From a bacterium (GTDB lineage: Bacteria > Orphanbacterota > Orphanbacteria > Orphanbacterales > Orphanbacteraceae), in the NCBI GenBank assembly GCA_025782575.1, contig JALGYY010000025.1, forward strand, positions 62,001 to 126,000: a stretch of DNA of 64,000 nt, written 5' to 3'. Below the pieces are notes generated by a model. That model saw nothing but the letters and a program-made list of their open reading frames with translations. It did not search any database and was not told the DNA's origin. Numbering within the stretch: the stretch's first letter is position 1; each line of letters begins with the position of its first letter. Below, piece after piece: positions 1-64,000 of this stretch. The position numbers and the translations under genes are program-made.

Positions 1-2
1 GC

Positions 3-941
3 GTTCAGATTCACACGTCAAATGACATCGAAAAGGCGCATGCCTATGTCGAGGCGATTGAGCCGATCATCAACGAGGAAGTTTACGTCGTCAGCCAGAC
101 CGGTATTCATAGAGTTCGGGTGGGCAACTTCGTCGACAAGGCCCGCGCACAGGAATTAGCAGATCAGATGGTGGAATACGGCTTCGAGAACGTGTTCATC
201 ATTTCGAGCCTCGTGCCGGAACCACGCAAATTGACGCTCGGGCGATCGACTGACGCCGTCGAGACTACGGAAACGGAAGCCTCCGAAGATACCGAGCCTG
301 ACATGATCGACGAGAGTCCGAGCGAGCTCGAATTCCCGGCCGAGAATCCTGTGTCTGAGGAGCCTGCGGCCGAATCTGACCCGATCAACGAGCCGGCCCC
401 GGTGAAATTGATCCAGGAACCGCAATTCGAATTGATGGCGGAACTACCGGCCGAAACGCACAAGGATGTGAAGACTTTGACAGCAGTTGCTCCAACACGA
501 GACGCTTCGTCCGCGGAGCCTGTCAGTGAGCCTGTTGTACTGGCTACGATTCCGATTGCCGAGATCCCCATAGCTCCGGAAGCGGAGCCCGCCGCCGCGC
601 CCCCTGCTATTAAAAAGCAGGCAGACCTCGCTCCGCCGTCACCCGTGACCGGGACGGCAACTTCGCCGCCGCCGGAATGGATAACCACTTCCGGTTTCCG
701 TCTGCAGCTGTACGCCACGGCCGACCCTGAGAAAGCACGAGGTTTCGCAGAGAAGATCAGCTCACTTTTCGGTGCCCAGATCTATGTCGAATTCATCGAT
801 CCCTACTACCGTGTTCGTGTGGGTGATTGCCGGGACCGTGCTGAAGCCCGTCTGCTCCGGGATATTGCGCAGAAGAACGGCTATGAAAAGACCTGGATAG
901 CGGAGAGCGACATCCGCGTTCCTGCAGGATCGGAGAACTGA
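3..941 (+). CDS. SPOR-domain protein, 5' end outside window
   Basis: The reading frame is already open at base 3, so the true start lies upstream. The first visible residues (VQIHTSNDIEKAHAYVEAIE... then a VRVGNF motif near base 115) form the end of one SPOR domain. A second complete SPOR domain lies at about bases 690-915 (FRLQLYATADPEKARGF... YRVRVGD). Between them is a roughly 120-residue linker rich in Pro, Glu and Ala. SPOR domains bind denuded glycan strands of peptidoglycan, so this is probably an envelope or cell-division-associated protein; an N-terminal membrane anchor may lie upstream. A GTG at 120 is only an internal codon, because the SPOR fold needs the upstream residues. Function beyond glycan binding cannot be told from here. 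Confidence 0.85.
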   Translation, partial: VQIHTSNDIEKAHAYVEAIEPIINEEVYVVSQTGIHRVRVGNFVDKARAQELADQMVEYGFENVFIISSLVPEPRKLTLGRSTDAVETTETEASEDTEPDMIDESPSELEFPAENPVSEEPAAESDPINEPAPVKLIQEPQFELMAELPAETHKDVKTLTAVAPTRDASSAEPVSEPVVLATIPIAEIPIAPEAEPAAAPPAIKKQADLAPPSPVTGTATSPPPEWITTSGFRLQLYATADPEKARGFAEKISSLFGAQIYVEFIDPYYRVRVGDCRDRAEARLLRDIAQKNGYEKTWIAESDIRVPAGSEN

Positions 942-984
942 GGAGGCACAGGCTCCCTTTTTACTCCCGATCCCATTCCGGCGG

Positions 985-1010
985 AGGGCGGTGCTGCGGC
1001 ATCGCCCTTT
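985..1010 (+). terminator. probable terminator after SPOR gene
   Basis: AGGGCGGTGC and GCATCGCCCT pair over 10 positions (one G-T wobble) around a TGCG loop and are followed by TTT. It lies 44 bases after the stop of the SPOR gene. The T tract is short, so termination efficiency is uncertain. Confidence 0.5.
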
Positions 1011-1064
1011 CGCTGTTCCCATCACGTTCCAGTTTGTGTAGGTTATTGGGGGAGGGGATGCGAC

Positions 1065-1763
1065 TTGCGAGCTTTCATCAATCACTATTCGAGGTCCGGC
1101 GCCGGTTACGCCCTGACTGTGGTAATCCTCGTTCTCGCTCTGCTTCCCTCGACACCTTCGAACATCCGCGCAGAACCAGATGAGAACCTGGCCCGGGAAA
1201 CTCTCGATGAAGTGGCTACGTGTCCCGTTTGCGGGCGGGACCACACGGCAGCGCTGTTCACCGTGGACTACAAAGGCCGCACGTTTCATCTCTGTTCGGG
1301 GGACTGCCTCGATGCTTATCATCGGCTGAGCTCACTCGGCCGCCTCGATTCGATCACTCAGAATTTCGAGCCACGCGCGGCACTCTTCCAGGCCGACTCC
1401 GCCCCCAGACCCACCCCGCAAAAGCTCCATTTTCTGCTCGGCATCTATGTACTCGCCGGCGTCCTCTTCGGCGGCGCATGCGCTTACAGTGCAATACAGA
1501 AGGGGCGCTCGGGGGCTCGCGCTTTCACACTCGGCATGCTGTTGAATGTGATCGGATATGTGATCGTTCTCACCTGGCGAAGCCGTTCTCTGAATTTCAA
1601 ATCCAAAGGCCTCAGAAAAGTTCCTACTACCCACGATGAAGCGATCTGCCCGATGTGTCGCGGCGGGAACCATCCGTCCGCTCTGGCGTGCACCGCATGT
1701 GGCGGCACGCTCATACCGAGTGTGCAATCCGAAGTCGACATCATCCGGCCCGACATTTCGTAA
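1065..1763 (+). CDS. membrane protein with YHS-like metal site and C-terminal zinc ribbon
   Basis: A 232-residue protein. After an N-terminal hydrophobic segment (signal anchor) comes a YHS-like motif, CPVCGRDH...YKGRTFHLCSGDC, of the type that binds metals in heavy-metal ATPases and related proteins. Two transmembrane segments follow (about residues 120-140 and 150-168). The C-terminus has a CPMC...CTACGG zinc ribbon. The TTG start at 1065 is preceded by a GGGGGAGGGG Shine-Dalgarno-like run; the ATG at 1058 is out of frame. The stop is 9 bases before the TTG of the next gene, which has an AAGGAG site, so the two are probably co-transcribed and may work together in metal or redox handling. 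The exact role is unknown. Confidence 0.7.
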   Translation: MRAFINHYSRSGAGYALTVVILVLALLPSTPSNIRAEPDENLARETLDEVATCPVCGRDHTAALFTVDYKGRTFHLCSGDCLDAYHRLSSLGRLDSITQNFEPRAALFQADSAPRPTPQKLHFLLGIYVLAGVLFGGACAYSAIQKGRSGARAFTLGMLLNVIGYVIVLTWRSRSLNFKSKGLRKVPTTHDEAICPMCRGGNHPSALACTACGGTLIPSVQSEVDIIRPDIS

Positions 1764-1772
1764 GGAGACGTT

Positions 1773-4103
1773 TTGAACATCCCCTCTTTCGGGTGGATAA
1801 AGAGCAGGCTGGACGCGCTGCTCGCCTCCGCCGACATGCCGAATCGAAGACCCCAACTTCGAGCCAACAACGAATCAAACAGAGACGGCATTTTTCTGAT
1901 AGGTGATCTGGCCGGCGCACCCGTAATCAAGCTGGCCATGGCCCAGGGTTTCGAGGTAATCGACCACATCGCCTCTCTTCCCGGGGCCTCTGTCTCAGAG
2001 GAGGGTATCTATGACGTCCTTATAGCAGGGGCCGGCGCCGCCGGTCTGAATGCCGCCCTGGAAGCGAGGTCCAGGGGACTCTCCTGCATTGTTCTCGAAA
2101 AAGGAAAGACCGCGAACACGATCGAAAACTTTCCTGAGGGGAAATGGGTTTACGCCGAACCTGACTCATCGCCGGCCAAGGGCAAGCTCTGGCTGGACGG
2201 TGCTCAGAAAGAAGACCTTGTCGATCGCTGGAGCAGAATCATCAGCGACAACAAGCTGGATGTCCGGGCCGGTGAGGCCCTCGCAAGCGTTGAGAAGCTG
2301 CAGGACGGCTCATTTCTCGTGGGATCGTCGAAAGGGGTGTACAGGGCGAAGCGGATCATCATCGCCATCGGGCAGCGTGGGAATCCTCGTGAACTAGGGT
2401 GTGCAGGGGAAGAGCAGGAGGCCGTTTACCACCGGCTCTACTCTCCGCGACTCTACAAGAACGAGCAGATCCTTGTGGTGGGCGGCGGAAACAGCGCGAT
2501 TGAAGCGGCGATCGTACTCTCCGATTCGAACCACGTTACACTCTCCTATCGTAAAGAAGAATTCAGCCGCGTTTTCAAAGAGAATGAGAAGCAGCTGATG
2601 CAAGCCGTGGCAGCGGGGCGCATCACGATCATATTCAATTCCAATGTAAAAGAATTCCGCAGCAAGAGCTATGTCCTCGATATAGACGGGGAAACGGGAT
2701 CGAAGGCGATTGAGAAACCGTTCGACCATGCGTTTGTTCTGGTTGGAGCTGAGCTTCCCGTGCGCTTCCTGCGCTCCCTCGGCATTCGCATGGAAAATGA
2801 ATGGCGGGGAAATCTGTGGGCATCTCTCGGCCTTACAGCCGCCTCCCTCCTTTTTCTCGGCCTGTTCGGTCCGGATACCAGAATGGAGTCTCTCAGCGAG
2901 GCGGTTCCTCGTGCGGCAACCGGCCTTCTCGCCCTCCTCTCTCTCGGCGGATTGATTTTTACAGGCGCAAAAGGGAACCGTTACTCCTGGCTCGGATTCT
3001 CATTTCTGATCTGCTACACGATTTATGGCGCCAAGGTGGGCAACGGTCAGGAATTCTGGCCGTTCAGGGGCTGGGGGTACTCCGCCCTCTCGTTTGCCGG
3101 CCGGCCATGGTCATTCTGGTATTCCGTTCTCTACTCCGTGCTCATGACCGTATTCGGTATTCAGGCGATGAAGCGCTGGGGCTTTGATCGCAAGGACAAG
3201 TACCAGATCTGGCGATTCGTCTCGCTCCTTTCGTTTCAGTGGATCTTTTTCTTCCTCGTTCCCGAATTTCTGTTCCAGTGGGCGGTGGAGATGCAATGGG
3301 TCGGCGAAACGCTCGCGTCCAACGAAGTATTCACATCACAGGCCTGGCGCTCCTACGGAATTATTTATGCATGGCCCCTCTTCTTCTACACGTTCTTCTA
3401 TGACCCTCATTCCATCTGGGTGATCTGGGGCGTATTGCTGACGTTCGTCCTGATTCCCGTGTTCGCGATCTTCAACGGAAAGCGCTACTGCTCGTGGATC
3501 TGTGGGTGCGGCGGTCTTGCTGAAACCGTCGGCGATCGCTGGCGTCATCTGGCACCCAAAGGAAATACGAGCATCAAATGGGAACGGATGAGCCTGATTG
3601 TTCTCATCTTCGCCGCAATCGTCACCGTCGGCATCCTGGGGAAAGATATCTTCACGTTCATCAGGACACCCGCCGAACGTGGACTTCAATTCTATCGCAT
3701 CGTGGCCGACGTCTGGCTCGTAGGAATCCTGCCGGTGACTCTCTATCCATTTCTCGGGGGGAAGGTCTGGTGTCGTTACTGGTGTCCCCTCGCAAAACTG
3801 ATGGGGCTCTACTCCAAATGGTTCGGGCGATTTCGGATCACCGCAAACGATAAGTGCATCGGTTGCAGCGAGTGCAGCAGGAGCTGCCAGGTCGGGATCG
3901 ACGTCATGGGCTACGCGCTCAAACAGAACCCGCTCACCAATAGCGACACCTCTTGCATCGGCTGCGGCATCTGCGTCACAGCCTGCCCGATGGACGTCCT
4001 TTCATTCGGCGGCGAGGACGCAAGAGAAAGCGCCCCCATCACACCGATCCAGCAGATGGCCGCCAGGGAAGAACAGCCCCCGATGACCGCCGCGGGGGGC
4101 TGA
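1773..4103 (+). CDS. FAD/NAD(P) oxidoreductase fused to NapH-like polyferredoxin membrane domain
   Basis: A 776-residue fusion. Residues 81-91 carry the FAD dinucleotide motif (DVLIAGAGAAG) and residues 233-242 a second NAD(P)H-binding motif (ILVVGGGNSA), as in thioredoxin-reductase/YpdA-type flavoproteins. The FAD-closing 'GIFLIGDLAGAP' motif, normally C-terminal, is at residues 39-50, so the flavoprotein is circularly permuted. From about residue 345 several transmembrane helices and NapH/CcoG-like motifs follow (CSWICGCGG, CRYWCPL). The C-terminus has two 4Fe-4S ferredoxin motifs (CIGCSECSRSC and CIGCGICVTACP). Known NapH proteins pass electrons between quinol and periplasmic acceptors; here NAD(P)H-to-membrane electron transfer is inferred. 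The TTG start is set by AAGGAG at 1762-1767. The substrate is unknown. Confidence 0.8.
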   Translation: MNIPSFGWIKSRLDALLASADMPNRRPQLRANNESNRDGIFLIGDLAGAPVIKLAMAQGFEVIDHIASLPGASVSEEGIYDVLIAGAGAAGLNAALEARSRGLSCIVLEKGKTANTIENFPEGKWVYAEPDSSPAKGKLWLDGAQKEDLVDRWSRIISDNKLDVRAGEALASVEKLQDGSFLVGSSKGVYRAKRIIIAIGQRGNPRELGCAGEEQEAVYHRLYSPRLYKNEQILVVGGGNSAIEAAIVLSDSNHVTLSYRKEEFSRVFKENEKQLMQAVAAGRITIIFNSNVKEFRSKSYVLDIDGETGSKAIEKPFDHAFVLVGAELPVRFLRSLGIRMENEWRGNLWASLGLTAASLLFLGLFGPDTRMESLSEAVPRAATGLLALLSLGGLIFTGAKGNRYSWLGFSFLICYTIYGAKVGNGQEFWPFRGWGYSALSFAGRPWSFWYSVLYSVLMTVFGIQAMKRWGFDRKDKYQIWRFVSLLSFQWIFFFLVPEFLFQWAVEMQWVGETLASNEVFTSQAWRSYGIIYAWPLFFYTFFYDPHSIWVIWGVLLTFVLIPVFAIFNGKRYCSWICGCGGLAETVGDRWRHLAPKGNTSIKWERMSLIVLIFAAIVTVGILGKDIFTFIRTPAERGLQFYRIVADVWLVGILPVTLYPFLGGKVWCRYWCPLAKLMGLYSKWFGRFRITANDKCIGCSECSRSCQVGIDVMGYALKQNPLTNSDTSCIGCGICVTACPMDVLSFGGEDARESAPITPIQQMAAREEQPPMTAAGG

Positions 4104-4180
4104 ACCGCAACTCCCCCCCGCTTGTAACGATACGACCGGAGGCGAGACTCATTGGCAGTGATTATATTAGGAGGTTGCCG

Positions 4181-4900
4181 ATGAAACAAAGCTGGGCGAA
4201 ACCCGCTCTACTCTTGATCGTAGTCGTGGCTTTGCTGGCCGCGTTTAAGTTCCTGCCGATCAATGACTGGATCCAGACTCTACTCACGACGATAGGCGGA
4301 ATGGGTCCGCTCGGCCCGGTTCTGCTTGCCGGGACATATGTAATAGCATGCGTTCTATTCATTCCGGGATCTCTATTGACGCTTGGCTCCGGTTTTTTGT
4401 TCGGCGTGGTGACCGGAACGATCGCGGTTTCGATCGGTTCGACTCTGGGCGCGGCAGCGGCATTCCTTGTCGGCCGGCTTCTCGCCCGTGGGTGGATCGA
4501 GGGAAAGGTCGCTGGGAACGAAAAATTCCGTGCCATTGACGAAGCGGTCGGCCGGGAAGGCTTCAAGATCGTTCTCTTGACGAGACTCTCTCCCGTCTTT
4601 CCGTTCAACCTGCTGAACTACGCCTACGGTGTTACAAAAGTAAAATTCCGAGACTACTTCTTCGCTTCGTGGATCGGCATGCTGCCGGGCACATTGATGT
4701 ACGTTTATCTTGGTGGGGCGGTAAAGAGTATTTCCGATCTCGCCGCCGGTAATATCGAGGGAGGAAGTGGTCGGCAGATTCTGTTCGGCATCGGACTTCT
4801 TGCAACGATTGTGGTGACGGTTTATGTGACCAGGATTTCACGCAAGGCGCTGAACGAAGCCATCGAAAACGAGCCGCGCCCGCGCGGGGTGGAGGCCTGA
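4181..4900 (+). CDS. TVP38/TMEM64 (DedA-like) membrane protein
   Basis: A 239-residue polytopic membrane protein starting with MKQSWAKPALLLIVVVALLA. The central GPVLLAGTYVIACVLFIPGSLL, a Gly-rich segment and the 'FPFNLLNYAYGVT' segment are typical of the TVP38/TMEM64 (SNARE-associated/DedA-like) family, whose members are thought to act in lipid or small-molecule movement across membranes. ATG at 4181 has TAGGAGG seven bases upstream and is preferred to longer in-frame starts that would overlap the previous gene. The stop lies one base before the ATG of the downstream flavoprotein. TVP38 plus mercuric-reductase-like flavoprotein is a pair often seen together in bacteria; its joint function is not established. 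Confidence 0.85.
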   Translation: MKQSWAKPALLLIVVVALLAAFKFLPINDWIQTLLTTIGGMGPLGPVLLAGTYVIACVLFIPGSLLTLGSGFLFGVVTGTIAVSIGSTLGAAAAFLVGRLLARGWIEGKVAGNEKFRAIDEAVGREGFKIVLLTRLSPVFPFNLLNYAYGVTKVKFRDYFFASWIGMLPGTLMYVYLGGAVKSISDLAAGNIEGGSGRQILFGIGLLATIVVTVYVTRISRKALNEAIENEPRPRGVEA

Positions 4901-4901
4901 A

Positions 4902-6455
4902 ATGTCATCCCATGCAAAGAATCTCGGTTTGGATCCGGATAGCGGTAAACAACCGATCACGATGCTTCCTGACGACGAGCACAACCGTGAACTCGTTCGG
5001 AACGTCCACCCCGCCGATTGGGAGAATCCGAAGGCCGAAGGGAAATACAACATAGTTGCAATCGGAGCCGGGGCGGCGGGCCTCGTCACTGCGGTGGGGG
5101 CCGCGGGACTCGGCGCAAAAGCGGCGCTCATCGAGCGACACCTGATGGGAGGAGATTGCCTGAACGTCGGCTGTGTCCCATCGAAAGCGCTGCTCCGGGT
5201 CGCGAAGGCCTACACTGACATCCGGGACGCGGCCGATCTGGGGATCGACATTCCCAATGCGGCTGTCGATTTCCCGGCGGTGATGGAACGCATGCGCCGG
5301 CTCCGTGCCAAAATCGCACCGCACGACTCTGCCGAACGATTCCGTGACCTCGGCGTTGATATTTATCTCGGAGACGCCCGATTCACAGGACCCGACACGG
5401 TTACAGTCGGCGGCCAGACGTTGCGGTTCAGCAAGGCATGTATCGCCACCGGCGGACGGGCGGCCGCGCCGCCGATCCCGGGGCTCGACTCGACCGAATA
5501 CCTCACGAACGAGACGATCTTCTCTCTCACCGAGCTGCCCCGCCGGCTCGCTGTGATCGGCGGGGGGCCGATCGGATGCGAAATGGCTCAGGCATTCTGT
5601 CGGTTCGGCTCAAGAGTGACTATTCTGGAAATGATGCCGCAGATTCTGACCCGTGAAGACCCCGACGCGGCCGCGATCGTGCAGGACGTCCTGGTCCATG
5701 ATGGAATCGAACTGGAGCTTGGTGTCAAGATCATGGGAATCGAAGGGCGGGGAGCTGAAAAGGTCGTGCGTATCGAAAAAGACGGGGAGAGCCGCGAAGT
5801 GATCGTGGACGCGATTCTCGTCGCGGTCGGACGGGCTCCCAACGTTGAGGGTCTCGGCCTCGAAGAAGCCGGCGTCAAGTATGACAGGACCGGCGTAATC
5901 GTCGACGATCGTTTGCAGACCTCGAACCCTAGAATCTATGCGGCGGGCGATATCTGCTCCCAATACAAATTCACTCACACCGCCGACGCGCTCGCTCGTA
6001 TCGTGATCGGGAACGCCCTCTTCAGGGGGAAAACGAAGGTAAGTGCTCTCACCATTCCCTGGGCAACCTATACCGATCCCGAAATCGCCCACGTCGGGCT
6101 CTACGAGCATGAAGCGAAAGAACGGGGCATCGAGATCGACACCTATACCGAAGATATGGCTGATCTGGATCGGGCTATTCTGGACGGCGAGAGCGGCCTC
6201 GTGAAAGTACATGTGAAGAAGGGAACCGACAAGATCGTAGGCGCCACCATTGTTGCCAGGCATGCGGGTGATCTCATCAGCGAGATCACTGTCGCCATGG
6301 CCGCCGGGGCGGGCCTCGGTACGATCGCCAAGACGATCCACCCCTATCCGACTCAGGCGGAGGCGATCAAACGGATCGGTGATGCTTACAATCGGACTAA
6401 GCTCACCCCGCTCGTGAAGAAGCTCTTCGCGAAGTGGTTTCAATGGACTCGATAG
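4902..6455 (+). CDS. mercuric-reductase/dihydrolipoamide-dehydrogenase-like flavoprotein
   Basis: A 517-residue class I pyridine-nucleotide disulfide oxidoreductase. The FAD motif GAGAAGLVTA is followed by the redox-active GGDCLNVGCVPSK pair, an NAD-binding GGGPIGCEMAQAF motif, the IYAAGDI FAD-closing motif and a C-terminal dimerisation domain with HPYPTQAEA, where the active-site base His-Pro lies. An N-terminal extension of about 40 residues precedes the FAD motif, and there is no HMA domain or C-terminal Cys pair as in true MerA, so mercury reduction is not supported. The gene follows the TVP38 gene by one base. The likely reaction is NAD(P)H-dependent reduction of an unidentified disulfide or other substrate. 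Confidence 0.85.
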   Translation: MSSHAKNLGLDPDSGKQPITMLPDDEHNRELVRNVHPADWENPKAEGKYNIVAIGAGAAGLVTAVGAAGLGAKAALIERHLMGGDCLNVGCVPSKALLRVAKAYTDIRDAADLGIDIPNAAVDFPAVMERMRRLRAKIAPHDSAERFRDLGVDIYLGDARFTGPDTVTVGGQTLRFSKACIATGGRAAAPPIPGLDSTEYLTNETIFSLTELPRRLAVIGGGPIGCEMAQAFCRFGSRVTILEMMPQILTREDPDAAAIVQDVLVHDGIELELGVKIMGIEGRGAEKVVRIEKDGESREVIVDAILVAVGRAPNVEGLGLEEAGVKYDRTGVIVDDRLQTSNPRIYAAGDICSQYKFTHTADALARIVIGNALFRGKTKVSALTIPWATYTDPEIAHVGLYEHEAKERGIEIDTYTEDMADLDRAILDGESGLVKVHVKKGTDKIVGATIVARHAGDLISEITVAMAAGAGLGTIAKTIHPYPTQAEAIKRIGDAYNRTKLTPLVKKLFAKWFQWTR

Positions 6456-6497
6456 AAACCTCGATCAGTGGCATGTTTTTTTCAGGAGATAATTCGG

Positions 6498-7301
6498 ATG
6501 TTTGACAAACTCTCGCATTTTCCGGTAGTCGGTGCCCTTATTATTCTGTCGTTTCTCGCCATGGGCGGCGCATGGGCTGGAGCCCCCGACGATGTCGGGG
6601 AGAGCCTGCATGCTCCTTTCGATGAGCTGCTTCAGAAACATGTCGCGGACGGAATAGTCGACTACAATGGATGGAAGAATGACGAGATCGCTCTCGACGG
6701 ATACCTGTCGCGCCTGTCCGCCGTCGACCCGACTACCCTGAACAGAGACGAGCGGTTCGCTTTCTGGATCAACGCGTACAACGCATTTACGATCAAACTG
6801 ATCTTGAATCACTATCCGGAAATCAAAAGTATCAAAGATATTTCCTCGGGGAAAAGGTGGAAGTGGGAAGGGTGGAATGTAAATGGCGAACTCGTGAGTC
6901 TCGATGCCATGGAACACAAAATCCTCCGTCCCATGGGTGATCCGCGCATCCATTTCGCCATTGTCTGTGCTTCGTTCTCCTGTCCCGACCTGGCCAGCGA
7001 GGCATACGTCGCCGAGCGTCTCGATGAGCAGCTGACTGCGGCGACCAGGCGGTTTCTCGCCAACGAAGAGAAGGGGCTCGCTCTCCGAAGTGAGAAGGGG
7101 ATGTTCGGCGGGATGAAGTCCAATCTCTATCTATCGCCGATCTTTCACTGGTTCAGCGGCGACTTTGAGAACAAAGAGATGACCCGACTGGAGTTCGTCG
7201 GCCGGTACGCACCCCCCGAAATAGCCTCGAAGATCAAAGCGGACGAGAAATCCCTCAAGATAAAGAAGCTCGACTACGACTGGAATCTGAACGGAAGTTG
7301 A
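6498..7301 (+). CDS. secreted DUF547 protein
   Basis: A 267-residue protein with an N-terminal signal peptide (FPVVGALIILSFLAMGGAWA) followed by a DUF547 domain: VDYNGWKND, the FWINAYNAFTIKLIL core, HFAIVCASFSCPDL and a C-terminal WFSGDF segment. DUF547 proteins are exported and of unknown biochemical role; the conserved Cys and His residues suggest a catalytic or metal site. ATG 6498 has CAGGAGA about eight bases upstream and starts directly at the signal peptide; the GTG at 6468 would add ten residues without an obvious ribosome site. It is 42 bases after the flavoprotein gene and may share its transcript. Confidence 0.8.
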   Translation: MFDKLSHFPVVGALIILSFLAMGGAWAGAPDDVGESLHAPFDELLQKHVADGIVDYNGWKNDEIALDGYLSRLSAVDPTTLNRDERFAFWINAYNAFTIKLILNHYPEIKSIKDISSGKRWKWEGWNVNGELVSLDAMEHKILRPMGDPRIHFAIVCASFSCPDLASEAYVAERLDEQLTAATRRFLANEEKGLALRSEKGMFGGMKSNLYLSPIFHWFSGDFENKEMTRLEFVGRYAPPEIASKIKADEKSLKIKKLDYDWNLNGS

Positions 7302-7462
7302 CACCAGTTTCCGGCCGCGTCTGAATCGGAGGCGGCATTTGCGCGGCATTACCGGGTTGTGCTAACCTCGTACGAGACTAAAAACTCTTTCATATCGTAT
7401 TGTTTTCCTTGGGCGCTTCGTCACGGTCGAGCGCCTCTTCGGATCCTACCCGGGAGTGGTCC

Positions 7463-8467
7463 ATGAAGGCGCAAGCCCTCAGCGGTCGGTTGACGATTGT
7501 CACAGCCGAATCCGTTTTCCAGCCGCACACTTTTGCTGAAGACGTGGCGACCGGACTCGCCGGAAGTCCCAAATCTCTTCCCTGTCAGTATTTGTACGAT
7601 GAAATCGGCTCCCATATCTTCGAGGAGATCTGCGATTTGCCCGAATATTATCTCACGCGGTCGGAGCGAGAGATACTGAGTGATCAGGCCGGCGAGATCG
7701 CGAGAGGCTTCCCGAACGGCGCAGTGCTTGTGGAACTCGGGAGCGGCAGCTCCATCAAGACGCGCTTTCTGATCGAGGCTTTTCTCGCCGAACACGGATC
7801 ACTCCACTATGACCCGATCGATATCTCCAGCGCCATGCTGAAAAAGAGTTCCCTCGAATTGCTCGAAGAATACGAGACGCTCGAAATCCACGCGGTAGCC
7901 GGTGAGTATCAGGACGGCCTCGAAAAACTGCGAAGCGAAGAAGAAGGGGACAAGCTGGTTCTCTTCCTCGGCTCGACAATCGGAAACTTCGAGCGAGAAG
8001 ATGCTGCTCGTTTTCTTTCCGGTCTCGCGAAGAAATTCGCGCCAGGCGACCGCCTTCTGATCGGCGCTGATCTGCGGAAAGATTCGAAGACCATTGAAGC
8101 AGCCTACAACGACGATGCCGGGACTACGGCGCGTTTCAATCTAAACCTGCTCGCCCGCATCAATCGTGAGCTGGGAGGGAACTTCGATCTCAGCCGGTTC
8201 AGGCATTGTGCCCGTTACCTGGATCTCGAAGGCCGTGTGGAGATTCACATCGAGAGTCTTTGCGCACAGACTGTGCGTGTCGAGTTGCTGGACCGCAGTT
8301 TTGACTTCGCCAGGGGAGAGTTGATTCACACAGAAAACTCGCACAAATTCTCGATTGCCGAAATCAGCGCCATAATCGATCTCTGCGGAATGCGGATAAT
8401 AGAACAGTGGGTTGACTCACGCGAGTTGTTCAGCCTGACCATGGCGGCGCCGAAAAGAGGCCGATGA
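7463..8467 (+). CDS. egtD: L-histidine N-alpha-methyltransferase (EgtD family)
   Basis: A 334-residue protein with EgtD-family signatures: LPCQYLYDEIGSHIFEEIC near the N-terminus, YYLTRSEREIL, the SAM-binding ELGSGSSIKTR, and FLGSTIGNFE. EgtD converts histidine to hercynine, the first step of ergothioneine synthesis. The length fits the family (about 320). ATG 7463 is chosen because the homologous region begins about 15 residues later; the in-frame TTG 7400 is possible but has no clear ribosome site. No egtB-like sulfoxide synthase is in the window, so the pathway is either encoded elsewhere or the enzyme is a relative with another substrate. It is convergent with trmB, ten bases away. Confidence 0.85.
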   Translation: MKAQALSGRLTIVTAESVFQPHTFAEDVATGLAGSPKSLPCQYLYDEIGSHIFEEICDLPEYYLTRSEREILSDQAGEIARGFPNGAVLVELGSGSSIKTRFLIEAFLAEHGSLHYDPIDISSAMLKKSSLELLEEYETLEIHAVAGEYQDGLEKLRSEEEGDKLVLFLGSTIGNFEREDAARFLSGLAKKFAPGDRLLIGADLRKDSKTIEAAYNDDAGTTARFNLNLLARINRELGGNFDLSRFRHCARYLDLEGRVEIHIESLCAQTVRVELLDRSFDFARGELIHTENSHKFSIAEISAIIDLCGMRIIEQWVDSRELFSLTMAAPKRGR

Positions 8468-8477
8468 GAAACGCCGA

Positions 8478-9401
8478 TTATTCCGCCGCCAGAGCGCCGT
8501 CCCTCACAAGATCGATCGCTTTCTGAAGGCCTTTCGTAGGAATTGCGGCGCAACCCTGGGAAGGCCGGATCAGCCAGTCTTCCTCCCCCTTGACAATCTC
8601 GATCCAAACGGTCTGGTGCATATCTTCCTCGCCTACATACGCCTTTATCATCCCCTTTTTCCTGCTCGGGTCGTAAAGAAACTCCTTGAATGACACGGTG
8701 AGCACTCCTTGAATTCCGTCGGGCGCAAAAGCCTCCGGATCGAACCGGGTGAGATAATGGGTCTTCAAAACACAATCCTCCTTGAGAGGGCAATTGATTG
8801 ACTCGACCTTGCGGAGTCGGATATCGAAGAAACGATCCTGGCCGCCCGCCTGCCACTTCTTCTCATACTTGGTTCCATGTACAGGAGGGACATGCTTCCA
8901 TTCGGCATGAAATCCTGTATCGGGAAGCTGTTCATTGATCCACTCGAAGTAGTCCTCATGGTCCGTAACGATCTGCCCTTCGCCGTCGTCGATCAGCCTG
9001 CTGTTCATGAGCCGCAGAAACCGCCTGTCGAAAAGCCGGTGTTTTTCATGCCGGTCTTTGGGCCAGGGACATGGAAATAATGAATAGATGCGTGTCAGCT
9101 CACCCGGGCGGAATAGACGCTCCATGACTACCGGCGCATCGCCCGATAGGACACGCACGTTTCGGATCTCCGATTTCGCCAGGCGCCGGAGGAGCCGCTT
9201 GACCGACTCCCAGTGAAGCTCGATCCCGATGAAATTACACTCCGGGCGGCTTCGGGCGCGCTTCGCCAGGAACTCGCCGTTCCCGAAACCGATCTCGACC
9301 TCGAGAGGGGCTTGCCGACCGAATCGGGCCGGCCAGTCAATCGGTCTCTCTTCATCCGGCCAGTTAATGAAAGGAATGAGGGATAGATATGTCGGATTCA
9401 T
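8478..9401 (-). CDS. trmB: tRNA (guanine-N7)-methyltransferase
   Basis: A 307-residue protein with TrmB motifs: VEIGFGNGEFLAKRA (SAM site), FIGIELHWESVKR, and the family hallmark FPCPWPKDRHEKHRL (here FPCPWPKD replaces the usual FPDPWPK). It methylates N7 of G46 in tRNA variable loops. The usual length is about 210-240 residues; here a C-terminal extension of about 90 residues (VSFKEFLYDPSRKKG...VWIEIVKGEEDWLIRP) follows. The start has no evident Shine-Dalgarno; a TAAACT hexamer ends seven bases before the ATG, so the message may be leaderless. Confidence 0.85.
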   Translation of the reverse strand: MNPTYLSLIPFINWPDEERPIDWPARFGRQAPLEVEIGFGNGEFLAKRARSRPECNFIGIELHWESVKRLLRRLAKSEIRNVRVLSGDAPVVMERLFRPGELTRIYSLFPCPWPKDRHEKHRLFDRRFLRLMNSRLIDDGEGQIVTDHEDYFEWINEQLPDTGFHAEWKHVPPVHGTKYEKKWQAGGQDRFFDIRLRKVESINCPLKEDCVLKTHYLTRFDPEAFAPDGIQGVLTVSFKEFLYDPSRKKGMIKAYVGEEDMHQTVWIEIVKGEEDWLIRPSQGCAAIPTKGLQKAIDLVRDGALAAE

Positions 9402-9579
9402 ACGCGCAGTTTACCATTTGACGGCATTTCGTTCCCCCTGAGTGGAGTCTATCTTGTTATTTGCACCTGGAATCGGGGAAAAACCCCTCCCGGGCACCGG
9501 ATGAGTTTGGCTGTCCTAACTTGTTTGGGTTAAACCAATTACGATAACAATAATCATGGGGAATAAGCCTGAAAAATAC

Positions 9580-9607
9580 TTGACTAATTCCTCTTCTAGT
9601 CGATAAT
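9580..9607 (+). promoter_or_regulatory. sigma70-type promoter of TetR gene and respiratory cluster
   Basis: TTGACT at 9580-9585 and GATAAT at 9602-9607 are separated by 16 bases, close to the sigma70 consensus. It is the best promoter upstream of the TetR gene and could drive the whole downstream Rieske-to-NapB-like run, since no terminator is seen before 16517. The -10 box overlaps the operator palindrome. Confidence 0.65.
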
Positions 9608-9629
9608 AAGTGAGTGATCGCTCACTTAT
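9606..9629 (+). promoter_or_regulatory. palindromic operator, probable TetR binding site
   Basis: ATAAGTGAG at 9606-9614 and CTCACTTAT at 9621-9629 are perfect 9-bp inverted repeats around a 6-base spacer. The site overlaps the -10 box and covers the expected transcription start, the usual position for a TetR autorepression operator. It lies just before the regulator's likely TTG start at 9640. Binding is inferred from location and symmetry. Confidence 0.7.
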
Positions 9630-9639
9630 AGGTGGATTA

Positions 9640-10206
9640 TTGGCTAACAAGAGGGATGATATCTGCGAAGCGGCTCTTCACCTGTTTGTGGAGAAGGGTA
9701 TCGCTTCAACAACGACGCGAGAAATTGCGGCGAGCGCATCGACCGCAGAGGGGAATATCTATCGCTATTTTCGTGGGAAGGATCACCTGGCTGACCAGAT
9801 TTTCGAGATATGCGCCGGGCGCTTCCATCGCGCTCTGCAGGAAGCGGCCGGCCTTTCGAGTGACCCTTCGGCGCGTTTTTCAGCGATCGTCAGCGCCGTA
9901 TTCGAGTTCGCCGAAGCCGAACCCGATTCGTTTCGCTTCGTTCTTATGGCGCATAACACATGTGAGCTGAACCCGACCGTTTCGGCCGAGACCGCTCTTC
10001 CTAGGGATGTGTTTATTGATGTGGTCAAAGCGGGAGTAGCGTCCGGGCAGTTTTATCCCCTCGATCCCCTTCTGGTCACAGGTTGGGTGGTCGGGATGGC
10101 ACAGAAAGCAATCCTGTTCATGAGTGCCGGTCGGATCGAGGCGACCGGTGCGCAGGTAAAGGCTGACACAATAGATGGAGCATTGAGACTCGTTTCTCGT
10201 ACCTGA
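9640..10206 (+). CDS. TetR/AcrR-family regulator
   Basis: A 188-residue protein with an N-terminal TetR helix-turn-helix (AALHLFVEKGIASTTTREIAASASTAEG then IYRYFRGKDHLADQI) and a variable C-terminal ligand-binding half. The TTG at 9640 (AGGTGGA upstream at about 9630) is preferred over GTG 9610, because the latter lies inside the operator palindrome and would add ten residues before the HTH. The gene sits directly in front of the Rieske/cytochrome b/NapA cluster, ending 22 bases before it, and probably represses its own promoter and that cluster. The effector is unknown. Confidence 0.85.
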   Translation: MANKRDDICEAALHLFVEKGIASTTTREIAASASTAEGNIYRYFRGKDHLADQIFEICAGRFHRALQEAAGLSSDPSARFSAIVSAVFEFAEAEPDSFRFVLMAHNTCELNPTVSAETALPRDVFIDVVKAGVASGQFYPLDPLLVTGWVVGMAQKAILFMSAGRIEATGAQVKADTIDGALRLVSRT

Positions 10207-10228
10207 ACCCGGAGAGAAGGAAAGGGCT

Positions 10229-10846
10229 ATGGCAGATTCAAAAGAATCGGGAACGGCAGCTGTGGATGAAGAGCGGCGCTCGTTCCTTTCGCGGGCGTCA
10301 AGCGTAGGAATGTTGGGAGCGCTGGTCGCGAGTTACGGCACATTTGCCGGATTCGCGGGGCGCTTTCTGTTCCCCGCCGATATGGCCGAAGAAGGCTGGA
10401 CGTTCGTGACGACACTGCAGGACATGAACGTCGGGGAGGCGATGCAGTATAAGACATCCGCCGGCGTTCCGGTCACGATCAAGCGGCACGGCAATTCTGA
10501 CACGGCTGAGGACTTCATCGCTCTCGGCTCGACCTGCCCTCACCTCGGATGCGTCGTCAAATGGGAACCTCAAAACAACCGCTTCTTCTGCCCCTGCCAT
10601 AGCGGAGTCTTTGACCCGACCGGAGTCGCCACTGAAGGGCCTCCCGCCAAGGCTCACCAGAAGCTGCCTGAATTCCCCCTCAAAGTGGTGAAAAACCTCC
10701 TCTACATCCAGGTATCGAACACATCGATCGCGATGTCCGGGACCGAACAGGAGGGCATCGAAATGGCCGGCAACGCCGAGCACGAAGGCCACGACCCTTG
10801 TCTCTTCGCACGGGCAAAAGGCAACCGCGCCGAAGAGGAGTGCTGA
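10229..10846 (+). CDS. Rieske [2Fe-2S] protein of a quinol-oxidising complex
   Basis: A 205-residue protein. A charged N-terminus precedes a membrane anchor (SVGMLGALVASYGTFAGFAGRFLF, about residues 25-48), followed by a Rieske domain with CPHLGC (Cys103, His105, Cys108) and CPCHSG (Cys121, Cys123, His124): all cluster ligands and the disulfide pair are present. It would take electrons from quinol at the Qo site and pass them to a cytochrome. AGAAGGAAAGG precedes the ATG. The stop is one base before the cytochrome b start, showing translational coupling. In this cluster the usual cytochrome c1/f is absent and a multiheme cytochrome takes its place. Confidence 0.92.
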   Translation: MADSKESGTAAVDEERRSFLSRASSVGMLGALVASYGTFAGFAGRFLFPADMAEEGWTFVTTLQDMNVGEAMQYKTSAGVPVTIKRHGNSDTAEDFIALGSTCPHLGCVVKWEPQNNRFFCPCHSGVFDPTGVATEGPPAKAHQKLPEFPLKVVKNLLYIQVSNTSIAMSGTEQEGIEMAGNAEHEGHDPCLFARAKGNRAEEEC

Positions 10847-10847
10847 T

Positions 10848-11897
10848 ATGCGCTTCATCACATCGTGGCTTCAGGATCGTATTCCGATCTCGGAGCACCA
10901 ATTGCGGGAGATGTCGAATGAGCCTGTTCCGAATCACATGAAGCGATGGTGGTTCGCCCTCGGCGGAACACCTGCCTATCTCTTCATCGTGCAGATCGTA
11001 ACGGGCATCCTGCTCGCCTTCTATTACAAAGCAAGCCCGGCAACAGCATACGAATCGGTGCGATACATCACCGAGGACGCAGCATTCGGCTGGTATATCA
11101 GGGGGATTCACAAATGGGGCGCCACGTTGATGATCGCCGCGGTGATTCTTCACCAAATGCGCGTATTTTTCACCGGCGCCTATCGAAAGCCTCGCGAGCT
11201 CAACTGGATGATCGGAATGCTCATTCTCGTCTGCACATTACTCTGCGGCTTCACCGGCTACAGCCTGGTCTACGAGCAGCTGAGCTATTGGGGTGCCACG
11301 GTAGCCGGCAACATCACAGACAGCGTTCCGGTAGTCGGCCCCTTCATGAAGGCCATGCTTCTTGGGGGCGCCGAATACAATGACCGAACCCTTTCCCGCT
11401 TCTTCATACTTCACGCGGCGGTCTTTCCCGTCGTGATCGTTCTCGTCCTCGGGCTTCACATCACCATGATTCGACTGCAGGGTGTGACCGAATTCCGCTT
11501 CAAAGACGAAGAGGGTGAAGAGACGAAACACTTCAACTTCTTCCCCGATCATCTCATGACGGAGCTGATTATCGGGTTGCTCCTCATGATCGTGCTGAGT
11601 GCGCTCGCCACGATCATACCCGCCACCATGGGCCCACGGGCGAACCCGCTCATCACGCCCGAAGTAATCAAGCCCGAGTGGTTTCTCTATGTCACGTTTC
11701 GGTGGCTCAAGCTGATGTCGCGCACCGCTGCGATACTCAGTATGGGCTTTATCGTTTTCTTGATGTTCGTGTGGCCATTTATTGACGCGTTCATCCGGCG
11801 CCGCAAACCGAAGTCAGAGGTGAGCATCTGGGTCGGAATCGGAGCAGTTCTGGGCATTATCGGTCTTACGATTTGGGAAGCATCTGTCGAGCATTAA
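10848..11897 (+). CDS. cytochrome b6-like subunit of Rieske/cytochrome b complex
   Basis: A 349-residue membrane protein joining the four-helix haem-binding part and a C-terminal part. Haem ligands are His88/His102 (13 residues between) and His189/His204 (14 residues between); the 13/14 pattern is that of cytochrome b6, whereas mitochondrial-type cytochrome b has 13/13. The Qo-site motif reads PEWF rather than PEWY (about residues 282-285). The C-terminal part has only about two further helices, so it resembles b6 plus a short subunit IV in one chain. With the Rieske protein it would oxidise quinol and feed the downstream periplasmic cytochromes. The octaheme gene starts 24 bases later. Confidence 0.9.
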   Translation: MRFITSWLQDRIPISEHQLREMSNEPVPNHMKRWWFALGGTPAYLFIVQIVTGILLAFYYKASPATAYESVRYITEDAAFGWYIRGIHKWGATLMIAAVILHQMRVFFTGAYRKPRELNWMIGMLILVCTLLCGFTGYSLVYEQLSYWGATVAGNITDSVPVVGPFMKAMLLGGAEYNDRTLSRFFILHAAVFPVVIVLVLGLHITMIRLQGVTEFRFKDEEGEETKHFNFFPDHLMTELIIGLLLMIVLSALATIIPATMGPRANPLITPEVIKPEWFLYVTFRWLKLMSRTAAILSMGFIVFLMFVWPFIDAFIRRRKPKSEVSIWVGIGAVLGIIGLTIWEASVEH

Positions 11898-11921
11898 TGC
11901 TCGGCAAAGAAAGGTTCATTC

Positions 11922-13556
11922 ATGTCACTCGACGCGAAACGGATGATCATCGCGATCTTGGGAGCCGTTTTTCTCCTGTCTCTTGTCTTCGTGCAGTTCA
12001 TGGAGGTTGCCAAAAAGCGAGAAGAGGCGGGGATAACGACACCTCGCCACGCGGTGCCGGCAAACTCGGAAACCTGTGTGGAATGCCATGCCCAGTCCAA
12101 CCCGGGCATCGTGGATCACTGGCGCGGGAGTACCCACGCAGAGAAGGGCGTCGGCTGTGTGGAGTGTCACCGCGCCGACCGCAAAGACGTGGACGGCTAC
12201 GAACACTTCGGCTGGCACATTGCGACGATCGTTACACCACGTGATTGCTCACGCTGCCACGTGGAAGAGGCGTTCGAATTCTCGAACAGCCACCATTCGA
12301 AGGCCGGGAATATCCTGGCGTCGCTCGACAACTTCCTCGCTGAAGAAGTGGAAGGAATGCGGGGTATGTTCAGCCCTCATTCCCCCACACCAGGAAAGCC
12401 GCTCAGGCAGGTGAACGGCGGAGCGAGCGCTTACTCCGGATGCAAGCAGTGCCACGGAACTCTGGTCGCTCTGCAGAGCACGGACGGCGGCATGATTACC
12501 GTCGAAGAACTCGAGCCGGACTCAGAGGGCCAGCCGACTAATCTTGACGCGGTCGCCAAGGTGCTTCGGGACGACAACGGGAAACCGCTCTTCCATCCGA
12601 GCACATGGCCGAACACCGGTATCGGCCGGCTCAACCTTGACGGCTCGCGCGGCTCCTGCAGCGCGTGCCACAGTCGGCACGATTTCTCACCCCGACGTGC
12701 CCGCCGTCCCGAAAACTGCGGCAAGTGCCATCTCGGTCCGGATCATCCGCAGAAGGAGATCTACGAAGAGTCGAAGCATGGCGCGGCATACCGGGATCTC
12801 AAAGAACACATGAATCTTGATGCGTCCGACTGGGTGCTCGGCGTGGACTACTCGCAGGCACCGACATGCGCGACCTGCCACATGTCCGGCCATAGCCGGA
12901 ACGGGGGCAAAGTGACTCACGATCCGGGTGAGCGTATTTCATGGACGAATCGTCCGCCGGTCAGTCTCGTGATGGATACGGATATCAACCACAAGATCGT
13001 CACCGAGACCGATCCGGAGAAGCGACGCGCCCTCATTCACGATACCGCCGATGAAAAGCGGAATCGTATGAAGGAAGTCTGTTCGCACTGCCATACACCG
13101 GATTACATCAATGCGTTCTACTACCAGTACGACGACTTGATTCTGCTCTTTAACGAAAAGTTCGCCAAACCGGGACTGAAGATTATCGCGGCTCTACGGG
13201 AAGCGGACATCATCACGCCGACTCAGTTCGACGAAGAAATCGAGTGGACCTGGTTCTTCCTGTGGCATCATGAAGGACGGCGTGCCCGTCATGGCGCGTC
13301 GATGATGGCACCTGATTACACTCACTGGCACGGCATGTTCGAAGTGGCCGATCGCTTCTATATGGGCCTGATTCCACAGGCCCGTGAACTCGCTCACGAG
13401 GCGGGGGCACGGGGCCACGCGGCGACCCGGGTAATCGAGGAAATTCTCGCCAGACCCGAACACGAGTGGTTCGAGGGGGGAGCCGAAGAGTTCACCCGCA
13501 GGGTCCAGGAAGGCATGAAAGCTCGTTACGGCAAAACCGGCACTTCGGCGGATTAG
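11922..13556 (+). CDS. octaheme cytochrome c, hydroxylamine-oxidoreductase-like
   Basis: A 544-residue protein with one N-terminal transmembrane anchor (about residues 8-27) and eight CxxCH haem sites at residues 52, 79, 109, 174, 246, 266, 316 and 387. The spacing, the RGSCSACHSRHDFSPRRA region and the C-terminal DYTHWHGMFE segment are those of the HAO family of octaheme cytochromes. Known family members either oxidise hydroxylamine or hydrazine (with a Tyr cross-linked to the catalytic haem) or reduce nitrite (no cross-link). A Tyr sits at residue 466 in the C-terminal part, but whether it matches the cross-linking Tyr cannot be told without alignment. Next to NapA, nitrite reduction towards ammonium is the favoured inference. 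Electrons would come from the Rieske/cytochrome b subunits. Confidence 0.88.
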   Translation: MSLDAKRMIIAILGAVFLLSLVFVQFMEVAKKREEAGITTPRHAVPANSETCVECHAQSNPGIVDHWRGSTHAEKGVGCVECHRADRKDVDGYEHFGWHIATIVTPRDCSRCHVEEAFEFSNSHHSKAGNILASLDNFLAEEVEGMRGMFSPHSPTPGKPLRQVNGGASAYSGCKQCHGTLVALQSTDGGMITVEELEPDSEGQPTNLDAVAKVLRDDNGKPLFHPSTWPNTGIGRLNLDGSRGSCSACHSRHDFSPRRARRPENCGKCHLGPDHPQKEIYEESKHGAAYRDLKEHMNLDASDWVLGVDYSQAPTCATCHMSGHSRNGGKVTHDPGERISWTNRPPVSLVMDTDINHKIVTETDPEKRRALIHDTADEKRNRMKEVCSHCHTPDYINAFYYQYDDLILLFNEKFAKPGLKIIAALREADIITPTQFDEEIEWTWFFLWHHEGRRARHGASMMAPDYTHWHGMFEVADRFYMGLIPQARELAHEAGARGHAATRVIEEILARPEHEWFEGGAEEFTRRVQEGMKARYGKTGTSAD

Positions 13557-13565
13557 GGGGACCCA

Positions 13566-15914
13566 ATGGACCGACGAAAGTTTATCAAGACGATAGGCGT
13601 CGGGGGGAGTGTGGTTGCCTTCTCTTGCGCCCAGAAAAAGGAAGCGGAAGAGATCGCTTCCCGTGACGGAAAGACCAACCCTTCCGAGTTCACCTGGGGA
13701 AAGGCACCGTGCCGGTATTGCGGTACAGGGTGCGGTGTGGAAGTGGGTGTCAAAGACGGCAAGGTCATGGCGGTTCGGGGTGATCAGGCAAGCCCGGTAA
13801 ACAAAGGCTTGCTCTGTGTGAAGGGGTATCACCTGCCTGCCATGCTCTACGGCGAGGATCGCCTCACCCATCCGATGAAGCGTGGCGCCGACGGCAAATC
13901 CTGGGAGAAGATCACCTGGGATGAGGCGCTCGACCTCGTGGCCGGCAAGTATACCGAGGCGCTCGAAGAGCACGGCCCCGATTCGATCGCGATCTATGGA
14001 TCGGGACAGTGGGGGATTCACGATGGCTACGCCGCCCTCAAGTGGACCAAGGGGGGCATGAAGAGCAACAACATCGATCCGAATGCGCGGCTCTGCATGG
14101 CGAGTGCCGTGATGGGATTCGTGACACAGTTCCAGAGCGATGAACCCATGGGTTGCTATAAGGACTTCGAGGTCGGTGACGACTTCATTCTCTGGGGCAA
14201 CAACATGGCGGAAATGCACCCTGTTCTCTTCAGCAGGATCATGGAGAACAAGCGGAACAACCCGAACGTACGTATTGTGGATCTCGGCACCCGTCGAACA
14301 CCGACGACCGACTTCGCCGACATGTACATCGAATTCCGGCCCGGTTCGGACCTCGCTCTCGCGAACGGCATCATGCACCTGCTCCTCAAGAACAAGCAGA
14401 TCAATCATTCGTTTATCAATGAGAACCTGGTCTTCAAGCGGGGCATCGAGGATCTCGACGAGATCGGTTACGGCTGCTACGGCGACCAGGCGGAACATTA
14501 TACGTTCAAGGATAAGCTGCGAGACGCTTCGCTCGGTGAACTGGAACAGTTTCTCGAGGATTACACGCCTGAGAAAGTAAGCGAGATCAGCGGCGTACCG
14601 GTTCAGCAGATCGAAGCGCTCGCCGAAATGTACGGCGATCGGAATCGAGGCACGGTGAGCTTGTGGTGTATGGGCATGAACCAGCATTACAGAGGTACGT
14701 GGATCAACAATCTGGTGAACAACATCCATCTGCTCACCGGAAAGATCTCGAAACCGGGAAGCAACCCGTTCAGCCTGACCGGGCAGCCTTCGGCATGTGG
14801 AACCGTGCGTGAAGTGGGAACGCTCAGCAATCGCCTGCCGGCTGATATGGTTGTCATGAAAGCGGAGCACCGTGCCAAGGCGGAGAAGATCTGGGGCATT
14901 CCCGAAGGGACGATTCCAGCGAAGCCGGGTTACCACGCCGTCGACATGTTCCGTGCGTTGATGCGGAAAGACATCAAGGTGATGTGGATCCAGACGACTA
15001 ATCCCTGGGTCACGGTTCCCAACCTGAACCGCATTCAACGGAAGCCGGGGGACGGCACGTTCGTAATCGTGAGCGACATCTATCCGACCCCCACAACCGA
15101 CGTGGCCGACCTGGTTCTACCCGCGGCGGCCTGGATCGAGAGAGAAGGGGCGTTCGGCAATTCCGAGAGACGGACGCAGCAATGGAACAAGCTCGTCGAT
15201 CCCCCCGGGGAGGCGAAAGAAGACGCCTGGCAAATTATGGAAGTGGCGAAGAGAATGGGTATGGGCCATCTCTTCCCCTGGTCGGAAGATGAGTGGCACG
15301 AAGCGATGTTCGAGGAATACCGTTCGTTCACCACAGGTCACGGTAAGGATCTCGCGAGCTACAAGCAGTTGAAAGAGACGCGCGGTCTCACCTGGCCGGT
15401 AGTCGACGGAAAAGAGACCTCGTATCGCTACGCTGCCGGCCACGATCCCTACGTGAAAAAGCGTAGCGGCGTCCACTTCTACAAGGCGAAAGAGTACGGC
15501 GAAAGGGCCGCGGTCATTATCCGTCCTTACCAGCCGCCGCCGGAAGAACCGGACAAAGACTATCCGTTCTGGCTCTGCACGGGTCGCGTACTCGAACATT
15601 GGCATACCGGTTCCATGACACGAAGAGTGAAGCAACTCCACCAGGCCATGCCGGCCACCTATGTAGAGATGAACCGATCGGATGCTTCCGAAATGGGCCT
15701 CAAGTCGGGTGACAGAGTTCGCGTGAAAAGCAGGCGCGGAGAGGTTGAAACGGTGGTCCGCGTTGATAAACGGGGCAAACCGCCTCGCGGGAGCGTTTTC
15801 GTACCGTTCTTCGATGAGTCGGTGCTGATCAACATGGTGACTCTTGATGCGATGTGCCCGATCAGCAAGCAACCGGACTACAAGAAGTGCGCGGTCCGGA
15901 TTGAGCGGGTGTGA
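13566..15914 (+). CDS. napA: periplasmic nitrate reductase-type molybdoenzyme (NapA)
   Basis: A 782-residue molybdopterin oxidoreductase. The N-terminus (DRRKFIKTIGVGG) is Tat-like, so it is exported folded. Cys49, Cys52, Cys56 and Cys84 form the 4Fe-4S site (CRYCGTGC...LLCVKGYHL). Cys177 in DPNARLCMAS is the expected molybdenum ligand, followed by the NapA-typical DEPMGCY and LWGNNMAEMHP. The C-terminal molybdopterin-binding domain contains LCTGRVLEHWHTGSMTRR. It reduces nitrate to nitrite in the periplasm; a related substrate cannot be excluded. It starts 10 bases after the octaheme gene and is followed two bases later by the NapB-like cytochrome, so all are one operon. NapC, NapD and NapH homologues are not adjacent. 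Confidence 0.9.
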   Translation: MDRRKFIKTIGVGGSVVAFSCAQKKEAEEIASRDGKTNPSEFTWGKAPCRYCGTGCGVEVGVKDGKVMAVRGDQASPVNKGLLCVKGYHLPAMLYGEDRLTHPMKRGADGKSWEKITWDEALDLVAGKYTEALEEHGPDSIAIYGSGQWGIHDGYAALKWTKGGMKSNNIDPNARLCMASAVMGFVTQFQSDEPMGCYKDFEVGDDFILWGNNMAEMHPVLFSRIMENKRNNPNVRIVDLGTRRTPTTDFADMYIEFRPGSDLALANGIMHLLLKNKQINHSFINENLVFKRGIEDLDEIGYGCYGDQAEHYTFKDKLRDASLGELEQFLEDYTPEKVSEISGVPVQQIEALAEMYGDRNRGTVSLWCMGMNQHYRGTWINNLVNNIHLLTGKISKPGSNPFSLTGQPSACGTVREVGTLSNRLPADMVVMKAEHRAKAEKIWGIPEGTIPAKPGYHAVDMFRALMRKDIKVMWIQTTNPWVTVPNLNRIQRKPGDGTFVIVSDIYPTPTTDVADLVLPAAAWIEREGAFGNSERRTQQWNKLVDPPGEAKEDAWQIMEVAKRMGMGHLFPWSEDEWHEAMFEEYRSFTTGHGKDLASYKQLKETRGLTWPVVDGKETSYRYAAGHDPYVKKRSGVHFYKAKEYGERAAVIIRPYQPPPEEPDKDYPFWLCTGRVLEHWHTGSMTRRVKQLHQAMPATYVEMNRSDASEMGLKSGDRVRVKSRRGEVETVVRVDKRGKPPRGSVFVPFFDESVLINMVTLDAMCPISKQPDYKKCAVRIERV

Positions 15915-15916
15915 TC

Positions 15917-16501
15917 ATGAGACGCCGTCGATGGATCCGGACGGGAAGCCTGGTGCTGGGGGGAATGCTGATGTTCACACTCCCCTCGTGCAGCCGGGAT
16001 GATTCCGAGGGCATGGTCGCCGTCTCGGGGAAACCGGGACGAATGAAGAGCGCGGCGACGGTTCGAGCCGAACGCCGCGCCTTTGACGGTGCGCCTCCTG
16101 TGATACCGCACGAGCAGTTCACGGCCGATTGCCGGAGCTGCCATACACCCGAGGGACTGGAGATCGCCGGTGTCGGCTACGCGCCCCCCATGCCCCACGG
16201 AAACACATCGGGCATGAGCGCGATCAGTCGTTGCCGACAATGCCACATATACTCCGAAGCTGACGACCTGTTCGTGGAGAACGGGTTTATCGGCCTGAGG
16301 CAGGATCTGCGGCATGGCCGCCGGCTGAACGACGAGGCTCCGCCTGTCATGCCTCACCCGACTCACATGCGGGAAAATTGCCTGGCCTGTCATTCGGGAC
16401 CTGCGGCGCGTGAGGAAATCCGTACGCCTCACCCCGAGCGGCCCCTTTGCCGGCAATGCCATGTAGAAGAAGTAACGACCGACCTGTTCGTTCGGTCCTG
16501 A
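15917..16501 (+). CDS. tetraheme NapB-like cytochrome c with internal duplication
   Basis: A 194-residue exported protein; the N-terminus (RRRRWIRTGSLVLGGMLMF...LPSC) is a signal or lipoprotein signal. Four CxxCH sites lie at residues 72, 106, 155 and 178. The two halves align with each other: APPVIPHEQF...CRSCH...CRQCH...DDLFV (residues 59-119) and APPVMPHPTH...CLACH...CRQCH...TDLFV (141-191). 'APPVxPH...CxxCH' is the NapB pattern, and NapB normally has two haems, so this looks like a NapB doubled in tandem. It would wire electrons into NapA. ATG 15917 is chosen; GTG 15911, overlapping the napA stop, is an alternative. Confidence 0.8.
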   Translation: MRRRRWIRTGSLVLGGMLMFTLPSCSRDDSEGMVAVSGKPGRMKSAATVRAERRAFDGAPPVIPHEQFTADCRSCHTPEGLEIAGVGYAPPMPHGNTSGMSAISRCRQCHIYSEADDLFVENGFIGLRQDLRHGRRLNDEAPPVMPHPTHMRENCLACHSGPAAREEIRTPHPERPLCRQCHVEEVTTDLFVRS

Positions 16502-16516
16502 CCGCTGCTTCATCAC

Positions 16517-16548
16517 GGGGGTGCGCCGGGAAGGTGCACCCCCTTTTT
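16517..16548 (+). terminator. rho-independent terminator closing the nitrate cluster
   Basis: GGGGGTGC (16517-16524) pairs perfectly with GCACCCCC (16536-16543) and is followed by TTTTT. It lies 15 bases after the NapB-like stop codon, marking the end of the Rieske-to-NapB-like transcription unit. Confidence 0.88.
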
Positions 16549-16567
16549 CGTATCTGTCTCCATAGGC

Positions 16568-16573
16568 TATAAT
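16568..16573 (+). promoter_or_regulatory. -10 box (TATAAT) of amidotransferase gene, possibly leaderless
   Basis: A perfect TATAAT ends six bases before the ATG at 16580, and no Shine-Dalgarno is present, so transcription would start at or next to the ATG. The -35 region (TTTTCG, inside the terminator T run) is poor. Confidence 0.45.
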
Positions 16574-16579
16574 CAGCGA

Positions 16580-17299
16580 ATGCGAGTTTTACTTCTTCAA
16601 TTCAGGGATGAGGCCGACATCATGCGCGGCCAGGAAGTTCGGTGCTTTCTGCACACAGCCGGGCTCGAGCGCCATGAACTGGACGCGCGAAACATGATCG
16701 ATGGCAGGCTCGACCTGAAAGAGGTCGAACGATACGACGCCGTTTTCATGGGCGGTTCAGGCTCATACTCTCTCTCATACAAGAGATGCCAGGGGATTGA
16801 AGACTTTCTCGCCTCATTGCCCGACCTGCTCTCCATGAAGAAACCGCTCTTCGGCACCTGCTTCGGTCTCCATCTTCTTGTTGAATATTTTGGCGGCAAG
16901 ATCGACAAAGGACGGGACGGCCTATCGGAAATTGCGGCGGTCGATCTGCAGAAGGCGCCCGGCGCAGAGGGGGATCCTGTATTCGGCGATCTTCCCGATA
17001 GCTTTATGGGCCAGATGGGCCATAACGACTGGGTCGTCGAGCCTCCGCAGACCGATACTACAGTGCTCGTCTCGAACGAGGCCTCGCCGTACCAGGCACT
17101 TCGCTTCGGCGACGGCCCGGTCTACGCTACGCAGTTCCATCCGGAACTGACCGACCGAACCAACAAAGAACGATACATTCGCTATGCAAAGAATTACGCT
17201 CACGATGGCATTCCCGATCCGGATATCCTCAACCGGTTCACCCCTTCCCCCGAATGCAATCTGCTGCTCAGAAAGTTTCTGGCCGGCGTCGTGTTATAG
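16580..17299 (+). CDS. class I glutamine amidotransferase, GMP-synthase-like
   Basis: A 239-residue GATase-1 domain protein: FMGGSGSYS (oxyanion region), nucleophile Cys in FGTCFGLHLL and catalytic His-Glu in TQFHPEL. Such domains hydrolyse glutamine and usually pass ammonia to a synthase partner; here no synthetase domain is fused or adjacent, so the acceptor is unknown. It resembles stand-alone 'GMP synthase-like' amidotransferases, some of which act as peptidases or deglycase-like enzymes. No ribosome-binding site is evident (see the -10 box just upstream). Confidence 0.8.
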   Translation: MRVLLLQFRDEADIMRGQEVRCFLHTAGLERHELDARNMIDGRLDLKEVERYDAVFMGGSGSYSLSYKRCQGIEDFLASLPDLLSMKKPLFGTCFGLHLLVEYFGGKIDKGRDGLSEIAAVDLQKAPGAEGDPVFGDLPDSFMGQMGHNDWVVEPPQTDTTVLVSNEASPYQALRFGDGPVYATQFHPELTDRTNKERYIRYAKNYAHDGIPDPDILNRFTPSPECNLLLRKFLAGVVL

Positions 17300-17360
17300 T
17301 GGCGCCTCACGTATCCCCAGGCTGAAGAACAACGGCGGTTAGCCCGCAGGAGACAGGAAC

Positions 17361-18443
17361 ATGGATCAGGGAGTCATCGATCGATATCGATCGCTTCTTC
17401 CCGTTACGAGCAAGACGCCGGTTGTGTCCCTCCGCGAAGGATCCACACCACTGATCAGGCTCACCAATCTCGAATCTCGCACAGGCGTACCGGCCGAGTG
17501 GTACGCAAAATTCGAGGGGATCAATCCGACCGGATCATTCAAGGATCGCGGCATGACCATGGCGATCAGCAAGGCGAAGGAAGAAGGAGCCCGTGTGGTG
17601 ATGTGCGCCTCCACGGGGAACACTTCCGCGTCGGCCGCTGCCTATGCGGCGCGCGCCGGTCTTACGTGCTGCGTACTGATTCCGGAAGGGAAAATCGCCC
17701 TCGGTAAGCTTGCCCAGGCAATCGTCCATGGAGCGATCGTTCTTCAAATCGAGGGAAATTTCGATGAAGCGCTCGAGATCACATGCCGGATTACCGAGAG
17801 CGATCCGATCACCCTCGTTAATTCGATCAACCCGTACCGGATCGAGGGACAGAAGACGGCGGCGTTCGAAATCATTGACTCCCTCGGCCGGGCCCCCGAT
17901 TATCACTTCATACCAGTAGGAAACGCGGGGAACATAACGGCCTACTGGAAGGGCTATCGGGAATACCAGGAGGCCGGCCTGTCGAAGAGCCTCCCTCGCA
18001 TGATGGGATGGCAGGCAGATGGGGCCGCGCCGATCGTTCGTGGCGCTCCTGTAGCAGAACCTGAGACGGTTGCGACAGCGATCCGGATCGGCAATCCGGC
18101 GAGCTGGAAACAGGCGGAGGCGGCGCGTGACGAATCGGGAGGGATGATCGGCATCGTAACGGACGAGGAAATCACGGAAGCCCAGAAACTGATCGCGTCG
18201 TCCGACGGGCTGTTCTGCGAGCCCGCCTCGGCCGCATCGATTGCCGGCGTGATCAAGTATCATGCTGAACAAGGTCTGAGTAAGGGCGATGTGATCGTAT
18301 CCACGCTGACCGGGCACGGTCTGAAGGACCCGAACCGCGCGATCGAAATCGGTGAGCCACCCCGACTCGTTCCGAGTGAGAAGGATGCGATACGAAGCAT
18401 CCTGGCCCCTTGTTTGAAATTGGGGAAAAGCAGGAATGAGTAA
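17361..18443 (+). CDS. thrC: threonine synthase
   Basis: A 360-residue PLP enzyme of the short threonine synthase class: GSTPLIRLTNLE, the PLP-lysine motif NPTGSFKDRGM, STGNTSASAAAYAARAG, the phosphate-binding PVGNAGNITAYW and the C-terminal STLTGHGLKDPN. It converts O-phosphohomoserine to threonine. CAGGAGACAGG precedes the ATG. It overlaps the downstream ApgM-like gene by 8 bases, so the two are translationally coupled. Confidence 0.93.
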   Translation: MDQGVIDRYRSLLPVTSKTPVVSLREGSTPLIRLTNLESRTGVPAEWYAKFEGINPTGSFKDRGMTMAISKAKEEGARVVMCASTGNTSASAAAYAARAGLTCCVLIPEGKIALGKLAQAIVHGAIVLQIEGNFDEALEITCRITESDPITLVNSINPYRIEGQKTAAFEIIDSLGRAPDYHFIPVGNAGNITAYWKGYREYQEAGLSKSLPRMMGWQADGAAPIVRGAPVAEPETVATAIRIGNPASWKQAEAARDESGGMIGIVTDEEITEAQKLIASSDGLFCEPASAASIAGVIKYHAEQGLSKGDVIVSTLTGHGLKDPNRAIEIGEPPRLVPSEKDAIRSILAPCLKLGKSRNE

Positions 18444-19629
18444 CAGGAAAACGATCATCTGTATCGGAGACGGGATGGCCGATCTCCCGATCGACGAGCT
18501 GGACGGCCGCACTCCTCTGCAGGCCGCGCAAACACCTCGGCTGGACGAGTGGGTCAGAGGGGGGATGAGCGGTCTCGTGCGAACTGTCCCCGATGGCCAG
18601 TATCCCGGCTCGGATGTCGCCAACATGGGGATTCTGGGTTACGATCCGCGCATTTTTCACACGGGCCGCGCGCCGATCGAAGCGGCGGCCATGGACATCG
18701 AAACACCGGCCGGCCGGATTGCGTTCCGGTGTAATCTGGTGTCAGTCAAGAATGACCGGATGCATGATTTCACATCCGGCCACATCAGTACTGACGACGC
18801 CGGCGAGGTTCTTCGCGAGCTGTCCGAGGCATTCAGAGACCGGGGCATCGACTTTCATACTGGCGTGAGTTACAGGCACATCGCCCTCATGAGCGACGAT
18901 CTTCTGGAAGCTGAATGCACACCCCCGCACGACATTCCGGGCAAGGAGATCGATCCCTTTCTGCCACAGGGCGAGGGAAGCGTTCTTCTCCGAGAATTAA
19001 TGGCTGAAAGCCGGGACATCCTCGCCCGATCGGATATCAACCGGCGGCGGCGGGCGGACGGGAATACGCCCGTTACGATGATGTGGCTCTGGGGTCAGGG
19101 ACGGACTCCTGAGCTGGAGCCGTTTCGGAACCGAAATGGGATTGGCGGCGGAATCGTTACGGCGGTCGACATCATCAGGGGAATCGGCAAGCTCGCCGGA
19201 CTCGAGACGCCGGTCGTACCGGGGGCGACCGGGTTCATCGACACCGACTACGAAGCGAAGATGAGCGCCGCCCTTGATATTCTCGAGCGGGATGACTTTG
19301 TCTACATTCATATCGAAGCGCCCGACGAAGCGGGGCACATGGGCGACGTCAATCTCAAGATCCGGGCGATCGAGGATTTCGACTTGAAGATCGTCGGGCC
19401 GGTGCTCGACTACGCACGGGGGAATCCGAACAGCCGGGTGCTCGTGCTTCCGGATCATCCCACACCTTGCGCGGTACGAACTCATACAGCCGACAGGGTC
19501 CCGTGCGCGGTGTTCGGTGAGGGCATTCTGCCCGATGAATCAACCGCTTACGACGAGGAATCAGCGCGGAGAGGTTCGCTCCGCTTCGACGCGCCCTGGG
19601 ATCTGCTCGACTTCCTCTTGAATCACTGA
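18436..19629 (+). CDS. apgM: ApgM-type 2,3-bisphosphoglycerate-independent mutase / possible homoserine kinase
   Basis: A 397-residue alkaline-phosphatase-superfamily enzyme: ICIGDGMADLP (metal Asp), DVANMGILGYDP with the phosphorylated-residue region, then HIEAPDEAGHMGD and LPDHPTPCAVRTHT near the C-terminus with conserved Asp/His metal ligands. The family is annotated as archaeal-type phosphoglycerate mutase, but bacterial members next to thr genes have been predicted to be an alternative homoserine kinase. Overlap with thrC and no thrB in the window support that role here by inference. Its 3' end overlaps the convergent methyltransferase gene by 7 bases. Confidence 0.85.
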   Translation: MSNRKTIICIGDGMADLPIDELDGRTPLQAAQTPRLDEWVRGGMSGLVRTVPDGQYPGSDVANMGILGYDPRIFHTGRAPIEAAAMDIETPAGRIAFRCNLVSVKNDRMHDFTSGHISTDDAGEVLRELSEAFRDRGIDFHTGVSYRHIALMSDDLLEAECTPPHDIPGKEIDPFLPQGEGSVLLRELMAESRDILARSDINRRRRADGNTPVTMMWLWGQGRTPELEPFRNRNGIGGGIVTAVDIIRGIGKLAGLETPVVPGATGFIDTDYEAKMSAALDILERDDFVYIHIEAPDEAGHMGDVNLKIRAIEDFDLKIVGPVLDYARGNPNSRVLVLPDHPTPCAVRTHTADRVPCAVFGEGILPDESTAYDEESARRGSLRFDAPWDLLDFLLNH

Positions 19630-20345
19630 CCGGAAGGGGCTTTCTCCGGCCTGTAGATCTGCAGATAGACTTCGGCCGTACCCCACGGATAGAGCGCCGG
19701 AAACGATTCAACGAGAAGGAACGGGCTCCCCCCTTTGAACTCGCTCAACATGCGGCTCACCGTAATTACTTTTGTGCCGGGCTCGAGCGTCGCTCGAAGC
19801 CGGGAGAGGAACGCTTCGACATCGACCGGCTCCGAGGAAGTGGCGTAAAAGTAGACCGCCGTAGCCCCCGAATAGTCCGCCTCTCGATAGTCGCCCAACC
19901 GGAATTCCACGTTGTCAAGCGAGTGTGATCGCCGCACTTCCTCCGCGATCTCGATGAAGCGGGGAACCAGATCGATCCCGACCACCCGCGCGCCGAGCAC
20001 CTGGGAGATAAAAAACGTTGTTCTCCCCCTCCCACAGCCGACCTCGAACAGGGTATCGCGCGATGTGAGGCGACATCGGTCGATGATCGCGCCAAGGGTG
20101 GAAAAGGGGGTCTCCCCGTAAGCGGGCACATGGCCCGACCCGTTCTCTTCATGCCATCGTCGACTCATCCGGAATGGATTCAGGAAAAGGTATCGGAAGC
20201 GGAGCCGGAGATCGACGAGGCCGAAGCCGTTCCGAAAATAGTAACGCGTAACATCGATCGAGAACTCGGCAAGCCCCCCCCCCACCATAAGAAAACGGAG
20301 GGCGACGAGTCGCAGAATCTCGACGAGCCGGCGAATCCAACCCAC
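19623..20345 (-). CDS. class I SAM-dependent methyltransferase
   Basis: A 240-residue protein with an N-terminal hydrophobic stretch (LVEILRLVALRFLMVGGGL) and a Rossmann methyltransferase domain: LFEVGCGRGRTTFFIS (SAM site), VVGIDLVPRFIEIAEEV, VEFRLGDYREADYSGATAVYFYAT. Substrate unknown. The GTG at 20345 is chosen because GGAAGGGG lies seven bases upstream and the longer frame would run through the divergent carboxypeptidase gene. The N-terminal hydrophobic segment suggests membrane attachment, perhaps for lipid or quinone methylation, but this is speculative. Confidence 0.75.
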   Translation of the reverse strand: MGWIRRLVEILRLVALRFLMVGGGLAEFSIDVTRYYFRNGFGLVDLRLRFRYLFLNPFRMSRRWHEENGSGHVPAYGETPFSTLGAIIDRCRLTSRDTLFEVGCGRGRTTFFISQVLGARVVGIDLVPRFIEIAEEVRRSHSLDNVEFRLGDYREADYSGATAVYFYATSSEPVDVEAFLSRLRATLEPGTKVITVSRMLSEFKGGSPFLLVESFPALYPWGTAEVYLQIYRPEKAPSGQ

Positions 20346-20362
20346 AGAAGGCCCCTTCCATC

Positions 20363-20391
20363 TTGATCGAACGGCGCAAGTCCAATATAAT
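20363..20391 (+). promoter_or_regulatory. promoter of M14 carboxypeptidase gene, probably leaderless
   Basis: TTGATC (20363-20368) and TATAAT (20386-20391) are 17 bases apart, close to sigma70 consensus. The ATG at 20400 is eight bases after the -10 box and has no Shine-Dalgarno, so the mRNA probably starts at the initiation codon. The -35 box overlaps the region just upstream of the divergent methyltransferase gene. Confidence 0.6.
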
Positions 20392-20399
20392 GGAATATT

Positions 20400-22214
20400 A
20401 TGCGGTACAAAAGACCTTGGTACTTTTCCTCTCTGCTCCCCCTCTTTGTTCTCCTCGCAATTGGTCCGATTGCGATCGGATCGGCGGAAGATTCTGTTCC
20501 GGTTCCGCTCGATGCGAAGGGCCTCCCGCTCTGGGAACATCGCTCCTTCACTGATTTTCCCGTACACATCGAACTGGAAGACAGGGCCGCTCTCGATGAG
20601 CTGCTCCGCCAGGTGCCTGTCGCTTCGTTTCACCGCGAACAGATTGACTTCATGTTTGCAGCCGATGGTGCTCGGCGGATCGTTTTTGAGCCTCGTGTCA
20701 CTGGGGATGAAGCGGCCGCTCTCACAAGGGCCGGTTACCAGTTCGAGCGAATAGAGGACCTGGAACGGCTTATGCGAGGGGAGATCGAAAGAACCTGGAA
20801 GAGACAGGCCGGAAAGGGTGGGGAAACTCAGAAACTCGGCGCGGCAGGGACCTATCACACTCACGCCCAGATCGGCGCGCTTCTCGCACAGATCGAATCC
20901 GATCATTCGGCGATCGCCGATACATTTGTATGGGGGCAGACGGTGCAGGGCAGATCACTATGGGGCGTCAGGATCTCGAGTGATATTTCGAACGAAAGGG
21001 CTAAGCCTGAAGTTCGGCTCGCAAGTACCATGCACGGGAATGAGCCTCCCGGCATGGAAATGCTCCTCTATCTCGCTGACTATCTGACAGACAACTATGG
21101 AACCGATTCGACTGTTACCTATCTCGTCGATAATTTCGAAGTCCATATCATGCCCCTGCTCAATCCGGACGGCTATATCGCCGGCACACGAACGAACAAG
21201 AACCGGATTGACCTCAACAGAAACTATCCCGTACCGGACGGCACGATCGGCGGCGACTTCACCTGGACGGAACAGGTGGAGACGATCGCCTTTAAGAGCT
21301 ACGGTTTCAGTCAAAACTTCGTGATCAGCGAAAACGGCCACAGCGGGGCTCTTGTTGTGAACTATCCATGGGATTATAAGAATCCGCGCACCCCGGACGA
21401 CGGCGCGTGCATCGAACTGAGCCTCGAGTATTCATCGTATAACCTGCCGATGTACAACGGATCTTTCCCGCAAGGAATTACGAACGGCTATGACTGGTAT
21501 CTTGTGAAAGGAAGCCTGCAGGATTGGGCGTATGAAGAGACCGGATGTATCGACGTGACGATCGAATACAGCAATACCAAATGGCCGGACGCAACTCTCC
21601 TCGACGGCCTTTGGGATGAGAATCGGGAGAGTTTTCTCCATTGGATCGCCGCAGCCAGGTTCGGCTTGAACGGGGTCGTAACCGATCAGATAACCGGCCT
21701 GCCGATCAGTGCCACGATTCAAGTTACCGGAAACAGCAAAGCCGTTTCGACCGATCCGGATCGAGGGGACTACTACAAGCTACTCGACACCGGGACCTAC
21801 GAAATCATCTATTCGTCACCCGGCTATCTCTCGGACACACTGAGCGGAGTTTCGGTAACGTGGGGAGAGGGAACGGTGGCCGAAGTGGCACTGGTGCCTG
21901 AAACCGCAACGACTCTCCCCCCCGGAGCGCCGAGTGTCGCCCGCCTCGAAAAGAACCGCCCCAACCCGTTCAATCCCGCCACTTCGATTCGCTTCGAGAT
22001 TGACCGGCCGACTACAATCTCTCTCATGATTTATGACAGTACGGGGCGCCTCGTTCGTCAGTTGATCGACGGGGAAAGAATTCCGGCGGGGAGCCACGCG
22101 ATTGTCTGGCACGGCATAGACAACCGGGAAAGCCCCGTCTCCTCTGGTGTGTATCACGTACGATTGATCGCCGGGCGAAGAGTCGAGTCGCGGGCGATCA
22201 CCCTTATTCGCTGA
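20400..22214 (+). CDS. secreted zinc carboxypeptidase, M14 (CPE/CPD-like) with C-terminal FlgD-like domain
   Basis: A 604-residue exported protein (signal peptide to about residue 28). Residues 30-140 are a propeptide-like region. The M14 catalytic domain has zinc ligands His212 and Glu215 (STMHGNEPPGME) and His314 (ENGHSGALVVNYPWD), the substrate-binding DLNRNYP (Asn273-Arg274) and catalytic Glu389 (DVTIEYSNTKWP). A transthyretin-like domain follows (GVVTDQITGLPISATIQV...GTYEIIYSSPGY), as in metallocarboxypeptidases D and E (subfamily M14B). The C-terminal 95 residues begin RPNPFNPATSIRFEI and form a FlgD-like Ig domain often found in exported proteins of FCB phyla, perhaps for sorting or surface anchoring. 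It removes C-terminal residues from extracellular peptides. Confidence 0.9.
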   Translation: MRYKRPWYFSSLLPLFVLLAIGPIAIGSAEDSVPVPLDAKGLPLWEHRSFTDFPVHIELEDRAALDELLRQVPVASFHREQIDFMFAADGARRIVFEPRVTGDEAAALTRAGYQFERIEDLERLMRGEIERTWKRQAGKGGETQKLGAAGTYHTHAQIGALLAQIESDHSAIADTFVWGQTVQGRSLWGVRISSDISNERAKPEVRLASTMHGNEPPGMEMLLYLADYLTDNYGTDSTVTYLVDNFEVHIMPLLNPDGYIAGTRTNKNRIDLNRNYPVPDGTIGGDFTWTEQVETIAFKSYGFSQNFVISENGHSGALVVNYPWDYKNPRTPDDGACIELSLEYSSYNLPMYNGSFPQGITNGYDWYLVKGSLQDWAYEETGCIDVTIEYSNTKWPDATLLDGLWDENRESFLHWIAAARFGLNGVVTDQITGLPISATIQVTGNSKAVSTDPDRGDYYKLLDTGTYEIIYSSPGYLSDTLSGVSVTWGEGTVAEVALVPETATTLPPGAPSVARLEKNRPNPFNPATSIRFEIDRPTTISLMIYDSTGRLVRQLIDGERIPAGSHAIVWHGIDNRESPVSSGVYHVRLIAGRRVESRAITLIR

Positions 22215-22257
22215 TCACCGCCGACCGCGCGCTTCAATTCCCCCCTGTTTCAGATAT

Positions 22258-22446
22258 CTTTTCTCCATCGCCAAAGAGTTCGACAGTCCGATCATCGCAC
22301 TCACCGCCAATGGGTCGCGAGCGGTTCGGGAAAAATGCCTCGAAGCGGGCTGCACCGCTTTCGCCGACAAGCCGATCGATCAAAAGCGCCTGATCGGTCA
22401 GATCGAAAGCCTGATAAGAGAGCCGGGCGGCAGCACGCCCGGCTAG
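22258..22446 (+). pseudogene. response-regulator receiver domain remnant
   Basis: This frame reads FSIAKEFDSPIIALTANGSR...CLEAGCTAFADKPIDQKRL...LIREPGG and ends at TAG 22444. It matches the C-terminal third of a CheY-like receiver domain: 'PIIALTA' (conserved Thr), 'CLEAGCTAFADKP' (conserved Lys-Pro) and the last helix. The phosphorylated Asp and first half are missing and no start codon or ribosome site fits, so it is a decayed remnant. It lies just before the HNH element cluster. Confidence 0.7.
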
Positions 22447-22623
22447 CCGGCGTGGCTGCCGCAACGTCGTGTCGTCGAGGGTATTTTTCCCCCCTCCTTT
22501 CCAATCGCTCCTCTGTCATACGGAATTTTTTCTCCGGTTGATCAAAATAGCGATCGACACCTTTTTGAGAAGTAATTCGCTTGGCCCACAGGCGCCTTGC
22601 GAAAATGACCGGAGAAGCAACCC

Positions 22624-22935
22624 TTGGGCTCTTCGTCTGAAAATATTCCACATCTGACCCTCCGGCCGCTCCCTGAGCCCATTTTGAGCCATCTTGACGC
22701 TCCCTTGAAGTCAGAAAAACAGGGCATATATTCTGACCGTGAATTATTCAAGCGGGCGTCAGGCAAGTCGCGTCGGGAAGTAGAAGCGACTCGCGGGCGC
22801 TTGAACCCGCGGAAGATGCTGCTCGAGCGGATCACACCGGTAACGATCGAAGAGCCGGTGGCGGAGCAATCGGATCAGACGGACCAGACTGAACCTGGAC
22901 GCCTTCCAACCCTCGTCGAGCCACCCGATCCGTAG
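22624..22935 (+). pseudogene. degraded HNH-endonuclease-family fragment
   Basis: A 103-codon frame whose middle, FKRASGKSRREVEATRGRL...RITPVTIEEP, aligns with SGKTFADIEKIV...RPIGLIEP of the intact HNH protein at 23215 and with its paralogue on the other strand. The flanking N-terminal and C-terminal (HNH) parts are missing. Its stop abuts the left end of the first HNH element. I read it as an older, decayed member of the same family; low identity means a search is needed to confirm. The preceding 22447-22623 holds no gene I can support. Confidence 0.45.
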
Positions 22936-24388
22936 TTCCGCCCTGTTTTTCAATCAATTTAATTTTTCTATTGATTTCAACAAATATTGCTTGACACATT
23001 CTGGGACCAGCCAGTCTGCACTGTCGCGAGTGGCCCGCCGGCTCCTCACTCGAAGAGCTCTCGCTATCGTGAATCGTTTGGAATCGATTTCCTTGTTGGA
23101 TTTGCAAAATTTACGACGATTCCTTGTGTAGCGCCTCTCTCGACGCCGAAAAATGCGTGTTAGAATGTTTGTGGGGCTTGGATCGACAAGGGTGGATGTG
23201 TGAGGAGGAATGTGATGACGACGAAGAAGATGAAGCGATCGATCGAGCAGCTTTCCAACAATGCCGTGATTCAAGAAGGAGATCGGGCGGTTCGGAACGA
23301 ACATGCATTGCTAATTTCCATTCTCAAATGTCTGAACGAAATCGAAAAACGATCTCTCTATTTGAAGGAAGGCTACTCCTCTCTGTTTGCCTTCTGCACC
23401 TGCCGCTGGCGCTATTCCCCATCCAAGGCGGGGAGGTTTATCGCGGCTGCCAGATGTATGAAAAAATTCCCAGCGGCAAGAATGCTCCTGGTGGATCGCA
23501 AGATCACTGTGTGTGGCCTCGCGAAGATCGCCCGCCTCCTGGCAGAGGGGAATCCGGAAGAGATCCTCCGATCGGTCTCCGGCAAGACATTTGCCGATAT
23601 TGAGAAGATCGTAACTTCCCATCAGATCGCGCCGGCCATGCGAGAATCCCTGCGACCGATCGGCTTGATTGAACCGGCTGGCAAGACCTCGAACCGGGAA
23701 GACAAAGGCGACCTGTTTCAGGCGGAGGACCCCCCGAATCACACCCATGTTGGGCGTGGCCCGCAACATGATCTGCAACAAGAGCCGGAGCAGCGCTACG
23801 AAATCCGGTTCTCGGCGAGCGAGGAGTTCTGCCGGGATCTTGAGCGGGCGAAGATGGTCTGCTCCGGAAGCTGGACCCTGGAAGCGATTATGGCGAGAGC
23901 CATAAGGGACCTGCTGGAGAAGCGCGATCCCGAGCGGAAAGAGGCACGGCGGAAGAAGAGAGAAGCCAGGAAGCAGAGCAAGTCACATGTCAAGTTCCGA
24001 AGCCAATCGCCGGGCAAACCGGGAACCGTGTCCAGGGCAAAGGCAACAACTGAGACGAATTCCTCTGGCAATGGCAGGCAGGTATCGCCCGTTCGTTCCC
24101 GACACATTCCGGCCCTATTGCGGGATAAGGTGTTCACCCGCGACAACGGGCGCTGCACCTACACCAGTTCCCTCGGCATCCGATGCGACTCGACCGCTCA
24201 TCTCCAGATTGATCACATCACACCGTATTGCCGGGGAGGGGAGCACTCCCTTGAGAATCTGCGCATCCTGTGCGGGAAACACAACCGATTGGCGGCTCGT
24301 GAGATGTCACTGACAAACTGTTGATCGGCGGGTAAGCCTGACGCGGAATGAGAAAGAAACGTATACGTCCCCGGACAGCCCCATTGCC
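22935..24388 (+). mobile_element. HNH-endonuclease element, copy 1
   Basis: The HNH gene and its flanks resemble a second unit at 36148-37632 (opposite strand). Shared outside the coding region are: GTTCCGCCCTG at the left end, TTTCAA(C/T)AAATATTGCTTGACA, a GCGCCTCTCTCGA block with a TA(G/A)AAT hexamer, CTTGGA(T/A)CGACAAGGGTGGAT before the ribosome site, and after the gene GTTGATCGGCGGGT and a right end of the form ACG(T/C)ATACGTC..GGACA.CCCCATT. Similarity beyond the gene on both sides points to a duplicated or mobile unit. No transposase, terminal inverted repeat or target duplication was recognised. Confidence 0.55.
23215..24324 (+). CDS. HNH endonuclease-domain protein (DUF222-like), copy 1
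   Basis: A 369-residue protein. The N-terminal half (LLISILKCLNEIEKRSLYLKEGYSSLFAFC...SPSKAGRFIAAARCMKKFP) is the helical region that precedes HNH domains in this family. A Lys/Arg-rich linker (about residues 235-270) follows, then a C-terminal HNH domain: LRDKVFTRDNGRCTY...LQIDHITPYCRGGEHSLENLRILCGKHN, with the metal-binding His and the Asn/His of the fold. The ATG 23215 has AGGAGG six bases upstream. Family members are putative nucleases, often in several copies per genome; a role in its own spread or in defence is unproven. The paralogue at 36211 shares most of the sequence. Confidence 0.85.
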   Translation: MTTKKMKRSIEQLSNNAVIQEGDRAVRNEHALLISILKCLNEIEKRSLYLKEGYSSLFAFCTCRWRYSPSKAGRFIAAARCMKKFPAARMLLVDRKITVCGLAKIARLLAEGNPEEILRSVSGKTFADIEKIVTSHQIAPAMRESLRPIGLIEPAGKTSNREDKGDLFQAEDPPNHTHVGRGPQHDLQQEPEQRYEIRFSASEEFCRDLERAKMVCSGSWTLEAIMARAIRDLLEKRDPERKEARRKKREARKQSKSHVKFRSQSPGKPGTVSRAKATTETNSSGNGRQVSPVRSRHIPALLRDKVFTRDNGRCTYTSSLGIRCDSTAHLQIDHITPYCRGGEHSLENLRILCGKHNRLAAREMSLTNC

Positions 24389-24499
24389 CTACTCTTGAGA
24401 AAGCCGCACAGGGATCGATCGATCGATTAGACTGTAATCGGGGTGTATGGAGTCGGGTGTGGTTTTTACACGGACTGGAGATTGGTGATCGAATCGATC

Positions 24500-26770
24500 A
24501 TGTCGAGAAGACTGCGGTTGAAAGGCATGTTGGAACGATTGCTGCGGAGAGCGGTGATCTTTCTACCGGCCATGCTCATCGCCTGCAGCGAAGACGCTCC
24601 GAACGAGCCTGGTGGGGATGATTCGAGCAAACCGGCACCGGTGGTCCGGACCTCGATTGTAATGGGAGGACCGGGCGGCCGGAAACTGGTTGCTGCGGAT
24701 ACGCTGGTTTCTCAGGTCATTGTCACGCCTGCCGGTTCGGACACAGCCCGTATTGTGCGGCTGGTCCACCAACTTCCCGATCGCTTCCGGTTTCTTTCAT
24801 TCAGCTCCAACATGGGTTCGCCGGTTCTTTCAACCGGAGAAGTCTTCGTTCCATTTGTAGATGTGCCACCCGGCGACTCGCTCCTGCTGGAGCTAAAACT
24901 ACTGGTGCCCGAGTTCTATCCCGACGGTCAGCCCGTTTATGGCGACATCACCGTGGAAGTGGATCACGATGATGACGGAGGCACGGCGCCTGTGGTCGTG
25001 GCGGATAGCGCGAAAGTGTTGTCCTTCAACGACAGTGGGCCGACATTCGAACTCCTCGCGCCGGGAGTTCCGGCGGTGTATATCTCGGGCGGATTCAATG
25101 GTTGGGATCTCCAGGAGCGATACCGTCTGTTCCCCGATCGACAGGAGAAGTGGTTTCGGTTATCGGGAAATCCAAGTGGAATTCCGGGACATCCAGTATC
25201 CTTCCGCTTTGTCCTGAGCACGCCAGGAGAAAATGACGCCATGCTGATCGCCGACCCTCGGGCGAGGGTTGTCTTTCAAGGCGAAACATCCGTGTATGAT
25301 GCTGGACTCTTTGCGGAGCCATTTGTGTCAGGCCAGCTTCCGGGAGGTGTCACCCCGTCCCGCCTCATAATCTATCAGATATGCGTCGACAATATCGGCG
25401 AGCCGGACGGTCAGATCCGATCAATTCTTCCCGAACATTTGAGGCTGGTCGACTTGGGGATCAATGCGGTCGAGATCTTGCCCGCAATGACCCCGATTGA
25501 CCGACATGCTTCACTCGGTTTCGAGTCATATTCCCTCTTCAGCCGCGATTGGGCGACCGCAGAACTGTTGGACATCGGGGACTTCATCGAATCCGCACAC
25601 TCCGATAACATCGCCGTCTTCTTCACCATCAATCTGGACCGGACCAAGAACGACGGACCCATTGCGAAAATTGATGCGTTCTCCGACGGGGAGAGCGGCC
25701 TGATCAAAAACCGAAGAGGGGACGACCCCGACTATCCCGAGTTCAACTGGGATAACGAGGATATGCGCGACTACTTTCTGGACGCCTGTCTTTTCTGGAT
25801 TGAACAGTATGGTGTGGACGGATTTCGTTTCGAGGGGGTGGAGGCGGCCGATTACGGCGGCTATCGATGGCTCGTCCAGGAGATCAAGAGCCGGTATCCC
25901 AATACATTCCTGATCGCCGATGATCTTTCCTTCCCACCATTCTCCGCGGTGACTTCCTCCGGGATGGACGCGCAGTGGGGCGGACAGAACGAATCCCCCT
26001 GGGGGGGTACCGCGAACAATTTCCAGAATGTCATGATGGCACTCCTTCGGGAGGACCGCTATTCCGGGCGGATCTGGGAGCCGGCGCGCGGCTCATGGGA
26101 GACCAGCGAGAACCCGATGTGGGCGCTCGCCGATGTGCTCGGCCCGAACCCCGGATTCCCGACGGCATGGAATGAGATCAAATATGTCGTTAATTATCGC
26201 GAGCAACGAGTGGTCGGCGAAGTCGATCGTAACGGTACGCTGCGCGCCCGTGAAGTCGGAGGCCTCACGAAAGCAAGGCTTGCAGCGGCCACACTTCTCA
26301 CAGCTGTCGGCATTCCGATGATCTTCATGGGCGAGGAGATCGGAGAGGACGACTACTATTTTCCCTCGCCTCACCCCGTCGTCGACGTGGTCGACTGGAA
26401 CGAAGGAGATTACGATCTGCGGGACTACTACAAGGAGCTGATTCGCCTGCGATTGAATCACCCGACTCTTGCTGGAGGAGGAATCCGGTTTCATGGCGAA
26501 GAGTGGGGGGTCGATCAGGGGGTGAGCCAGCAACGGAAGACAATTGTTTACTGGCGCTACCTCGGGAGCGAGGCGGAGACTGACATCGTAGTAGCCGCCA
26601 ACTTCAACCATTTCAATGAGAATGTCCTGGTCGAGTTTCCCGAATCGGGAACCTGGTGGCGTTTCGGACCGGATGGCACTTACACAGAGATTTTTCAAAT
26701 CTCGGGGGCACCGCGCGTCGAGATACCCCGGGCGTCGGCATACATTTACTTTCGCGAAGATCCCCGATAA
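24500..26770 (+). CDS. GH13 alpha-amylase-family lipoprotein lacking catalytic residues
   Basis: A 756-residue lipoprotein (signal FLPAMLIAC). Domain order: a CARDB/DUF11-like beta domain, a CBM48-like early-set domain (VYISGGFNGWDLQERY), then a GH13 barrel and C-terminal beta domain. Compared with the adjacent paralogue the four GH13 motifs are damaged: DMVLNHT is FTINLDRT (25622-25645), GYRLDFVK with the nucleophile Asp is GFRFEGVE (25820-25843), LIGEDFN with the acid/base Glu is LIADDLS (25912-25932), and VSHDEHR is VNYREQR (26189-26209). The reading frame is intact over 2.2 kb, so it is kept under selection, probably as a non-hydrolytic glucan-binding protein. The start is uncertain (ATG 24500, GTG 24485 or ATG 24527). 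Confidence 0.85.
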   Translation: MSRRLRLKGMLERLLRRAVIFLPAMLIACSEDAPNEPGGDDSSKPAPVVRTSIVMGGPGGRKLVAADTLVSQVIVTPAGSDTARIVRLVHQLPDRFRFLSFSSNMGSPVLSTGEVFVPFVDVPPGDSLLLELKLLVPEFYPDGQPVYGDITVEVDHDDDGGTAPVVVADSAKVLSFNDSGPTFELLAPGVPAVYISGGFNGWDLQERYRLFPDRQEKWFRLSGNPSGIPGHPVSFRFVLSTPGENDAMLIADPRARVVFQGETSVYDAGLFAEPFVSGQLPGGVTPSRLIIYQICVDNIGEPDGQIRSILPEHLRLVDLGINAVEILPAMTPIDRHASLGFESYSLFSRDWATAELLDIGDFIESAHSDNIAVFFTINLDRTKNDGPIAKIDAFSDGESGLIKNRRGDDPDYPEFNWDNEDMRDYFLDACLFWIEQYGVDGFRFEGVEAADYGGYRWLVQEIKSRYPNTFLIADDLSFPPFSAVTSSGMDAQWGGQNESPWGGTANNFQNVMMALLREDRYSGRIWEPARGSWETSENPMWALADVLGPNPGFPTAWNEIKYVVNYREQRVVGEVDRNGTLRAREVGGLTKARLAAATLLTAVGIPMIFMGEEIGEDDYYFPSPHPVVDVVDWNEGDYDLRDYYKELIRLRLNHPTLAGGGIRFHGEEWGVDQGVSQQRKTIVYWRYLGSEAETDIVVAANFNHFNENVLVEFPESGTWWRFGPDGTYTEIFQISGAPRVEIPRASAYIYFREDPR

Positions 26771-26782
26771 GGTGATGATGTC

Positions 26783-29098
26783 ATGAACAGGAATCGCATT
26801 CAGTTCTTTCTGATTCTATTGCTCGTTGCCTCGATCGCAGCAATTTTTTCCTGCAGCGACGACTCCCTCCCGATACCCGTACCCATCCCCGGGGACGACG
26901 ACGATGATGACGACAACGGCCCGATCATCTCGAATGTTTCGCTGACCCTCGATGTGGGGGCGGCAATCGGTGAGCCGAAGGCCGGCGACACTCTGGTCGC
27001 AATCGGCACCATTGTCAACACAGGGGAAGCGCCGACTAAAGACCTTGAAGTGATCTACCATTACCCCGAATGCTTCGATTTTCTGACATCCACCGTTCGC
27101 TACGATCGCTCAGAAAAAATCTCCGATTCTCTTGTCACGATCCCCCTTCCCCTCGACCCGGCCGATACCGCCACGATCGAACTGAAACTGCTTATCCCTA
27201 AGCACTATCCCGACGGCTGGCAGGCGGAAGTCTCTCTTCTGGCTACTGTCGACCATGACCTAGCTGATTCGACCGATCCGATCGCTGTTACACAATCGGC
27301 CGCCGCGGAGATCAGAAACGACGGTCTCGATTTCACGGTTTATGGGCCGGGCGTTCCGGAGATCTTCCTTGCGGGGGAATTCAATGGTTGGCTGGATTCC
27401 ACACCCCGCGATCCTGACTATCTGCTGTTTGAAGACGAAGAATCCGGCCAATGGGGAATCACTGTAAATGCTTCCGGCCGACAGCAATACAAGTTCCAGC
27501 TTTATGCAGCCCCGTTCAGCAAACCGGAGTGGATCGGCGATCCGCGAGCGACCCTCCTGGAGCCGGACGGGTTCGATGGATACAACAGCGTCGGCGGAGT
27601 CCCTCTTCCCGACCCTGTGGCGCCTCTCTCAGGAGGGATCGACAAATCCAAGCTCGTGATTTATGAGCTGTTCACATGGGACTTCTCACCGGCAGGCGAT
27701 TTCCAGTCGGTAATCGACGGAATCACAGGGGGCGATCCTGACCTGGTGGATCTCGGTATAAACGCAATCGAATTGCTGCCTGTAACCGGGGTTCGGCCTG
27801 AGCGGGCAGGGGACTCACCCGGCCAGACCGAGGACCGATTCAACTGGGGGTACACCCCCAACTTCTACTTCGCAGTGGAAAATGACTACGGCTCGCTCCA
27901 GGACTTCGCCGATCTCGTAGAGACAGCTCATCAGAACGGTATCGCCGTCATTCTCGACATGGTGCTTAATCACACATCCGGCGGCGGTTCCCCCATGTGG
28001 GTTCTCGACGCCTGGGGCACGCCCGGTTCCTGGATCAACCATGATCAGAGTAACCAGTTCGGTCTTCCCGAAATGAACTGGGAGTCCGAAGAGATCAGAC
28101 AATTCATGCTGGACGTCTGTCTCTTCTGGATCGAGCAATACGGAATCGACGGCTACCGTCTGGACTTCGTAAAGCCCGAGGAGTACACCGCCTATGCCTG
28201 GCTCCGAAATGAGATTAAGAGTCGTCATCCGGACTTCCTGCTGATCGGCGAGGACTTTAATTATCCGCCGAACAGTTGCATCAATCTCTCAGGATTCGAC
28301 GCGCAGTGGGGTGGCCAGCACACCGATCAATGGGGCGGGGTCGCCAACAACTTCATGCAGATCGTCCAGGCGCTCTTGAAGGAAGGACAATACTTCGGAC
28401 GCGGTTCTTTCCCCTACGGTTCGTTCGAGACCGAGGACAATCCGATGTGGGCGCTCGCCAATGTGCTATCCCAGAATGATGCGTTCGGCAGCCCCCATAA
28501 CGAGATCCGCTACATCGTGAGCCACGATGAACATCGCATGGTATGGGAAGTAGACAACCTGGGTTCTCCCGAGGCGCAGGCGATCGGGGGCATTAGAAAA
28601 TCAAAGCTCGGCGCGGCCACACTGTTCACATCGGTCGGGATCCCGATGATCTACATGGGGGATGAGATCGGCGAAGATGATTTCGTGCCCCAGCATCCGA
28701 CTCCGAACAAGATAGATTGGGCGAGTGGCGACCAGGAACTTCGCACATACTTCAAAGAACTGATCTCGCTCCGTCTCGGCCGGCCCGACCTCGCCTCCAC
28801 CGGGATCTCATTCTTCGGGCCGGACTGGGGAGTTTCGGAAGGTTCCTACCAACAGAACAAAACAATCCAGTACTGGCGCTACTCAGGCGCGAACGAGCAG
28901 AACGCGGGAGTCGTCGTGGCGTCCAACTTCGACCATGACGACCACGATCTTGTAGTCCAGTTTCCCTCGTCCGGCTCGTGGCTTCGCTTCGGACCTGATG
29001 ACGGTTACACTGGCCTGGTGATCGACGGGTCGAAGGCGCTCGCTCTAACGATCCCGGCATCGACCGCGTATATTTTCACAAGGATCGATACGAGGTAA
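26783..29098 (+). CDS. GH13 alpha-amylase-family lipoprotein (active-site residues present)
   Basis: A 771-residue lipoprotein (signal ending IFSC, followed by an acidic Asp run in residues 35-43). Same architecture as the preceding gene: DUF11-like domain, CBM48-like domain (IFLAGEFNGWLDSTP), GH13 catalytic barrel and C-terminal beta domain. All four motifs are intact: DMVLNHT, GYRLDFVK (nucleophile Asp), LIGEDFN (acid/base Glu) and VSHDEHR. The order and CBM48 suggest action on alpha-1,4/1,6-glucans at the cell surface; precise specificity (branching enzyme, maltooligosyl-trehalose hydrolase-like or amylase) is not resolved. It follows its paralogue by 12 bases and clearly arose by tandem duplication. 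Confidence 0.9.
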   Translation: MNRNRIQFFLILLLVASIAAIFSCSDDSLPIPVPIPGDDDDDDDNGPIISNVSLTLDVGAAIGEPKAGDTLVAIGTIVNTGEAPTKDLEVIYHYPECFDFLTSTVRYDRSEKISDSLVTIPLPLDPADTATIELKLLIPKHYPDGWQAEVSLLATVDHDLADSTDPIAVTQSAAAEIRNDGLDFTVYGPGVPEIFLAGEFNGWLDSTPRDPDYLLFEDEESGQWGITVNASGRQQYKFQLYAAPFSKPEWIGDPRATLLEPDGFDGYNSVGGVPLPDPVAPLSGGIDKSKLVIYELFTWDFSPAGDFQSVIDGITGGDPDLVDLGINAIELLPVTGVRPERAGDSPGQTEDRFNWGYTPNFYFAVENDYGSLQDFADLVETAHQNGIAVILDMVLNHTSGGGSPMWVLDAWGTPGSWINHDQSNQFGLPEMNWESEEIRQFMLDVCLFWIEQYGIDGYRLDFVKPEEYTAYAWLRNEIKSRHPDFLLIGEDFNYPPNSCINLSGFDAQWGGQHTDQWGGVANNFMQIVQALLKEGQYFGRGSFPYGSFETEDNPMWALANVLSQNDAFGSPHNEIRYIVSHDEHRMVWEVDNLGSPEAQAIGGIRKSKLGAATLFTSVGIPMIYMGDEIGEDDFVPQHPTPNKIDWASGDQELRTYFKELISLRLGRPDLASTGISFFGPDWGVSEGSYQQNKTIQYWRYSGANEQNAGVVVASNFDHDDHDLVVQFPSSGSWLRFGPDDGYTGLVIDGSKALALTIPASTAYIFTRIDTR

Positions 29099-29131
29099 GA
29101 GTAGCGGCGACGAACGAGAGCCCCTGATCCT

Positions 29132-29647
29132 TCATCTATCTAATTCGACGTTCTTCGCCATGACAACGCTCTCGTAATTCGTCGGCTTCCAGTCTGCTTT
29201 GTCGACTACCTCATACCCCAGGCGCATATAGAAAGCGATCAGGTGCTTCGCCGGCTCGGCAGTGTCGAGCGCGATGATCGCTGCTCCCGTCTCCCGGGCT
29301 CGTTTCTCAGCCAGGTCGATCAGGCGAAGTCCGATTCGGTCACCCCGATGTTCAGGATCGACGCCGAGCTGGCCGAAGCTCGCTACATCCGGCCGGTCCA
29401 GGTAGGGGCACCCTCTCGTAAGCGTAGGAATACGGAAATTAACCGTGCCGACGAACCGGCCGGCCTTCACCGCTACCCAGCACTCACCGAAACCGATCCG
29501 CCTCGCTGTAGTCTCGTCGGTCTGGTCGGTGGCGACGTAGTGGAGCCCCATTTCATGAAGCTCGGCGTAGGCCCTGTGGAGCAGCGCCGTCAGATCACCG
29601 ATGGAATCGCCCTCATCCCCGAATCTGCGAATCACGACGTCACTCAC
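29132..29647 (-). CDS. GNAT-family N-acetyltransferase
   Basis: A 171-residue acetyltransferase: FGQLGVDPEHRGDRIGLRLIDLAEKRARE holds the acetyl-CoA pyrophosphate-binding loop (here R-G-D-R-I-G), and the C-terminal AFYMRLGYEVVDKADW is typical. Substrate unknown. Its start overlaps the stop of the upstream ABC/M1 fusion gene by four bases, so the two are translationally coupled. Confidence 0.85.
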   Translation of the reverse strand: MSDVVIRRFGDEGDSIGDLTALLHRAYAELHEMGLHYVATDQTDETTARRIGFGECWVAVKAGRFVGTVNFRIPTLTRGCPYLDRPDVASFGQLGVDPEHRGDRIGLRLIDLAEKRARETGAAIIALDTAEPAKHLIAFYMRLGYEVVDKADWKPTNYESVVMAKNVELDR

Positions 29648-32600
29648 GGAGTGAGCACCGCCAGATCGACATCATCGTGAGACACCTTTTTCCGATTGTC
29701 GTCCGAGTTCCGGTCCACAAGCTTGTTATAGGGGTCGATTCCCGCTTCCTGCGGCTCTTCATGCACAGTGATTTCGATTATGGATTCCTTTTCGCGGATC
29801 CGATGCTTTTCTAAATAGAGCACTTTATCGTCCTCGCCGAACACACCGATATCGATCCAATCATCGATCGGTACTTCGGTCTCCACCCCCTTGCCGTCGG
29901 CCCTCACCTTGCGCGCCCGAATATCGAGCGCCACCACATACTCCCCCTCACCGGTTTCAGTGAATTTCGCCTCTCCGACCCGATTCTCGAAGAGCGTTAT
30001 GTTTTCGAACATGTCGACGAGAACGTTCTGCAACGAGTCGGGCGTCGCCGCCGTAATGAATTCGAAGAACTCGAGCGAGTTCGTCCATGGAGGCTCCTGA
30101 TACGCCACCTGCTGGATGTACTCGGCCAGGGCGTTGTTCAGCATCTCCTCGCCTATGTAATCGCGGAGGGCATACATGATGACGCTTCCCTTCCGGTAAT
30201 GGATATATTGCTGATTCTCCACAAGCAACAGCGGCATCTCCTCGATCAGCTCCCCCCCCCGATTCCGCAGGTATCGATCAAGCTCGAACTTCAGGAACCG
30301 CCGCATCTTCTCCTTGCCGTATTCCTTTTCCATCACCATCAGCGCGGAGTATTGCGCCATGGTCTCCACCAGCATGGTGGAACCCTGTACGTTTCCCCCC
30401 ATCACCTGATGTGCCCACCACTGGTGAGCTACTTCATGGGCCGTCACATAGAACACATAGTCGATATCCTCTTCATCCTCGAGATTGGCGATGAATCCGA
30501 TGCTCTCGGAGAAGGGAATCGTGTTCGGGAATGACTGAGCGAACGTCGCATATCGGGGGAACTCAATGATGCGCACCTGCCTGTGCTGATAGGGACTGAA
30601 ATTCTCCGTATAGTAGTCGAGCGATTTTTGAATCGCCTCGATCATTCGATCGATGTTGTATTCATGGCCCTCGTTATAATAGATCTCGATGGCCACATCC
30701 TTCCAGCGATCCCGCCGCACTTTGTAGTCGGCGGATTGAAACGCATAGAAATTCAGAATCGGCGAGTCCATTTCATAGTGAAAATATCGCCTCTCCCCTT
30801 CAGTCCATTCCTCCTTCAGATAGCCGGGGGCAATGGCGATCTGATCGAGATCCGTGCTCACTGTCGCATCGAAGTCGATCCAGTCACTGTCAGTACTGAG
30901 GTAGTTATTCCGGCGGGCAAACAGGTCATCCACCTTCGCCATTCGTTCCACCGGCTCAAGGTCGAGCTTGCGCCGCCTGTTCCGATCAGTCAACTGCCGG
31001 CCTGCGTTATATCCGAACGTGGGGAAGTATTGCTGGTTATTGAAGAATGTGCCGTTTCGGACAACCGATGTATTAGACCCGCTGTTCACGAATCCGTTTG
31101 CGGCGACGGTGATGTCGAATCGGAAGGGCATGCTGTCACCGGGTAGTAACGCCTCATCCAGTTCATAAACATAGTAGCCGAGCACATCATCCTCGATGCT
31201 CGCCGTGTGATACCGAAACTCAAGACTATTGATCTCTCCGTCGGGGGGTATGTCCAAGTGAAACTGACTGATCGGCACGTCGCTCTTATTGACCAGCGTA
31301 TACTCCCCTCGAATTTCCACCCGTCTCTCCCGCGGATAAATATCGACGTTACATGTAACCGCCGTTACCCTCGGCTGATTCACATCTTTGTACTGCCGGT
31401 AGCTCTTCTCGTAGTCCGCCATCCGCTCCCGGACGACGTCGCCTGGTACATATTCATTCAGAACATTAGTATTGTAAAAGATGTACGCACCGGTTCCTAG
31501 AAAACCGATAAGACAGACTGCTGCAAGTCCCCGCATGGCTGGGTTGAACCTGCTGCCCATCTCTCGAACCCGAGCCTTCCATGGCGTATCTGTACCTCTC
31601 CGCCAGAGCAGGACTGACAACACCGCTAGCAGTCCGGCAAAGAAAACCCAGTACGCTGCAATCCAAAGCGTAGGAGTGACAAAGTGCCCATAACCGTTCA
31701 TGTCGGAATAAGGGATGAACATCCGGCCGCCGAATCGATACAGACTATGGTCGAGGTCGAGCATGCCCATTACGACTCGACTGATCAGATACAGAATGAC
31801 CAGGAGATAACCGATAAATTTGTTCGGTGAGAGCACCTGCAGGAAAACAGCGAGGACACAGGTGAGTGCAAAGGGAAGCCCCATAATCCCGAGACCCTTG
31901 CCGTAGACCAGCGGCTCGAACGTGTAGTAGCCGTTCCAGATCTGATACCCCATCGTCGTAAGCGCACCGACAATCAAAAAGGCGAACGTGACGAGTACGA
32001 GGGCTGTCATCTTCGCGGCGAAGGGGACCCAGGTCGATATCGGAAGGGCGTCATACACTTCATTCAGTTTGAGCGAGCGTTCTTTCCAGATCAGTTCACC
32101 CGCGTAGAACGTTCCGATGATAACGAGCAGAAACGCGAAAGACCCTTGTATGTTCTGGATCATCAGGTGGGTCACAGGCCAGACGGAAGTGCCGAACATC
32201 TGATTGGCAAACCCGGAGCTTCCGATTACGTTCAGCATGCCGAACGCGAGAATGACGATGAACGGTACGCTTTTGAAGACCGACGCCATTTCGATCTTTG
32301 CCTGGCACCAATACTGCGATAGCGACGTTCCCCGACCGAAAGTCCGGCCAACCTGCGGAATCGAAACGGACTCGACGATACGATCGGCGCTACGGGCGGG
32401 AGTGTTCTTCTTTCTACGGAATCTTCCTGCCGTCTTTTTCGAAAAGCTGAACGAGAAGTAACCCATGACAAAGACGAGCAGGCCCGCGCCCATCCAGATG
32501 ATCCTGTTCAGCAGGATTCCGCCGGTAATACCGGGTACCGAGTTGTTCTGCTCCACGATGGTCCAGTATCTGGTTGCATTCGATATGCTCGCCAGGCCGA

Positions 32601-33231
32601 ACGGATCGAAGAGAGCGGCAAGAGATTCGTTCTCCATATTGCCGAGCATGTTGCCTGAAATCGAGTAGGCGACGAAGAAACCGACCACGGCGAGATAGGT
32701 GAACAGCATACTTCTTGTGAGACCGGCTACCGTAAAGAAAACTGCGCCGATGAAGATTAGATTGGGAACGACCATGACGAGAGTCGCCCAGAGATAGGGC
32801 GCGAACATGAACGGCCCGACCCGTTCCGGGTCGATCCACGGCATGTAACTTCCAATCAGTATTCCAAGCCCTGATGAAATCAGAACACCGAAGCTGATAA
32901 CGAGCGCACCGCCGAATCGGCCGAGCATGTAATCGATCTTACGTATAGGTTTCGAGAAGATGAGTTCGGCCGTGTTGCGATCGAAATCTCTGTGAATGGC
33001 ACCAGCCACGAATGCTGTAATCGCGAAGATACCGATCACACTCATGATCGACATCAGCTGGACGATCACGAACGGGGCGTTCCGATTCACGTTTCCGATG
33101 GAGCCGCCCACAGTAATGCTGTCCGAACTGACCGCGCCGAACGTGAGGAGCGCGAATACGGCCGAAGAGACCCAGAAGAGCGGTTGCTTCAGTTGATACC
33201 GAACCTCGAAAAGAAAAATCTGCCAGAGCAT
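29644..33231 (-). CDS. ABC-2 permease fused to M1-family aminopeptidase
   Basis: A 1195-residue fusion. The N-terminal half (to about residue 600) holds two six-helix ABC-2 permease units (first helices LFWVSSAVFALLTFGAV and VPFIVILAFGMLNVIG). The C-terminal half is an M1-type metallopeptidase with HEVAH at 30424-30438 and a Glu in VETMAQYSAL 20 residues after the second His (one more than in classical M1 enzymes). Similar fusions occur in Bacteroidota and related phyla, with function unsettled; coupling of peptide cleavage to transport is a natural idea. The ATPase gene 33250-34119 lies just upstream, so the transporter is complete. Confidence 0.88.
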   Translation of the reverse strand: MLWQIFLFEVRYQLKQPLFWVSSAVFALLTFGAVSSDSITVGGSIGNVNRNAPFVIVQLMSIMSVIGIFAITAFVAGAIHRDFDRNTAELIFSKPIRKIDYMLGRFGGALVISFGVLISSGLGILIGSYMPWIDPERVGPFMFAPYLWATLVMVVPNLIFIGAVFFTVAGLTRSMLFTYLAVVGFFVAYSISGNMLGNMENESLAALFDPFGLASISNATRYWTIVEQNNSVPGITGGILLNRIIWMGAGLLVFVMGYFSFSFSKKTAGRFRRKKNTPARSADRIVESVSIPQVGRTFGRGTSLSQYWCQAKIEMASVFKSVPFIVILAFGMLNVIGSSGFANQMFGTSVWPVTHLMIQNIQGSFAFLLVIIGTFYAGELIWKERSLKLNEVYDALPISTWVPFAAKMTALVLVTFAFLIVGALTTMGYQIWNGYYTFEPLVYGKGLGIMGLPFALTCVLAVFLQVLSPNKFIGYLLVILYLISRVVMGMLDLDHSLYRFGGRMFIPYSDMNGYGHFVTPTLWIAAYWVFFAGLLAVLSVLLWRRGTDTPWKARVREMGSRFNPAMRGLAAVCLIGFLGTGAYIFYNTNVLNEYVPGDVVRERMADYEKSYRQYKDVNQPRVTAVTCNVDIYPRERRVEIRGEYTLVNKSDVPISQFHLDIPPDGEINSLEFRYHTASIEDDVLGYYVYELDEALLPGDSMPFRFDITVAANGFVNSGSNTSVVRNGTFFNNQQYFPTFGYNAGRQLTDRNRRRKLDLEPVERMAKVDDLFARRNNYLSTDSDWIDFDATVSTDLDQIAIAPGYLKEEWTEGERRYFHYEMDSPILNFYAFQSADYKVRRDRWKDVAIEIYYNEGHEYNIDRMIEAIQKSLDYYTENFSPYQHRQVRIIEFPRYATFAQSFPNTIPFSESIGFIANLEDEEDIDYVFYVTAHEVAHQWWAHQVMGGNVQGSTMLVETMAQYSALMVMEKEYGKEKMRRFLKFELDRYLRNRGGELIEEMPLLLVENQQYIHYRKGSVIMYALRDYIGEEMLNNALAEYIQQVAYQEPPWTNSLEFFEFITAATPDSLQNVLVDMFENITLFENRVGEAKFTETGEGEYVVALDIRARKVRADGKGVETEVPIDDWIDIGVFGEDDKVLYLEKHRIREKESIIEITVHEEPQEAGIDPYNKLVDRNSDDNRKKVSHDDVDLAVLTP

Positions 33232-33249
33232 CGGGTGATCTCCTTCCCG

Positions 33250-34119
33250 TCAGGCGGCGTGGCGAAGTGCCGAGAAGTAGACGTCTTTCAGATCCGCATC
33301 GACCGGCTCGAACCCCTCATTCGGATTGTCTTCGCTGAAGACGTGAATCACGGTATCTCCCGCGACGAGCCGAGTGGAAATTACCTGCATGCTCTCCTTG
33401 TAAGTATCAACCGCTTCCCGCTTGATCGTTTTTCGCCAGATCTTGCCCCGGAGATCATCCATGATCTCACGGGGCGCACCTGTATGGAGAACCCTTCCTT
33501 CGGCAATGATGGCCATCCGGCTGCAGAGATCACGCACATCCTCCACGATGTGGGTGGAGAGAAGCACCACCACATTCTCTCCAATCTCGGAGAGCAGATT
33601 ATGGAATCGATTCCGCTCCTCCGGGTCGAGGCCGGCTGTCGGCTCGTCCACAATAATAAGCTTCGGCTCGCCGATCAGTGCCTGCGCGATGCCGAATCGC
33701 TGCTTCATTCCGCCCGAAAACGTATCCAGCCTTCGTTTCTGAACATCATGAAGATTGGTCTGGCGGAGAAGAGCATCGACCAGTTCTTTCCGCTCCTTCC
33801 GATTGGCGATTCCTTTGAGTATGGCGAAGTGATCGAGCATGGCGCGGGCGGTAATCTTGGGATAGACGCCGAACTCCTGCGGCAGATAGCCGAGGAACTT
33901 GCGAACCTCATCCTTTTCTCGAAGGAGATCGAGGCCGCCCATGGAAATCGTGCCGTTATCCGGGTCCTGCAGCGTGGCGATCGTACGCATGAGTGTCGAT
34001 TTTCCCGCTCCGTTCGGGCCGAGAAGACCGAACATTCCCTTCGGGATGTCGAGAGAAACATCGACGAGCGCGCGAACGCCGTTAGAGTAGGTTTTTGAGA
34101 GATTGCGGATTTCGAGCAT
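33250..34119 (-). CDS. ABC transporter ATP-binding protein, partner of the M1 fusion
   Basis: A 289-residue ABC-2-type ATPase: Walker A LLGPNGAGKST, Q-loop YLPQEFGVYP, signature FSGGMKQRFGIAQAL, Walker B LIIVDEPTAGLDP and the switch His in LLSTHIVED. It is followed 18 bases later by the permease/M1 fusion. The C-terminal part (about residues 235-285) is an extension typical of drug or lipid exporters of this type. CGGGAGC lies before the ATG. Confidence 0.92.
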   Translation of the reverse strand: MLEIRNLSKTYSNGVRALVDVSLDIPKGMFGLLGPNGAGKSTLMRTIATLQDPDNGTISMGGLDLLREKDEVRKFLGYLPQEFGVYPKITARAMLDHFAILKGIANRKERKELVDALLRQTNLHDVQKRRLDTFSGGMKQRFGIAQALIGEPKLIIVDEPTAGLDPEERNRFHNLLSEIGENVVVLLSTHIVEDVRDLCSRMAIIAEGRVLHTGAPREIMDDLRGKIWRKTIKREAVDTYKESMQVISTRLVAGDTVIHVFSEDNPNEGFEPVDADLKDVYFSALRHAA

Positions 34120-34330
34120 GGATTGCTCCCGATTGAGGGTGATTGATGAAACCGGCGTTCTTCCTGTCCATACGGCGGCTCGGGTGCCCGGGTTTCCTTC
34201 GGGAAGGGACTTTCGCGCCGTTGATAGCGAAATCCCTTATCCGATGAGGGCGGCATGTTAGTCTGGGTGATCTTGCGGCCTGATGCGCACCACCGAAGTT
34301 CGAAGGTTGTTTTCGGAGGATCCTATCATA

Positions 34331-34649
34331 TTGAGAGACTCTGTCACCACGAGGCCGGCAGACTATGCCGACATGGACAGGGTGATCAGCCTGCTGCGAC
34401 GAGCCGGTCTCCCCACATCCGGGCTGGCGGATCAGTTCGGCAAGGCTTACGTTGTGGCGGAGCGGGGCGGCCGGAGAGCGGTCGATCGCGCCGGTCTATC
34501 TGCTGACTGAAACAGCGGCATCCTATTTCGGCGCCCGGGGATTCATCGAACTCGATCGCAGAGAAGCTCCCGCCCCGATTCGACATTCACACGAGTTCGC
34601 GGTCTGTTGCCCGGACAGCGCCACGTTCATGGTCCATTACGCCATTTAG
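34331..34649 (+). pseudogene. ArsN2-like GNAT acetyltransferase, internally deleted
   Basis: Two frames read RPADYADMDRVISLLRRAGLPTSGL..YVVAERGGR (34331-34470) and then, in another frame, VYLLTETAASYFGARGFIELDR...IRHSHEFAVCCPDSATFM (to 34649). These match the ends of ArsN2-type acetyltransferases (arsenic-resistance gene neighbours), including the C-terminal 'EF...CPxSA' tail, but the acetyl-CoA-binding middle of roughly 45 residues is missing and the frame shifts. A GGAGGA site precedes TTG 34331. It is a decayed gene. Confidence 0.65.
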
Positions 34650-34681
34650 GCGGGGGCGGAACATTCCGCCGGGATTGAAAG

Positions 34682-36037
34682 ATGCCCAAACTGTCATTCC
34701 GCGAGATCATCAGATTTTACGCCCCCCTTCTACTCACTTCGCAGATGATGACTCTCTCCGGTCCGATCATCAATGTAGCGGTGGGCCGCGCGGCCGATCC
34801 CAAGCTCGACTTCGCGAGCTACTGGATCGGGTTTGCCGTGCTCCTGTTCCTCGAAAGCCCCTGTCTGGTAACGCAGCAGGTAACAGCAACTCTTGTCGAC
34901 GGATACTGGTCCATCCGCCGACTCATGACAGTTTCGCTCGTGGTCGGGTTCGGCGCCTCACTGACCGCGCTGCTTGTCGCGTGTACACCTCTCGGCGATC
35001 TCGTCTTTCTTGATTTCATTCATACCACCGCCCGTGTGGCCGAACGCGCCACCAATGTGCTCATCATCCTGTCGCCGGTCCCGGTGATCATTGCGGTGAG
35101 GGGGATCGCGACCGGAATCGCGATCAAAGAGAAGCAGACAGGAATGATTGCCCGGGCGACGATCGGCCGGATCGTCGTGCTTGCTTCGATCGCCGGCATT
35201 GCCGTAGCCATCGGTACCGGTTCGGGCGCCTACGCCGGCGCAACGGCACTTCTCTCGGGTCTTATAGTTGAAACATTAATGGTGTTTCGATCGGCCGCGC
35301 CCGAACTGAAACGTCGACTCGCGATCCGCGAGCCGGAGGGAGAGCGGCTGACTTACGGGGAGATTATCCGCATCGGTGCGCCCGTTTCACTCTCCGCCTA
35401 CGTCTGGACTGTATCCCGGCCGGTGGTCAACGCCATTCTCGGCCGGCTGCCCGATCCTGAACTCGCCCAGGCAGGCTTTGGCGTGGTGACGCCCCTCGTG
35501 CTCCTCACATGCTCGCCACTATGGGCGATCCAGAATGTAACGCTGATCCTGCCCGAAAGCCGCGCCGACCTCCGGCGGGCGATCCGATTCGGTGTGGCTC
35601 TCATGATTACTTTCTCGATCATCATTATTGTCATGGCAGCCACGCCTGTGCGCGATTTTTTACTGCACGGCGTATTCAACCTCGCACCCGATCTCGAGCG
35701 GGAAGTAGCTCCCGCGCTCTTCCTCATCGTGTTCGAGCCGTTTTTTCTCGGCGCACGCTCACTCTCCCAGGGACTCCTGATGCGCGCCAGAAAGACGACG
35801 ATCATCGGCGTCAGCTCTCTTATCAAACTGATCGTCGTTACTTCGGCCGGGATCTATCTCGCCATGCGGAACCCCGGGATCCAGGGGACCGTGCTCGGCA
35901 CCGCGCTCTTTATCGGGGGGGACTTCATCGACGCGACACTCTTCGGAATACGCGCCCGCCTGCTCGTTCTGAAAGGAGACCTGTTCAAAGAAGAATCGGT
36001 CTACGAAGTGGACGAAACAACGCTCGCCGAGGGTTAG
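34682..36037 (+). CDS. MATE/MOP-superfamily membrane protein, ANKH-like
   Basis: A 451-residue polytopic protein with about 12 transmembrane segments in two related halves. The first starts FYAPLLLTSQMMTLSGPIIN and the second IGAPVSLSAYVWTVSRPVVNAILGR. The repeated 'P.....S.P..N' layout is that of the MOP/MATE flippase-exporter superfamily, and the second half has an ANKH-like look (RPVVNAIL...LKLIVVTSAG). ANKH proteins export phosphate-like anions in animals; the bacterial relatives are undefined. Substrate unknown. No partner gene is adjacent; the ArsN2-like remnant lies upstream. Confidence 0.75.
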   Translation: MPKLSFREIIRFYAPLLLTSQMMTLSGPIINVAVGRAADPKLDFASYWIGFAVLLFLESPCLVTQQVTATLVDGYWSIRRLMTVSLVVGFGASLTALLVACTPLGDLVFLDFIHTTARVAERATNVLIILSPVPVIIAVRGIATGIAIKEKQTGMIARATIGRIVVLASIAGIAVAIGTGSGAYAGATALLSGLIVETLMVFRSAAPELKRRLAIREPEGERLTYGEIIRIGAPVSLSAYVWTVSRPVVNAILGRLPDPELAQAGFGVVTPLVLLTCSPLWAIQNVTLILPESRADLRRAIRFGVALMITFSIIIIVMAATPVRDFLLHGVFNLAPDLEREVAPALFLIVFEPFFLGARSLSQGLLMRARKTTIIGVSSLIKLIVVTSAGIYLAMRNPGIQGTVLGTALFIGGDFIDATLFGIRARLLVLKGDLFKEESVYEVDETTLAEG

Positions 36038-36147
36038 AAGCCCGGTTGAGAAGTTTTCTTATTGATGGGCATTCGCGCCATTGCCCGAAAGCGGCGAATG
36101 TGGATTAAGATCGCTTCCACGTTCCCGACCAGCCCAACCGTAAACCG

Positions 36148-37632
36148 AATGGGGGTGTCCAGTGACGTATGCGTTTTCCTGTCGCTACTGGTCGTAGCTC
36201 CACCCGCCGATCAACGTTTTGTAAGTGACATCTCACGAGCAGCCAATCGGTTGTGTTTGCCGCACAGGAGACGCAGATTCTTGAGGGAGTGCTCCCCACC
36301 CAGGCAAAATGGGGTGATGTGATCGATCTGCAGGTGAGCGATCGAGTCGCACTGCATGCCGAGAGAACTAGTATACGTACAGCGCCCTTTGTCGCGGGTG
36401 AATACCGCGTCCCTTAACTGCGCTGGAATGTGTCGCGAACGGGCGGGCGGTGCCTGAACGCGCTTGCCCGAGGACTTCATGTCGGTTGCTGCCTTTACCC
36501 CGCTCATGGTTGCCGGTTTGCTCGGCGATTGGCTCCGCAACTTGCTCTTCTTCCCGGCTTCTCTCTTCCTCCGCCGCGCCTCTTTTCGCTCGGGATCGCG
36601 CTTCTCCAGCAGATCCTTGATCGCTCTCCCCATGATCGCCTCCAGATTCCAGCTCCGGGAGCAGACCCTCTTAGCCCGTTCCAGGTCCCGGCAGAATTCT
36701 TCGCTCGCCGAAAACCGGATCTCGTAGCGATGTTCCGGTTTCTCCATCGGACGTTCAATTGGAGAGTCTCCCCCGGACTGATCCGCCTGATCATCCGTCA
36801 AATTACTATCAATTTGATAGTTCTCAAGTGTTCGATTCGGTCGAAAGAGATCCTCGTGATCGGCACTTCGATCCCGGCCGACAGCCGGCTCCTGCAGACC
36901 GATCGGCCGGATCGACTCCCGGGTTTTCGGAGCGATCTTCAGCGAGGCGACGATCTTTTCGATCTCCACGAATTTCTTTCCCGAAACTTCCTGAAGGATC
37001 CTGTCGGAGTTCTCTTTGGTTAGAATTCCGGCGATTCTGGATACGCCGCAAAGGGTAATCTTGCGCCGGGAGAGCAGATTCCGTACGGCTGGAAAGCTCT
37101 TCGTACATCGGGCGGCCGCAATGAACCGTCCCGCTTTGGGAGGCGAGTAGTGCCATCTCCGAACGCAGAAATCGAACAGCGATGAGTGCCCTTCCTCCAG
37201 GAAAATCGACCGCCCCTCGATCTCGACCAGACAGTCGAGAATCTCGATGGCGAGCTCATGCCGGCTACGAACCGCCCGATCCCCTTTTTGAATGATCTCA
37301 TGGTTGGAAAGCTTCACCAGCACCGATTCCATCTTCTTGGTCGTCGTCATCTTCATCCCCTTCTGATCCACCCTTGTCGTTCCAAGCCCCGCAGATATTT
37401 TAGCATGCCCCTTTTCGGCTTCGAGAGAGGCGCTGCAAGATCGGTCGCGGCTGGATTTGAAAAAGTCGACAAGGAGATCACCTCCAATAGATTCACGATG
37501 ACGAGAGGGTTTCTGAAGGGGGGCCTGTGAGGGGTCTGCAACGATCGAGATTCGCAGGCTCCAGAACCTGTCAAGCAATATTTATTGAAATGGATAGAAA
37601 GTTCAAAATAGTCGAGCGACTCAGGGCGGAAC
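36148..37632 (-). mobile_element. HNH-endonuclease element, copy 2
   Basis: The mirror unit of 22935-24388, on the minus strand. The flank before the gene (37351-37632) repeats GTTCCGCCCTG, the TTTCAATAAATATTGCTTGACA stretch, the GCGCCTCTCTCGA block with CTAAAAT and CTTGGAACGACAAGGGTGGAT; the flank after the gene repeats GTTGATCGGCGGGT and ends ACGCATACGTCACTGGACACCCCCATT (36148-36177 as its complement). Length about 1485 bases against 1454 for copy 1. Confidence 0.55.
36211..37350 (-). CDS. HNH endonuclease-domain protein (DUF222-like), copy 2
   Basis: A 379-residue paralogue of the protein at 23215, alike from MTTTKKME to the C-terminus: IVEIEGRSIFLEEGHSSLFDFC, SPPKAGRFIAAARCTKSFP, SGKKFVEIEKIVAS, RYEIRFSASEEFCRDLERAKRVC, a Lys/Arg-rich linker and the HNH domain LRDAVFTRDKGRCTY...LQIDHITPFCLGGEHSLKNLRLLCGKHN. 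The most variable part is the linker after the SGKK segment. ATG 37350 has AAGGGG six bases upstream. Both copies are intact, so neither has yet decayed. Confidence 0.85.
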   Translation of the reverse strand: MTTTKKMESVLVKLSNHEIIQKGDRAVRSRHELAIEILDCLVEIEGRSIFLEEGHSSLFDFCVRRWHYSPPKAGRFIAAARCTKSFPAVRNLLSRRKITLCGVSRIAGILTKENSDRILQEVSGKKFVEIEKIVASLKIAPKTRESIRPIGLQEPAVGRDRSADHEDLFRPNRTLENYQIDSNLTDDQADQSGGDSPIERPMEKPEHRYEIRFSASEEFCRDLERAKRVCSRSWNLEAIMGRAIKDLLEKRDPERKEARRRKREAGKKSKLRSQSPSKPATMSGVKAATDMKSSGKRVQAPPARSRHIPAQLRDAVFTRDKGRCTYTSSLGMQCDSIAHLQIDHITPFCLGGEHSLKNLRLLCGKHNRLAAREMSLTKR

Positions 37633-37719
37633 GACGACCGGCACCGACCAGGAAACGCATACGGCCGATCCTGATCCTGACAGGGGGAAGACCGATCTGA
37701 TCGCCTGCATGCCGACTAG

Positions 37720-38201
37720 CGTGTATGGCACTATGATGCCGAGCTACACGGGAGGGGTCCATTTAAACAAATTGAGAGCGACTCAACGGTCAACGATTCA
37801 CCCCGATACCTCTTTACGAAGATCATTCCGAGCGAGTCAGGTGAGGAATATATCGAGTTCTTCACCGCCACCCGGGGAGGAGTCGAGATCGAGTGCCAGG
37901 TTCTCCCTTGGAGATGGGTCACCACATGAGCGCATACGTTTCCGGACAGCCCCAATCCCTTCAACCCGTCTACGCGGCTTGAGTTCGCGCTGCCGGAGGA
38001 GGGCCATGTGAAGCTTCGCATTCTGGATATTCGGGGCGTGTGGTTCGAACGCTCGTGGATGATTTGTTTGATTCGGCGACCCACAAGATGACGTGGGATG
38101 GTACCAGCAATGACGGCGTGGAAGCGGCTTCGGGAGCATACTTCATTCATTTGCAGGCGGGCGACGGCGCGGTAAGCTGTAAAATTCTCTTGATCCGATA
38201 A
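37720..38201 (+). pseudogene. broken secreted protein ending in FlgD-like domain
   Basis: One frame reads YDAELHGRGPFKQIESDST..RYLFTKIIPSESGEEYIEFFTA..VLPWRWVTT, meets TGA at 37927 and continues in frame with AHTFPDSPNPFNPSTRLEFALPEEGHVKLRILDIRG. A two-base insertion near 38038-38043 then moves it to the frame VRTLVDDLFDSATHKMTWDG...SGAYFIHLQAGDG...ILLIR and TAA 38199. The end is a typical FlgD-like C-terminal domain, as in the M14 protein and the secreted protein at 61751. Stop codon and frameshift show decay. The piece upstream (37633-37719) has no recognisable gene. A motif like the right end of the HNH elements (CGCATACGTTTCCGGACAGCCCC, 37931-37953) sits right before the NPFNP codons. Confidence 0.7.
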
Positions 38202-38235
38202 GAGAACGCGAGGGGCTCTGCTCCCCGCGTCGGGA

Positions 38236-38973
38236 CTAGTTTTGTGCCAGGGGATATTGATCCGCTTCGTACCAAACTTCCAATAGAGCGAAGTCATTGA
38301 TCGGTGTCTCAATCAGACGAAGCTGTTGGATTCCGCTCGGCGAGGAGAAACCGATATAGCGGACCCCATTGGATATGGTCTGTCCGAAAGCGCGAAGAGT
38401 GGCGCCTTCGCCGTCTTCGGCATCTATCACAAACGGAACCTCCCCCATGCCCTCAAGGGCGATGAGTGCAGCACCTCCGCTTCCCGGGAAGTCAAGCGTA
38501 CTACCATTATTCAAGATCAGTAGATTCCCACCCTGCTCACACCCGCACAGAATGGAAGCTAGGCAGCCTGGGTCCGTAAACGTAACGCCGTCCACTGTTA
38601 GGGGATTTGGAATTTCAACATCAAAGACAGAGTTGGGGCAGCTGCTGCCTTGTCCAGGAAGGCTGTTCAATCCAACCTCGACCACGTTCTCGGCCTCACC
38701 AAAGAAGCTCTCTGCGTCTTGAAGAACTCGGATTCGTTCAACCTGTGGGGCGAACTCCTCCTCAACCTCGAGATCACCCCAGCGAAACTCCGCCACATCT
38801 CGGAGATGGTCTTCCTTTGGCTCCGAAGCCGCCCGACCAACGAGGATCGTACTGGAGGGGTCAGCGGTTTCCGGTGATTGGGGGGGAAGAGGGGCGACGA
38901 TCTCTTCGCCCTGCTCGGCACACCCGGATAGACCTGTTCCGAGTATCGCAATAGAAAAAAGGAGTTTACGAAT
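38236..38973 (-). CDS. lipoprotein of unknown function, ATT start
   Basis: The reading frame runs 245 codons from 38973 and starts with IRKLLFSIAILGTGLSGCAEQGEE, a clear lipoprotein signal with lipobox L-S-G-C. The mature part is acidic and contains four to five Cys (SSCPNSVFDVEIPNP, CLASILCGCEQGG). No ATG, GTG or TTG lies between the upstream in-frame TGA and the signal peptide; the only plausible initiation codon is ATT at 38973, preceded by GGAAAGGCGGACAGG. The internal ATG at 38796 would remove the signal. ATT starts are rare; alternatively an ATG was mutated or misread. Function is unrecognised. Confidence 0.6.
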   Translation of the reverse strand: MRKLLFSIAILGTGLSGCAEQGEEIVAPLPPQSPETADPSSTILVGRAASEPKEDHLRDVAEFRWGDLEVEEEFAPQVERIRVLQDAESFFGEAENVVEVGLNSLPGQGSSCPNSVFDVEIPNPLTVDGVTFTDPGCLASILCGCEQGGNLLILNNGSTLDFPGSGGAALIALEGMGEVPFVIDAEDGEGATLRAFGQTISNGVRYIGFSSPSGIQQLRLIETPINDFALLEVWYEADQYPLAQN

Positions 38974-39195
38974 GGCCCTGTCCGCCTTTCCGGGCGCTCG
39001 CCCGGCTGGAATTCACTGTCTGAGCGTCTGTGCCTGCATTGTCATCCGCAGCACAGTTCCTTGGACTACCTCAATACGGAGGATCGGCCTCGGCGAGTAA
39101 AACTTGAGGGAGGGGATCTCAACAGGGAATAGAGGGAGACGTACGTCCCACAGAGGCTGGAAATGCCTTCCGGCAGCGCTGTTGATCTGAAGAAG

Positions 39196-39228
39196 AAAGG
39201 GGAGGCTCCCCCTACGCCTCCCCTTTTT
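39196..39228. terminator. hairpin terminator at 3' end of BtuC-like gene
   Basis: AAAGGGGAGGC (39196-39206) and GCCTCCCCTTT (39216-39226) are perfect 11-bp inverted repeats with a 9-base loop and A/T runs on both sides, so it could act in both directions. It overlaps the last codons of the minus-strand permease gene and would end that operon. Bases 38974-39195 upstream hold no supported gene. Confidence 0.65.
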
Positions 39229-40207
39229 GCCTCTTCACCAGCAGCCAGAGAAAGAACGGTCCTCCCAGAAGTGCCGTGACGATTCCGACAGGGAGCTCAG
39301 TCTCCGGTACGACGTTTCTCGCGATCGCGTCGCAGGCTACGAGAAAAGGGCCGCCAAGAAGTACGCAACCGACGATCAGACGACCATGAGTAACGCCGAG
39401 CAGCAGCCGGACAATATGAGGAACCACGAGCCCCACAAACCCGATCGGGCCGCAGGCGGCGACCGTGGTCGCTGTCAGGAGTGAGGCGACCAGGTAGAGG
39501 TTCTTCCGCAGCCGATCGACAGGAACACCACGGCTCCGGGCGATCTCCTCACCGGTCAGAAGAAGGTCGAGTTCCCGCCGGTTGGCCGCAAGAATCAGGA
39601 CTCCAAATATGAATGCGGGAAGAATCATGAGGGCCGGGCCGTAACCGATCGTCTCGAGCCGCCCCATGAGCCAGTGCACCATGCGAAACGTCTGTGTGAA
39701 GTCGGCCATGTACTGAGCGAAGAGCAGGAGCGATGAAAAGAAGTATGAGAGTGCGACGCCTGCGAGCAGCAGATGGAGAGTCGAAAGGCCGACACCTGTG
39801 CGGGCGAGTCGATACAGGATATAGACGACAAGCCCGGCACCGGCTAGCGCGAAAACAGGCGTCACTTCCAGGCCGAGCAGATAGCCTTCGAGGCCGAGCA
39901 GCACAGCCGCCGCCACTCCGAACGCGGCACCCGACGAAACGCCGAGCGTGAACGGTGTGGCGAGAGGATTTCGAAAGAGTGTTTGAAACGTCAGGCCCGC
40001 GAGAGCGAGCGAAGCACCGGCCAAAAGACCAAGGACGAGCCGCGGCACGCGAAGTGTCCAGAAGATGAAGAATCGGGTCGTCCCCTCCGTCCCGAATATG
40101 TCGCTGAATCGGATCGCCTCCCTGCCGAGAAACGGGGCGACCAAAAGAACGGTCACAAAGAAGAGAAGCAGAAGGGCGAGCGTCCGCCCCGTGTTTCGAA
40201 TCCTCAT
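39212..40207 (-). CDS. BtuC/FecCD-type ABC permease
   Basis: A 331-residue permease with about ten transmembrane helices and FecCD-family motifs: LRVPRLVLGLLAGASLALAG near the N-terminus, FRNPLATPFTLGVSSGAAFG, and CGPIGFVGLVVPHIVRLLLG toward the C-terminus (the coupling helix with the ATPase). It imports vitamin B12, haem or siderophores; the type cannot be told. It overlaps the ATPase gene by four bases and completes a BtuFCD-type importer. Confidence 0.9.
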   Translation of the reverse strand: MRIRNTGRTLALLLLFFVTVLLVAPFLGREAIRFSDIFGTEGTTRFFIFWTLRVPRLVLGLLAGASLALAGLTFQTLFRNPLATPFTLGVSSGAAFGVAAAVLLGLEGYLLGLEVTPVFALAGAGLVVYILYRLARTGVGLSTLHLLLAGVALSYFFSSLLLFAQYMADFTQTFRMVHWLMGRLETIGYGPALMILPAFIFGVLILAANRRELDLLLTGEEIARSRGVPVDRLRKNLYLVASLLTATTVAACGPIGFVGLVVPHIVRLLLGVTHGRLIVGCVLLGGPFLVACDAIARNVVPETELPVGIVTALLGGPFFLWLLVKRQKGEA

Positions 40208-41052
40208 GCGTCCTCCCCCTCGTACCGGGCCGGTTCGCCGGGCACCACCATCGGCATCCCCGAATCCGGGTGAGGGGTAAGCTGGAATCGGGCTCCGAAC
40301 ACTTCTTCAAGGGCTTTTTCGGTGGCCAGCTCCCCCGGCGGCCCCTCGATGACGATTTGCCCGGCACGAATGGCGATCACCCGATCGGCGGAAACGAACA
40401 CCCGGTTCAGATCGTGAGTAACTACCAAAATGGCGAGATGCCGTTCCCGCCTCAATTCGGCAAGCACTCGAAAAATCTCGTCTTGGAACGGGGGATCGAG
40501 AAATGTGGTCGGCTCGTCTAGCAGGAGGAGACGGGCGTCCTGAGCGAGAGCGGAAGCGATCATTACCTTTTGCTGCTCGCCGCCGGAAAGAGTGCCGAAT
40601 CGCCGCCCGCTCAGATCAGAAACTCCCACCGTTTCCATCGCCTCACCGACGCGACGCCTGTCATAGTCACTCTCCTTCCGCCAGGAGGAGAGATAGGGAT
40701 AACGCGCCTGGGCGATCACCTCGCGCACCGTGAACGGAATGTCCGGCTCCCTGGTCTGAGGTACGTAGGCTACATGCCTGGCCGCCTCTCGGGGATCCAT
40801 CTGAGACCGATCCCGGTCTCCGAACATGATCTTCCCCCGCTCCACGGGGAGCACGCCGGCAATGTGCTTCAGAAGCGTCGACTTCCCCGCGCCGTTCGGC
40901 CCGATCAGTCCGGTGAACTCTTTCCGGCCGATCTCGAGTGAGACCCGGTCGAGCAGAGTCTGCCCGCTTCGCACACACGAAAGATTGTCGACCTTAAGCA
41001 CGGCAGTGTTCGCCATTCTTTTCGGCTGGTCCGTTCTGGTCGCCTGGTTCAA
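40204..41052 (-). CDS. BtuD/FepC-type ABC ATP-binding protein
   Basis: A 282-residue ATPase: Walker A LIGPNGAGKST, Q-loop YVPQTREPDIP, signature LSGGEQQKVMIASAL, Walker B LLLLDEPTTFLDP, switch His VVTHDLN. The C-terminal FGARFQLTPHPDSGMPMVVP extension is typical of the BtuD/FecE-type group. Start and end both overlap the neighbouring genes by four bases (ATGA), so the three genes are one coupled operon. Confidence 0.93.
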   Translation of the reverse strand: MNQATRTDQPKRMANTAVLKVDNLSCVRSGQTLLDRVSLEIGRKEFTGLIGPNGAGKSTLLKHIAGVLPVERGKIMFGDRDRSQMDPREAARHVAYVPQTREPDIPFTVREVIAQARYPYLSSWRKESDYDRRRVGEAMETVGVSDLSGRRFGTLSGGEQQKVMIASALAQDARLLLLDEPTTFLDPPFQDEIFRVLAELRRERHLAILVVTHDLNRVFVSADRVIAIRAGQIVIEGPPGELATEKALEEVFGARFQLTPHPDSGMPMVVPGEPARYEGEDA

Positions 41053-41963
41053 CGAATCTCTCCGAACAGTGCTGAAAACTCTTCGATCGTGCGGCCGATA
41101 CGGGGGCCCGGAACGACCAGATGATCCCCGGCGAGCGCGTAAATTCGTCCCGATTCAGCGGCGCTGAGGCCTGGTATCCGTCGCCATACGATCCGCGCCT
41201 CTTCGGTCGCCTCTACCGGGTCGACACCGCTCGGCCGAAGCTCGATGATCACCTGAGGATTCCGAAACAGAATCTCCTCGATTCCCGCCTCAGGATACCG
41301 GGCGAGCGACTGGCCGAACACATTCGTTCCGCCGATCAACTGAACCACTTCATCCAGATAAGTACCAGGGCCGGCAACGAATATTCCTGCAAGCCCCCGG
41401 CGGGGTCGGTCGACGACGATCATCACGCGCCAGGGCTGAGTCGGCTTCATCTTTTTTGCGCTCTCTATAGCCGACCGAATCGAGTCGGCCAGCGCGGCAG
41501 CTCTCTCCGATCGCCCCGCGATCCTCCCGATCGACTCGATCGACTCGAGCACATCGGCCATCGTGTCGTTCGGCACGGCGAGCACGGCGATCTTTTGTGA
41601 CTGCAGCTTTCGAGCAAGGACTTCGTGGGCCGGAAGCAGAACGACCAGATTGGGCTCGAGCGCGAACATCGCTTCCAGATTCGGGTTCAGGAGTCCCCCC
41701 ACTTTCGCCTTTTCGAGTGCCTCCGGCGGATATCGGCAGAAATCAGTCACCCCGACAACCTCATCCCCAAGGCCGAGACGGAACAGGATTTCCGTCGTGT
41801 TGGGCGAGAGCGACAGAATTCGGAGCGCCCCTTCCGGAATGGGCGGGGCCTCTTTCGCCCCCTCACAGCCGGCCAGCAGCAGGACGATCACCCCGACCGT
41901 CGCGGCGACCGATACGAGAGGGGACCAACACCTCCTTGTCAATAGCAACTCTTTCATATTCAA
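41049..41963 (-). CDS. BtuF-like substrate-binding lipoprotein
   Basis: A 304-residue protein with an N-terminal lipoprotein signal (VGVIVLLLAGCEGAKEAP) and a helical-backbone periplasmic binding domain: RILSLSPNTTEILFRLGLGDEVVGVTDFC, ALEPNLVVLL and IYALAGDHLVVPGPRI. Homologues bind cobalamin, haem or ferric siderophores. I looked upstream for a cobalamin riboswitch and saw none, so B12 is unsupported. It overlaps the ATPase gene by four bases and is the first gene of the import operon. Confidence 0.9.
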   Translation of the reverse strand: MNMKELLLTRRCWSPLVSVAATVGVIVLLLAGCEGAKEAPPIPEGALRILSLSPNTTEILFRLGLGDEVVGVTDFCRYPPEALEKAKVGGLLNPNLEAMFALEPNLVVLLPAHEVLARKLQSQKIAVLAVPNDTMADVLESIESIGRIAGRSERAAALADSIRSAIESAKKMKPTQPWRVMIVVDRPRRGLAGIFVAGPGTYLDEVVQLIGGTNVFGQSLARYPEAGIEEILFRNPQVIIELRPSGVDPVEATEEARIVWRRIPGLSAAESGRIYALAGDHLVVPGPRIGRTIEEFSALFGEIR

Positions 41964-42016
41964 CTCATTGCGAGAACGGTCACGTGTTTACATCCCGCGA
42001 AACCGGCCGAAAACTG

Positions 42017-42045
42017 TTGTTCGACCCCTGGAAATCCAATAGAAT
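42017..42045 (+). promoter_or_regulatory. putative promoter of fused E1 gene
   Basis: TTGTTC (42017-42022) and TAGAAT (42040-42045) with 17-base spacing lie ahead of the structured leader and the gene at 42184. The -35 box is weak; no other promoter is seen. Confidence 0.4.
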
Positions 42046-42049
42046 AAAG

Positions 42050-42125
42050 GGACTCTTCCTGTGAGAGAGGGAGAGTCCATCCGTAGCAGCCCTCTGCTAG
42101 GTGCCGATTGTAGCGGTAGGACCGC
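42050..42125 (+). other. leader with three consecutive hairpins
   Basis: Three stems stand in series in the 138-base 5' leader of the E1 gene: GGACTCT/AGAGTCC (42050-42056 with 42072-42078), TAGCAG/CTGCTA with a 4-base loop (42084-42089 with 42094-42099) and GCGGT/ACCGC with a 3-base loop (42113-42117 with 42121-42125). No known riboswitch consensus was recognised. It could be an attenuator or riboswitch, or only a structured leader. Confidence 0.35.
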
Positions 42126-42183
42126 AACCGGCGCATTATCAATCGAGTAGGATCATCCTGCTTTCTCGAAATAATGGAGAAAT

Positions 42184-44301
42184 ATGGGGAGCAAAGCAAA
42201 GCCCACCACCAAGAACAGGACAGGCCTCGGAAGCCTGAGCCGGGAGGAATGCCTCCGGATTTATCGGCTCATGTTCACATCGAGGGCCATAGATGACGCC
42301 GAAATCAAACTCAAGCGGAAGAATCAGATCTTCTTTCAGATCAGCGGCGCCGGTCATGAGGCGGTCGGTGCCGTAGCCGGCCTCAGTCTGAAGCCGGGCC
42401 ACGACTGGTTTTATACCTACTATAGAGACAGGGCGTTCTGCCTCGCCATCGGCGTAACGCCGTACGAAATGTTCCTGTCCGCCGTCGGCTCGATCGACGA
42501 TCCCGCATCGGGCGGCCGTCAGATGCCCTCCCATTGGGGCAAAAAATCGATCAATCTCGTCTCTAATTCAAGCCCCACAGGCATGCAGATGCTTCATGCG
42601 GCCGGCACAGCGGACGCCTGCCGTTACGCTACGAAATTCGACGGCCTGGATTCCGAATTCCACGGCGATGAAGTCATCTTCGCCTCACTCGGTGACGGGA
42701 CGACAAGCCAGGGCGAATTCTGGGAGTCCATGAGCACGATCTGCACGCGTAAACTGCCGGTGCTCGTTCTCGTCGAAGATAACGAATATGCCATTTCAAC
42801 GCCGGTGGAAGTGCAGACGCCGGGCGGGGATATTTCCGCTCTCTTCATGAGCTATCCGGGGCTTCTCATTCGCAAGGTCGACGGCTGTGATCCCGTTGCC
42901 TGCCACGATGTATTCAAGGAAGTCGTCGCCCACATTCGGGCAGGCAAAGGTCCCGCTCTCATCCATGCCTCGACCATAAGGCCCTACTCCCACTCCATGT
43001 CGGATGATCACCGCGCTTACCGGACACAGGAAGAGCTCGAAGTAGAAGAGGCGCGCGACCCCCTTCCGAGTTTCGAAAAGAGACTGCTCGATGCGAAAGT
43101 AGCGACAAAGAAAGAGCTCTCCCAGATTCGCGATGAAGTAGTGAAGGAATTAGCCGAGGCTGAAGACAGGGCGATCTTAGCCCCCAGGCCGGGCCCGGAA
43201 GATGCGCCCCTTTTCGTCTATTCCCCTGATGTCGATCCGACTTCGGCCGAGTTCGAGACAGCTCCTGCGAGCGAAGGCGATCCGGTCTCCATGGTCGATC
43301 TCATCAACAGATGCCTGCATGACGAGATGGCCCGCAATCCGAATATCGTCGTCTTCGGCCAGGATGTAGCCGACGCGAGCCGGGCGGATGTGCTCGAACG
43401 GATCAAGGGGAAGGGGGGCGTGTTCAAGCTTACCTCGGGGCTGCAGACTACCTATGGCAAGGACCGTGTCTATAACTCGCCCCTCGCCGAAGCGAATATC
43501 GTCGGCCGGGCGGTCGGCATGGCCCTCGCCGGACTGAAGCCGGTGGTAGAGGTGCAGTTCTACGACTACATCTGGCCCGCTTACAATCAGATTCGAAACG
43601 AACTCGCCATGATGCGCTGGCGTTCACGGAACAAATGGAAATCACCCCTTGTGATTCGTGTCCCCATCGGGGGCTATCTGCAGGGGGGCGCCATCTACCA
43701 TAGCCAGTCGGGCGTGGTGCTCATGACTCACAATCCGGGACTCCGCGTGATCATGCCGTCAAACGCGCTCGACGCGAACGGCCTGCTGCGCACCGCGGTT
43801 CGCTGCGATGATCCCGTGCTCTTTCTGGAGCACAAGCACCTGTACAGGCAGCCCTACGCGAAGGCGCCTTACCCGGGCGACAATTATATGATTCCGTTCG
43901 GCCGGGGACGCATCCATCGTGAAGGGACGGACATTTCGATCATTACCTACGGCGCGCTCGTTCGAAGAAGCGAGATGGCCGCCAAGGCGCTCGAAAAAGA
44001 GGGCCTTTCCATCGAGATTATCGACCTCCGCTCTCTTGCGCCGTGGGACAGGGAGATGGTGGCTGATTCTGTCAGGAAGACGAGCAAGGTGATCGTCGCT
44101 TACGAAGACCCGATCAGTTTCGGATACGGCGCGGAGATCGCCGCGTGGATTTCGGACGAGTTATTCGAAGACCTTGACGGCCCGGTAAAGCGTGTGGCCA
44201 CCGCCGATCGGCCGGTGGGCTACAATCCTATTCTGGAAGATGCGACCCTCCCGCAGACGGACGATATCATGCGGGCGGCAAGAGATCTCTGGGAGTACTA
44301 A
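42184..44301 (+). CDS. 2-oxoacid dehydrogenase E1, alpha and beta subunits fused
   Basis: A 705-residue fusion. The first half is E1 alpha: [30 protein letters not shown]/Mg motif [18 protein letters not shown]...[13 protein letters not shown] and [15 protein letters not shown]. After a linker near residue 335 the second half is E1 beta: [49 protein letters not shown] and [20 protein letters not shown]. It decarboxylates branched-chain 2-oxoacids or pyruvate in a dehydrogenase complex. The sequence favours the branched-chain type, but E2 and E3 are not nearby. GGAGAAAT precedes the ATG. Confidence 0.9.
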
Positions 44302-44316
44302 TACGTAAGTCAGACC

Positions 44317-44863
44317 GTGATGAAATCGACTTCCCCTCCCTCGTCCCGACTACGATCCGGGAACCGCCTCCACGAAGCGGCCCGGAAGTTGAGCCGCCGC
44401 ATCCCTGCCAGGGGCCTGAAGAATCTGCTGATTCGCCTCGTTCGCCCTCTTATCCGAAAACCGTTCGTTACATCAATCGATATCGGGCAACGGATGTACA
44501 TCCACGCTTCGGACGGCATCGAATGGAGCCGAAAAAGTCCGAACGATTACGATGGACAAATATGTGACGCATGTCGATCTCGGCCGCCTCGATCTCATCA
44601 AGATCGACGTGGAAGGGTCCGGACTGTCCGCCTTGCGGGGCGCGGGTGAGCCTCTCCGGAGGTTCAGCCCGGACATCATCTGCGAGGTCTTTCCCGAGCT
44701 GCTGGACCAGGCCGGCGATGCCGCCTGGAAGCTGAACGAGTACCTATATGTGCTCGGGTACTCCGACTACCTGATTCACGACGAGGCCGCCCTGTCTAAC
44801 ATCTACTTTACCAAGGCGACCCGTCTGGATCTCCCGGTATGGAATCCGCCGGGTCAACATTGA
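44317..44863 (+). pseudogene. FkbM-family methyltransferase, internally deleted
   Basis: The first frame reads LIRLVRPLIRKPFVTSIDIGQRMYIHASDGIEWSRKSPN and stops making sense at about 44545; from 44552 another frame reads DKYVTHVDLGRLDLIKIDVEGSGLSALRGAGEPLRRFSPDIICEVFPELLDQ. This is an FkbM methyltransferase with the C-terminal IDVEG motif, but the SAM-binding first Rossmann segment (about 110 residues) is missing and the frame shifts. Decayed. Confidence 0.65.
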
Positions 44864-44891
44864 CATGATCCCGCACCGACATTCTTTCCGC

Positions 44892-44897
44892 TATACT
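44892..44897 (+). promoter_or_regulatory. -10 box before TMTC-like gene, possibly leaderless
   Basis: TATACT ends seven bases before the ATG at 44905 and no ribosome-binding site is present. A TTGACA at 44860 is 26 bases away, too far to be its -35 box. Confidence 0.35.
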
Positions 44898-44904
44898 CCG
44901 ACAC

Positions 44905-46884
44905 ATGCATGATACGCGGGCTAAGAGACCGAAGCTATACCTCGCATGGGGTCTTGCGGCCTGCCTGCTCGGTACGATCGTCTTCTGGAACGCACTGCAA
45001 TGCGGATTTGTCTGGGATGACTACCTCCTGGTCGAACAGAATCAGCGCATCCGCCATCTCGCCAACATTCCCGGCTTCTTCGCAACCGACTATGTGGGGG
45101 ACGACTACCAGACCGGCATCTACCGGCCTGTGGTTTTGACGGCGTTCACTCTGGAGTACGCCCTGTTCGGTGCTGATCCTGTCGGCTTCCACGCCGCGGG
45201 CCTGCTCTTTCACGGCCTGAACGTTCTGCTTGTCTACCTGATCGGTCTCCGTCTGCTTCGAAAGCGCACGGCCGCCTGGATCGCGGCGGTTCTCTTCGCG
45301 GTACATCCGGTGCAATCAGAAACCGTAGTCAGCATTGCGGGCCAGGCGGGGCTGCTCTCTAACCTCTTCGGGCTATCGGCATGGTACGTCTTCGGAAAAG
45401 GGATCAGGCGAGGAACCGTCACCGCATCGCTTCTACTGCTTTCCATGCTTTCGAAAGAGAGCGGAATTGTATGGGCGGTTCCACTCCTTGCGGAGTCGAT
45501 TCTATTCGATCCCGCTGGAGTGTGGCGTAACATCAAGCGCCTTGTTCCGATATTCATCGCCACAGCCATCTATCTCCTGATGCGAATGAACGCTCTTGAT
45601 CAGGCGGGGGTACCTCAAGCTGCACAGACTCTCGGCGGCGAAGACTTAGCCACCCGTGCCGTGACAATGCTACGTGGATACGCACACTACATGCGTCTCA
45701 TATTCTACCCGGCTACTCTCTCAGGCGATTACTCCCCCGACACGATTCGGATCTCGTCCCACCTTGATAGACTCGCCTGGACCGGCCTCGTCCTTCTCGC
45801 CATCACCTTGGCCGCGTTTGCTGCAACCTGGAAGCGCCACCGGCCGGCCGCTCTCGGACTGCTTCTCTTCTTCGCCGGCCTCGCCCCCGTTTCCAACATC
45901 CTGTTTCCCATCGGGAATATCATTGCCGAGCGATTTCTCTATCTACCGTTGACAGGGTTTTTTCTCTTCGCCGGAGCCGTCATTGCCGAAATCGATCGGC
46001 GGCGGGCAGGGATCGCCGTTCTGCTCGCCATGCTAATTACGATTCCACTCGGGATTCGAAGCATGGTGCGAACCCAGGACTGGATGAGCCACGAAGCTTT
46101 CATGGACGGCCTGATCGAGGCGGTCCCTCGTTCGTATCGCGCGAAAGAGGCACTTGCCGAGCGGCACCTGAGATCGGGCGAGTATGACGCCGCGCTCCAG
46201 GCAGCGCGCGAGGCCCGGGCGATCTTTCCGGACCGGTCACTCCGACTGCTCGAGGCACGCATTCTGAAAGGGAGCGGTCGCCTGGGTGAGGCTATACAAG
46301 CGCTTCAACAACTTCTGAGAGAGTATCCACGAGACAGAAGGGCGTCCCTCCTTCTCGGCGAAACGCTTTATGATGCGAGGCGATTCGGCGAAGCATACGA
46401 AAGCTATCGCGTGGCGGGCGAACTCTTCGAGAGCGATGCGCGCGCCTGGATCGGCATGGGACGGAGCCTCGATCAAGCGGGCCGAAAAAGAGAGGCGGCG
46501 GACGCCTACAGTAAAGCGCTTGCCATTCGGCCCGACCTCCCCGATGCGGCCATGAGGCTCGGCGTAATGGCGATGGACGCTCGCGAATATCAGGAAGCGC
46601 TTCAGAGGTTCGGGCAGGTTAGTTCAGGTATGAATGTGTTCGGCGCGCTCATTCTGTCGGGGAACGCGCTGGAGGCGCTCGGGCGGATCGAGGAGGCGGA
46701 AGTTTTTTACGGGCGGGCTGCGGTGGTGGAGACGGGGAGGCCTGAGCCGTGGGTCGCCTGGGGGGAACTGCTCCTTCGCCGAGGTGATCCGGGGGAAGCG
46801 CGCGTCAAACTGGAGAAGGCAATTTCAATCGATCCGAGTAACAGTGCCGCTCGAAAGCTGCTAGCCGTGATCAGCGGGCGCTGA
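44905..46884 (+). CDS. polytopic membrane protein with C-terminal TPRs, TMTC-like
   Basis: A 659-residue protein. Residues 1-400 hold about ten or more transmembrane segments and the GT-C-type signature FVWDDYLLVEQN (acidic pair after the first helix), with LFAVHPVQSETVVSIAGQ as in TMTC/DUF1736 proteins. From about residue 400 tetratricopeptide repeats follow (RSYRAKEALAERHLRSGEYDAALQAAREA...LGEAIQALQQLLREYP...). Relatives in eukaryotes are O-mannosyltransferases; a bacterial protein glycosylation role is inferred. Its 3' end overlaps the convergent nucleosidase gene by 14 bases. Confidence 0.85.
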   Translation: MHDTRAKRPKLYLAWGLAACLLGTIVFWNALQCGFVWDDYLLVEQNQRIRHLANIPGFFATDYVGDDYQTGIYRPVVLTAFTLEYALFGADPVGFHAAGLLFHGLNVLLVYLIGLRLLRKRTAAWIAAVLFAVHPVQSETVVSIAGQAGLLSNLFGLSAWYVFGKGIRRGTVTASLLLLSMLSKESGIVWAVPLLAESILFDPAGVWRNIKRLVPIFIATAIYLLMRMNALDQAGVPQAAQTLGGEDLATRAVTMLRGYAHYMRLIFYPATLSGDYSPDTIRISSHLDRLAWTGLVLLAITLAAFAATWKRHRPAALGLLLFFAGLAPVSNILFPIGNIIAERFLYLPLTGFFLFAGAVIAEIDRRRAGIAVLLAMLITIPLGIRSMVRTQDWMSHEAFMDGLIEAVPRSYRAKEALAERHLRSGEYDAALQAAREARAIFPDRSLRLLEARILKGSGRLGEAIQALQQLLREYPRDRRASLLLGETLYDARRFGEAYESYRVAGELFESDARAWIGMGRSLDQAGRKREAADAYSKALAIRPDLPDAAMRLGVMAMDAREYQEALQRFGQVSSGMNVFGALILSGNALEALGRIEEAEVFYGRAAVVETGRPEPWVAWGELLLRRGDPGEARVKLEKAISIDPSNSAARKLLAVISGR

Positions 46885-47704
46885 CCCGGCTGACTTCTTT
46901 TGCCACTTCGATCGTGACCACGGCCGCATTGTAGGACGCCAGTCCCAGAAACCTCTGGTAGTCGCGCCCCGCCGTTCGACCCGCAAGATCGGAAATCCCT
47001 CTCATCGCAATAAACGGCACCCCATGGTCCTCTGCGACCTGAGCGATCTTAAATGTCTGCATGTCCACCGACCGGGCGTAGAAGCCCTCCCAGATCTGCT
47101 CCCGCTCGAACTCGCTGCCGATGAAACGCTCACCCGTCACACCGCTTCCCCCCACACGAACCGAGGGGGAGTAATGGAGGCAGCCTCCTGTCTCCGGGCA
47201 GCGGCCAAGCCTGGCCCGGCGAGCCGCTTCTTCGGCCGCAGTGATCAGCCAATCCTCTACAAAGATCCAATCGAGACCGAGATCCTGCCACTCCGGCAGA
47301 TCATGCCGGCCCCAGCGTTCAGCAATCGAGACATCGCCGATCCGAATGATCGGATCAATACCACCTGCAACGCCTGAAAAGAGGATCACTCCCGGATCAT
47401 ACTGATCGATCAGTACCTCCGTGGCGAACGCCGCTCGATCGAAGCCCGGACCGGTCACCAGAAACACCGCCCGTGCGCCGTTCAAGTCACCGAGATGAAA
47501 CTGGAATCCCTCATGCGTGACCTGTTCAACAATTGTCGCCTGATCGAGAAGCGGTTCGAGCTCAACCTGCAGGGCGGAAATAAAAGCGAGCCGGGAAGTA
47601 CGGCTCTCCAGGAAGAGCGCCGCCGAATCGGGGGCGTGAGAACTGCATGCGGCCAGGACGGTGCTCCCGATCAAGAGACACAGGAGCGACCGCGGCGTTT
47701 TCAG
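46871..47704 (-). CDS. lipoprotein MTA/SAH nucleosidase-like phosphorylase-superfamily protein
   Basis: A 277-residue protein with a lipoprotein signal (SLLCLLIGSTVLAACSS) and a phosphorylase-superfamily domain: LAFISALQVELEPLL, VILFSGVAGGIDPIIRIGDV, YARSVDMQTFKIAQVAEDHGVPFIAMRGISDLAG (nucleoside-binding Glu/Asp region; the 'VDMQT' position replaces the usual 'VEMEG'). Related enzymes hydrolyse methylthioadenosine, SAH or other nucleosides in the cytoplasm, so an exported lipoprotein form is unusual. The start is uncertain: CTG 47704 overlaps the sdhB stop with AAAGG before it and starts right at the signal, while TTG 47770 lies inside sdhB. Confidence 0.75.
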   Translation of the reverse strand: MKTPRSLLCLLIGSTVLAACSSHAPDSAALFLESRTSRLAFISALQVELEPLLDQATIVEQVTHEGFQFHLGDLNGARAVFLVTGPGFDRAAFATEVLIDQYDPGVILFSGVAGGIDPIIRIGDVSIAERWGRHDLPEWQDLGLDWIFVEDWLITAAEEAARRARLGRCPETGGCLHYSPSVRVGGSGVTGERFIGSEFEREQIWEGFYARSVDMQTFKIAQVAEDHGVPFIAMRGISDLAGRTAGRDYQRFLGLASYNAAVVTIEVAKEVSRVSAR

Positions 47705-48441
47705 GTTACCTTTACCATTCTTCGACGCAGATAAGCAATCTTGTGCTGGTGGGGCAGATCCTTCGGGCAATTGTCCTCACAGCCGAGAAGAGTCATGCAG
47801 CCGAAAACACCGTCGTCGTTACCGATGATTTCGTACCAATCTTCGTCTGTTCGCTTGTCTCTCGTATCAAGGGCAAAGCGCGCTACTTTGATAAACCCGA
47901 CTGCGCCGAGAAAATCGTCGCGCATCCGTTTTGTGGCGCACGCGGAAATACAGCAACCACATTCGATGCAGCGATCGAGTTCGTAGATTTCATCGGCAAG
48001 GTCGGGGTCCATTCTCTCCTCGATCCGCGTCAGGTCGACGGACTCCTGTTCCTGGTCGTGGATCCAGCCCTCCACGCGCTCACTCATGGAACGCATGAAC
48101 TCGCCGGTGTTTACCGACAGGTCGCCGATGAGCTCGAACGCAGGAAGGGGGAGAAGCGTGATCTCACCCCGCGGAAAGCGGGACGTAAGCGTGCGGCAGG
48201 CAAGGTCCGGTTTACCGTTGATAAGCATGCCGCAACTTCCGCAGATTCCCGCACGGCAGACAAAATCAAATTGAAGTGACCGATCATGCTTTTCACGGAT
48301 TTCGTTCAGCGCAATAAAGATGGTCATCCCCGGCGCTTCGTCTACCTCGAACGTAACCATCCGCGGTTCGTCGCCTTCAAGTTGCGGATCATACTTGAGG
48401 ATGTGGAACTTCAGCGTTCTTCCCTGCTCATCGTTGCTCAT
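47701..48441 (-). CDS. sdhB: succinate dehydrogenase/fumarate reductase iron-sulfur subunit
   Basis: A 246-residue protein with an N-terminal 2Fe-2S ferredoxin domain (Cys62, 67, 70, 82: [21 protein letters not shown]) and a C-terminal ferredoxin domain with [11 protein letters not shown] and CEDNCPKD Cys motifs for the 4Fe-4S and 3Fe-4S clusters. It transfers electrons between the flavoprotein and the haem b subunit. Its start overlaps the sdhA stop by four bases (ATGA). Confidence 0.95.
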
Positions 48442-50408
48442 TCGTATCCTACTCCTACACGCTCGTTTTTGCCCCTGTACTTCTCGGGCAGAACATACGG
48501 CATGATCGCTTCTTGCATTTCATGTCGATCTGCATTCGGCATGCTTTTCTTGAGCTCTTCGATCTGTTTTTCCCGGACCGCCGTATCAGCGTGATGAATT
48601 GTCTCATCGTTTCCGTATCCGCGAGATCCGGGGGGCATCTCCATCTCCATGATATCAAGATCGACGTACTCCTGCGTGGGAAGTTCATCGGCCTCATCTT
48701 TCCACGTGGAGAGAGTTCGCTTCAGCCATTCGCGGTCATTTCGGGCAGGAAAATCTTCGCGGGAATGGGCACCCCGACTTTCAGTCCTGTCACGAGCACC
48801 CACAGCGGCGCAAAGCGCCAGCTTGAGCATCTTGGGAACGCGGATCGCCTCGACCAGCTCCGGATTGGAGCTGCGCACCTTGTTCTGAATGGCGATATTG
48901 CGGCTCCGCTTGAGTAGAGCCTGCAGCTCTTCTACCGCCTGGGCGAGACCATCGCCGTTCCGGAAAATGCCCACCTTCTCCATCATGATGGCCTGCATAC
49001 TCTTCTTTAGCTCGTAGACTTCCTCTCCGCTTGAGCGGGCGATCAGGTCATCGATCTTCTTCCGCTCCCGATTGACGAACGATTCGATTGTCGATGTTTT
49101 GAAGTCGAGAGAGTTGGCCTCACAGTAATCAGCGACGTACTCACCGACGATCATGCCGGCGACTACTGTTTCGGCCACCGAGTTTCCTCCGAGCCGATTA
49201 AAGCCGTGCATATCCCAGCAGGACGCTTCGCCCGCGGCGAACAGCCCATGTAATCCTATGCTCTCACCTGTCGGCTTCGTGCGAATGCCCCCCATGGAAT
49301 AGTGCTGCGTGGGCCGCACGGGAATAAAGTCCTTTGACGGATCAATACCGAGGAAGTACTCGCAGATCTCCTTCACTTCGCGAAGGTTCTTGTCGATATG
49401 CGCCTTGCCGAGCAGAGTGATGTCGAGCCAGAGATGATCGCCGTATCGGGAAGGGACCCCCTTCCCCTTTCGGATGTGCTCGGTCATCCGCCTGGAGACG
49501 ACGTCGCGGGAGGCGAGCTCTTTCTTGCCAGGCTCGTAGTCCGGCATGAAACGGTGCCCGTCGACATCCTTGAGGAGTCCACCATCGCCCCGGCACCCTT
49601 CTGTCGTAAGAATGCCGACCGGAACGATTGCGGTCGGATGAAACTGAATCGCCTCCATGTTACTGAGCGGGGCGATGCCGGTCTCGAGAGCGATAGCCGT
49701 ACCGATCCCTTCCGAGATTACCGCGTTGGTCGTTACTGAGTAGAGCCTGCCATATCCGCCGGTCGCCATCGTAGTGGCCCGCGCAACATAAGCGATCAGC
49801 TCGCCGTTGATGAGATCCCGCACCACCGCGCCCAGGCACCGGTTACCTTCATGAATGAGCGCGATCGCTTCCTTCCGCTCGTGAACGGGAATGTCGAGTT
49901 CGATCGCCTTGTTGTCCATCGCATAGAGCATCGTGTGGCCCGTGCCATCGGCGGTATAACAGGTCCGCCACTTCTTCGTGCCGCCGAAGTCTCGCGATGT
50001 GATCAGGCCGTGCGCATCTTCGCCCTCGGTGATTGTCACCCGCTCGGCGTTTATGACTACTTCGCGATCGCCGGCTCGCACACGGCTCCACGGAACACCC
50101 CATGTGGCAAGTTCTCGGATCGCTTTGGGCGCGGTATGGGCGAACATGCGGACCACTTTCTGATCGCAGCCCCAGTCGCTTCCCTTGACGGTGTCGGCGA
50201 AGTGAATGTCCTCGTTGTCTCCTCTGCTCTTCACCGAAGCGGCGAGGCTCGCCTGCATGCCCCCTTGCGCCGCAGCCGAGTGGGAACGCTTGGCAGGAAT
50301 GAGAGAGAGAATGATCGATTCATAGCCCCGCTTTCTTGCGGCAATCGCCACGCGAAGACCGGCGAGCCCACCTCCGATGATCAGCGAGTCTGTATAGATG
50401 ATTTTCAT
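48438..50408 (-). CDS. sdhA: succinate dehydrogenase/fumarate reductase flavoprotein
   Basis: A 656-residue flavoprotein: [13 protein letters not shown] motif, covalent FAD His43 in [13 protein letters not shown], substrate-binding [11 protein letters not shown] and [11 protein letters not shown]-type loop (here [11 protein letters not shown]), and the [15 protein letters not shown] segment. The operon order C-A-B and single-chain cytochrome b subunit match the Wolinella/Bacillus (type B) enzymes. Whether it runs as succinate dehydrogenase or fumarate reductase cannot be decided from sequence. Confidence 0.95.
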
Positions 50409-51172
50409 TGGTGTTCTCCCCTGGATAGTTCGGCTTGTTCAGACGGGGGATGATAGCGTTCGCCGGCACGATCCCGATGTTCCAGGCCGATCTTCATGTA
50501 TGCGGCGAAAGAGGCGAGACCAATAACAAGAAAGAAAACGGTGAGCGTGTTCTTGGCCATTTTAAGGCGCTTACGGGTGGCACGCGGATTCTTGCCGTCG
50601 AAGATGCCCCACTTGACGGCGAGACGATACATTCCGATCGTCGCGTGCAGCTCGACTGCGAACAGCAGAATGAAGTAGAGCGGCCAGAGCCAGTCCGATA
50701 CAAATCGATCGGCCGATGCGTACGGTCCGATTTCCGCCGGGTGTGTGGTCAAAATATAGATGTGGACGGAACCGAGAAAGAACATGATGAATCCGGTGAG
50801 GAACTGCGTGTACCAGAGATTGGTATCACCATGTTTCATCGTCTTCATCTGGTCGCGCAGTATTTTGTGCTGCCGCCAGGAGATCGGGAACTTCCGGAGC
50901 GCGATCCCGGCGTGAAGAATGAAAATCGAAAATATCCCGATCCCGATGATCGTCACGATTATGGGGAAACCGTGATCCCCTCCGGTGAGGAACTTGCCCT
51001 CCATAATACCGGTCAGCGTGTACATGGCTTTCTTGCCTAGCAGAATGCTTGATACGAGCAGCAGATGGGTCCACATGAACAGTGCCAGAACGAGACCCGA
51101 CAGGCTCTGGATCAGATCCAACCGGGCGGGCTTCCGGCTCTTCTTGTCAGCAGCGTCAAAAAAATTCTTCAT
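50405..51172 (-). CDS. sdhC: dihaem cytochrome b subunit of SDH/FRD, type B
   Basis: A 255-residue membrane protein with five transmembrane helices. His residues in [35 protein letters not shown] and [18 protein letters not shown] fit the four haem ligands of type-B enzymes (Wolinella FrdC-like). It anchors the complex and exchanges electrons with quinone. ATG 51172 has AAGGGG six bases before it and is preferred over the upstream in-frame ATG at 51238. First gene of the operon. Confidence 0.9.
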
Positions 51173-51567
51173 CTTGTTCCCCTTGTTCCCTTTTTCAGGC
51201 AAGGCCAGTCTATCAATATTTCCCGCAGCGGGGAACAAGTATTGAAATTGTTAGGACCTACTAAGACGCGGGGGGGCAAGAGGTTAGCCCGTAGCGACCG
51301 TCGCCTCCCCGGTCATCCTCCGAACCCCTTGAAACAGAGCCTGCGGCGAGAGGAAGAACGGGGGGTTGATTGGAATATAAAAGAGAGGTGGGAACCGATC
51401 AAACGGGACAAAGTCGTAATGCCGCTCTCAAATCCGATTCGAAGACGCATGGCCGATCGACACCCCTTCCCCGTCTGTCGGCCGGATATTCGTTCCAGCT
51501 TATCACCCTCACTGGTAACGCCATGCCGGATCCTCTATATTCCTTTCAGAGAAGGAGGTTACCTTCG
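51173..51567. other. intergenic region upstream of sdhC, no gene seen
   Basis: This 395-base stretch separates the minus-strand sdhCAB operon from the small plus-strand ORF. It should hold the sdh promoter, but I could not fix one with confidence. An imperfect inverted repeat around 51214-51244 (CAATATTTCCCGC against GGGGAACAAGTATTG) is the only structure noted. Confidence 0.4.
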
Positions 51568-51780
51568 ATGCACGGCCGCGCTCTCTTCATCCCGATCTTC
51601 TGCCTGATAACTCTTGCAGAGACGCCGGCCATTACTGAGCCCCCCGATCCAGCAGTCCGACCCGGCAATCAGTTCGAGATCGACCTCAATCGGGAGTTTT
51701 CCTCTAACTCGTCGTATGTATTATATGGCATGTGTTGCTCGACCACCATTCCAAGACCGAGTAACAAAGGTGGCCGGTGA
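51568..51780 (+). CDS. small putative exported protein, unknown
   Basis: A 70-residue frame starting at ATG 51568 with a strong AGAAGGAGG site nine bases upstream. The N-terminus (RALFIPIFCLITLAETPAI) looks like a signal peptide, followed by a Pro-rich stretch and a short tail with two adjacent Cys. It resembles the start of a longer secreted protein whose rest is lost. The next 280 bases (51781-52060) are AT-richer and carry no gene I can support. Confidence 0.4.
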   Translation: MHGRALFIPIFCLITLAETPAITEPPDPAVRPGNQFEIDLNREFSSNSSYVLYGMCCSTTIPRPSNKGGR

Positions 51781-52060
51781 GAAAAGTTCAATACATATGC
51801 CACTAACTGCATATTTATTACGTCCGCGAGATTACCCCAGGCTAGGCGGTCAGATCACATTCCATTCTCATTATGCATTTTGCCAGTGTAGAGCCTGGGG
51901 TCTCCCAGGAAATGAACAGTTATATTCGAATTCAGGTATATATAGAAATTATTGCCTCTCGAGTGCTGTTCTTTAAGCTGATGAAACCACAGCTATATCC
52001 TCCTCATGGGCCGTCTCGCCGACCCGAGATGACCCTTGTGGAGCAACCAGGAGAGCCATC

Positions 52061-52765
52061 ATGACTGATCGTTCAGGGATCGAGCGTCTCGCCTCCAAAC
52101 AAATGCAACTTCGTGAATCTGGGAAAATGGCCATGCTCGAAAGGAGCAGGCCGGAGGAGATCCCTCCGGTCCTCACAATCTCGAGGGACTTCTTCTGTGG
52201 CGGCCAGACATTCGCCAGGAAACTCTCGGAAACCCTGCAATGGAAGCTATACGACAAGGAAATCGTGGAGTCGATCGCCGATGACCGGAATACCGGCACG
52301 AATCTGATCACTTCGATTGATGAAAAAGGAGCCGGACCGCTCCAGGAGTGGTCGAACGAGCTGTTTCTCCGCGGGTACGTCGGTAACGCGGCGTATATGA
52401 AGGGCCTCATGAAAGTGGTGCTCTCGATCGCCGCCGAGGGAAACTCGATCATTGTCGGGCGGGGATCCAATTTTCTGCTCCCCGATAACCGGCGCGTGGC
52501 GATCCGGCTGACCGCCCCAATGGACTATCGTGTGGCGAATTATGAGAGGGTGACAGGGGGCAGCGGGGCGGATGGAAGGAAGATACTGGAGGAGGAAGAC
52601 AAACGGCGGGCCGGGTTCATTCGCCGCGTTTTCAGGAAAGAAATGGCCGACCCGATGAACTACGACCTCGTGATCAACACCGGAACGGTCGATTTTGAGT
52701 TTGTGCAGGAAACTGTGGTCAGATTACTTAGGAGTCGTTTCGGCGCTCAAGCCGTCCCCGCCTGA
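52061..52765 (+). CDS. cytidylate-kinase-like family protein
   Basis: A 234-residue protein of the cytidylate kinase 2 type: VLTISRDFFCGGQTFARKLSETLQWKLYDKEIVESIA matches the N-terminal P-loop region of this family (the usual 'G.G..A..LA' here reads GGQTFARKLS), with GNSIIVGRGSNFLLPDNRRVAIRLTAPMDYRV in the middle and YDLVINTG near the end. Such proteins are predicted nucleotide kinases. CAGGAGAG precedes the ATG. It ends four bases before the TonB-receptor start. Confidence 0.85.
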   Translation: MTDRSGIERLASKQMQLRESGKMAMLERSRPEEIPPVLTISRDFFCGGQTFARKLSETLQWKLYDKEIVESIADDRNTGTNLITSIDEKGAGPLQEWSNELFLRGYVGNAAYMKGLMKVVLSIAAEGNSIIVGRGSNFLLPDNRRVAIRLTAPMDYRVANYERVTGGSGADGRKILEEEDKRRAGFIRRVFRKEMADPMNYDLVINTGTVDFEFVQETVVRLLRSRFGAQAVPA

Positions 52766-52769
52766 CCGG

Positions 52770-55170
52770 GTGGCGTATCTGCTTGTACTGTTATTGCTCT
52801 CGGTGATTCCAGTGTGCCCCGCGTTCGCTTCGGAACCTCTCTCTCCGCCTGCGAAGATCACTGCGCAGGTAGTCGATCCCGATGGACGGCCGATCCGGAA
52901 TGTCGAGATTCGTCTCGCTGGGAAGAAGCCGGTCTACCTGACCGATCGAAACGGCCGATTTCAGATCCCGGTGCGTGTCGGCGGGGAAGAAACAGCGGCT
53001 ATCCGGATCGAGCTCTGGCATGTCGCCTTTACTCCCCTCTCCCCTCCCCCCGTACTGATTGAGAGGGGCGCCTCGATCGATATCGGAACGCTGACTCTCA
53101 GCTACAGAATGTTCGACGCCAACGATGTCGCGGTCACAGCCGACCGCCGCGAAAAGTCTCTCTATCGATCCGGCCGGCCCGTCACGATCACAGACAGACA
53201 GAAAATCGAAGAACGAAATGCACGAACCTCGGCCGAAGCACTCCGCGAAGAGACAGGCGTGTTCGTGCAGAAGACGAGTCATGGGGGTGGGTCGGCGATC
53301 GTCCGCGGGCTGAGTTCCAACCGCGTCTTGCTTCTCGTCGACGGCATTCGTCTCAACAACTCCACTTACAGGCTCGGGAATCATCAGTATCTGACCACGG
53401 TGGATTACAGAAACGTCGAAGGAATCGAAGTGGTTCGGGGGCCCGGTTCAACTCTCTACGGGAGTGACGCTCTCGGCGGAACGATCCACGCTCTGACCCG
53501 GTCTCCCTCGCTCGTTCCCGGGCCCCGGCGCTGGAATGGATCGCTTTTCGGCCGGTACGCCACTGCCGATCGCGAAAAAATCATTCATGGGTCCATCGAA
53601 TCCGGCGGGCAGAAGCTGGCGTGGCGCCGGCTTATCCATAAAGGATTTCGGTCACCTGAAGAGAGGAGCGGCGAGCCGGGATCGATCGATCGAAACCACC
53701 ACCAACGGGACGGAGCAGCGCCCCACTGCTTTCTACGGCCACGATGGAGACGCCAAGCTTCTCTATGCCTGGAAACCGGGCAGGACGATCACGCTTGCCT
53801 GGCAGCGTTCGCGACAATTCGAGGTGCCCCGTTACGACAAGTATGAGAGCGGCCGCGCCGTTCGATGGATCTTCGACCCCCAGGAACGGGACCTGGCCTA
53901 CGGTACGTTCGTTCATGTCATTAAGGAGGGCTGGATCGATCGGTTTCGCGGCACGCTTTCGTGGCAGCGGCAGGCCGAAGCCCGGGAGATCCAATCGGAC
54001 AGCCTGACGCTGATTACCCGTGAGAAGGACGCCACTATCACCCGCGGCGCGTCGCTTCAGGGGGAGAAACTACTGTCCGGCCATGAACTTACTTTCGGCG
54101 GAGATGCATACTTCGACCGAGTCGACAGCGACCGGTTCTTCATCGAGCCCGTTACAGGTAGCAGAACAGACGATATTCGCGGGCGCTTTCCCGATGACGC
54201 CCGCTACGAAAACCTGGGCATCTTTCTAAGAGACGAGTACAGGCTCCTCGAACGGTGGACCGCTTCGGCCGGTACGCGGGCCGGTCGGTTCGAGGCTGAA
54301 TTTCGGGTACCTGAAGGCGAAGGAGGAAACGGTGGGGAGGAATCGATCGGGGACGTGGAGCAGAGCTTTCACGCGCTATCGTCATCCGCCTCCCTCACGT
54401 TCGAGGCGGGCGATCACCTGATGCTGAGCGCCGGTCTCTCCCAGGGGTTCCGGGCGCCTAACTTGAGCGACCTCGCCAAGCTCGGCGAGTCGAAAGGGAC
54501 CACGTTCGAAGTACCGAACCATGGACTGAGGCCGGAGAAGCTCATCAGCTACGACCTCGGTGCTCGCTATGCCGGCCGAAAGATCGAGGGGAACGCCGCA
54601 ATCTACTATGCCGCGATACGCGACCTGATCGCGACCGGTGACACGACCTGGAACGGCTCGCCGACGATTGAAATCAACGGTGACCTGAAACAGATACGGA
54701 CGAAGAAGAATCTGGGTGATGGCTTCCTGAGAGGGATAGAAGTCGAGCTCCGCTATCTCCTGGCTCGCTCCTGATCGTTTCGGGGGAGCGGAACGTGGTC
54801 TTACGGCAAAAACACCTCCGACGATGAACCGATCGGCGGGGTTCCCCCACTGTTCGGCCTGTTCAGCATCGACTGGCGGAGAGACACAGGGCCGTTCCCC
54901 GGACAATTCGCCGGGCTATCCGTCCGCTGGGCGGTCCGACAAGACCGTTTGTCCGCCGACGATCTCGATGATCCTCGCATCCCTGAGGGGGGGACTCCCG
55001 CCTGGTGGATACTCGATTTCCGAGCCTCCCACCCCCTCGCACACTCCGCCATCCTCAGGCTCAGTCTCGAAAACATTCTGGACCGGAACTACCGGGAGCA
55101 CGGCTCGGGAATCAACGGTCCCGGCCGGAGCCTCGTCCTGGCCGTCCAGAAGGGTTGGGGAATTCCCTAA
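52770..55170 (+). pseudogene. TonB-dependent outer-membrane receptor with a frameshift and an in-frame stop
   Basis: GTG 52770 begins a signal peptide (AYLLVLLLLSVIPVCPAFA), then a carboxypeptidase-D-regulatory-like domain, a TonB plug (RTSAEALREETGVFVQKTSHGGGSAIVRGL...VEVVRGP-like IEVVRGPGSTLYGSDALGGTIH) and the barrel. At 53640-53642 an extra A in AAA shifts the frame; reading resumes as KDFGHLKRGAASRD. A TGA at 54772-54774 interrupts the barrel where a Trp is expected (ARS-stop-SFRGSGTWSYG), and the same frame continues to the C-terminal ILDRNYREHGSGINGPGRS and TAA 55168-55170. The lesions can be real decay or assembly errors. Such receptors import siderophores, B12 or other large ligands. 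Confidence 0.8.
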
Positions 55171-55303
55171 CTCGCGAGATTTCACCCACTTCTATTGGTT
55201 TAGGATCAAGGAAACGCCCTTTTTTGCCGATCCGTTGGCTATGTGATGATATCCGGGCCAGGGCTCCGGATGACTGACGGATTCCCAGAAAAGGACGGTC
55301 CTT

Positions 55304-57991
55304 ATGTTCAACGACGATCACGAGAACGAAGAGCGCGAGAATGGTGAGCATCACGATGCGGACGGAGTCATCTCCCTCAGCGATTCCGACGTCTTGAATT
55401 ACCACGACTCGAGTGACCAGGAAACGGGTAGTACAGATGACGATCAGACCGGCCGGAACGAAAATGAGGCTTCGCTGTCGATCAACGGCGAGCTGAACTA
55501 TCTCCTTTCGTTCAACGAACGCATTCTGAATCTCATTCCCGATGGTGTGGCAGTTCTAGACGTGGATCTCAGGCCGCGGACCGCCAATCTCCGTTTTTGT
55601 GAGTTGCTGAATCTCGAACCGACCGATGACGGGGCGTATCCGACGCTCGCCGACCACCCGTTTTTCGAAGGCTATCTCTCCGGCGACCAGCCATATTCCG
55701 GTAACACGCTTGCGAATCGCCTCGCCGAAATGTTCGAGAAGAACGAGGATAACTCGCTGTCCGTGAACTCGTTCTCGATGAACGGAGACGAGGAATCGCC
55801 ATACAGCCACTGCTCGATTCTCGCTTCAGCGTGGGATACGGGTGACCGGGATAACCGCCGCATTATTCTGTGGGTTCGCCCGATCTCCAACCACGTGAAG
55901 AAAGAGACCGGCAGCACATCCGGAATTACTGAATCTGAAGTGATATCCGCCGCGCCGTCGAACCCGGCGACGTTGCTTTCGTTTTCTCAGGGGCTGTTCA
56001 AGGACTTGCCGATCGGCGTGTGTGAGATGACATCGAATCTCAATCTGCGGCGGGTAAACGGAAGCCTGAAGCGGATTTTCGGACACGGCTACGAGACGGA
56101 CACCCCGGGCGAAGAGCATATCTTCTCGATCTATCCCGAACTCTGCGACGATGAGATTCTTAACGTTCTCGAAAACTGCGTCAAAAATCACGAGCCCGTA
56201 TCCGGCCGGACTTCAATCGAGCGAGATTCGGGGGAACGGATCGAATTGACTCTCGAAGCGCTCCCGGTAACGAGCTCGGATGGAACGGAGGAGAGCATCT
56301 TCCTGTTCCTGCAGCCCGATCGGAACGACGTCTATCAGAGTGAAACCGGGACGACCCTGGCGGCGGCTCAAACGGAGCAGGCCGCAACGGACACAGTCAA
56401 CCCCTTGGATTATCCGGAGTTTGATGAAAGCGACATGGACCCGGTAAATGAGGAAGTAGGTCACCTGCTGACCGCACTCGATCTCATTCTCGATTTCGAC
56501 CGACTCTGTAATCGTATTCTCGACATGGCGCTCGAGATGACGGGCGGCCGTTCGGGAAGTCTCATGCTGCTCCAGGAAGAGAATCGGGAGCTGACGATCG
56601 CGGTCTCGAGGGGGCTTTCCGATCCGGTGGCCAAGCGAGTTCGCCAGCGACTCGGCGAAGGGATCGCCGGTCGTGTGGCCGAAAGGGGAGAACCTCTCCT
56701 GCTCCAGGGCCGGATAGGTGATAAACGATTCAAAGGTGTCGGCGGCCGCCCTGAGGTTTGCTCGTCAGTGGTCGTGCCGGTCACTTCTGATCGAAAGGTT
56801 CTTGCGGTACTCAGCATCAACTCCGATCCGGATGTGCCCGCATTCGATAGCGATAAGCTGCGCAAAGTCGCCATGCTGGGCTGCCAGGTGGGCGGTGCAC
56901 TCGAACGTTCGCGGCAACTCCGCAAGATGCAGCAGCGATCACACGAGCTGACCGTGAGGGCGGAGATTGAATCGATCAAGTTTGCAGAGGGAACTCTTGA
57001 AACAAAACTGCAACTCATTGCAGAGCGGATCGCTTCGATCATCGACATCGACCTCTGTTCGATCTTCCTGAAAGACGCCGCGCGGGAGAGCGTTACGCTT
57101 CATGCGTCATCGGGATTGACGGTGATCTCGGATGGTGCCGTGACCGTACCGATCGGAACAGGTCTCGTCGGCTGGGTCGCCAAACACCGGAAGCCGATCG
57201 TCATGCGAGGAATCTCGGATTATGATGAAGGCGAGAACACAGAACCGCCGCCGATGAGCGTAGGCATTCCGATCATCGATCGATCCGATCTGACCGGCGT
57301 GATCTATCTGGAAGCGAGTTCCCGGGATGAGATCGACGATAACGACATGGATCTTGTAACTGGGATTGCCTCGGCGATCGGCATGCTGATCGGCGATGTG
57401 CGAACCCAGCAAAGCTCATCGAAGAAGTTGACCATGCTCTCCGCTCTCGGTGAAATGGCGACGGCGTTTACCGCCGCTCGCGACCGACATGCCCTCGCCC
57501 GTCTCGTCGCATTCTGCGGGGCCACCGTGCTCGAGTCGGACGTATCGACTGTTCGTCTCACAAAAGACGGGATCGGTGCGATCCATAGCGGAGACGGTAT
57601 CGAAAAACTGGAATTGCTCGCCACTCATGGCACAGCCCCTCCAAAAGAAGACGAAGCGCTCGGCCGGCTGGAGGCGCTCATGATTGCAGAAGTGCTCGAG
57701 AGATGCGAACCGTGCCGCGCCCAGGATCTTCCCGAAAAGAATCTCGGCAATCTCATGTCAGAGGCGAACGTCTCAGCCGTCATGGGTGTGCCTCTTCTCG
57801 CCGGTGATGACCGGTTCGGTGTCATCGTGATCTACCGCGTGTCGGTTCCGAACTGTGAGATTCCTCCATTCGGTGACCAGGAAGTCGAAATCGGTACTCG
57901 TCTAGGCGACTATGCCGGTGCTGCGGCATCCCAGTTCATTTACTGGACGCAGGCGACTCGTGAAGAGGATTTGGAAGAAGCCGGTGTGTAG
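55304..57991 (+). CDS. PAS/GAF multi-domain sensor without output domain
   Basis: An 895-residue soluble protein. An acidic N-terminus (residues 1-60) is followed by PAS-like regions (NERILNLIPDGVAVLDVDLRPRTANLRF and GLFKDLPIGVCEMTSNLNLRRVN) and then three GAF domains (LLTALDLILDFDRLCNRILDMALEMTGGRSGSLML; KLQLIAERIASIIDIDLCSIFL; LSALGEMATAFTAARDRHALARLVAFCGA). No kinase, cyclase, phosphatase or DNA-binding domain is present, so it must signal through a partner. It precedes the ECF sigma and Ser/Thr kinase genes by 62 bases. AAAAGGA lies before the ATG. Confidence 0.8.
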   Translation: MFNDDHENEERENGEHHDADGVISLSDSDVLNYHDSSDQETGSTDDDQTGRNENEASLSINGELNYLLSFNERILNLIPDGVAVLDVDLRPRTANLRFCELLNLEPTDDGAYPTLADHPFFEGYLSGDQPYSGNTLANRLAEMFEKNEDNSLSVNSFSMNGDEESPYSHCSILASAWDTGDRDNRRIILWVRPISNHVKKETGSTSGITESEVISAAPSNPATLLSFSQGLFKDLPIGVCEMTSNLNLRRVNGSLKRIFGHGYETDTPGEEHIFSIYPELCDDEILNVLENCVKNHEPVSGRTSIERDSGERIELTLEALPVTSSDGTEESIFLFLQPDRNDVYQSETGTTLAAAQTEQAATDTVNPLDYPEFDESDMDPVNEEVGHLLTALDLILDFDRLCNRILDMALEMTGGRSGSLMLLQEENRELTIAVSRGLSDPVAKRVRQRLGEGIAGRVAERGEPLLLQGRIGDKRFKGVGGRPEVCSSVVVPVTSDRKVLAVLSINSDPDVPAFDSDKLRKVAMLGCQVGGALERSRQLRKMQQRSHELTVRAEIESIKFAEGTLETKLQLIAERIASIIDIDLCSIFLKDAARESVTLHASSGLTVISDGAVTVPIGTGLVGWVAKHRKPIVMRGISDYDEGENTEPPPMSVGIPIIDRSDLTGVIYLEASSRDEIDDNDMDLVTGIASAIGMLIGDVRTQQSSSKKLTMLSALGEMATAFTAARDRHALARLVAFCGATVLESDVSTVRLTKDGIGAIHSGDGIEKLELLATHGTAPPKEDEALGRLEALMIAEVLERCEPCRAQDLPEKNLGNLMSEANVSAVMGVPLLAGDDRFGVIVIYRVSVPNCEIPPFGDQEVEIGTRLGDYAGAAASQFIYWTQATREEDLEEAGV

Positions 57992-58053
57992 CAGGAATCT
58001 GGTAGACTATTAGGCACTGATTTCTTGGGCCTTTTGGACGAGAGGCTTCCTGT

Positions 58054-58632
58054 ATGGTACCGGATCAATCGGTTACAGTTCTCCTGAGGGCCTGGCGGGG
58101 AGGAGACTCCCGAGCCCTCGATGATCTCCTTCCCCTCGTCTATCAAGAATTGAGATCACTGGCATCCCGATACTTCCGCGGGGAGCGGCCGGGACATACG
58201 CTGCAACCGACCGCGCTCGTGCACGAGGCTTTCATCCGGCTTGTCTCCGGAGATGTCGCCTGGAACGATCGTGCGCACTTCTTCGCAATCGCCGCCCGAA
58301 CGATGCGCCGAATTCTGGTCGACCATGCACGTGAGCACGGCGCCGCGAAGCGGGGCGGGGGATGGATGCGAACCACTCTCGATGAAGGTCTGGCAATTGA
58401 AGGGGCTCCCCCGCTCGAGATCCTCGATCTTGATCGTGCTCTTGACCGCCTGACCGAACAGGACCCGCGTGCCGCGCGGGCGGTCGAACTTCACTACTTC
58501 GGCGGGCTCAGCTACGAAGAGACCGCAGAGGTGATCGAGATTTCGGCCGCTACAGTCGACCGTGACCTGCGGATCGCCCGAGCATGGCTCAGACGGGCAC
58601 TCACTTCGGACGACGACAGAGACAATAATTGA
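58054..58632 (+). CDS. ECF sigma factor (TIGR02999-type)
   Basis: A 192-residue ECF sigma factor: LLRAWRGGDSRALDDLLPLVYQELRSLASRYF (region 2), RPGHTLQPTALVHEAFIRLV (the typical 'LQPTALVHEAY' motif of this class), AARTMRRILVDHARE and the region 4 HTH (LSYEETAEVIEISAATVDRDLRIARAWLRR). No anti-sigma factor is adjacent. In this class the sigma factor commonly sits beside a Ser/Thr kinase, as here. Confidence 0.9.
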   Translation: MVPDQSVTVLLRAWRGGDSRALDDLLPLVYQELRSLASRYFRGERPGHTLQPTALVHEAFIRLVSGDVAWNDRAHFFAIAARTMRRILVDHAREHGAAKRGGGWMRTTLDEGLAIEGAPPLEILDLDRALDRLTEQDPRAARAVELHYFGGLSYEETAEVIEISAATVDRDLRIARAWLRRALTSDDDRDNN

Positions 58633-58678
58633 GACGACCATCTTCGCCGGACCTCCGTGACCACCCTGGGGTAATTCG

Positions 58679-61471
58679 TTGACACAGCTACCACCCGATC
58701 GATGGAAACGTGTGCGCGAGGTATTCGACGCCGCGATGGAGCTCGATTCTCCGGAACGTCCGAACTTTCTTGCCCAATCTTGCGAAGGGGATGATGAGAT
58801 CCGCCATGAGGTGGAGTCGCTCCTCGCCGCGCACGTGGAGGGGGATCATCTCGTCGGCCGGGTCGTAGGAGAAGCGGCCGAAAAAGCGGCATCTCCTCTT
58901 CGGGTGGGAACGAATCTCGGGCCGTACAAAGTGATCGCGCCGATCGGTGAGGGGGGTATGGGATCGGTCTATCTTGCCGAACGATCCGACCAGGCATTCC
59001 AGATGCAAGTCGCGATCAAGGTCGTCCGAGGCGGGCTTGACAGCGTTCGCGCACTCGAGCGATTTCAGGAGGAGCGCCGCATCCTCGCCACACTTGATCA
59101 TGTAAACATTGCACGTGTAATAGACGGCGGTTCAACCGAAGACGGTCTCCCCTATCTCGTAATGGAGCACGTACCCGGGCAGACCATCGATCGCTACTGT
59201 GAACTCAAATACTCTCCCATTCGTGACCGCGTGCTGCTCTTCCGCAAGATCTGCGACGCGGTGGATCACGCTCACCGGCAACTCATCGTCCATCGGGACA
59301 TCAAACCTGCAAACGTTCTTGTGACGGACGATGGTGTGCCGAAGCTACTGGATTTCGGTATTGCTAAGCTTCTCGAAGGGGAGTCTGCGTTCGGCGGATT
59401 GACCGGCACCGGCTTGCGACTGATGACGCCGGACTATGCGAGCCCCGAACAGATCCGGGGGGAGCCGGTGACCACAGCTACCGATGTTCATGCGCTCGGT
59501 ATTCTGCTTTACGAACTTCTAACCGGCCGACACCCGTTCTCGAAGAAAACCCATACGCCCCGCGAACTGGAGGCTGCCGTCCTCGATCGGGATCCCGATT
59601 CTCCGAGTACTGCAGTCACTCAAGGGGACGGTGAGTTCGATCCGGTGGCGGCGAGCAGTACCCGCGCCACATCCCCGGCAGCACTTCGAAAAGAACTCGC
59701 GGGAGACCTCGACAACATCATCATGAAGGCCCTTTCGAAAGAACCGGAACGACGGTATCCCTCAGCCGCGGAACTGTCAGCTGATCTCGGCCGCTTTCTG
59801 GAGGGACACCCTGTTACGGCGCGGCCGTCGACTTTCACTTATCGAGCCGAAAAGTTTCTGAAACGTAACGTAATCGGAGTAACAATTGCGGCGGCCTTCT
59901 TTGCCACGATCGTGACGGCGGGGATAGTGAGCATCCGAGCTTATATCCGGGCAGATCGAATGCGGGTGGAAGCGGAGACACAGCGGGATCGTCTTGGGGA
60001 GATCAATTCTTTTCTGGCTCGCACCTTCGAAGCGGCCAGCCCGAAAATGCGACAGTCCCCTGAGGAGATCACCGCCCGCGAGATCCTCGACGCCGGCGCC
60101 GCACGCCTCGAAACCGATCTGAAAGATCGGCCTGAAATTGCGGCCGCCCTTCAGACCGAGATCGGCCGCCGTTACTATGACCTTGGACTTTATGACCGCG
60201 CCGAAGAGCTGCACCGCGCTGCCGTTGCCGGATATCGTTCGACGGGCGGCCTCGCGACACCTGAAGGTGGAACTGCACTCACCTATCTGGGGGGGACGCT
60301 CGAAGCGCAGGGAAAACTCGATGAAGCAGCTACTACTTTGCAGGAGGCTGTCAAGCTTTCCCGTCCGTTCACGGGAACGGACATTGCCGTCAATCTCGAG
60401 GCACGTCAACTCCTCGCGAAAATTTGTGTGGCCCGGGGCGACTATGACAATGCGAGAGATCTTTACGATAGCCTGCTTGCCGAACTCGATCGGACCCCTG
60501 ATCTGAACGACCCGGATCACGCGGCCCGTCTCTCTTCTGTCCCCAATGATTTCGGACTCCTGCTCGAGCGCCTGGGTGATTACGAAGAGGCGGAACGACA
60601 GATGCGTCATGCGCTTGAAATGGCTGTCGCCGCCCACGGCGAAGAACATTCCGTCGTCGGACAGTGCTGGGCGAATCTCGCCTTCATTCTGAATCGCGCC
60701 GGGCGCCAGGAAGAAGGGGTGGAATGTGCGCGACAAGCGCTCGCGATCCAGGAGGTTGCACTCGGGGAGGATCATCTACAAGTCGCGGTCAGCCGGCTCA
60801 GTCTCGCGGACGCCCTTGCCGGGATCGGCGAAGTGGACGAGGCCGAACGTCACTACCCGCGTGTGCTCGAAGTCTTCCGGGAAACTTATGGTGAGAACCA
60901 CCACCGAATCGGCACCGTATTGAACAACGCAGCAATCGCGCTCCTGAACCAGGGTGAGCCGGAACGGGCGCGACCCAAGTTCGAGCAGGCAGCCGCGATC
61001 TACGCGCAGGCGTTCGGCGCCGAGCACCAGTACACAGCGATTGCGCAACACAACATTGCACGCGCGCTCCACCAGGCCGGGCGACTCGGCGAAGCGGAGA
61101 AGAGCTGCAAAGAGACTCTCGCCCTCAGGCGTCGCATCTTCGAAGGCGATCACCCGGACATCGGCCGCTCCGAAATCCTCCTTGGAAATATCCTCCGCGA
61201 TGGTGGATCGCCCGAGAACGCGCTACCTCACTTCCGCGAGGCCGTGCGAATCGGAAGGGGCGAACTCGCCCCGGGCCATCCCGTTCGCCTCGGAGCCGAA
61301 CGTGCACTTGCCCGCTGCCTCACCAACCTGGCCGGCTACGACGAGGCGGAGCAGCTCTTTCTCGGTATACAGGCGGTCATTGACTCGACCCGCGGTCCGG
61401 ATTCAGATCAGGCACACGGCGCTGCCGAAGACCTCGCTTCATTGAAAGAGATGCGCGAGAAACAGAACTAA
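58679..61471 (+). CDS. Ser/Thr protein kinase with TPR repeats
   Basis: A 930-residue protein. Residues 83-340 are a Hanks-type kinase domain: GEGGMGSVYLA loop, Lys114 (VAIKVV), HRDIKPANVL with catalytic Asp207, DFG (225-227) and a YASPEQIRG activation-loop end. A transmembrane helix follows at about 395-415 (IGVTIAAAFFATIVTAGIVSI), then many tetratricopeptide repeats (residues 480-910). The TTG start at 58679 follows the ECF gene by 46 bases. Sigma factor plus kinase suggests kinase control of the sigma factor, by analogy with this ECF class. Confidence 0.92.
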   Translation: MTQLPPDRWKRVREVFDAAMELDSPERPNFLAQSCEGDDEIRHEVESLLAAHVEGDHLVGRVVGEAAEKAASPLRVGTNLGPYKVIAPIGEGGMGSVYLAERSDQAFQMQVAIKVVRGGLDSVRALERFQEERRILATLDHVNIARVIDGGSTEDGLPYLVMEHVPGQTIDRYCELKYSPIRDRVLLFRKICDAVDHAHRQLIVHRDIKPANVLVTDDGVPKLLDFGIAKLLEGESAFGGLTGTGLRLMTPDYASPEQIRGEPVTTATDVHALGILLYELLTGRHPFSKKTHTPRELEAAVLDRDPDSPSTAVTQGDGEFDPVAASSTRATSPAALRKELAGDLDNIIMKALSKEPERRYPSAAELSADLGRFLEGHPVTARPSTFTYRAEKFLKRNVIGVTIAAAFFATIVTAGIVSIRAYIRADRMRVEAETQRDRLGEINSFLARTFEAASPKMRQSPEEITAREILDAGAARLETDLKDRPEIAAALQTEIGRRYYDLGLYDRAEELHRAAVAGYRSTGGLATPEGGTALTYLGGTLEAQGKLDEAATTLQEAVKLSRPFTGTDIAVNLEARQLLAKICVARGDYDNARDLYDSLLAELDRTPDLNDPDHAARLSSVPNDFGLLLERLGDYEEAERQMRHALEMAVAAHGEEHSVVGQCWANLAFILNRAGRQEEGVECARQALAIQEVALGEDHLQVAVSRLSLADALAGIGEVDEAERHYPRVLEVFRETYGENHHRIGTVLNNAAIALLNQGEPERARPKFEQAAAIYAQAFGAEHQYTAIAQHNIARALHQAGRLGEAEKSCKETLALRRRIFEGDHPDIGRSEILLGNILRDGGSPENALPHFREAVRIGRGELAPGHPVRLGAERALARCLTNLAGYDEAEQLFLGIQAVIDSTRGPDSDQAHGAAEDLASLKEMREKQN

Positions 61472-61708
61472 CCTGACGGTCCGACCGGTCCGCTCCGCGA
61501 TTCCCCCGATGCCCTTGCCCCGGAACTTCCCTCGGAACTAAATGGGTCCCACCGGCCTCGTCTCCCTGATTCTCCCATGAGGAGAGTCGACCGCCGTGAA
61601 GAAGCACCGGAGAGCCCCAGACTTCCACCCGTTCCCCCTATCCAACTCCCCCTCATGAGGGTGAAACCGCCTCAATTCCGCTTTTCCAGGTAGAGGACCT
61701 TTATCAAC

Positions 61709-61726
61709 GAGGGGCATCGGCCCCTC
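61709..61726 (+). other. small hairpin in leader of secreted repeat protein gene
   Basis: GAGGGGC (61709-61715) and GCCCCTC (61720-61726) form a 7-bp stem with an ATCG loop, 25 bases before the ATG at 61751. The rest of the 279-base gap (61472-61750) shows no gene. Confidence 0.35.
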
Positions 61727-61750
61727 CCGTCTCGAAAGGAAAGAGGATAG

Positions 61751-63451
61751 ATGCGTATCACTATTGGGATCATCGTGTTAGCGATTGTGCTCGCCGCGCC
61801 GGCCTCCGCAGGTCTGATTGCCGACTGGGGAGAGGGATTCGGCGACGAAGGGCTTAGTGGAGTCAATTCTCAGCAGATAACTGCGGTCGATTATGACGGA
61901 GCCGGCAACATTTATGTTGCAGGTTCCTTTCGTGGCAATATCAATCTGGGCGGTTCAACTCTCTTCGCGCAGCCAAACAACGTGAACGACTTTTTTCTGG
62001 CCAAGTTCACATCGACCGGGCAGCACATCTGGTCGGTCAGAGGGGGGGGCTCGGGCAACGAGTGGGTGCATGATATCGACGTGGAGCCATCAGGCGCCGT
62101 CGCGCTCGTCGGGTTTACAGCGAGCCCCACATTCATAGTATTCGGCGATTCTACCGCTACGAACGGTCAAAACGATGCTTTCCTCGTCAATTACAGTTCG
62201 GCAGGCGTCTACGGTTGGTCAGAGGTCTGGGGCGGAGCTTTTAATGACGAAGCGACTTCGGTTGCCTGGAGAACCGGCACTAACAGCATCATCGTGTCCG
62301 GTCTCTTTGTCGGCTCGGTCGACTTCGGCCCAGGTGCACTGCATACGGCGGTTGGTGGCCGTGATTTCTTCCTCCTGGACGTGAAGGTCTGGGGGGTAAC
62401 GGCCTTCGCCGCTACAGTCGGCAGCACCGGAGACGAGAAGTGGACCTCGATCCTGATCGACAGTAACGACGACATCATTTTCGCCGGCACTTTCGAAAAC
62501 ACGATCAACATGGGTAATGGACCACTCGTGAGCATCGGGGCTCAATCCGCCTGCCTCGCGAGGATTCCGGCGGTGGGCAGTGCGGCAACATGGTCACAGG
62601 GGTTCGGCGGCACGACCGCAGGCGATGCATGCTGGGCAAGTTCGATTACAACGGACGGTGCCAGTTTCTATATGACCGGATCACTGCGTGGATCAGCAAA
62701 TCTGGGGACAGGCTCTCTGACAAGTGCGGGCGAAACGGATGTATATGTCGCCGCATACAAGTCGACCGGCACGCCCACTTGGTCAGTCCGGGGAGGATCA
62801 ACGACAGGTGACGGCGGATCCCACATCGATTACTACAATGGCCAGCTGTCTGTGGCAGGTTTCATTACGGGTGCCGGGACGTTCGGGCCCTATCAGCTTC
62901 AACCGATCGGAAACTTCGACGCCCTCCTCCTCGTATACGACACAGCCGGCAATATCGATCGGGCTAAGATCGGCGGAAGCGAGTTTGTCGACATCGCTTA
63001 CCAGGCCGCAATCAATCAGGATGGAATCTGCATGGTCGGATCGTTTCGCTCTACAGCGAATTTTGATGCCGTCCAGCTTGTTAACGTGGTCGCCACCGCC
63101 GAGGACGGATTCGTGGTCAGGTACGTGGAAAACAGCTCAGTCGGCGTGAACGACGCGATTATTCCGGCGTTCACCGGGCTCGATCTGAGCGCGCCCAGGC
63201 CGAATCCTCTTCGTGAAAGCACAGTCATCGAGTATCTCTCCGATGTTCCGGGCGGAGTCCGTGAGGCTTCGGTCTACGACATCACCGGCCGGTTGCAGCG
63301 CAGGCTGAGCGTCGCCGACTCGGGCCCGTCCGGACGGCTCCACTGGGACGGCCGTAACTCGCGCGGAGTACCGGTACCGGCCGGCATCTACTTCATACGC
63401 GCCACTGACGGCAATTCCACCACCAACCGGAGGGTCACGGTGATCCGGTAG
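61751..63451 (+). CDS. secreted repeat (SBBP-like) protein with FlgD-like C-terminus
   Basis: A 566-residue exported protein (signal ending APASAG). Repeats of about 60 residues have the form DYDGAGNIYVAGSFRGNINLGGSTL...NDFFLAKFTSTGQHIWSVRGGG, the SBBP/beta-propeller pattern, recurring five to six times. The last 90 residues (LSAPRPNPLRESTVIEYLSDVPGG...VYDITGRLQRRLSVAD...DGRNSRGVPVPAGIYFIRATDG) are a FlgD-like domain, as in the M14 protein, probably for export or surface attachment. AAGGAAAGAGG precedes the ATG. Role unknown; likely a cell-surface or adhesive protein. Confidence 0.85.
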   Translation: MRITIGIIVLAIVLAAPASAGLIADWGEGFGDEGLSGVNSQQITAVDYDGAGNIYVAGSFRGNINLGGSTLFAQPNNVNDFFLAKFTSTGQHIWSVRGGGSGNEWVHDIDVEPSGAVALVGFTASPTFIVFGDSTATNGQNDAFLVNYSSAGVYGWSEVWGGAFNDEATSVAWRTGTNSIIVSGLFVGSVDFGPGALHTAVGGRDFFLLDVKVWGVTAFAATVGSTGDEKWTSILIDSNDDIIFAGTFENTINMGNGPLVSIGAQSACLARIPAVGSAATWSQGFGGTTAGDACWASSITTDGASFYMTGSLRGSANLGTGSLTSAGETDVYVAAYKSTGTPTWSVRGGSTTGDGGSHIDYYNGQLSVAGFITGAGTFGPYQLQPIGNFDALLLVYDTAGNIDRAKIGGSEFVDIAYQAAINQDGICMVGSFRSTANFDAVQLVNVVATAEDGFVVRYVENSSVGVNDAIIPAFTGLDLSAPRPNPLRESTVIEYLSDVPGGVREASVYDITGRLQRRLSVADSGPSGRLHWDGRNSRGVPVPAGIYFIRATDGNSTTNRRVTVIR

Positions 63452-63520
63452 GGACCACGACTCCAGTCAAGACGCAACTCTCAAAGCCCCACGGGCGATA
63501 AGAGGGTGAATCACAGGCAG

Positions 63521-63555
63521 GACGGCCCAGGCAGAATTCGAGTGCCTGGGCCGTC
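63521..63555 (+). terminator. strong hairpin after secreted repeat protein gene
   Basis: GACGGCCCAGGCA and TGCCTGGGCCGTC are perfect 13-bp inverted repeats around a 9-base loop, 69 bases after the stop at 63451. There is no T tract, so it may be a factor-dependent or weak terminator or an mRNA 3'-end stabiliser. Confidence 0.55.
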
Positions 63556-63608
63556 TCCAAGGGGTATGATCCCTTTGCTTACTTGAATCGTCAGACTGGA
63601 GGATGAAG

Positions 63609-64000
63609 TTGCCGGTAGGTGGAATAGGGGCAGGCGGAGTTCATCTGGGCCCTTCGATCGACGCCCTCGAAATGATGGAGGCGTTCGGCGACGGAGTCGG
63701 AACGCTCGATGAGACCCAGCGATCCAATCTTCGCGGCGCCCTCCGGTTTCTGAGCAACAAAACCGGACTGAGCAGGCAACAACTTCTGCAGATCCTCGGC
63801 CAGACAGCCCGTGCGGAACAGAAACGCGCGTTTGTGCCCCGCTTCCGCGCGAACGGCCCTCACATGAGCGCATGTGCTCACACCTATCCCGCGGGCAGCG
63901 AGATCAGCCGCCGGAGCGTAATCGGCAACCGTTACGGCTATATTGCCGGATCGCTTGAACTCCAGGGCATCCAGAGTCAGAAAAAATATGAGGGGTCATT
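63609..64000 (+). CDS. unknown protein, 3' end outside window
   Basis: An open frame without stop to the end of the window: PVGGIGAGGVHLGPSIDALEMMEAFG...LRFLSNKTGLSRQQLLQILG...RFRANGPHMSACAHTYPAG. The TTG at 63609 is six bases after TGGAGG; an ATG at 63603 sits directly on that site and is less well placed. The N-terminal Gly-rich stretch is followed by two short helices. No family recognised. Confidence 0.55.
   Translation, partial: MPVGGIGAGGVHLGPSIDALEMMEAFGDGVGTLDETQRSNLRGALRFLSNKTGLSRQQLLQILGQTARAEQKRAFVPRFRANGPHMSACAHTYPAGSEISRRSVIGNRYGYIAGSLELQGIQSQKKYEGS

Follow-up and report, generated by a model that had tools for sequence, protein, structure and literature searches.

The window, a stretch of 64,000 nucleotides, contains two adjoining genes of the GH13 family, both encoding lipoproteins. 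The upstream gene encodes a protein with altered catalytic residues (hereafter the dead copy), and the downstream gene is its active paralogue (hereafter the sister). Their features are listed in Table 1. The first-pass annotation had described an intact frame of 2.3 kb in tandem with an active gene, and both points hold. The frame of the dead copy runs from the ATG at 24500 to the TAA at 26768-26770 with zero internal stops, GTG 24443 and ATG 24527 being alternative in-frame starts, and 12 nt separate this stop from the ATG of the intact sister. The two proteins align end to end with 42% identity and with in-frame gaps only. A lipobox is found in both (...MLIAC29 in the dead copy and ...AIFSC24 in the sister), so both are probably sent to the same membrane. 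The AAGGTG sequence preceding the sister is its likely ribosome-binding site. As this putative site overlaps the stop codon of the dead copy, the two genes would be co-translated, and the two proteins are probably made together. A promoter scan of 24250-29250 revealed no sigma-70-like promoter, the sigma-70 pattern being uninformative for the host phylum.

Table 1. Features of the dead copy and of its sister, with positions in the window.
Feature	Positions	Strand	Basis
Dead copy, predicted inactive GH13 lipoprotein, 756 aa	24500..26770	+	Pfam Alpha-amylase, E 5e-9; AlphaFold barrel elements
Lipobox cysteine C29 (MLIAC) of the dead copy	24584..24586	+	Translation read directly
N-terminal Ig-like region, weakly DUF11-like	24590..25036	+	Pfam DUF11, E 0.014, below cut-off; strands in the model
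CBM48-like domain with altered sugar site	25037..25304	+	Alignment; Pfam CBM48 match of the sister below threshold
Motif I, FFTINLDRT (sister ILDMVLNHT)	25619..25645	+	Alignment; D392T, N396D, H397R
Motif II, GFRFEGV (sister GYRLDFV)	25820..25840	+	Nucleophile Asp replaced by E445
Motif III, LIADDLSF (sister LIGEDFNY)	25910..25933	+	Acid/base Glu replaced by D474
Motif IV, VVNYREQR (sister IVSHDEHR)	26186..26209	+	HD replaced by Y566 R567
Junction between dead copy and sister	26768..26783	+	Stop codon overlaps AAGGTG, 8 nt before the sister ATG
Sister GH13 lipoprotein, 771 aa, canonical catalytic residues	26783..29098	+	D461 nucleophile, E490 acid/base, H581-D582

With regard to the fold, the dead copy is recognised as a (beta/alpha)8 barrel by Pfam, by its AlphaFold model and by its matches to GH13 structures of the PDB. 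It scores 36.3 bits against Pfam PF00128 (Alpha-amylase, cut-off 22) and the sister 102 bits; the mean pLDDT values of the AlphaFold models are 76.7 and 85.5, respectively, and both models match PDB GH13 enzymes, the ISA1/ISA2 complexes being among the fold matches. Both proteins exhibit the same order of domains, namely a weakly DUF11-like N-terminal region, a CBM48-like domain, the barrel and a C-terminal beta domain, where the labels DUF11 and CBM48 rest on the alignment and on the AlphaFold models, the Pfam matches lying under their cut-offs. The top matches of the sister among solved structures, by sequence and by structure, are BoGH13A_Sus and then RmGH13_47A, with which it shares the N-terminal domain, the CBM48-like domain, the barrel and domain C. 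However, these are active enzymes with only about 18-21% identity to the sister, BoGH13A_Sus being from gut Bacteroides, and a position of the sister in GH13_47 is only a lead. A PDB profile search returned mostly GlgB rows and was of no help in placing the subfamily, and the scores of both copies were far under the cut-off for GlgB membership. The best NCBIfam match of both copies is TreZ (malto-oligosyltrehalose trehalohydrolase, TIGR02402), yet neither is a member, as the dead copy reaches 65.2 bits and the sister 127.1 bits against a cut-off of 538.8.

Members of GH13 have between four and seven conserved sequence regions and cleave alpha-glycosidic bonds with retention. Membership is also defined by a catalytic triad located on strands beta4, beta5 and beta7 of the barrel (PMC11239784). 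This Asp-Glu-Asp triad is present in the sister (D461, E490 and D582) and absent in the dead copy (E445, D474 and R567). None of the seven classical GH13 active-site residues is kept in the dead copy: D392T, N396D, H397R, D461E, E490D, H581Y and D582R, in sister numbering with the dead-copy residue last. The alignment with the sister agrees with the first-pass annotation on the replacement of the nucleophile Asp by Glu, of the acid/base Glu by Asp and of HD by YR, and on the loss of the Asn-His of motif I, now D380 and R381. It also reveals a change that the annotation had missed, since the Asp of motif I has become T376. The sister keeps all seven residues. They are invariant in the sister, in the active homologues of genomes G001 and G004 and in the active homologue L031, and that of G002 keeps them too. 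The four classical motifs of the dead copy are recognisable by position, with their key residues altered; the Arg of motif II is retained, and this motif was aligned with that of the D252E mutant of TreZ (PDB 3vgd). The Trp and Tyr of the FNWGY segment (W355 and Y357 in the sister) are replaced by Leu and Phe, and the Tyr-Gly of a loop (Y369 and G370 in the sister) is also substituted. The enzymatic chemistry of the dead copy has almost certainly been lost, and glycosidase activity would be absent.

We searched for relatives in seven genomes of the host's small phylum and in a scan of 84,980 species genomes. The active lipoprotein is present as a single copy in three of the six other genomes of the phylum and the dead copy in none of them. 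The scan added the active L031 as well as L035 and L036, which are distantly related and carry canonical motifs; the latter two (L035:1277-3220 and L036:5848-7698) are devoid of the N-terminal Ig-like domain. Neither collection yielded an orthologue of the dead copy, which is thus known from one genome only, and dN/dS on orthologues was impossible. The position of the dead copy in the trees is unsettled, and its pairing with the sister is not preferred: forcing this pairing costs 6.5 lnL units (p-AU 0.066) for the whole alignment and 3.9 lnL units (p-AU 0.084) for the second half alone. A recent duplication within the genus is neither shown nor excluded by these tests. Gene conversion was not seen in the well-kept half, in which the dead copy is equally close to L031 and to the sister.

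The changes in the dead copy are not evenly distributed. Every one of the seven catalytic positions is changed, compared to 64 of the 220 remaining positions at which the active copies agree (Fisher p = 2.4e-4). Of the invariant positions, 33 of 60 are changed in the first barrel half and 22 of 122 in the second half and domain C (p = 8e-7), whereas the active copies show about equal change on the two sides of the same split. Within the well-kept part, comprising the second barrel half and domain C, the catalytic positions again stand out, with 4/4 changed against 18/118 of the others (p = 8e-4). As judged from the alignment, this pattern is that of an active site that has been released and a fold that has been retained.

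The codon agreement between the dead copy and the sister at sites encoding the same amino acid is 0.37, which is the value expected by independent choice (0.37), so synonymous divergence is saturated. At the protein level, 156 of the 227 residues invariant in the active copies (69%) are kept in the dead copy. We applied a codon model to 675 codons of six sequences, with one omega for all sites, so that the figures are approximate but leave no doubt about the direction. Fixing omega at 1 for the branch of the dead copy costs 42.7 lnL units, with a similar cost on a second topology, and the likelihood profile favours an omega below about 0.1 on this branch, its exact value not being determinable as synonymous sites are saturated. 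Any neutral phase at the end of the branch could have lasted for at most about 0.1 substitutions per codon according to the likelihood, or about 0.13 given the absence of stop codons (3 stops expected). Within 0.1 neutral substitutions per codon, a change at each of the seven catalytic residues has a probability of 7e-8.

These values bear on the possibility that the dead copy is at an early stage of decay, its function lost recently and its frame still unbroken. Such a history could account for a terminal branch about twice as long as those of the single active copies in the trees (1.1-1.5 versus 0.5-0.7) and for the presence of the dead copy in one genome only. Nevertheless, it is very unlikely, as the likelihood bound and the absence of stops leave much too little neutral time for seven catalytic changes out of seven, and the rate of the second half is nearly as low as in the active copies. 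An artefact of assembly or sequencing is the least credible explanation and can practically be dismissed: the assembly is likely of the metagenome type and contigs break at repeated HNH genes, but the differences are all in-frame substitutions, spread across 756 codons, and synonymous change is saturated. On these rates, the dead copy is not a decaying pseudogene and is held by purifying selection, above all in the second barrel half and domain C. As its fold has been maintained by selection, a non-enzymatic function is probable. With its catalytic residues lost and the protein kept by selection, the dead copy is a real, selected GH13 pseudoenzyme, of which other cases are already known. The suggestion in the first-pass annotation of a pseudo-enzyme that is maintained is thus borne out by the rejection of neutrality and by the proportion of invariant residues that remain.

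The same annotation proposed that this pseudoenzyme still binds alpha-glucan and serves the sister as a surface carbohydrate-binding protein. The retained fold would be compatible with this, as would the family aromatics of the beta5-beta8 half, which are kept in the dead copy (W509, W517, F524 and W556 in sister numbering). In the CBM48-like domain, we compared the positions of W100, K126, W133 and N150 of AMPK-beta, which bind glycogen in that protein. The sister, L031 and the homologues of G001, G002 and G004 exhibit W, K, W and N at these positions, whereas the dead copy exhibits W202, R236, L249 and T263 in the alignment. The first Trp is therefore kept, but three of the four residues are replaced (K by R, W by L and N by T), and the dead copy does not have a glycogen site of the AMPK-beta type. 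The site is also missing in L035 and L036, which possess canonical catalytic motifs, so its loss alone is not special. In the barrel, the residues of subsite -1 are all replaced, including the Trp and Tyr of FNWGY and the Tyr-Gly of the loop, and the immediate neighbourhood shows no evident Sus-type genes. With changes in both classical sugar sites, the dead copy is less likely to act simply by binding glucan; the sequence makes a simple starch-binding helper unlikely, and the glucan-binding part of the earlier proposal is not supported, although contact with glucan elsewhere on the surface of the dead copy may persist.

Alternatively, the pocket formed by T376, D380, R381, E445, D474, Y566 and R567 could have been re-tooled to bind or process a different, probably charged, ligand. 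Rather than being random, the new residues are charged or polar, and losses cluster at the active site of a protein whose fold is constrained. On the other hand, the transition-state Asp has become an Arg, and we know of no characterised active GH13 with such a residue at this position. Furthermore, no relative sharing these residues, which could show that the pocket is conserved, was found in the searched genomes. Aberrant residues are not always incompatible with activity, as BmaN1 of GH13_45 is active with two of the three canonical residues altered, and in the Bacillus sequences Nos 28-34 all three triad positions are substituted (PMC5347038). These are, like the dead copy, bacterial GH13 proteins with altered catalytic residues. 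However, BmaN1 still has the acid/base Glu, and an Asp lies beside its nucleophile position, whereas the dead copy shows no obvious substitute nearby and has also lost motif I. Overall, a re-tooled pocket seems improbable.

The reading that we favour, with a probability slightly above one half (about 0.55), is that the dead copy is a selected non-catalytic partner of the sister, comparable to ISA2 of plants. A duplicated GH13 lipoprotein of the surface or the periplasm would have become a pseudoenzyme, which would be co-translated with its active sister and act as its non-catalytic subunit. It could, for instance, stabilise, localise or regulate the sister in a hetero-oligomer through its conserved half, as ISA2 does with ISA1, and most likely would not act via classical alpha-glucan sites. 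A physical partnership between the two proteins is plausible, and the 12-nt junction points that way. Several observations count against a partner: the dead copy occurs in one genome only, the active copy is alone in G001, G002, G004 and L031, omega is poorly determined at saturated synonymous sites, and the second half may be conserved for folding and not as an interface. A more specific version, in which the pair is a bacterial counterpart of ISA1/ISA2, i.e., a co-translated, obligate hetero-oligomer whose dead subunit regulates or anchors the active one without glucan sites of its own, is tentative.

In all cases examined, at least four of the five catalytic residues of ISA2 are lost, and the protein associates with ISA1 (PMC12510319). 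Like the dead copy, it is a GH13 paralogue with altered catalytic residues that is kept by selection beside an active paralogue (PMC12510319). It differs in that it is of the isoamylase type, is found in chloroplasts and has been shown to form a complex with ISA1, whereas the dead copy is a bacterial lipoprotein of another GH13 type, known from its sequence. The ectodomains of 4F2hc and rBAT (SLC3) are also non-enzymatic GH13 folds that partner another protein, and 4F2hc shows neither glucosidase activity nor binding on glycan arrays (PMC8537225). In their case the partner is an animal amino-acid transporter, whereas the likely partner of the dead copy is its active paralogue. GH13 proteins with an incomplete catalytic set are often disregarded; for example, 17 such sequences were dropped as sequencing errors or pseudogenes (PMC11239784). 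The dead copy is demonstrably constrained, with its loss focused on the active site, and would allow the persistence of a dead amylase paralogue to be studied in a compact bacterial system, the reason for keeping ISA2 having been described as an open question (PMC12510319).

The host genome also encodes a further secreted member of GH13, of 825 aa, in which the motifs are intact (L010:434-2911, G000:C20). A relative of this gene lies directly downstream of the active lipoprotein gene in G001 and G002, an arrangement not found in the host. Genes of the HNH-endonuclease type are located directly upstream of the pair (23200-24324, + strand) and at 36217-37350 (- strand). The family of the upstream gene has 47 matching places in the genome, many at contig ends, and comprises full-length copies with identities of up to about 80% as well as fragments interrupted by stops; it looks like a proliferating element. 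A diverged copy with 40% identity (L012:4931-6058, G000:C2:196939-198036) adjoins a GH13 gene (L012:1288-4368) elsewhere in the host genome.
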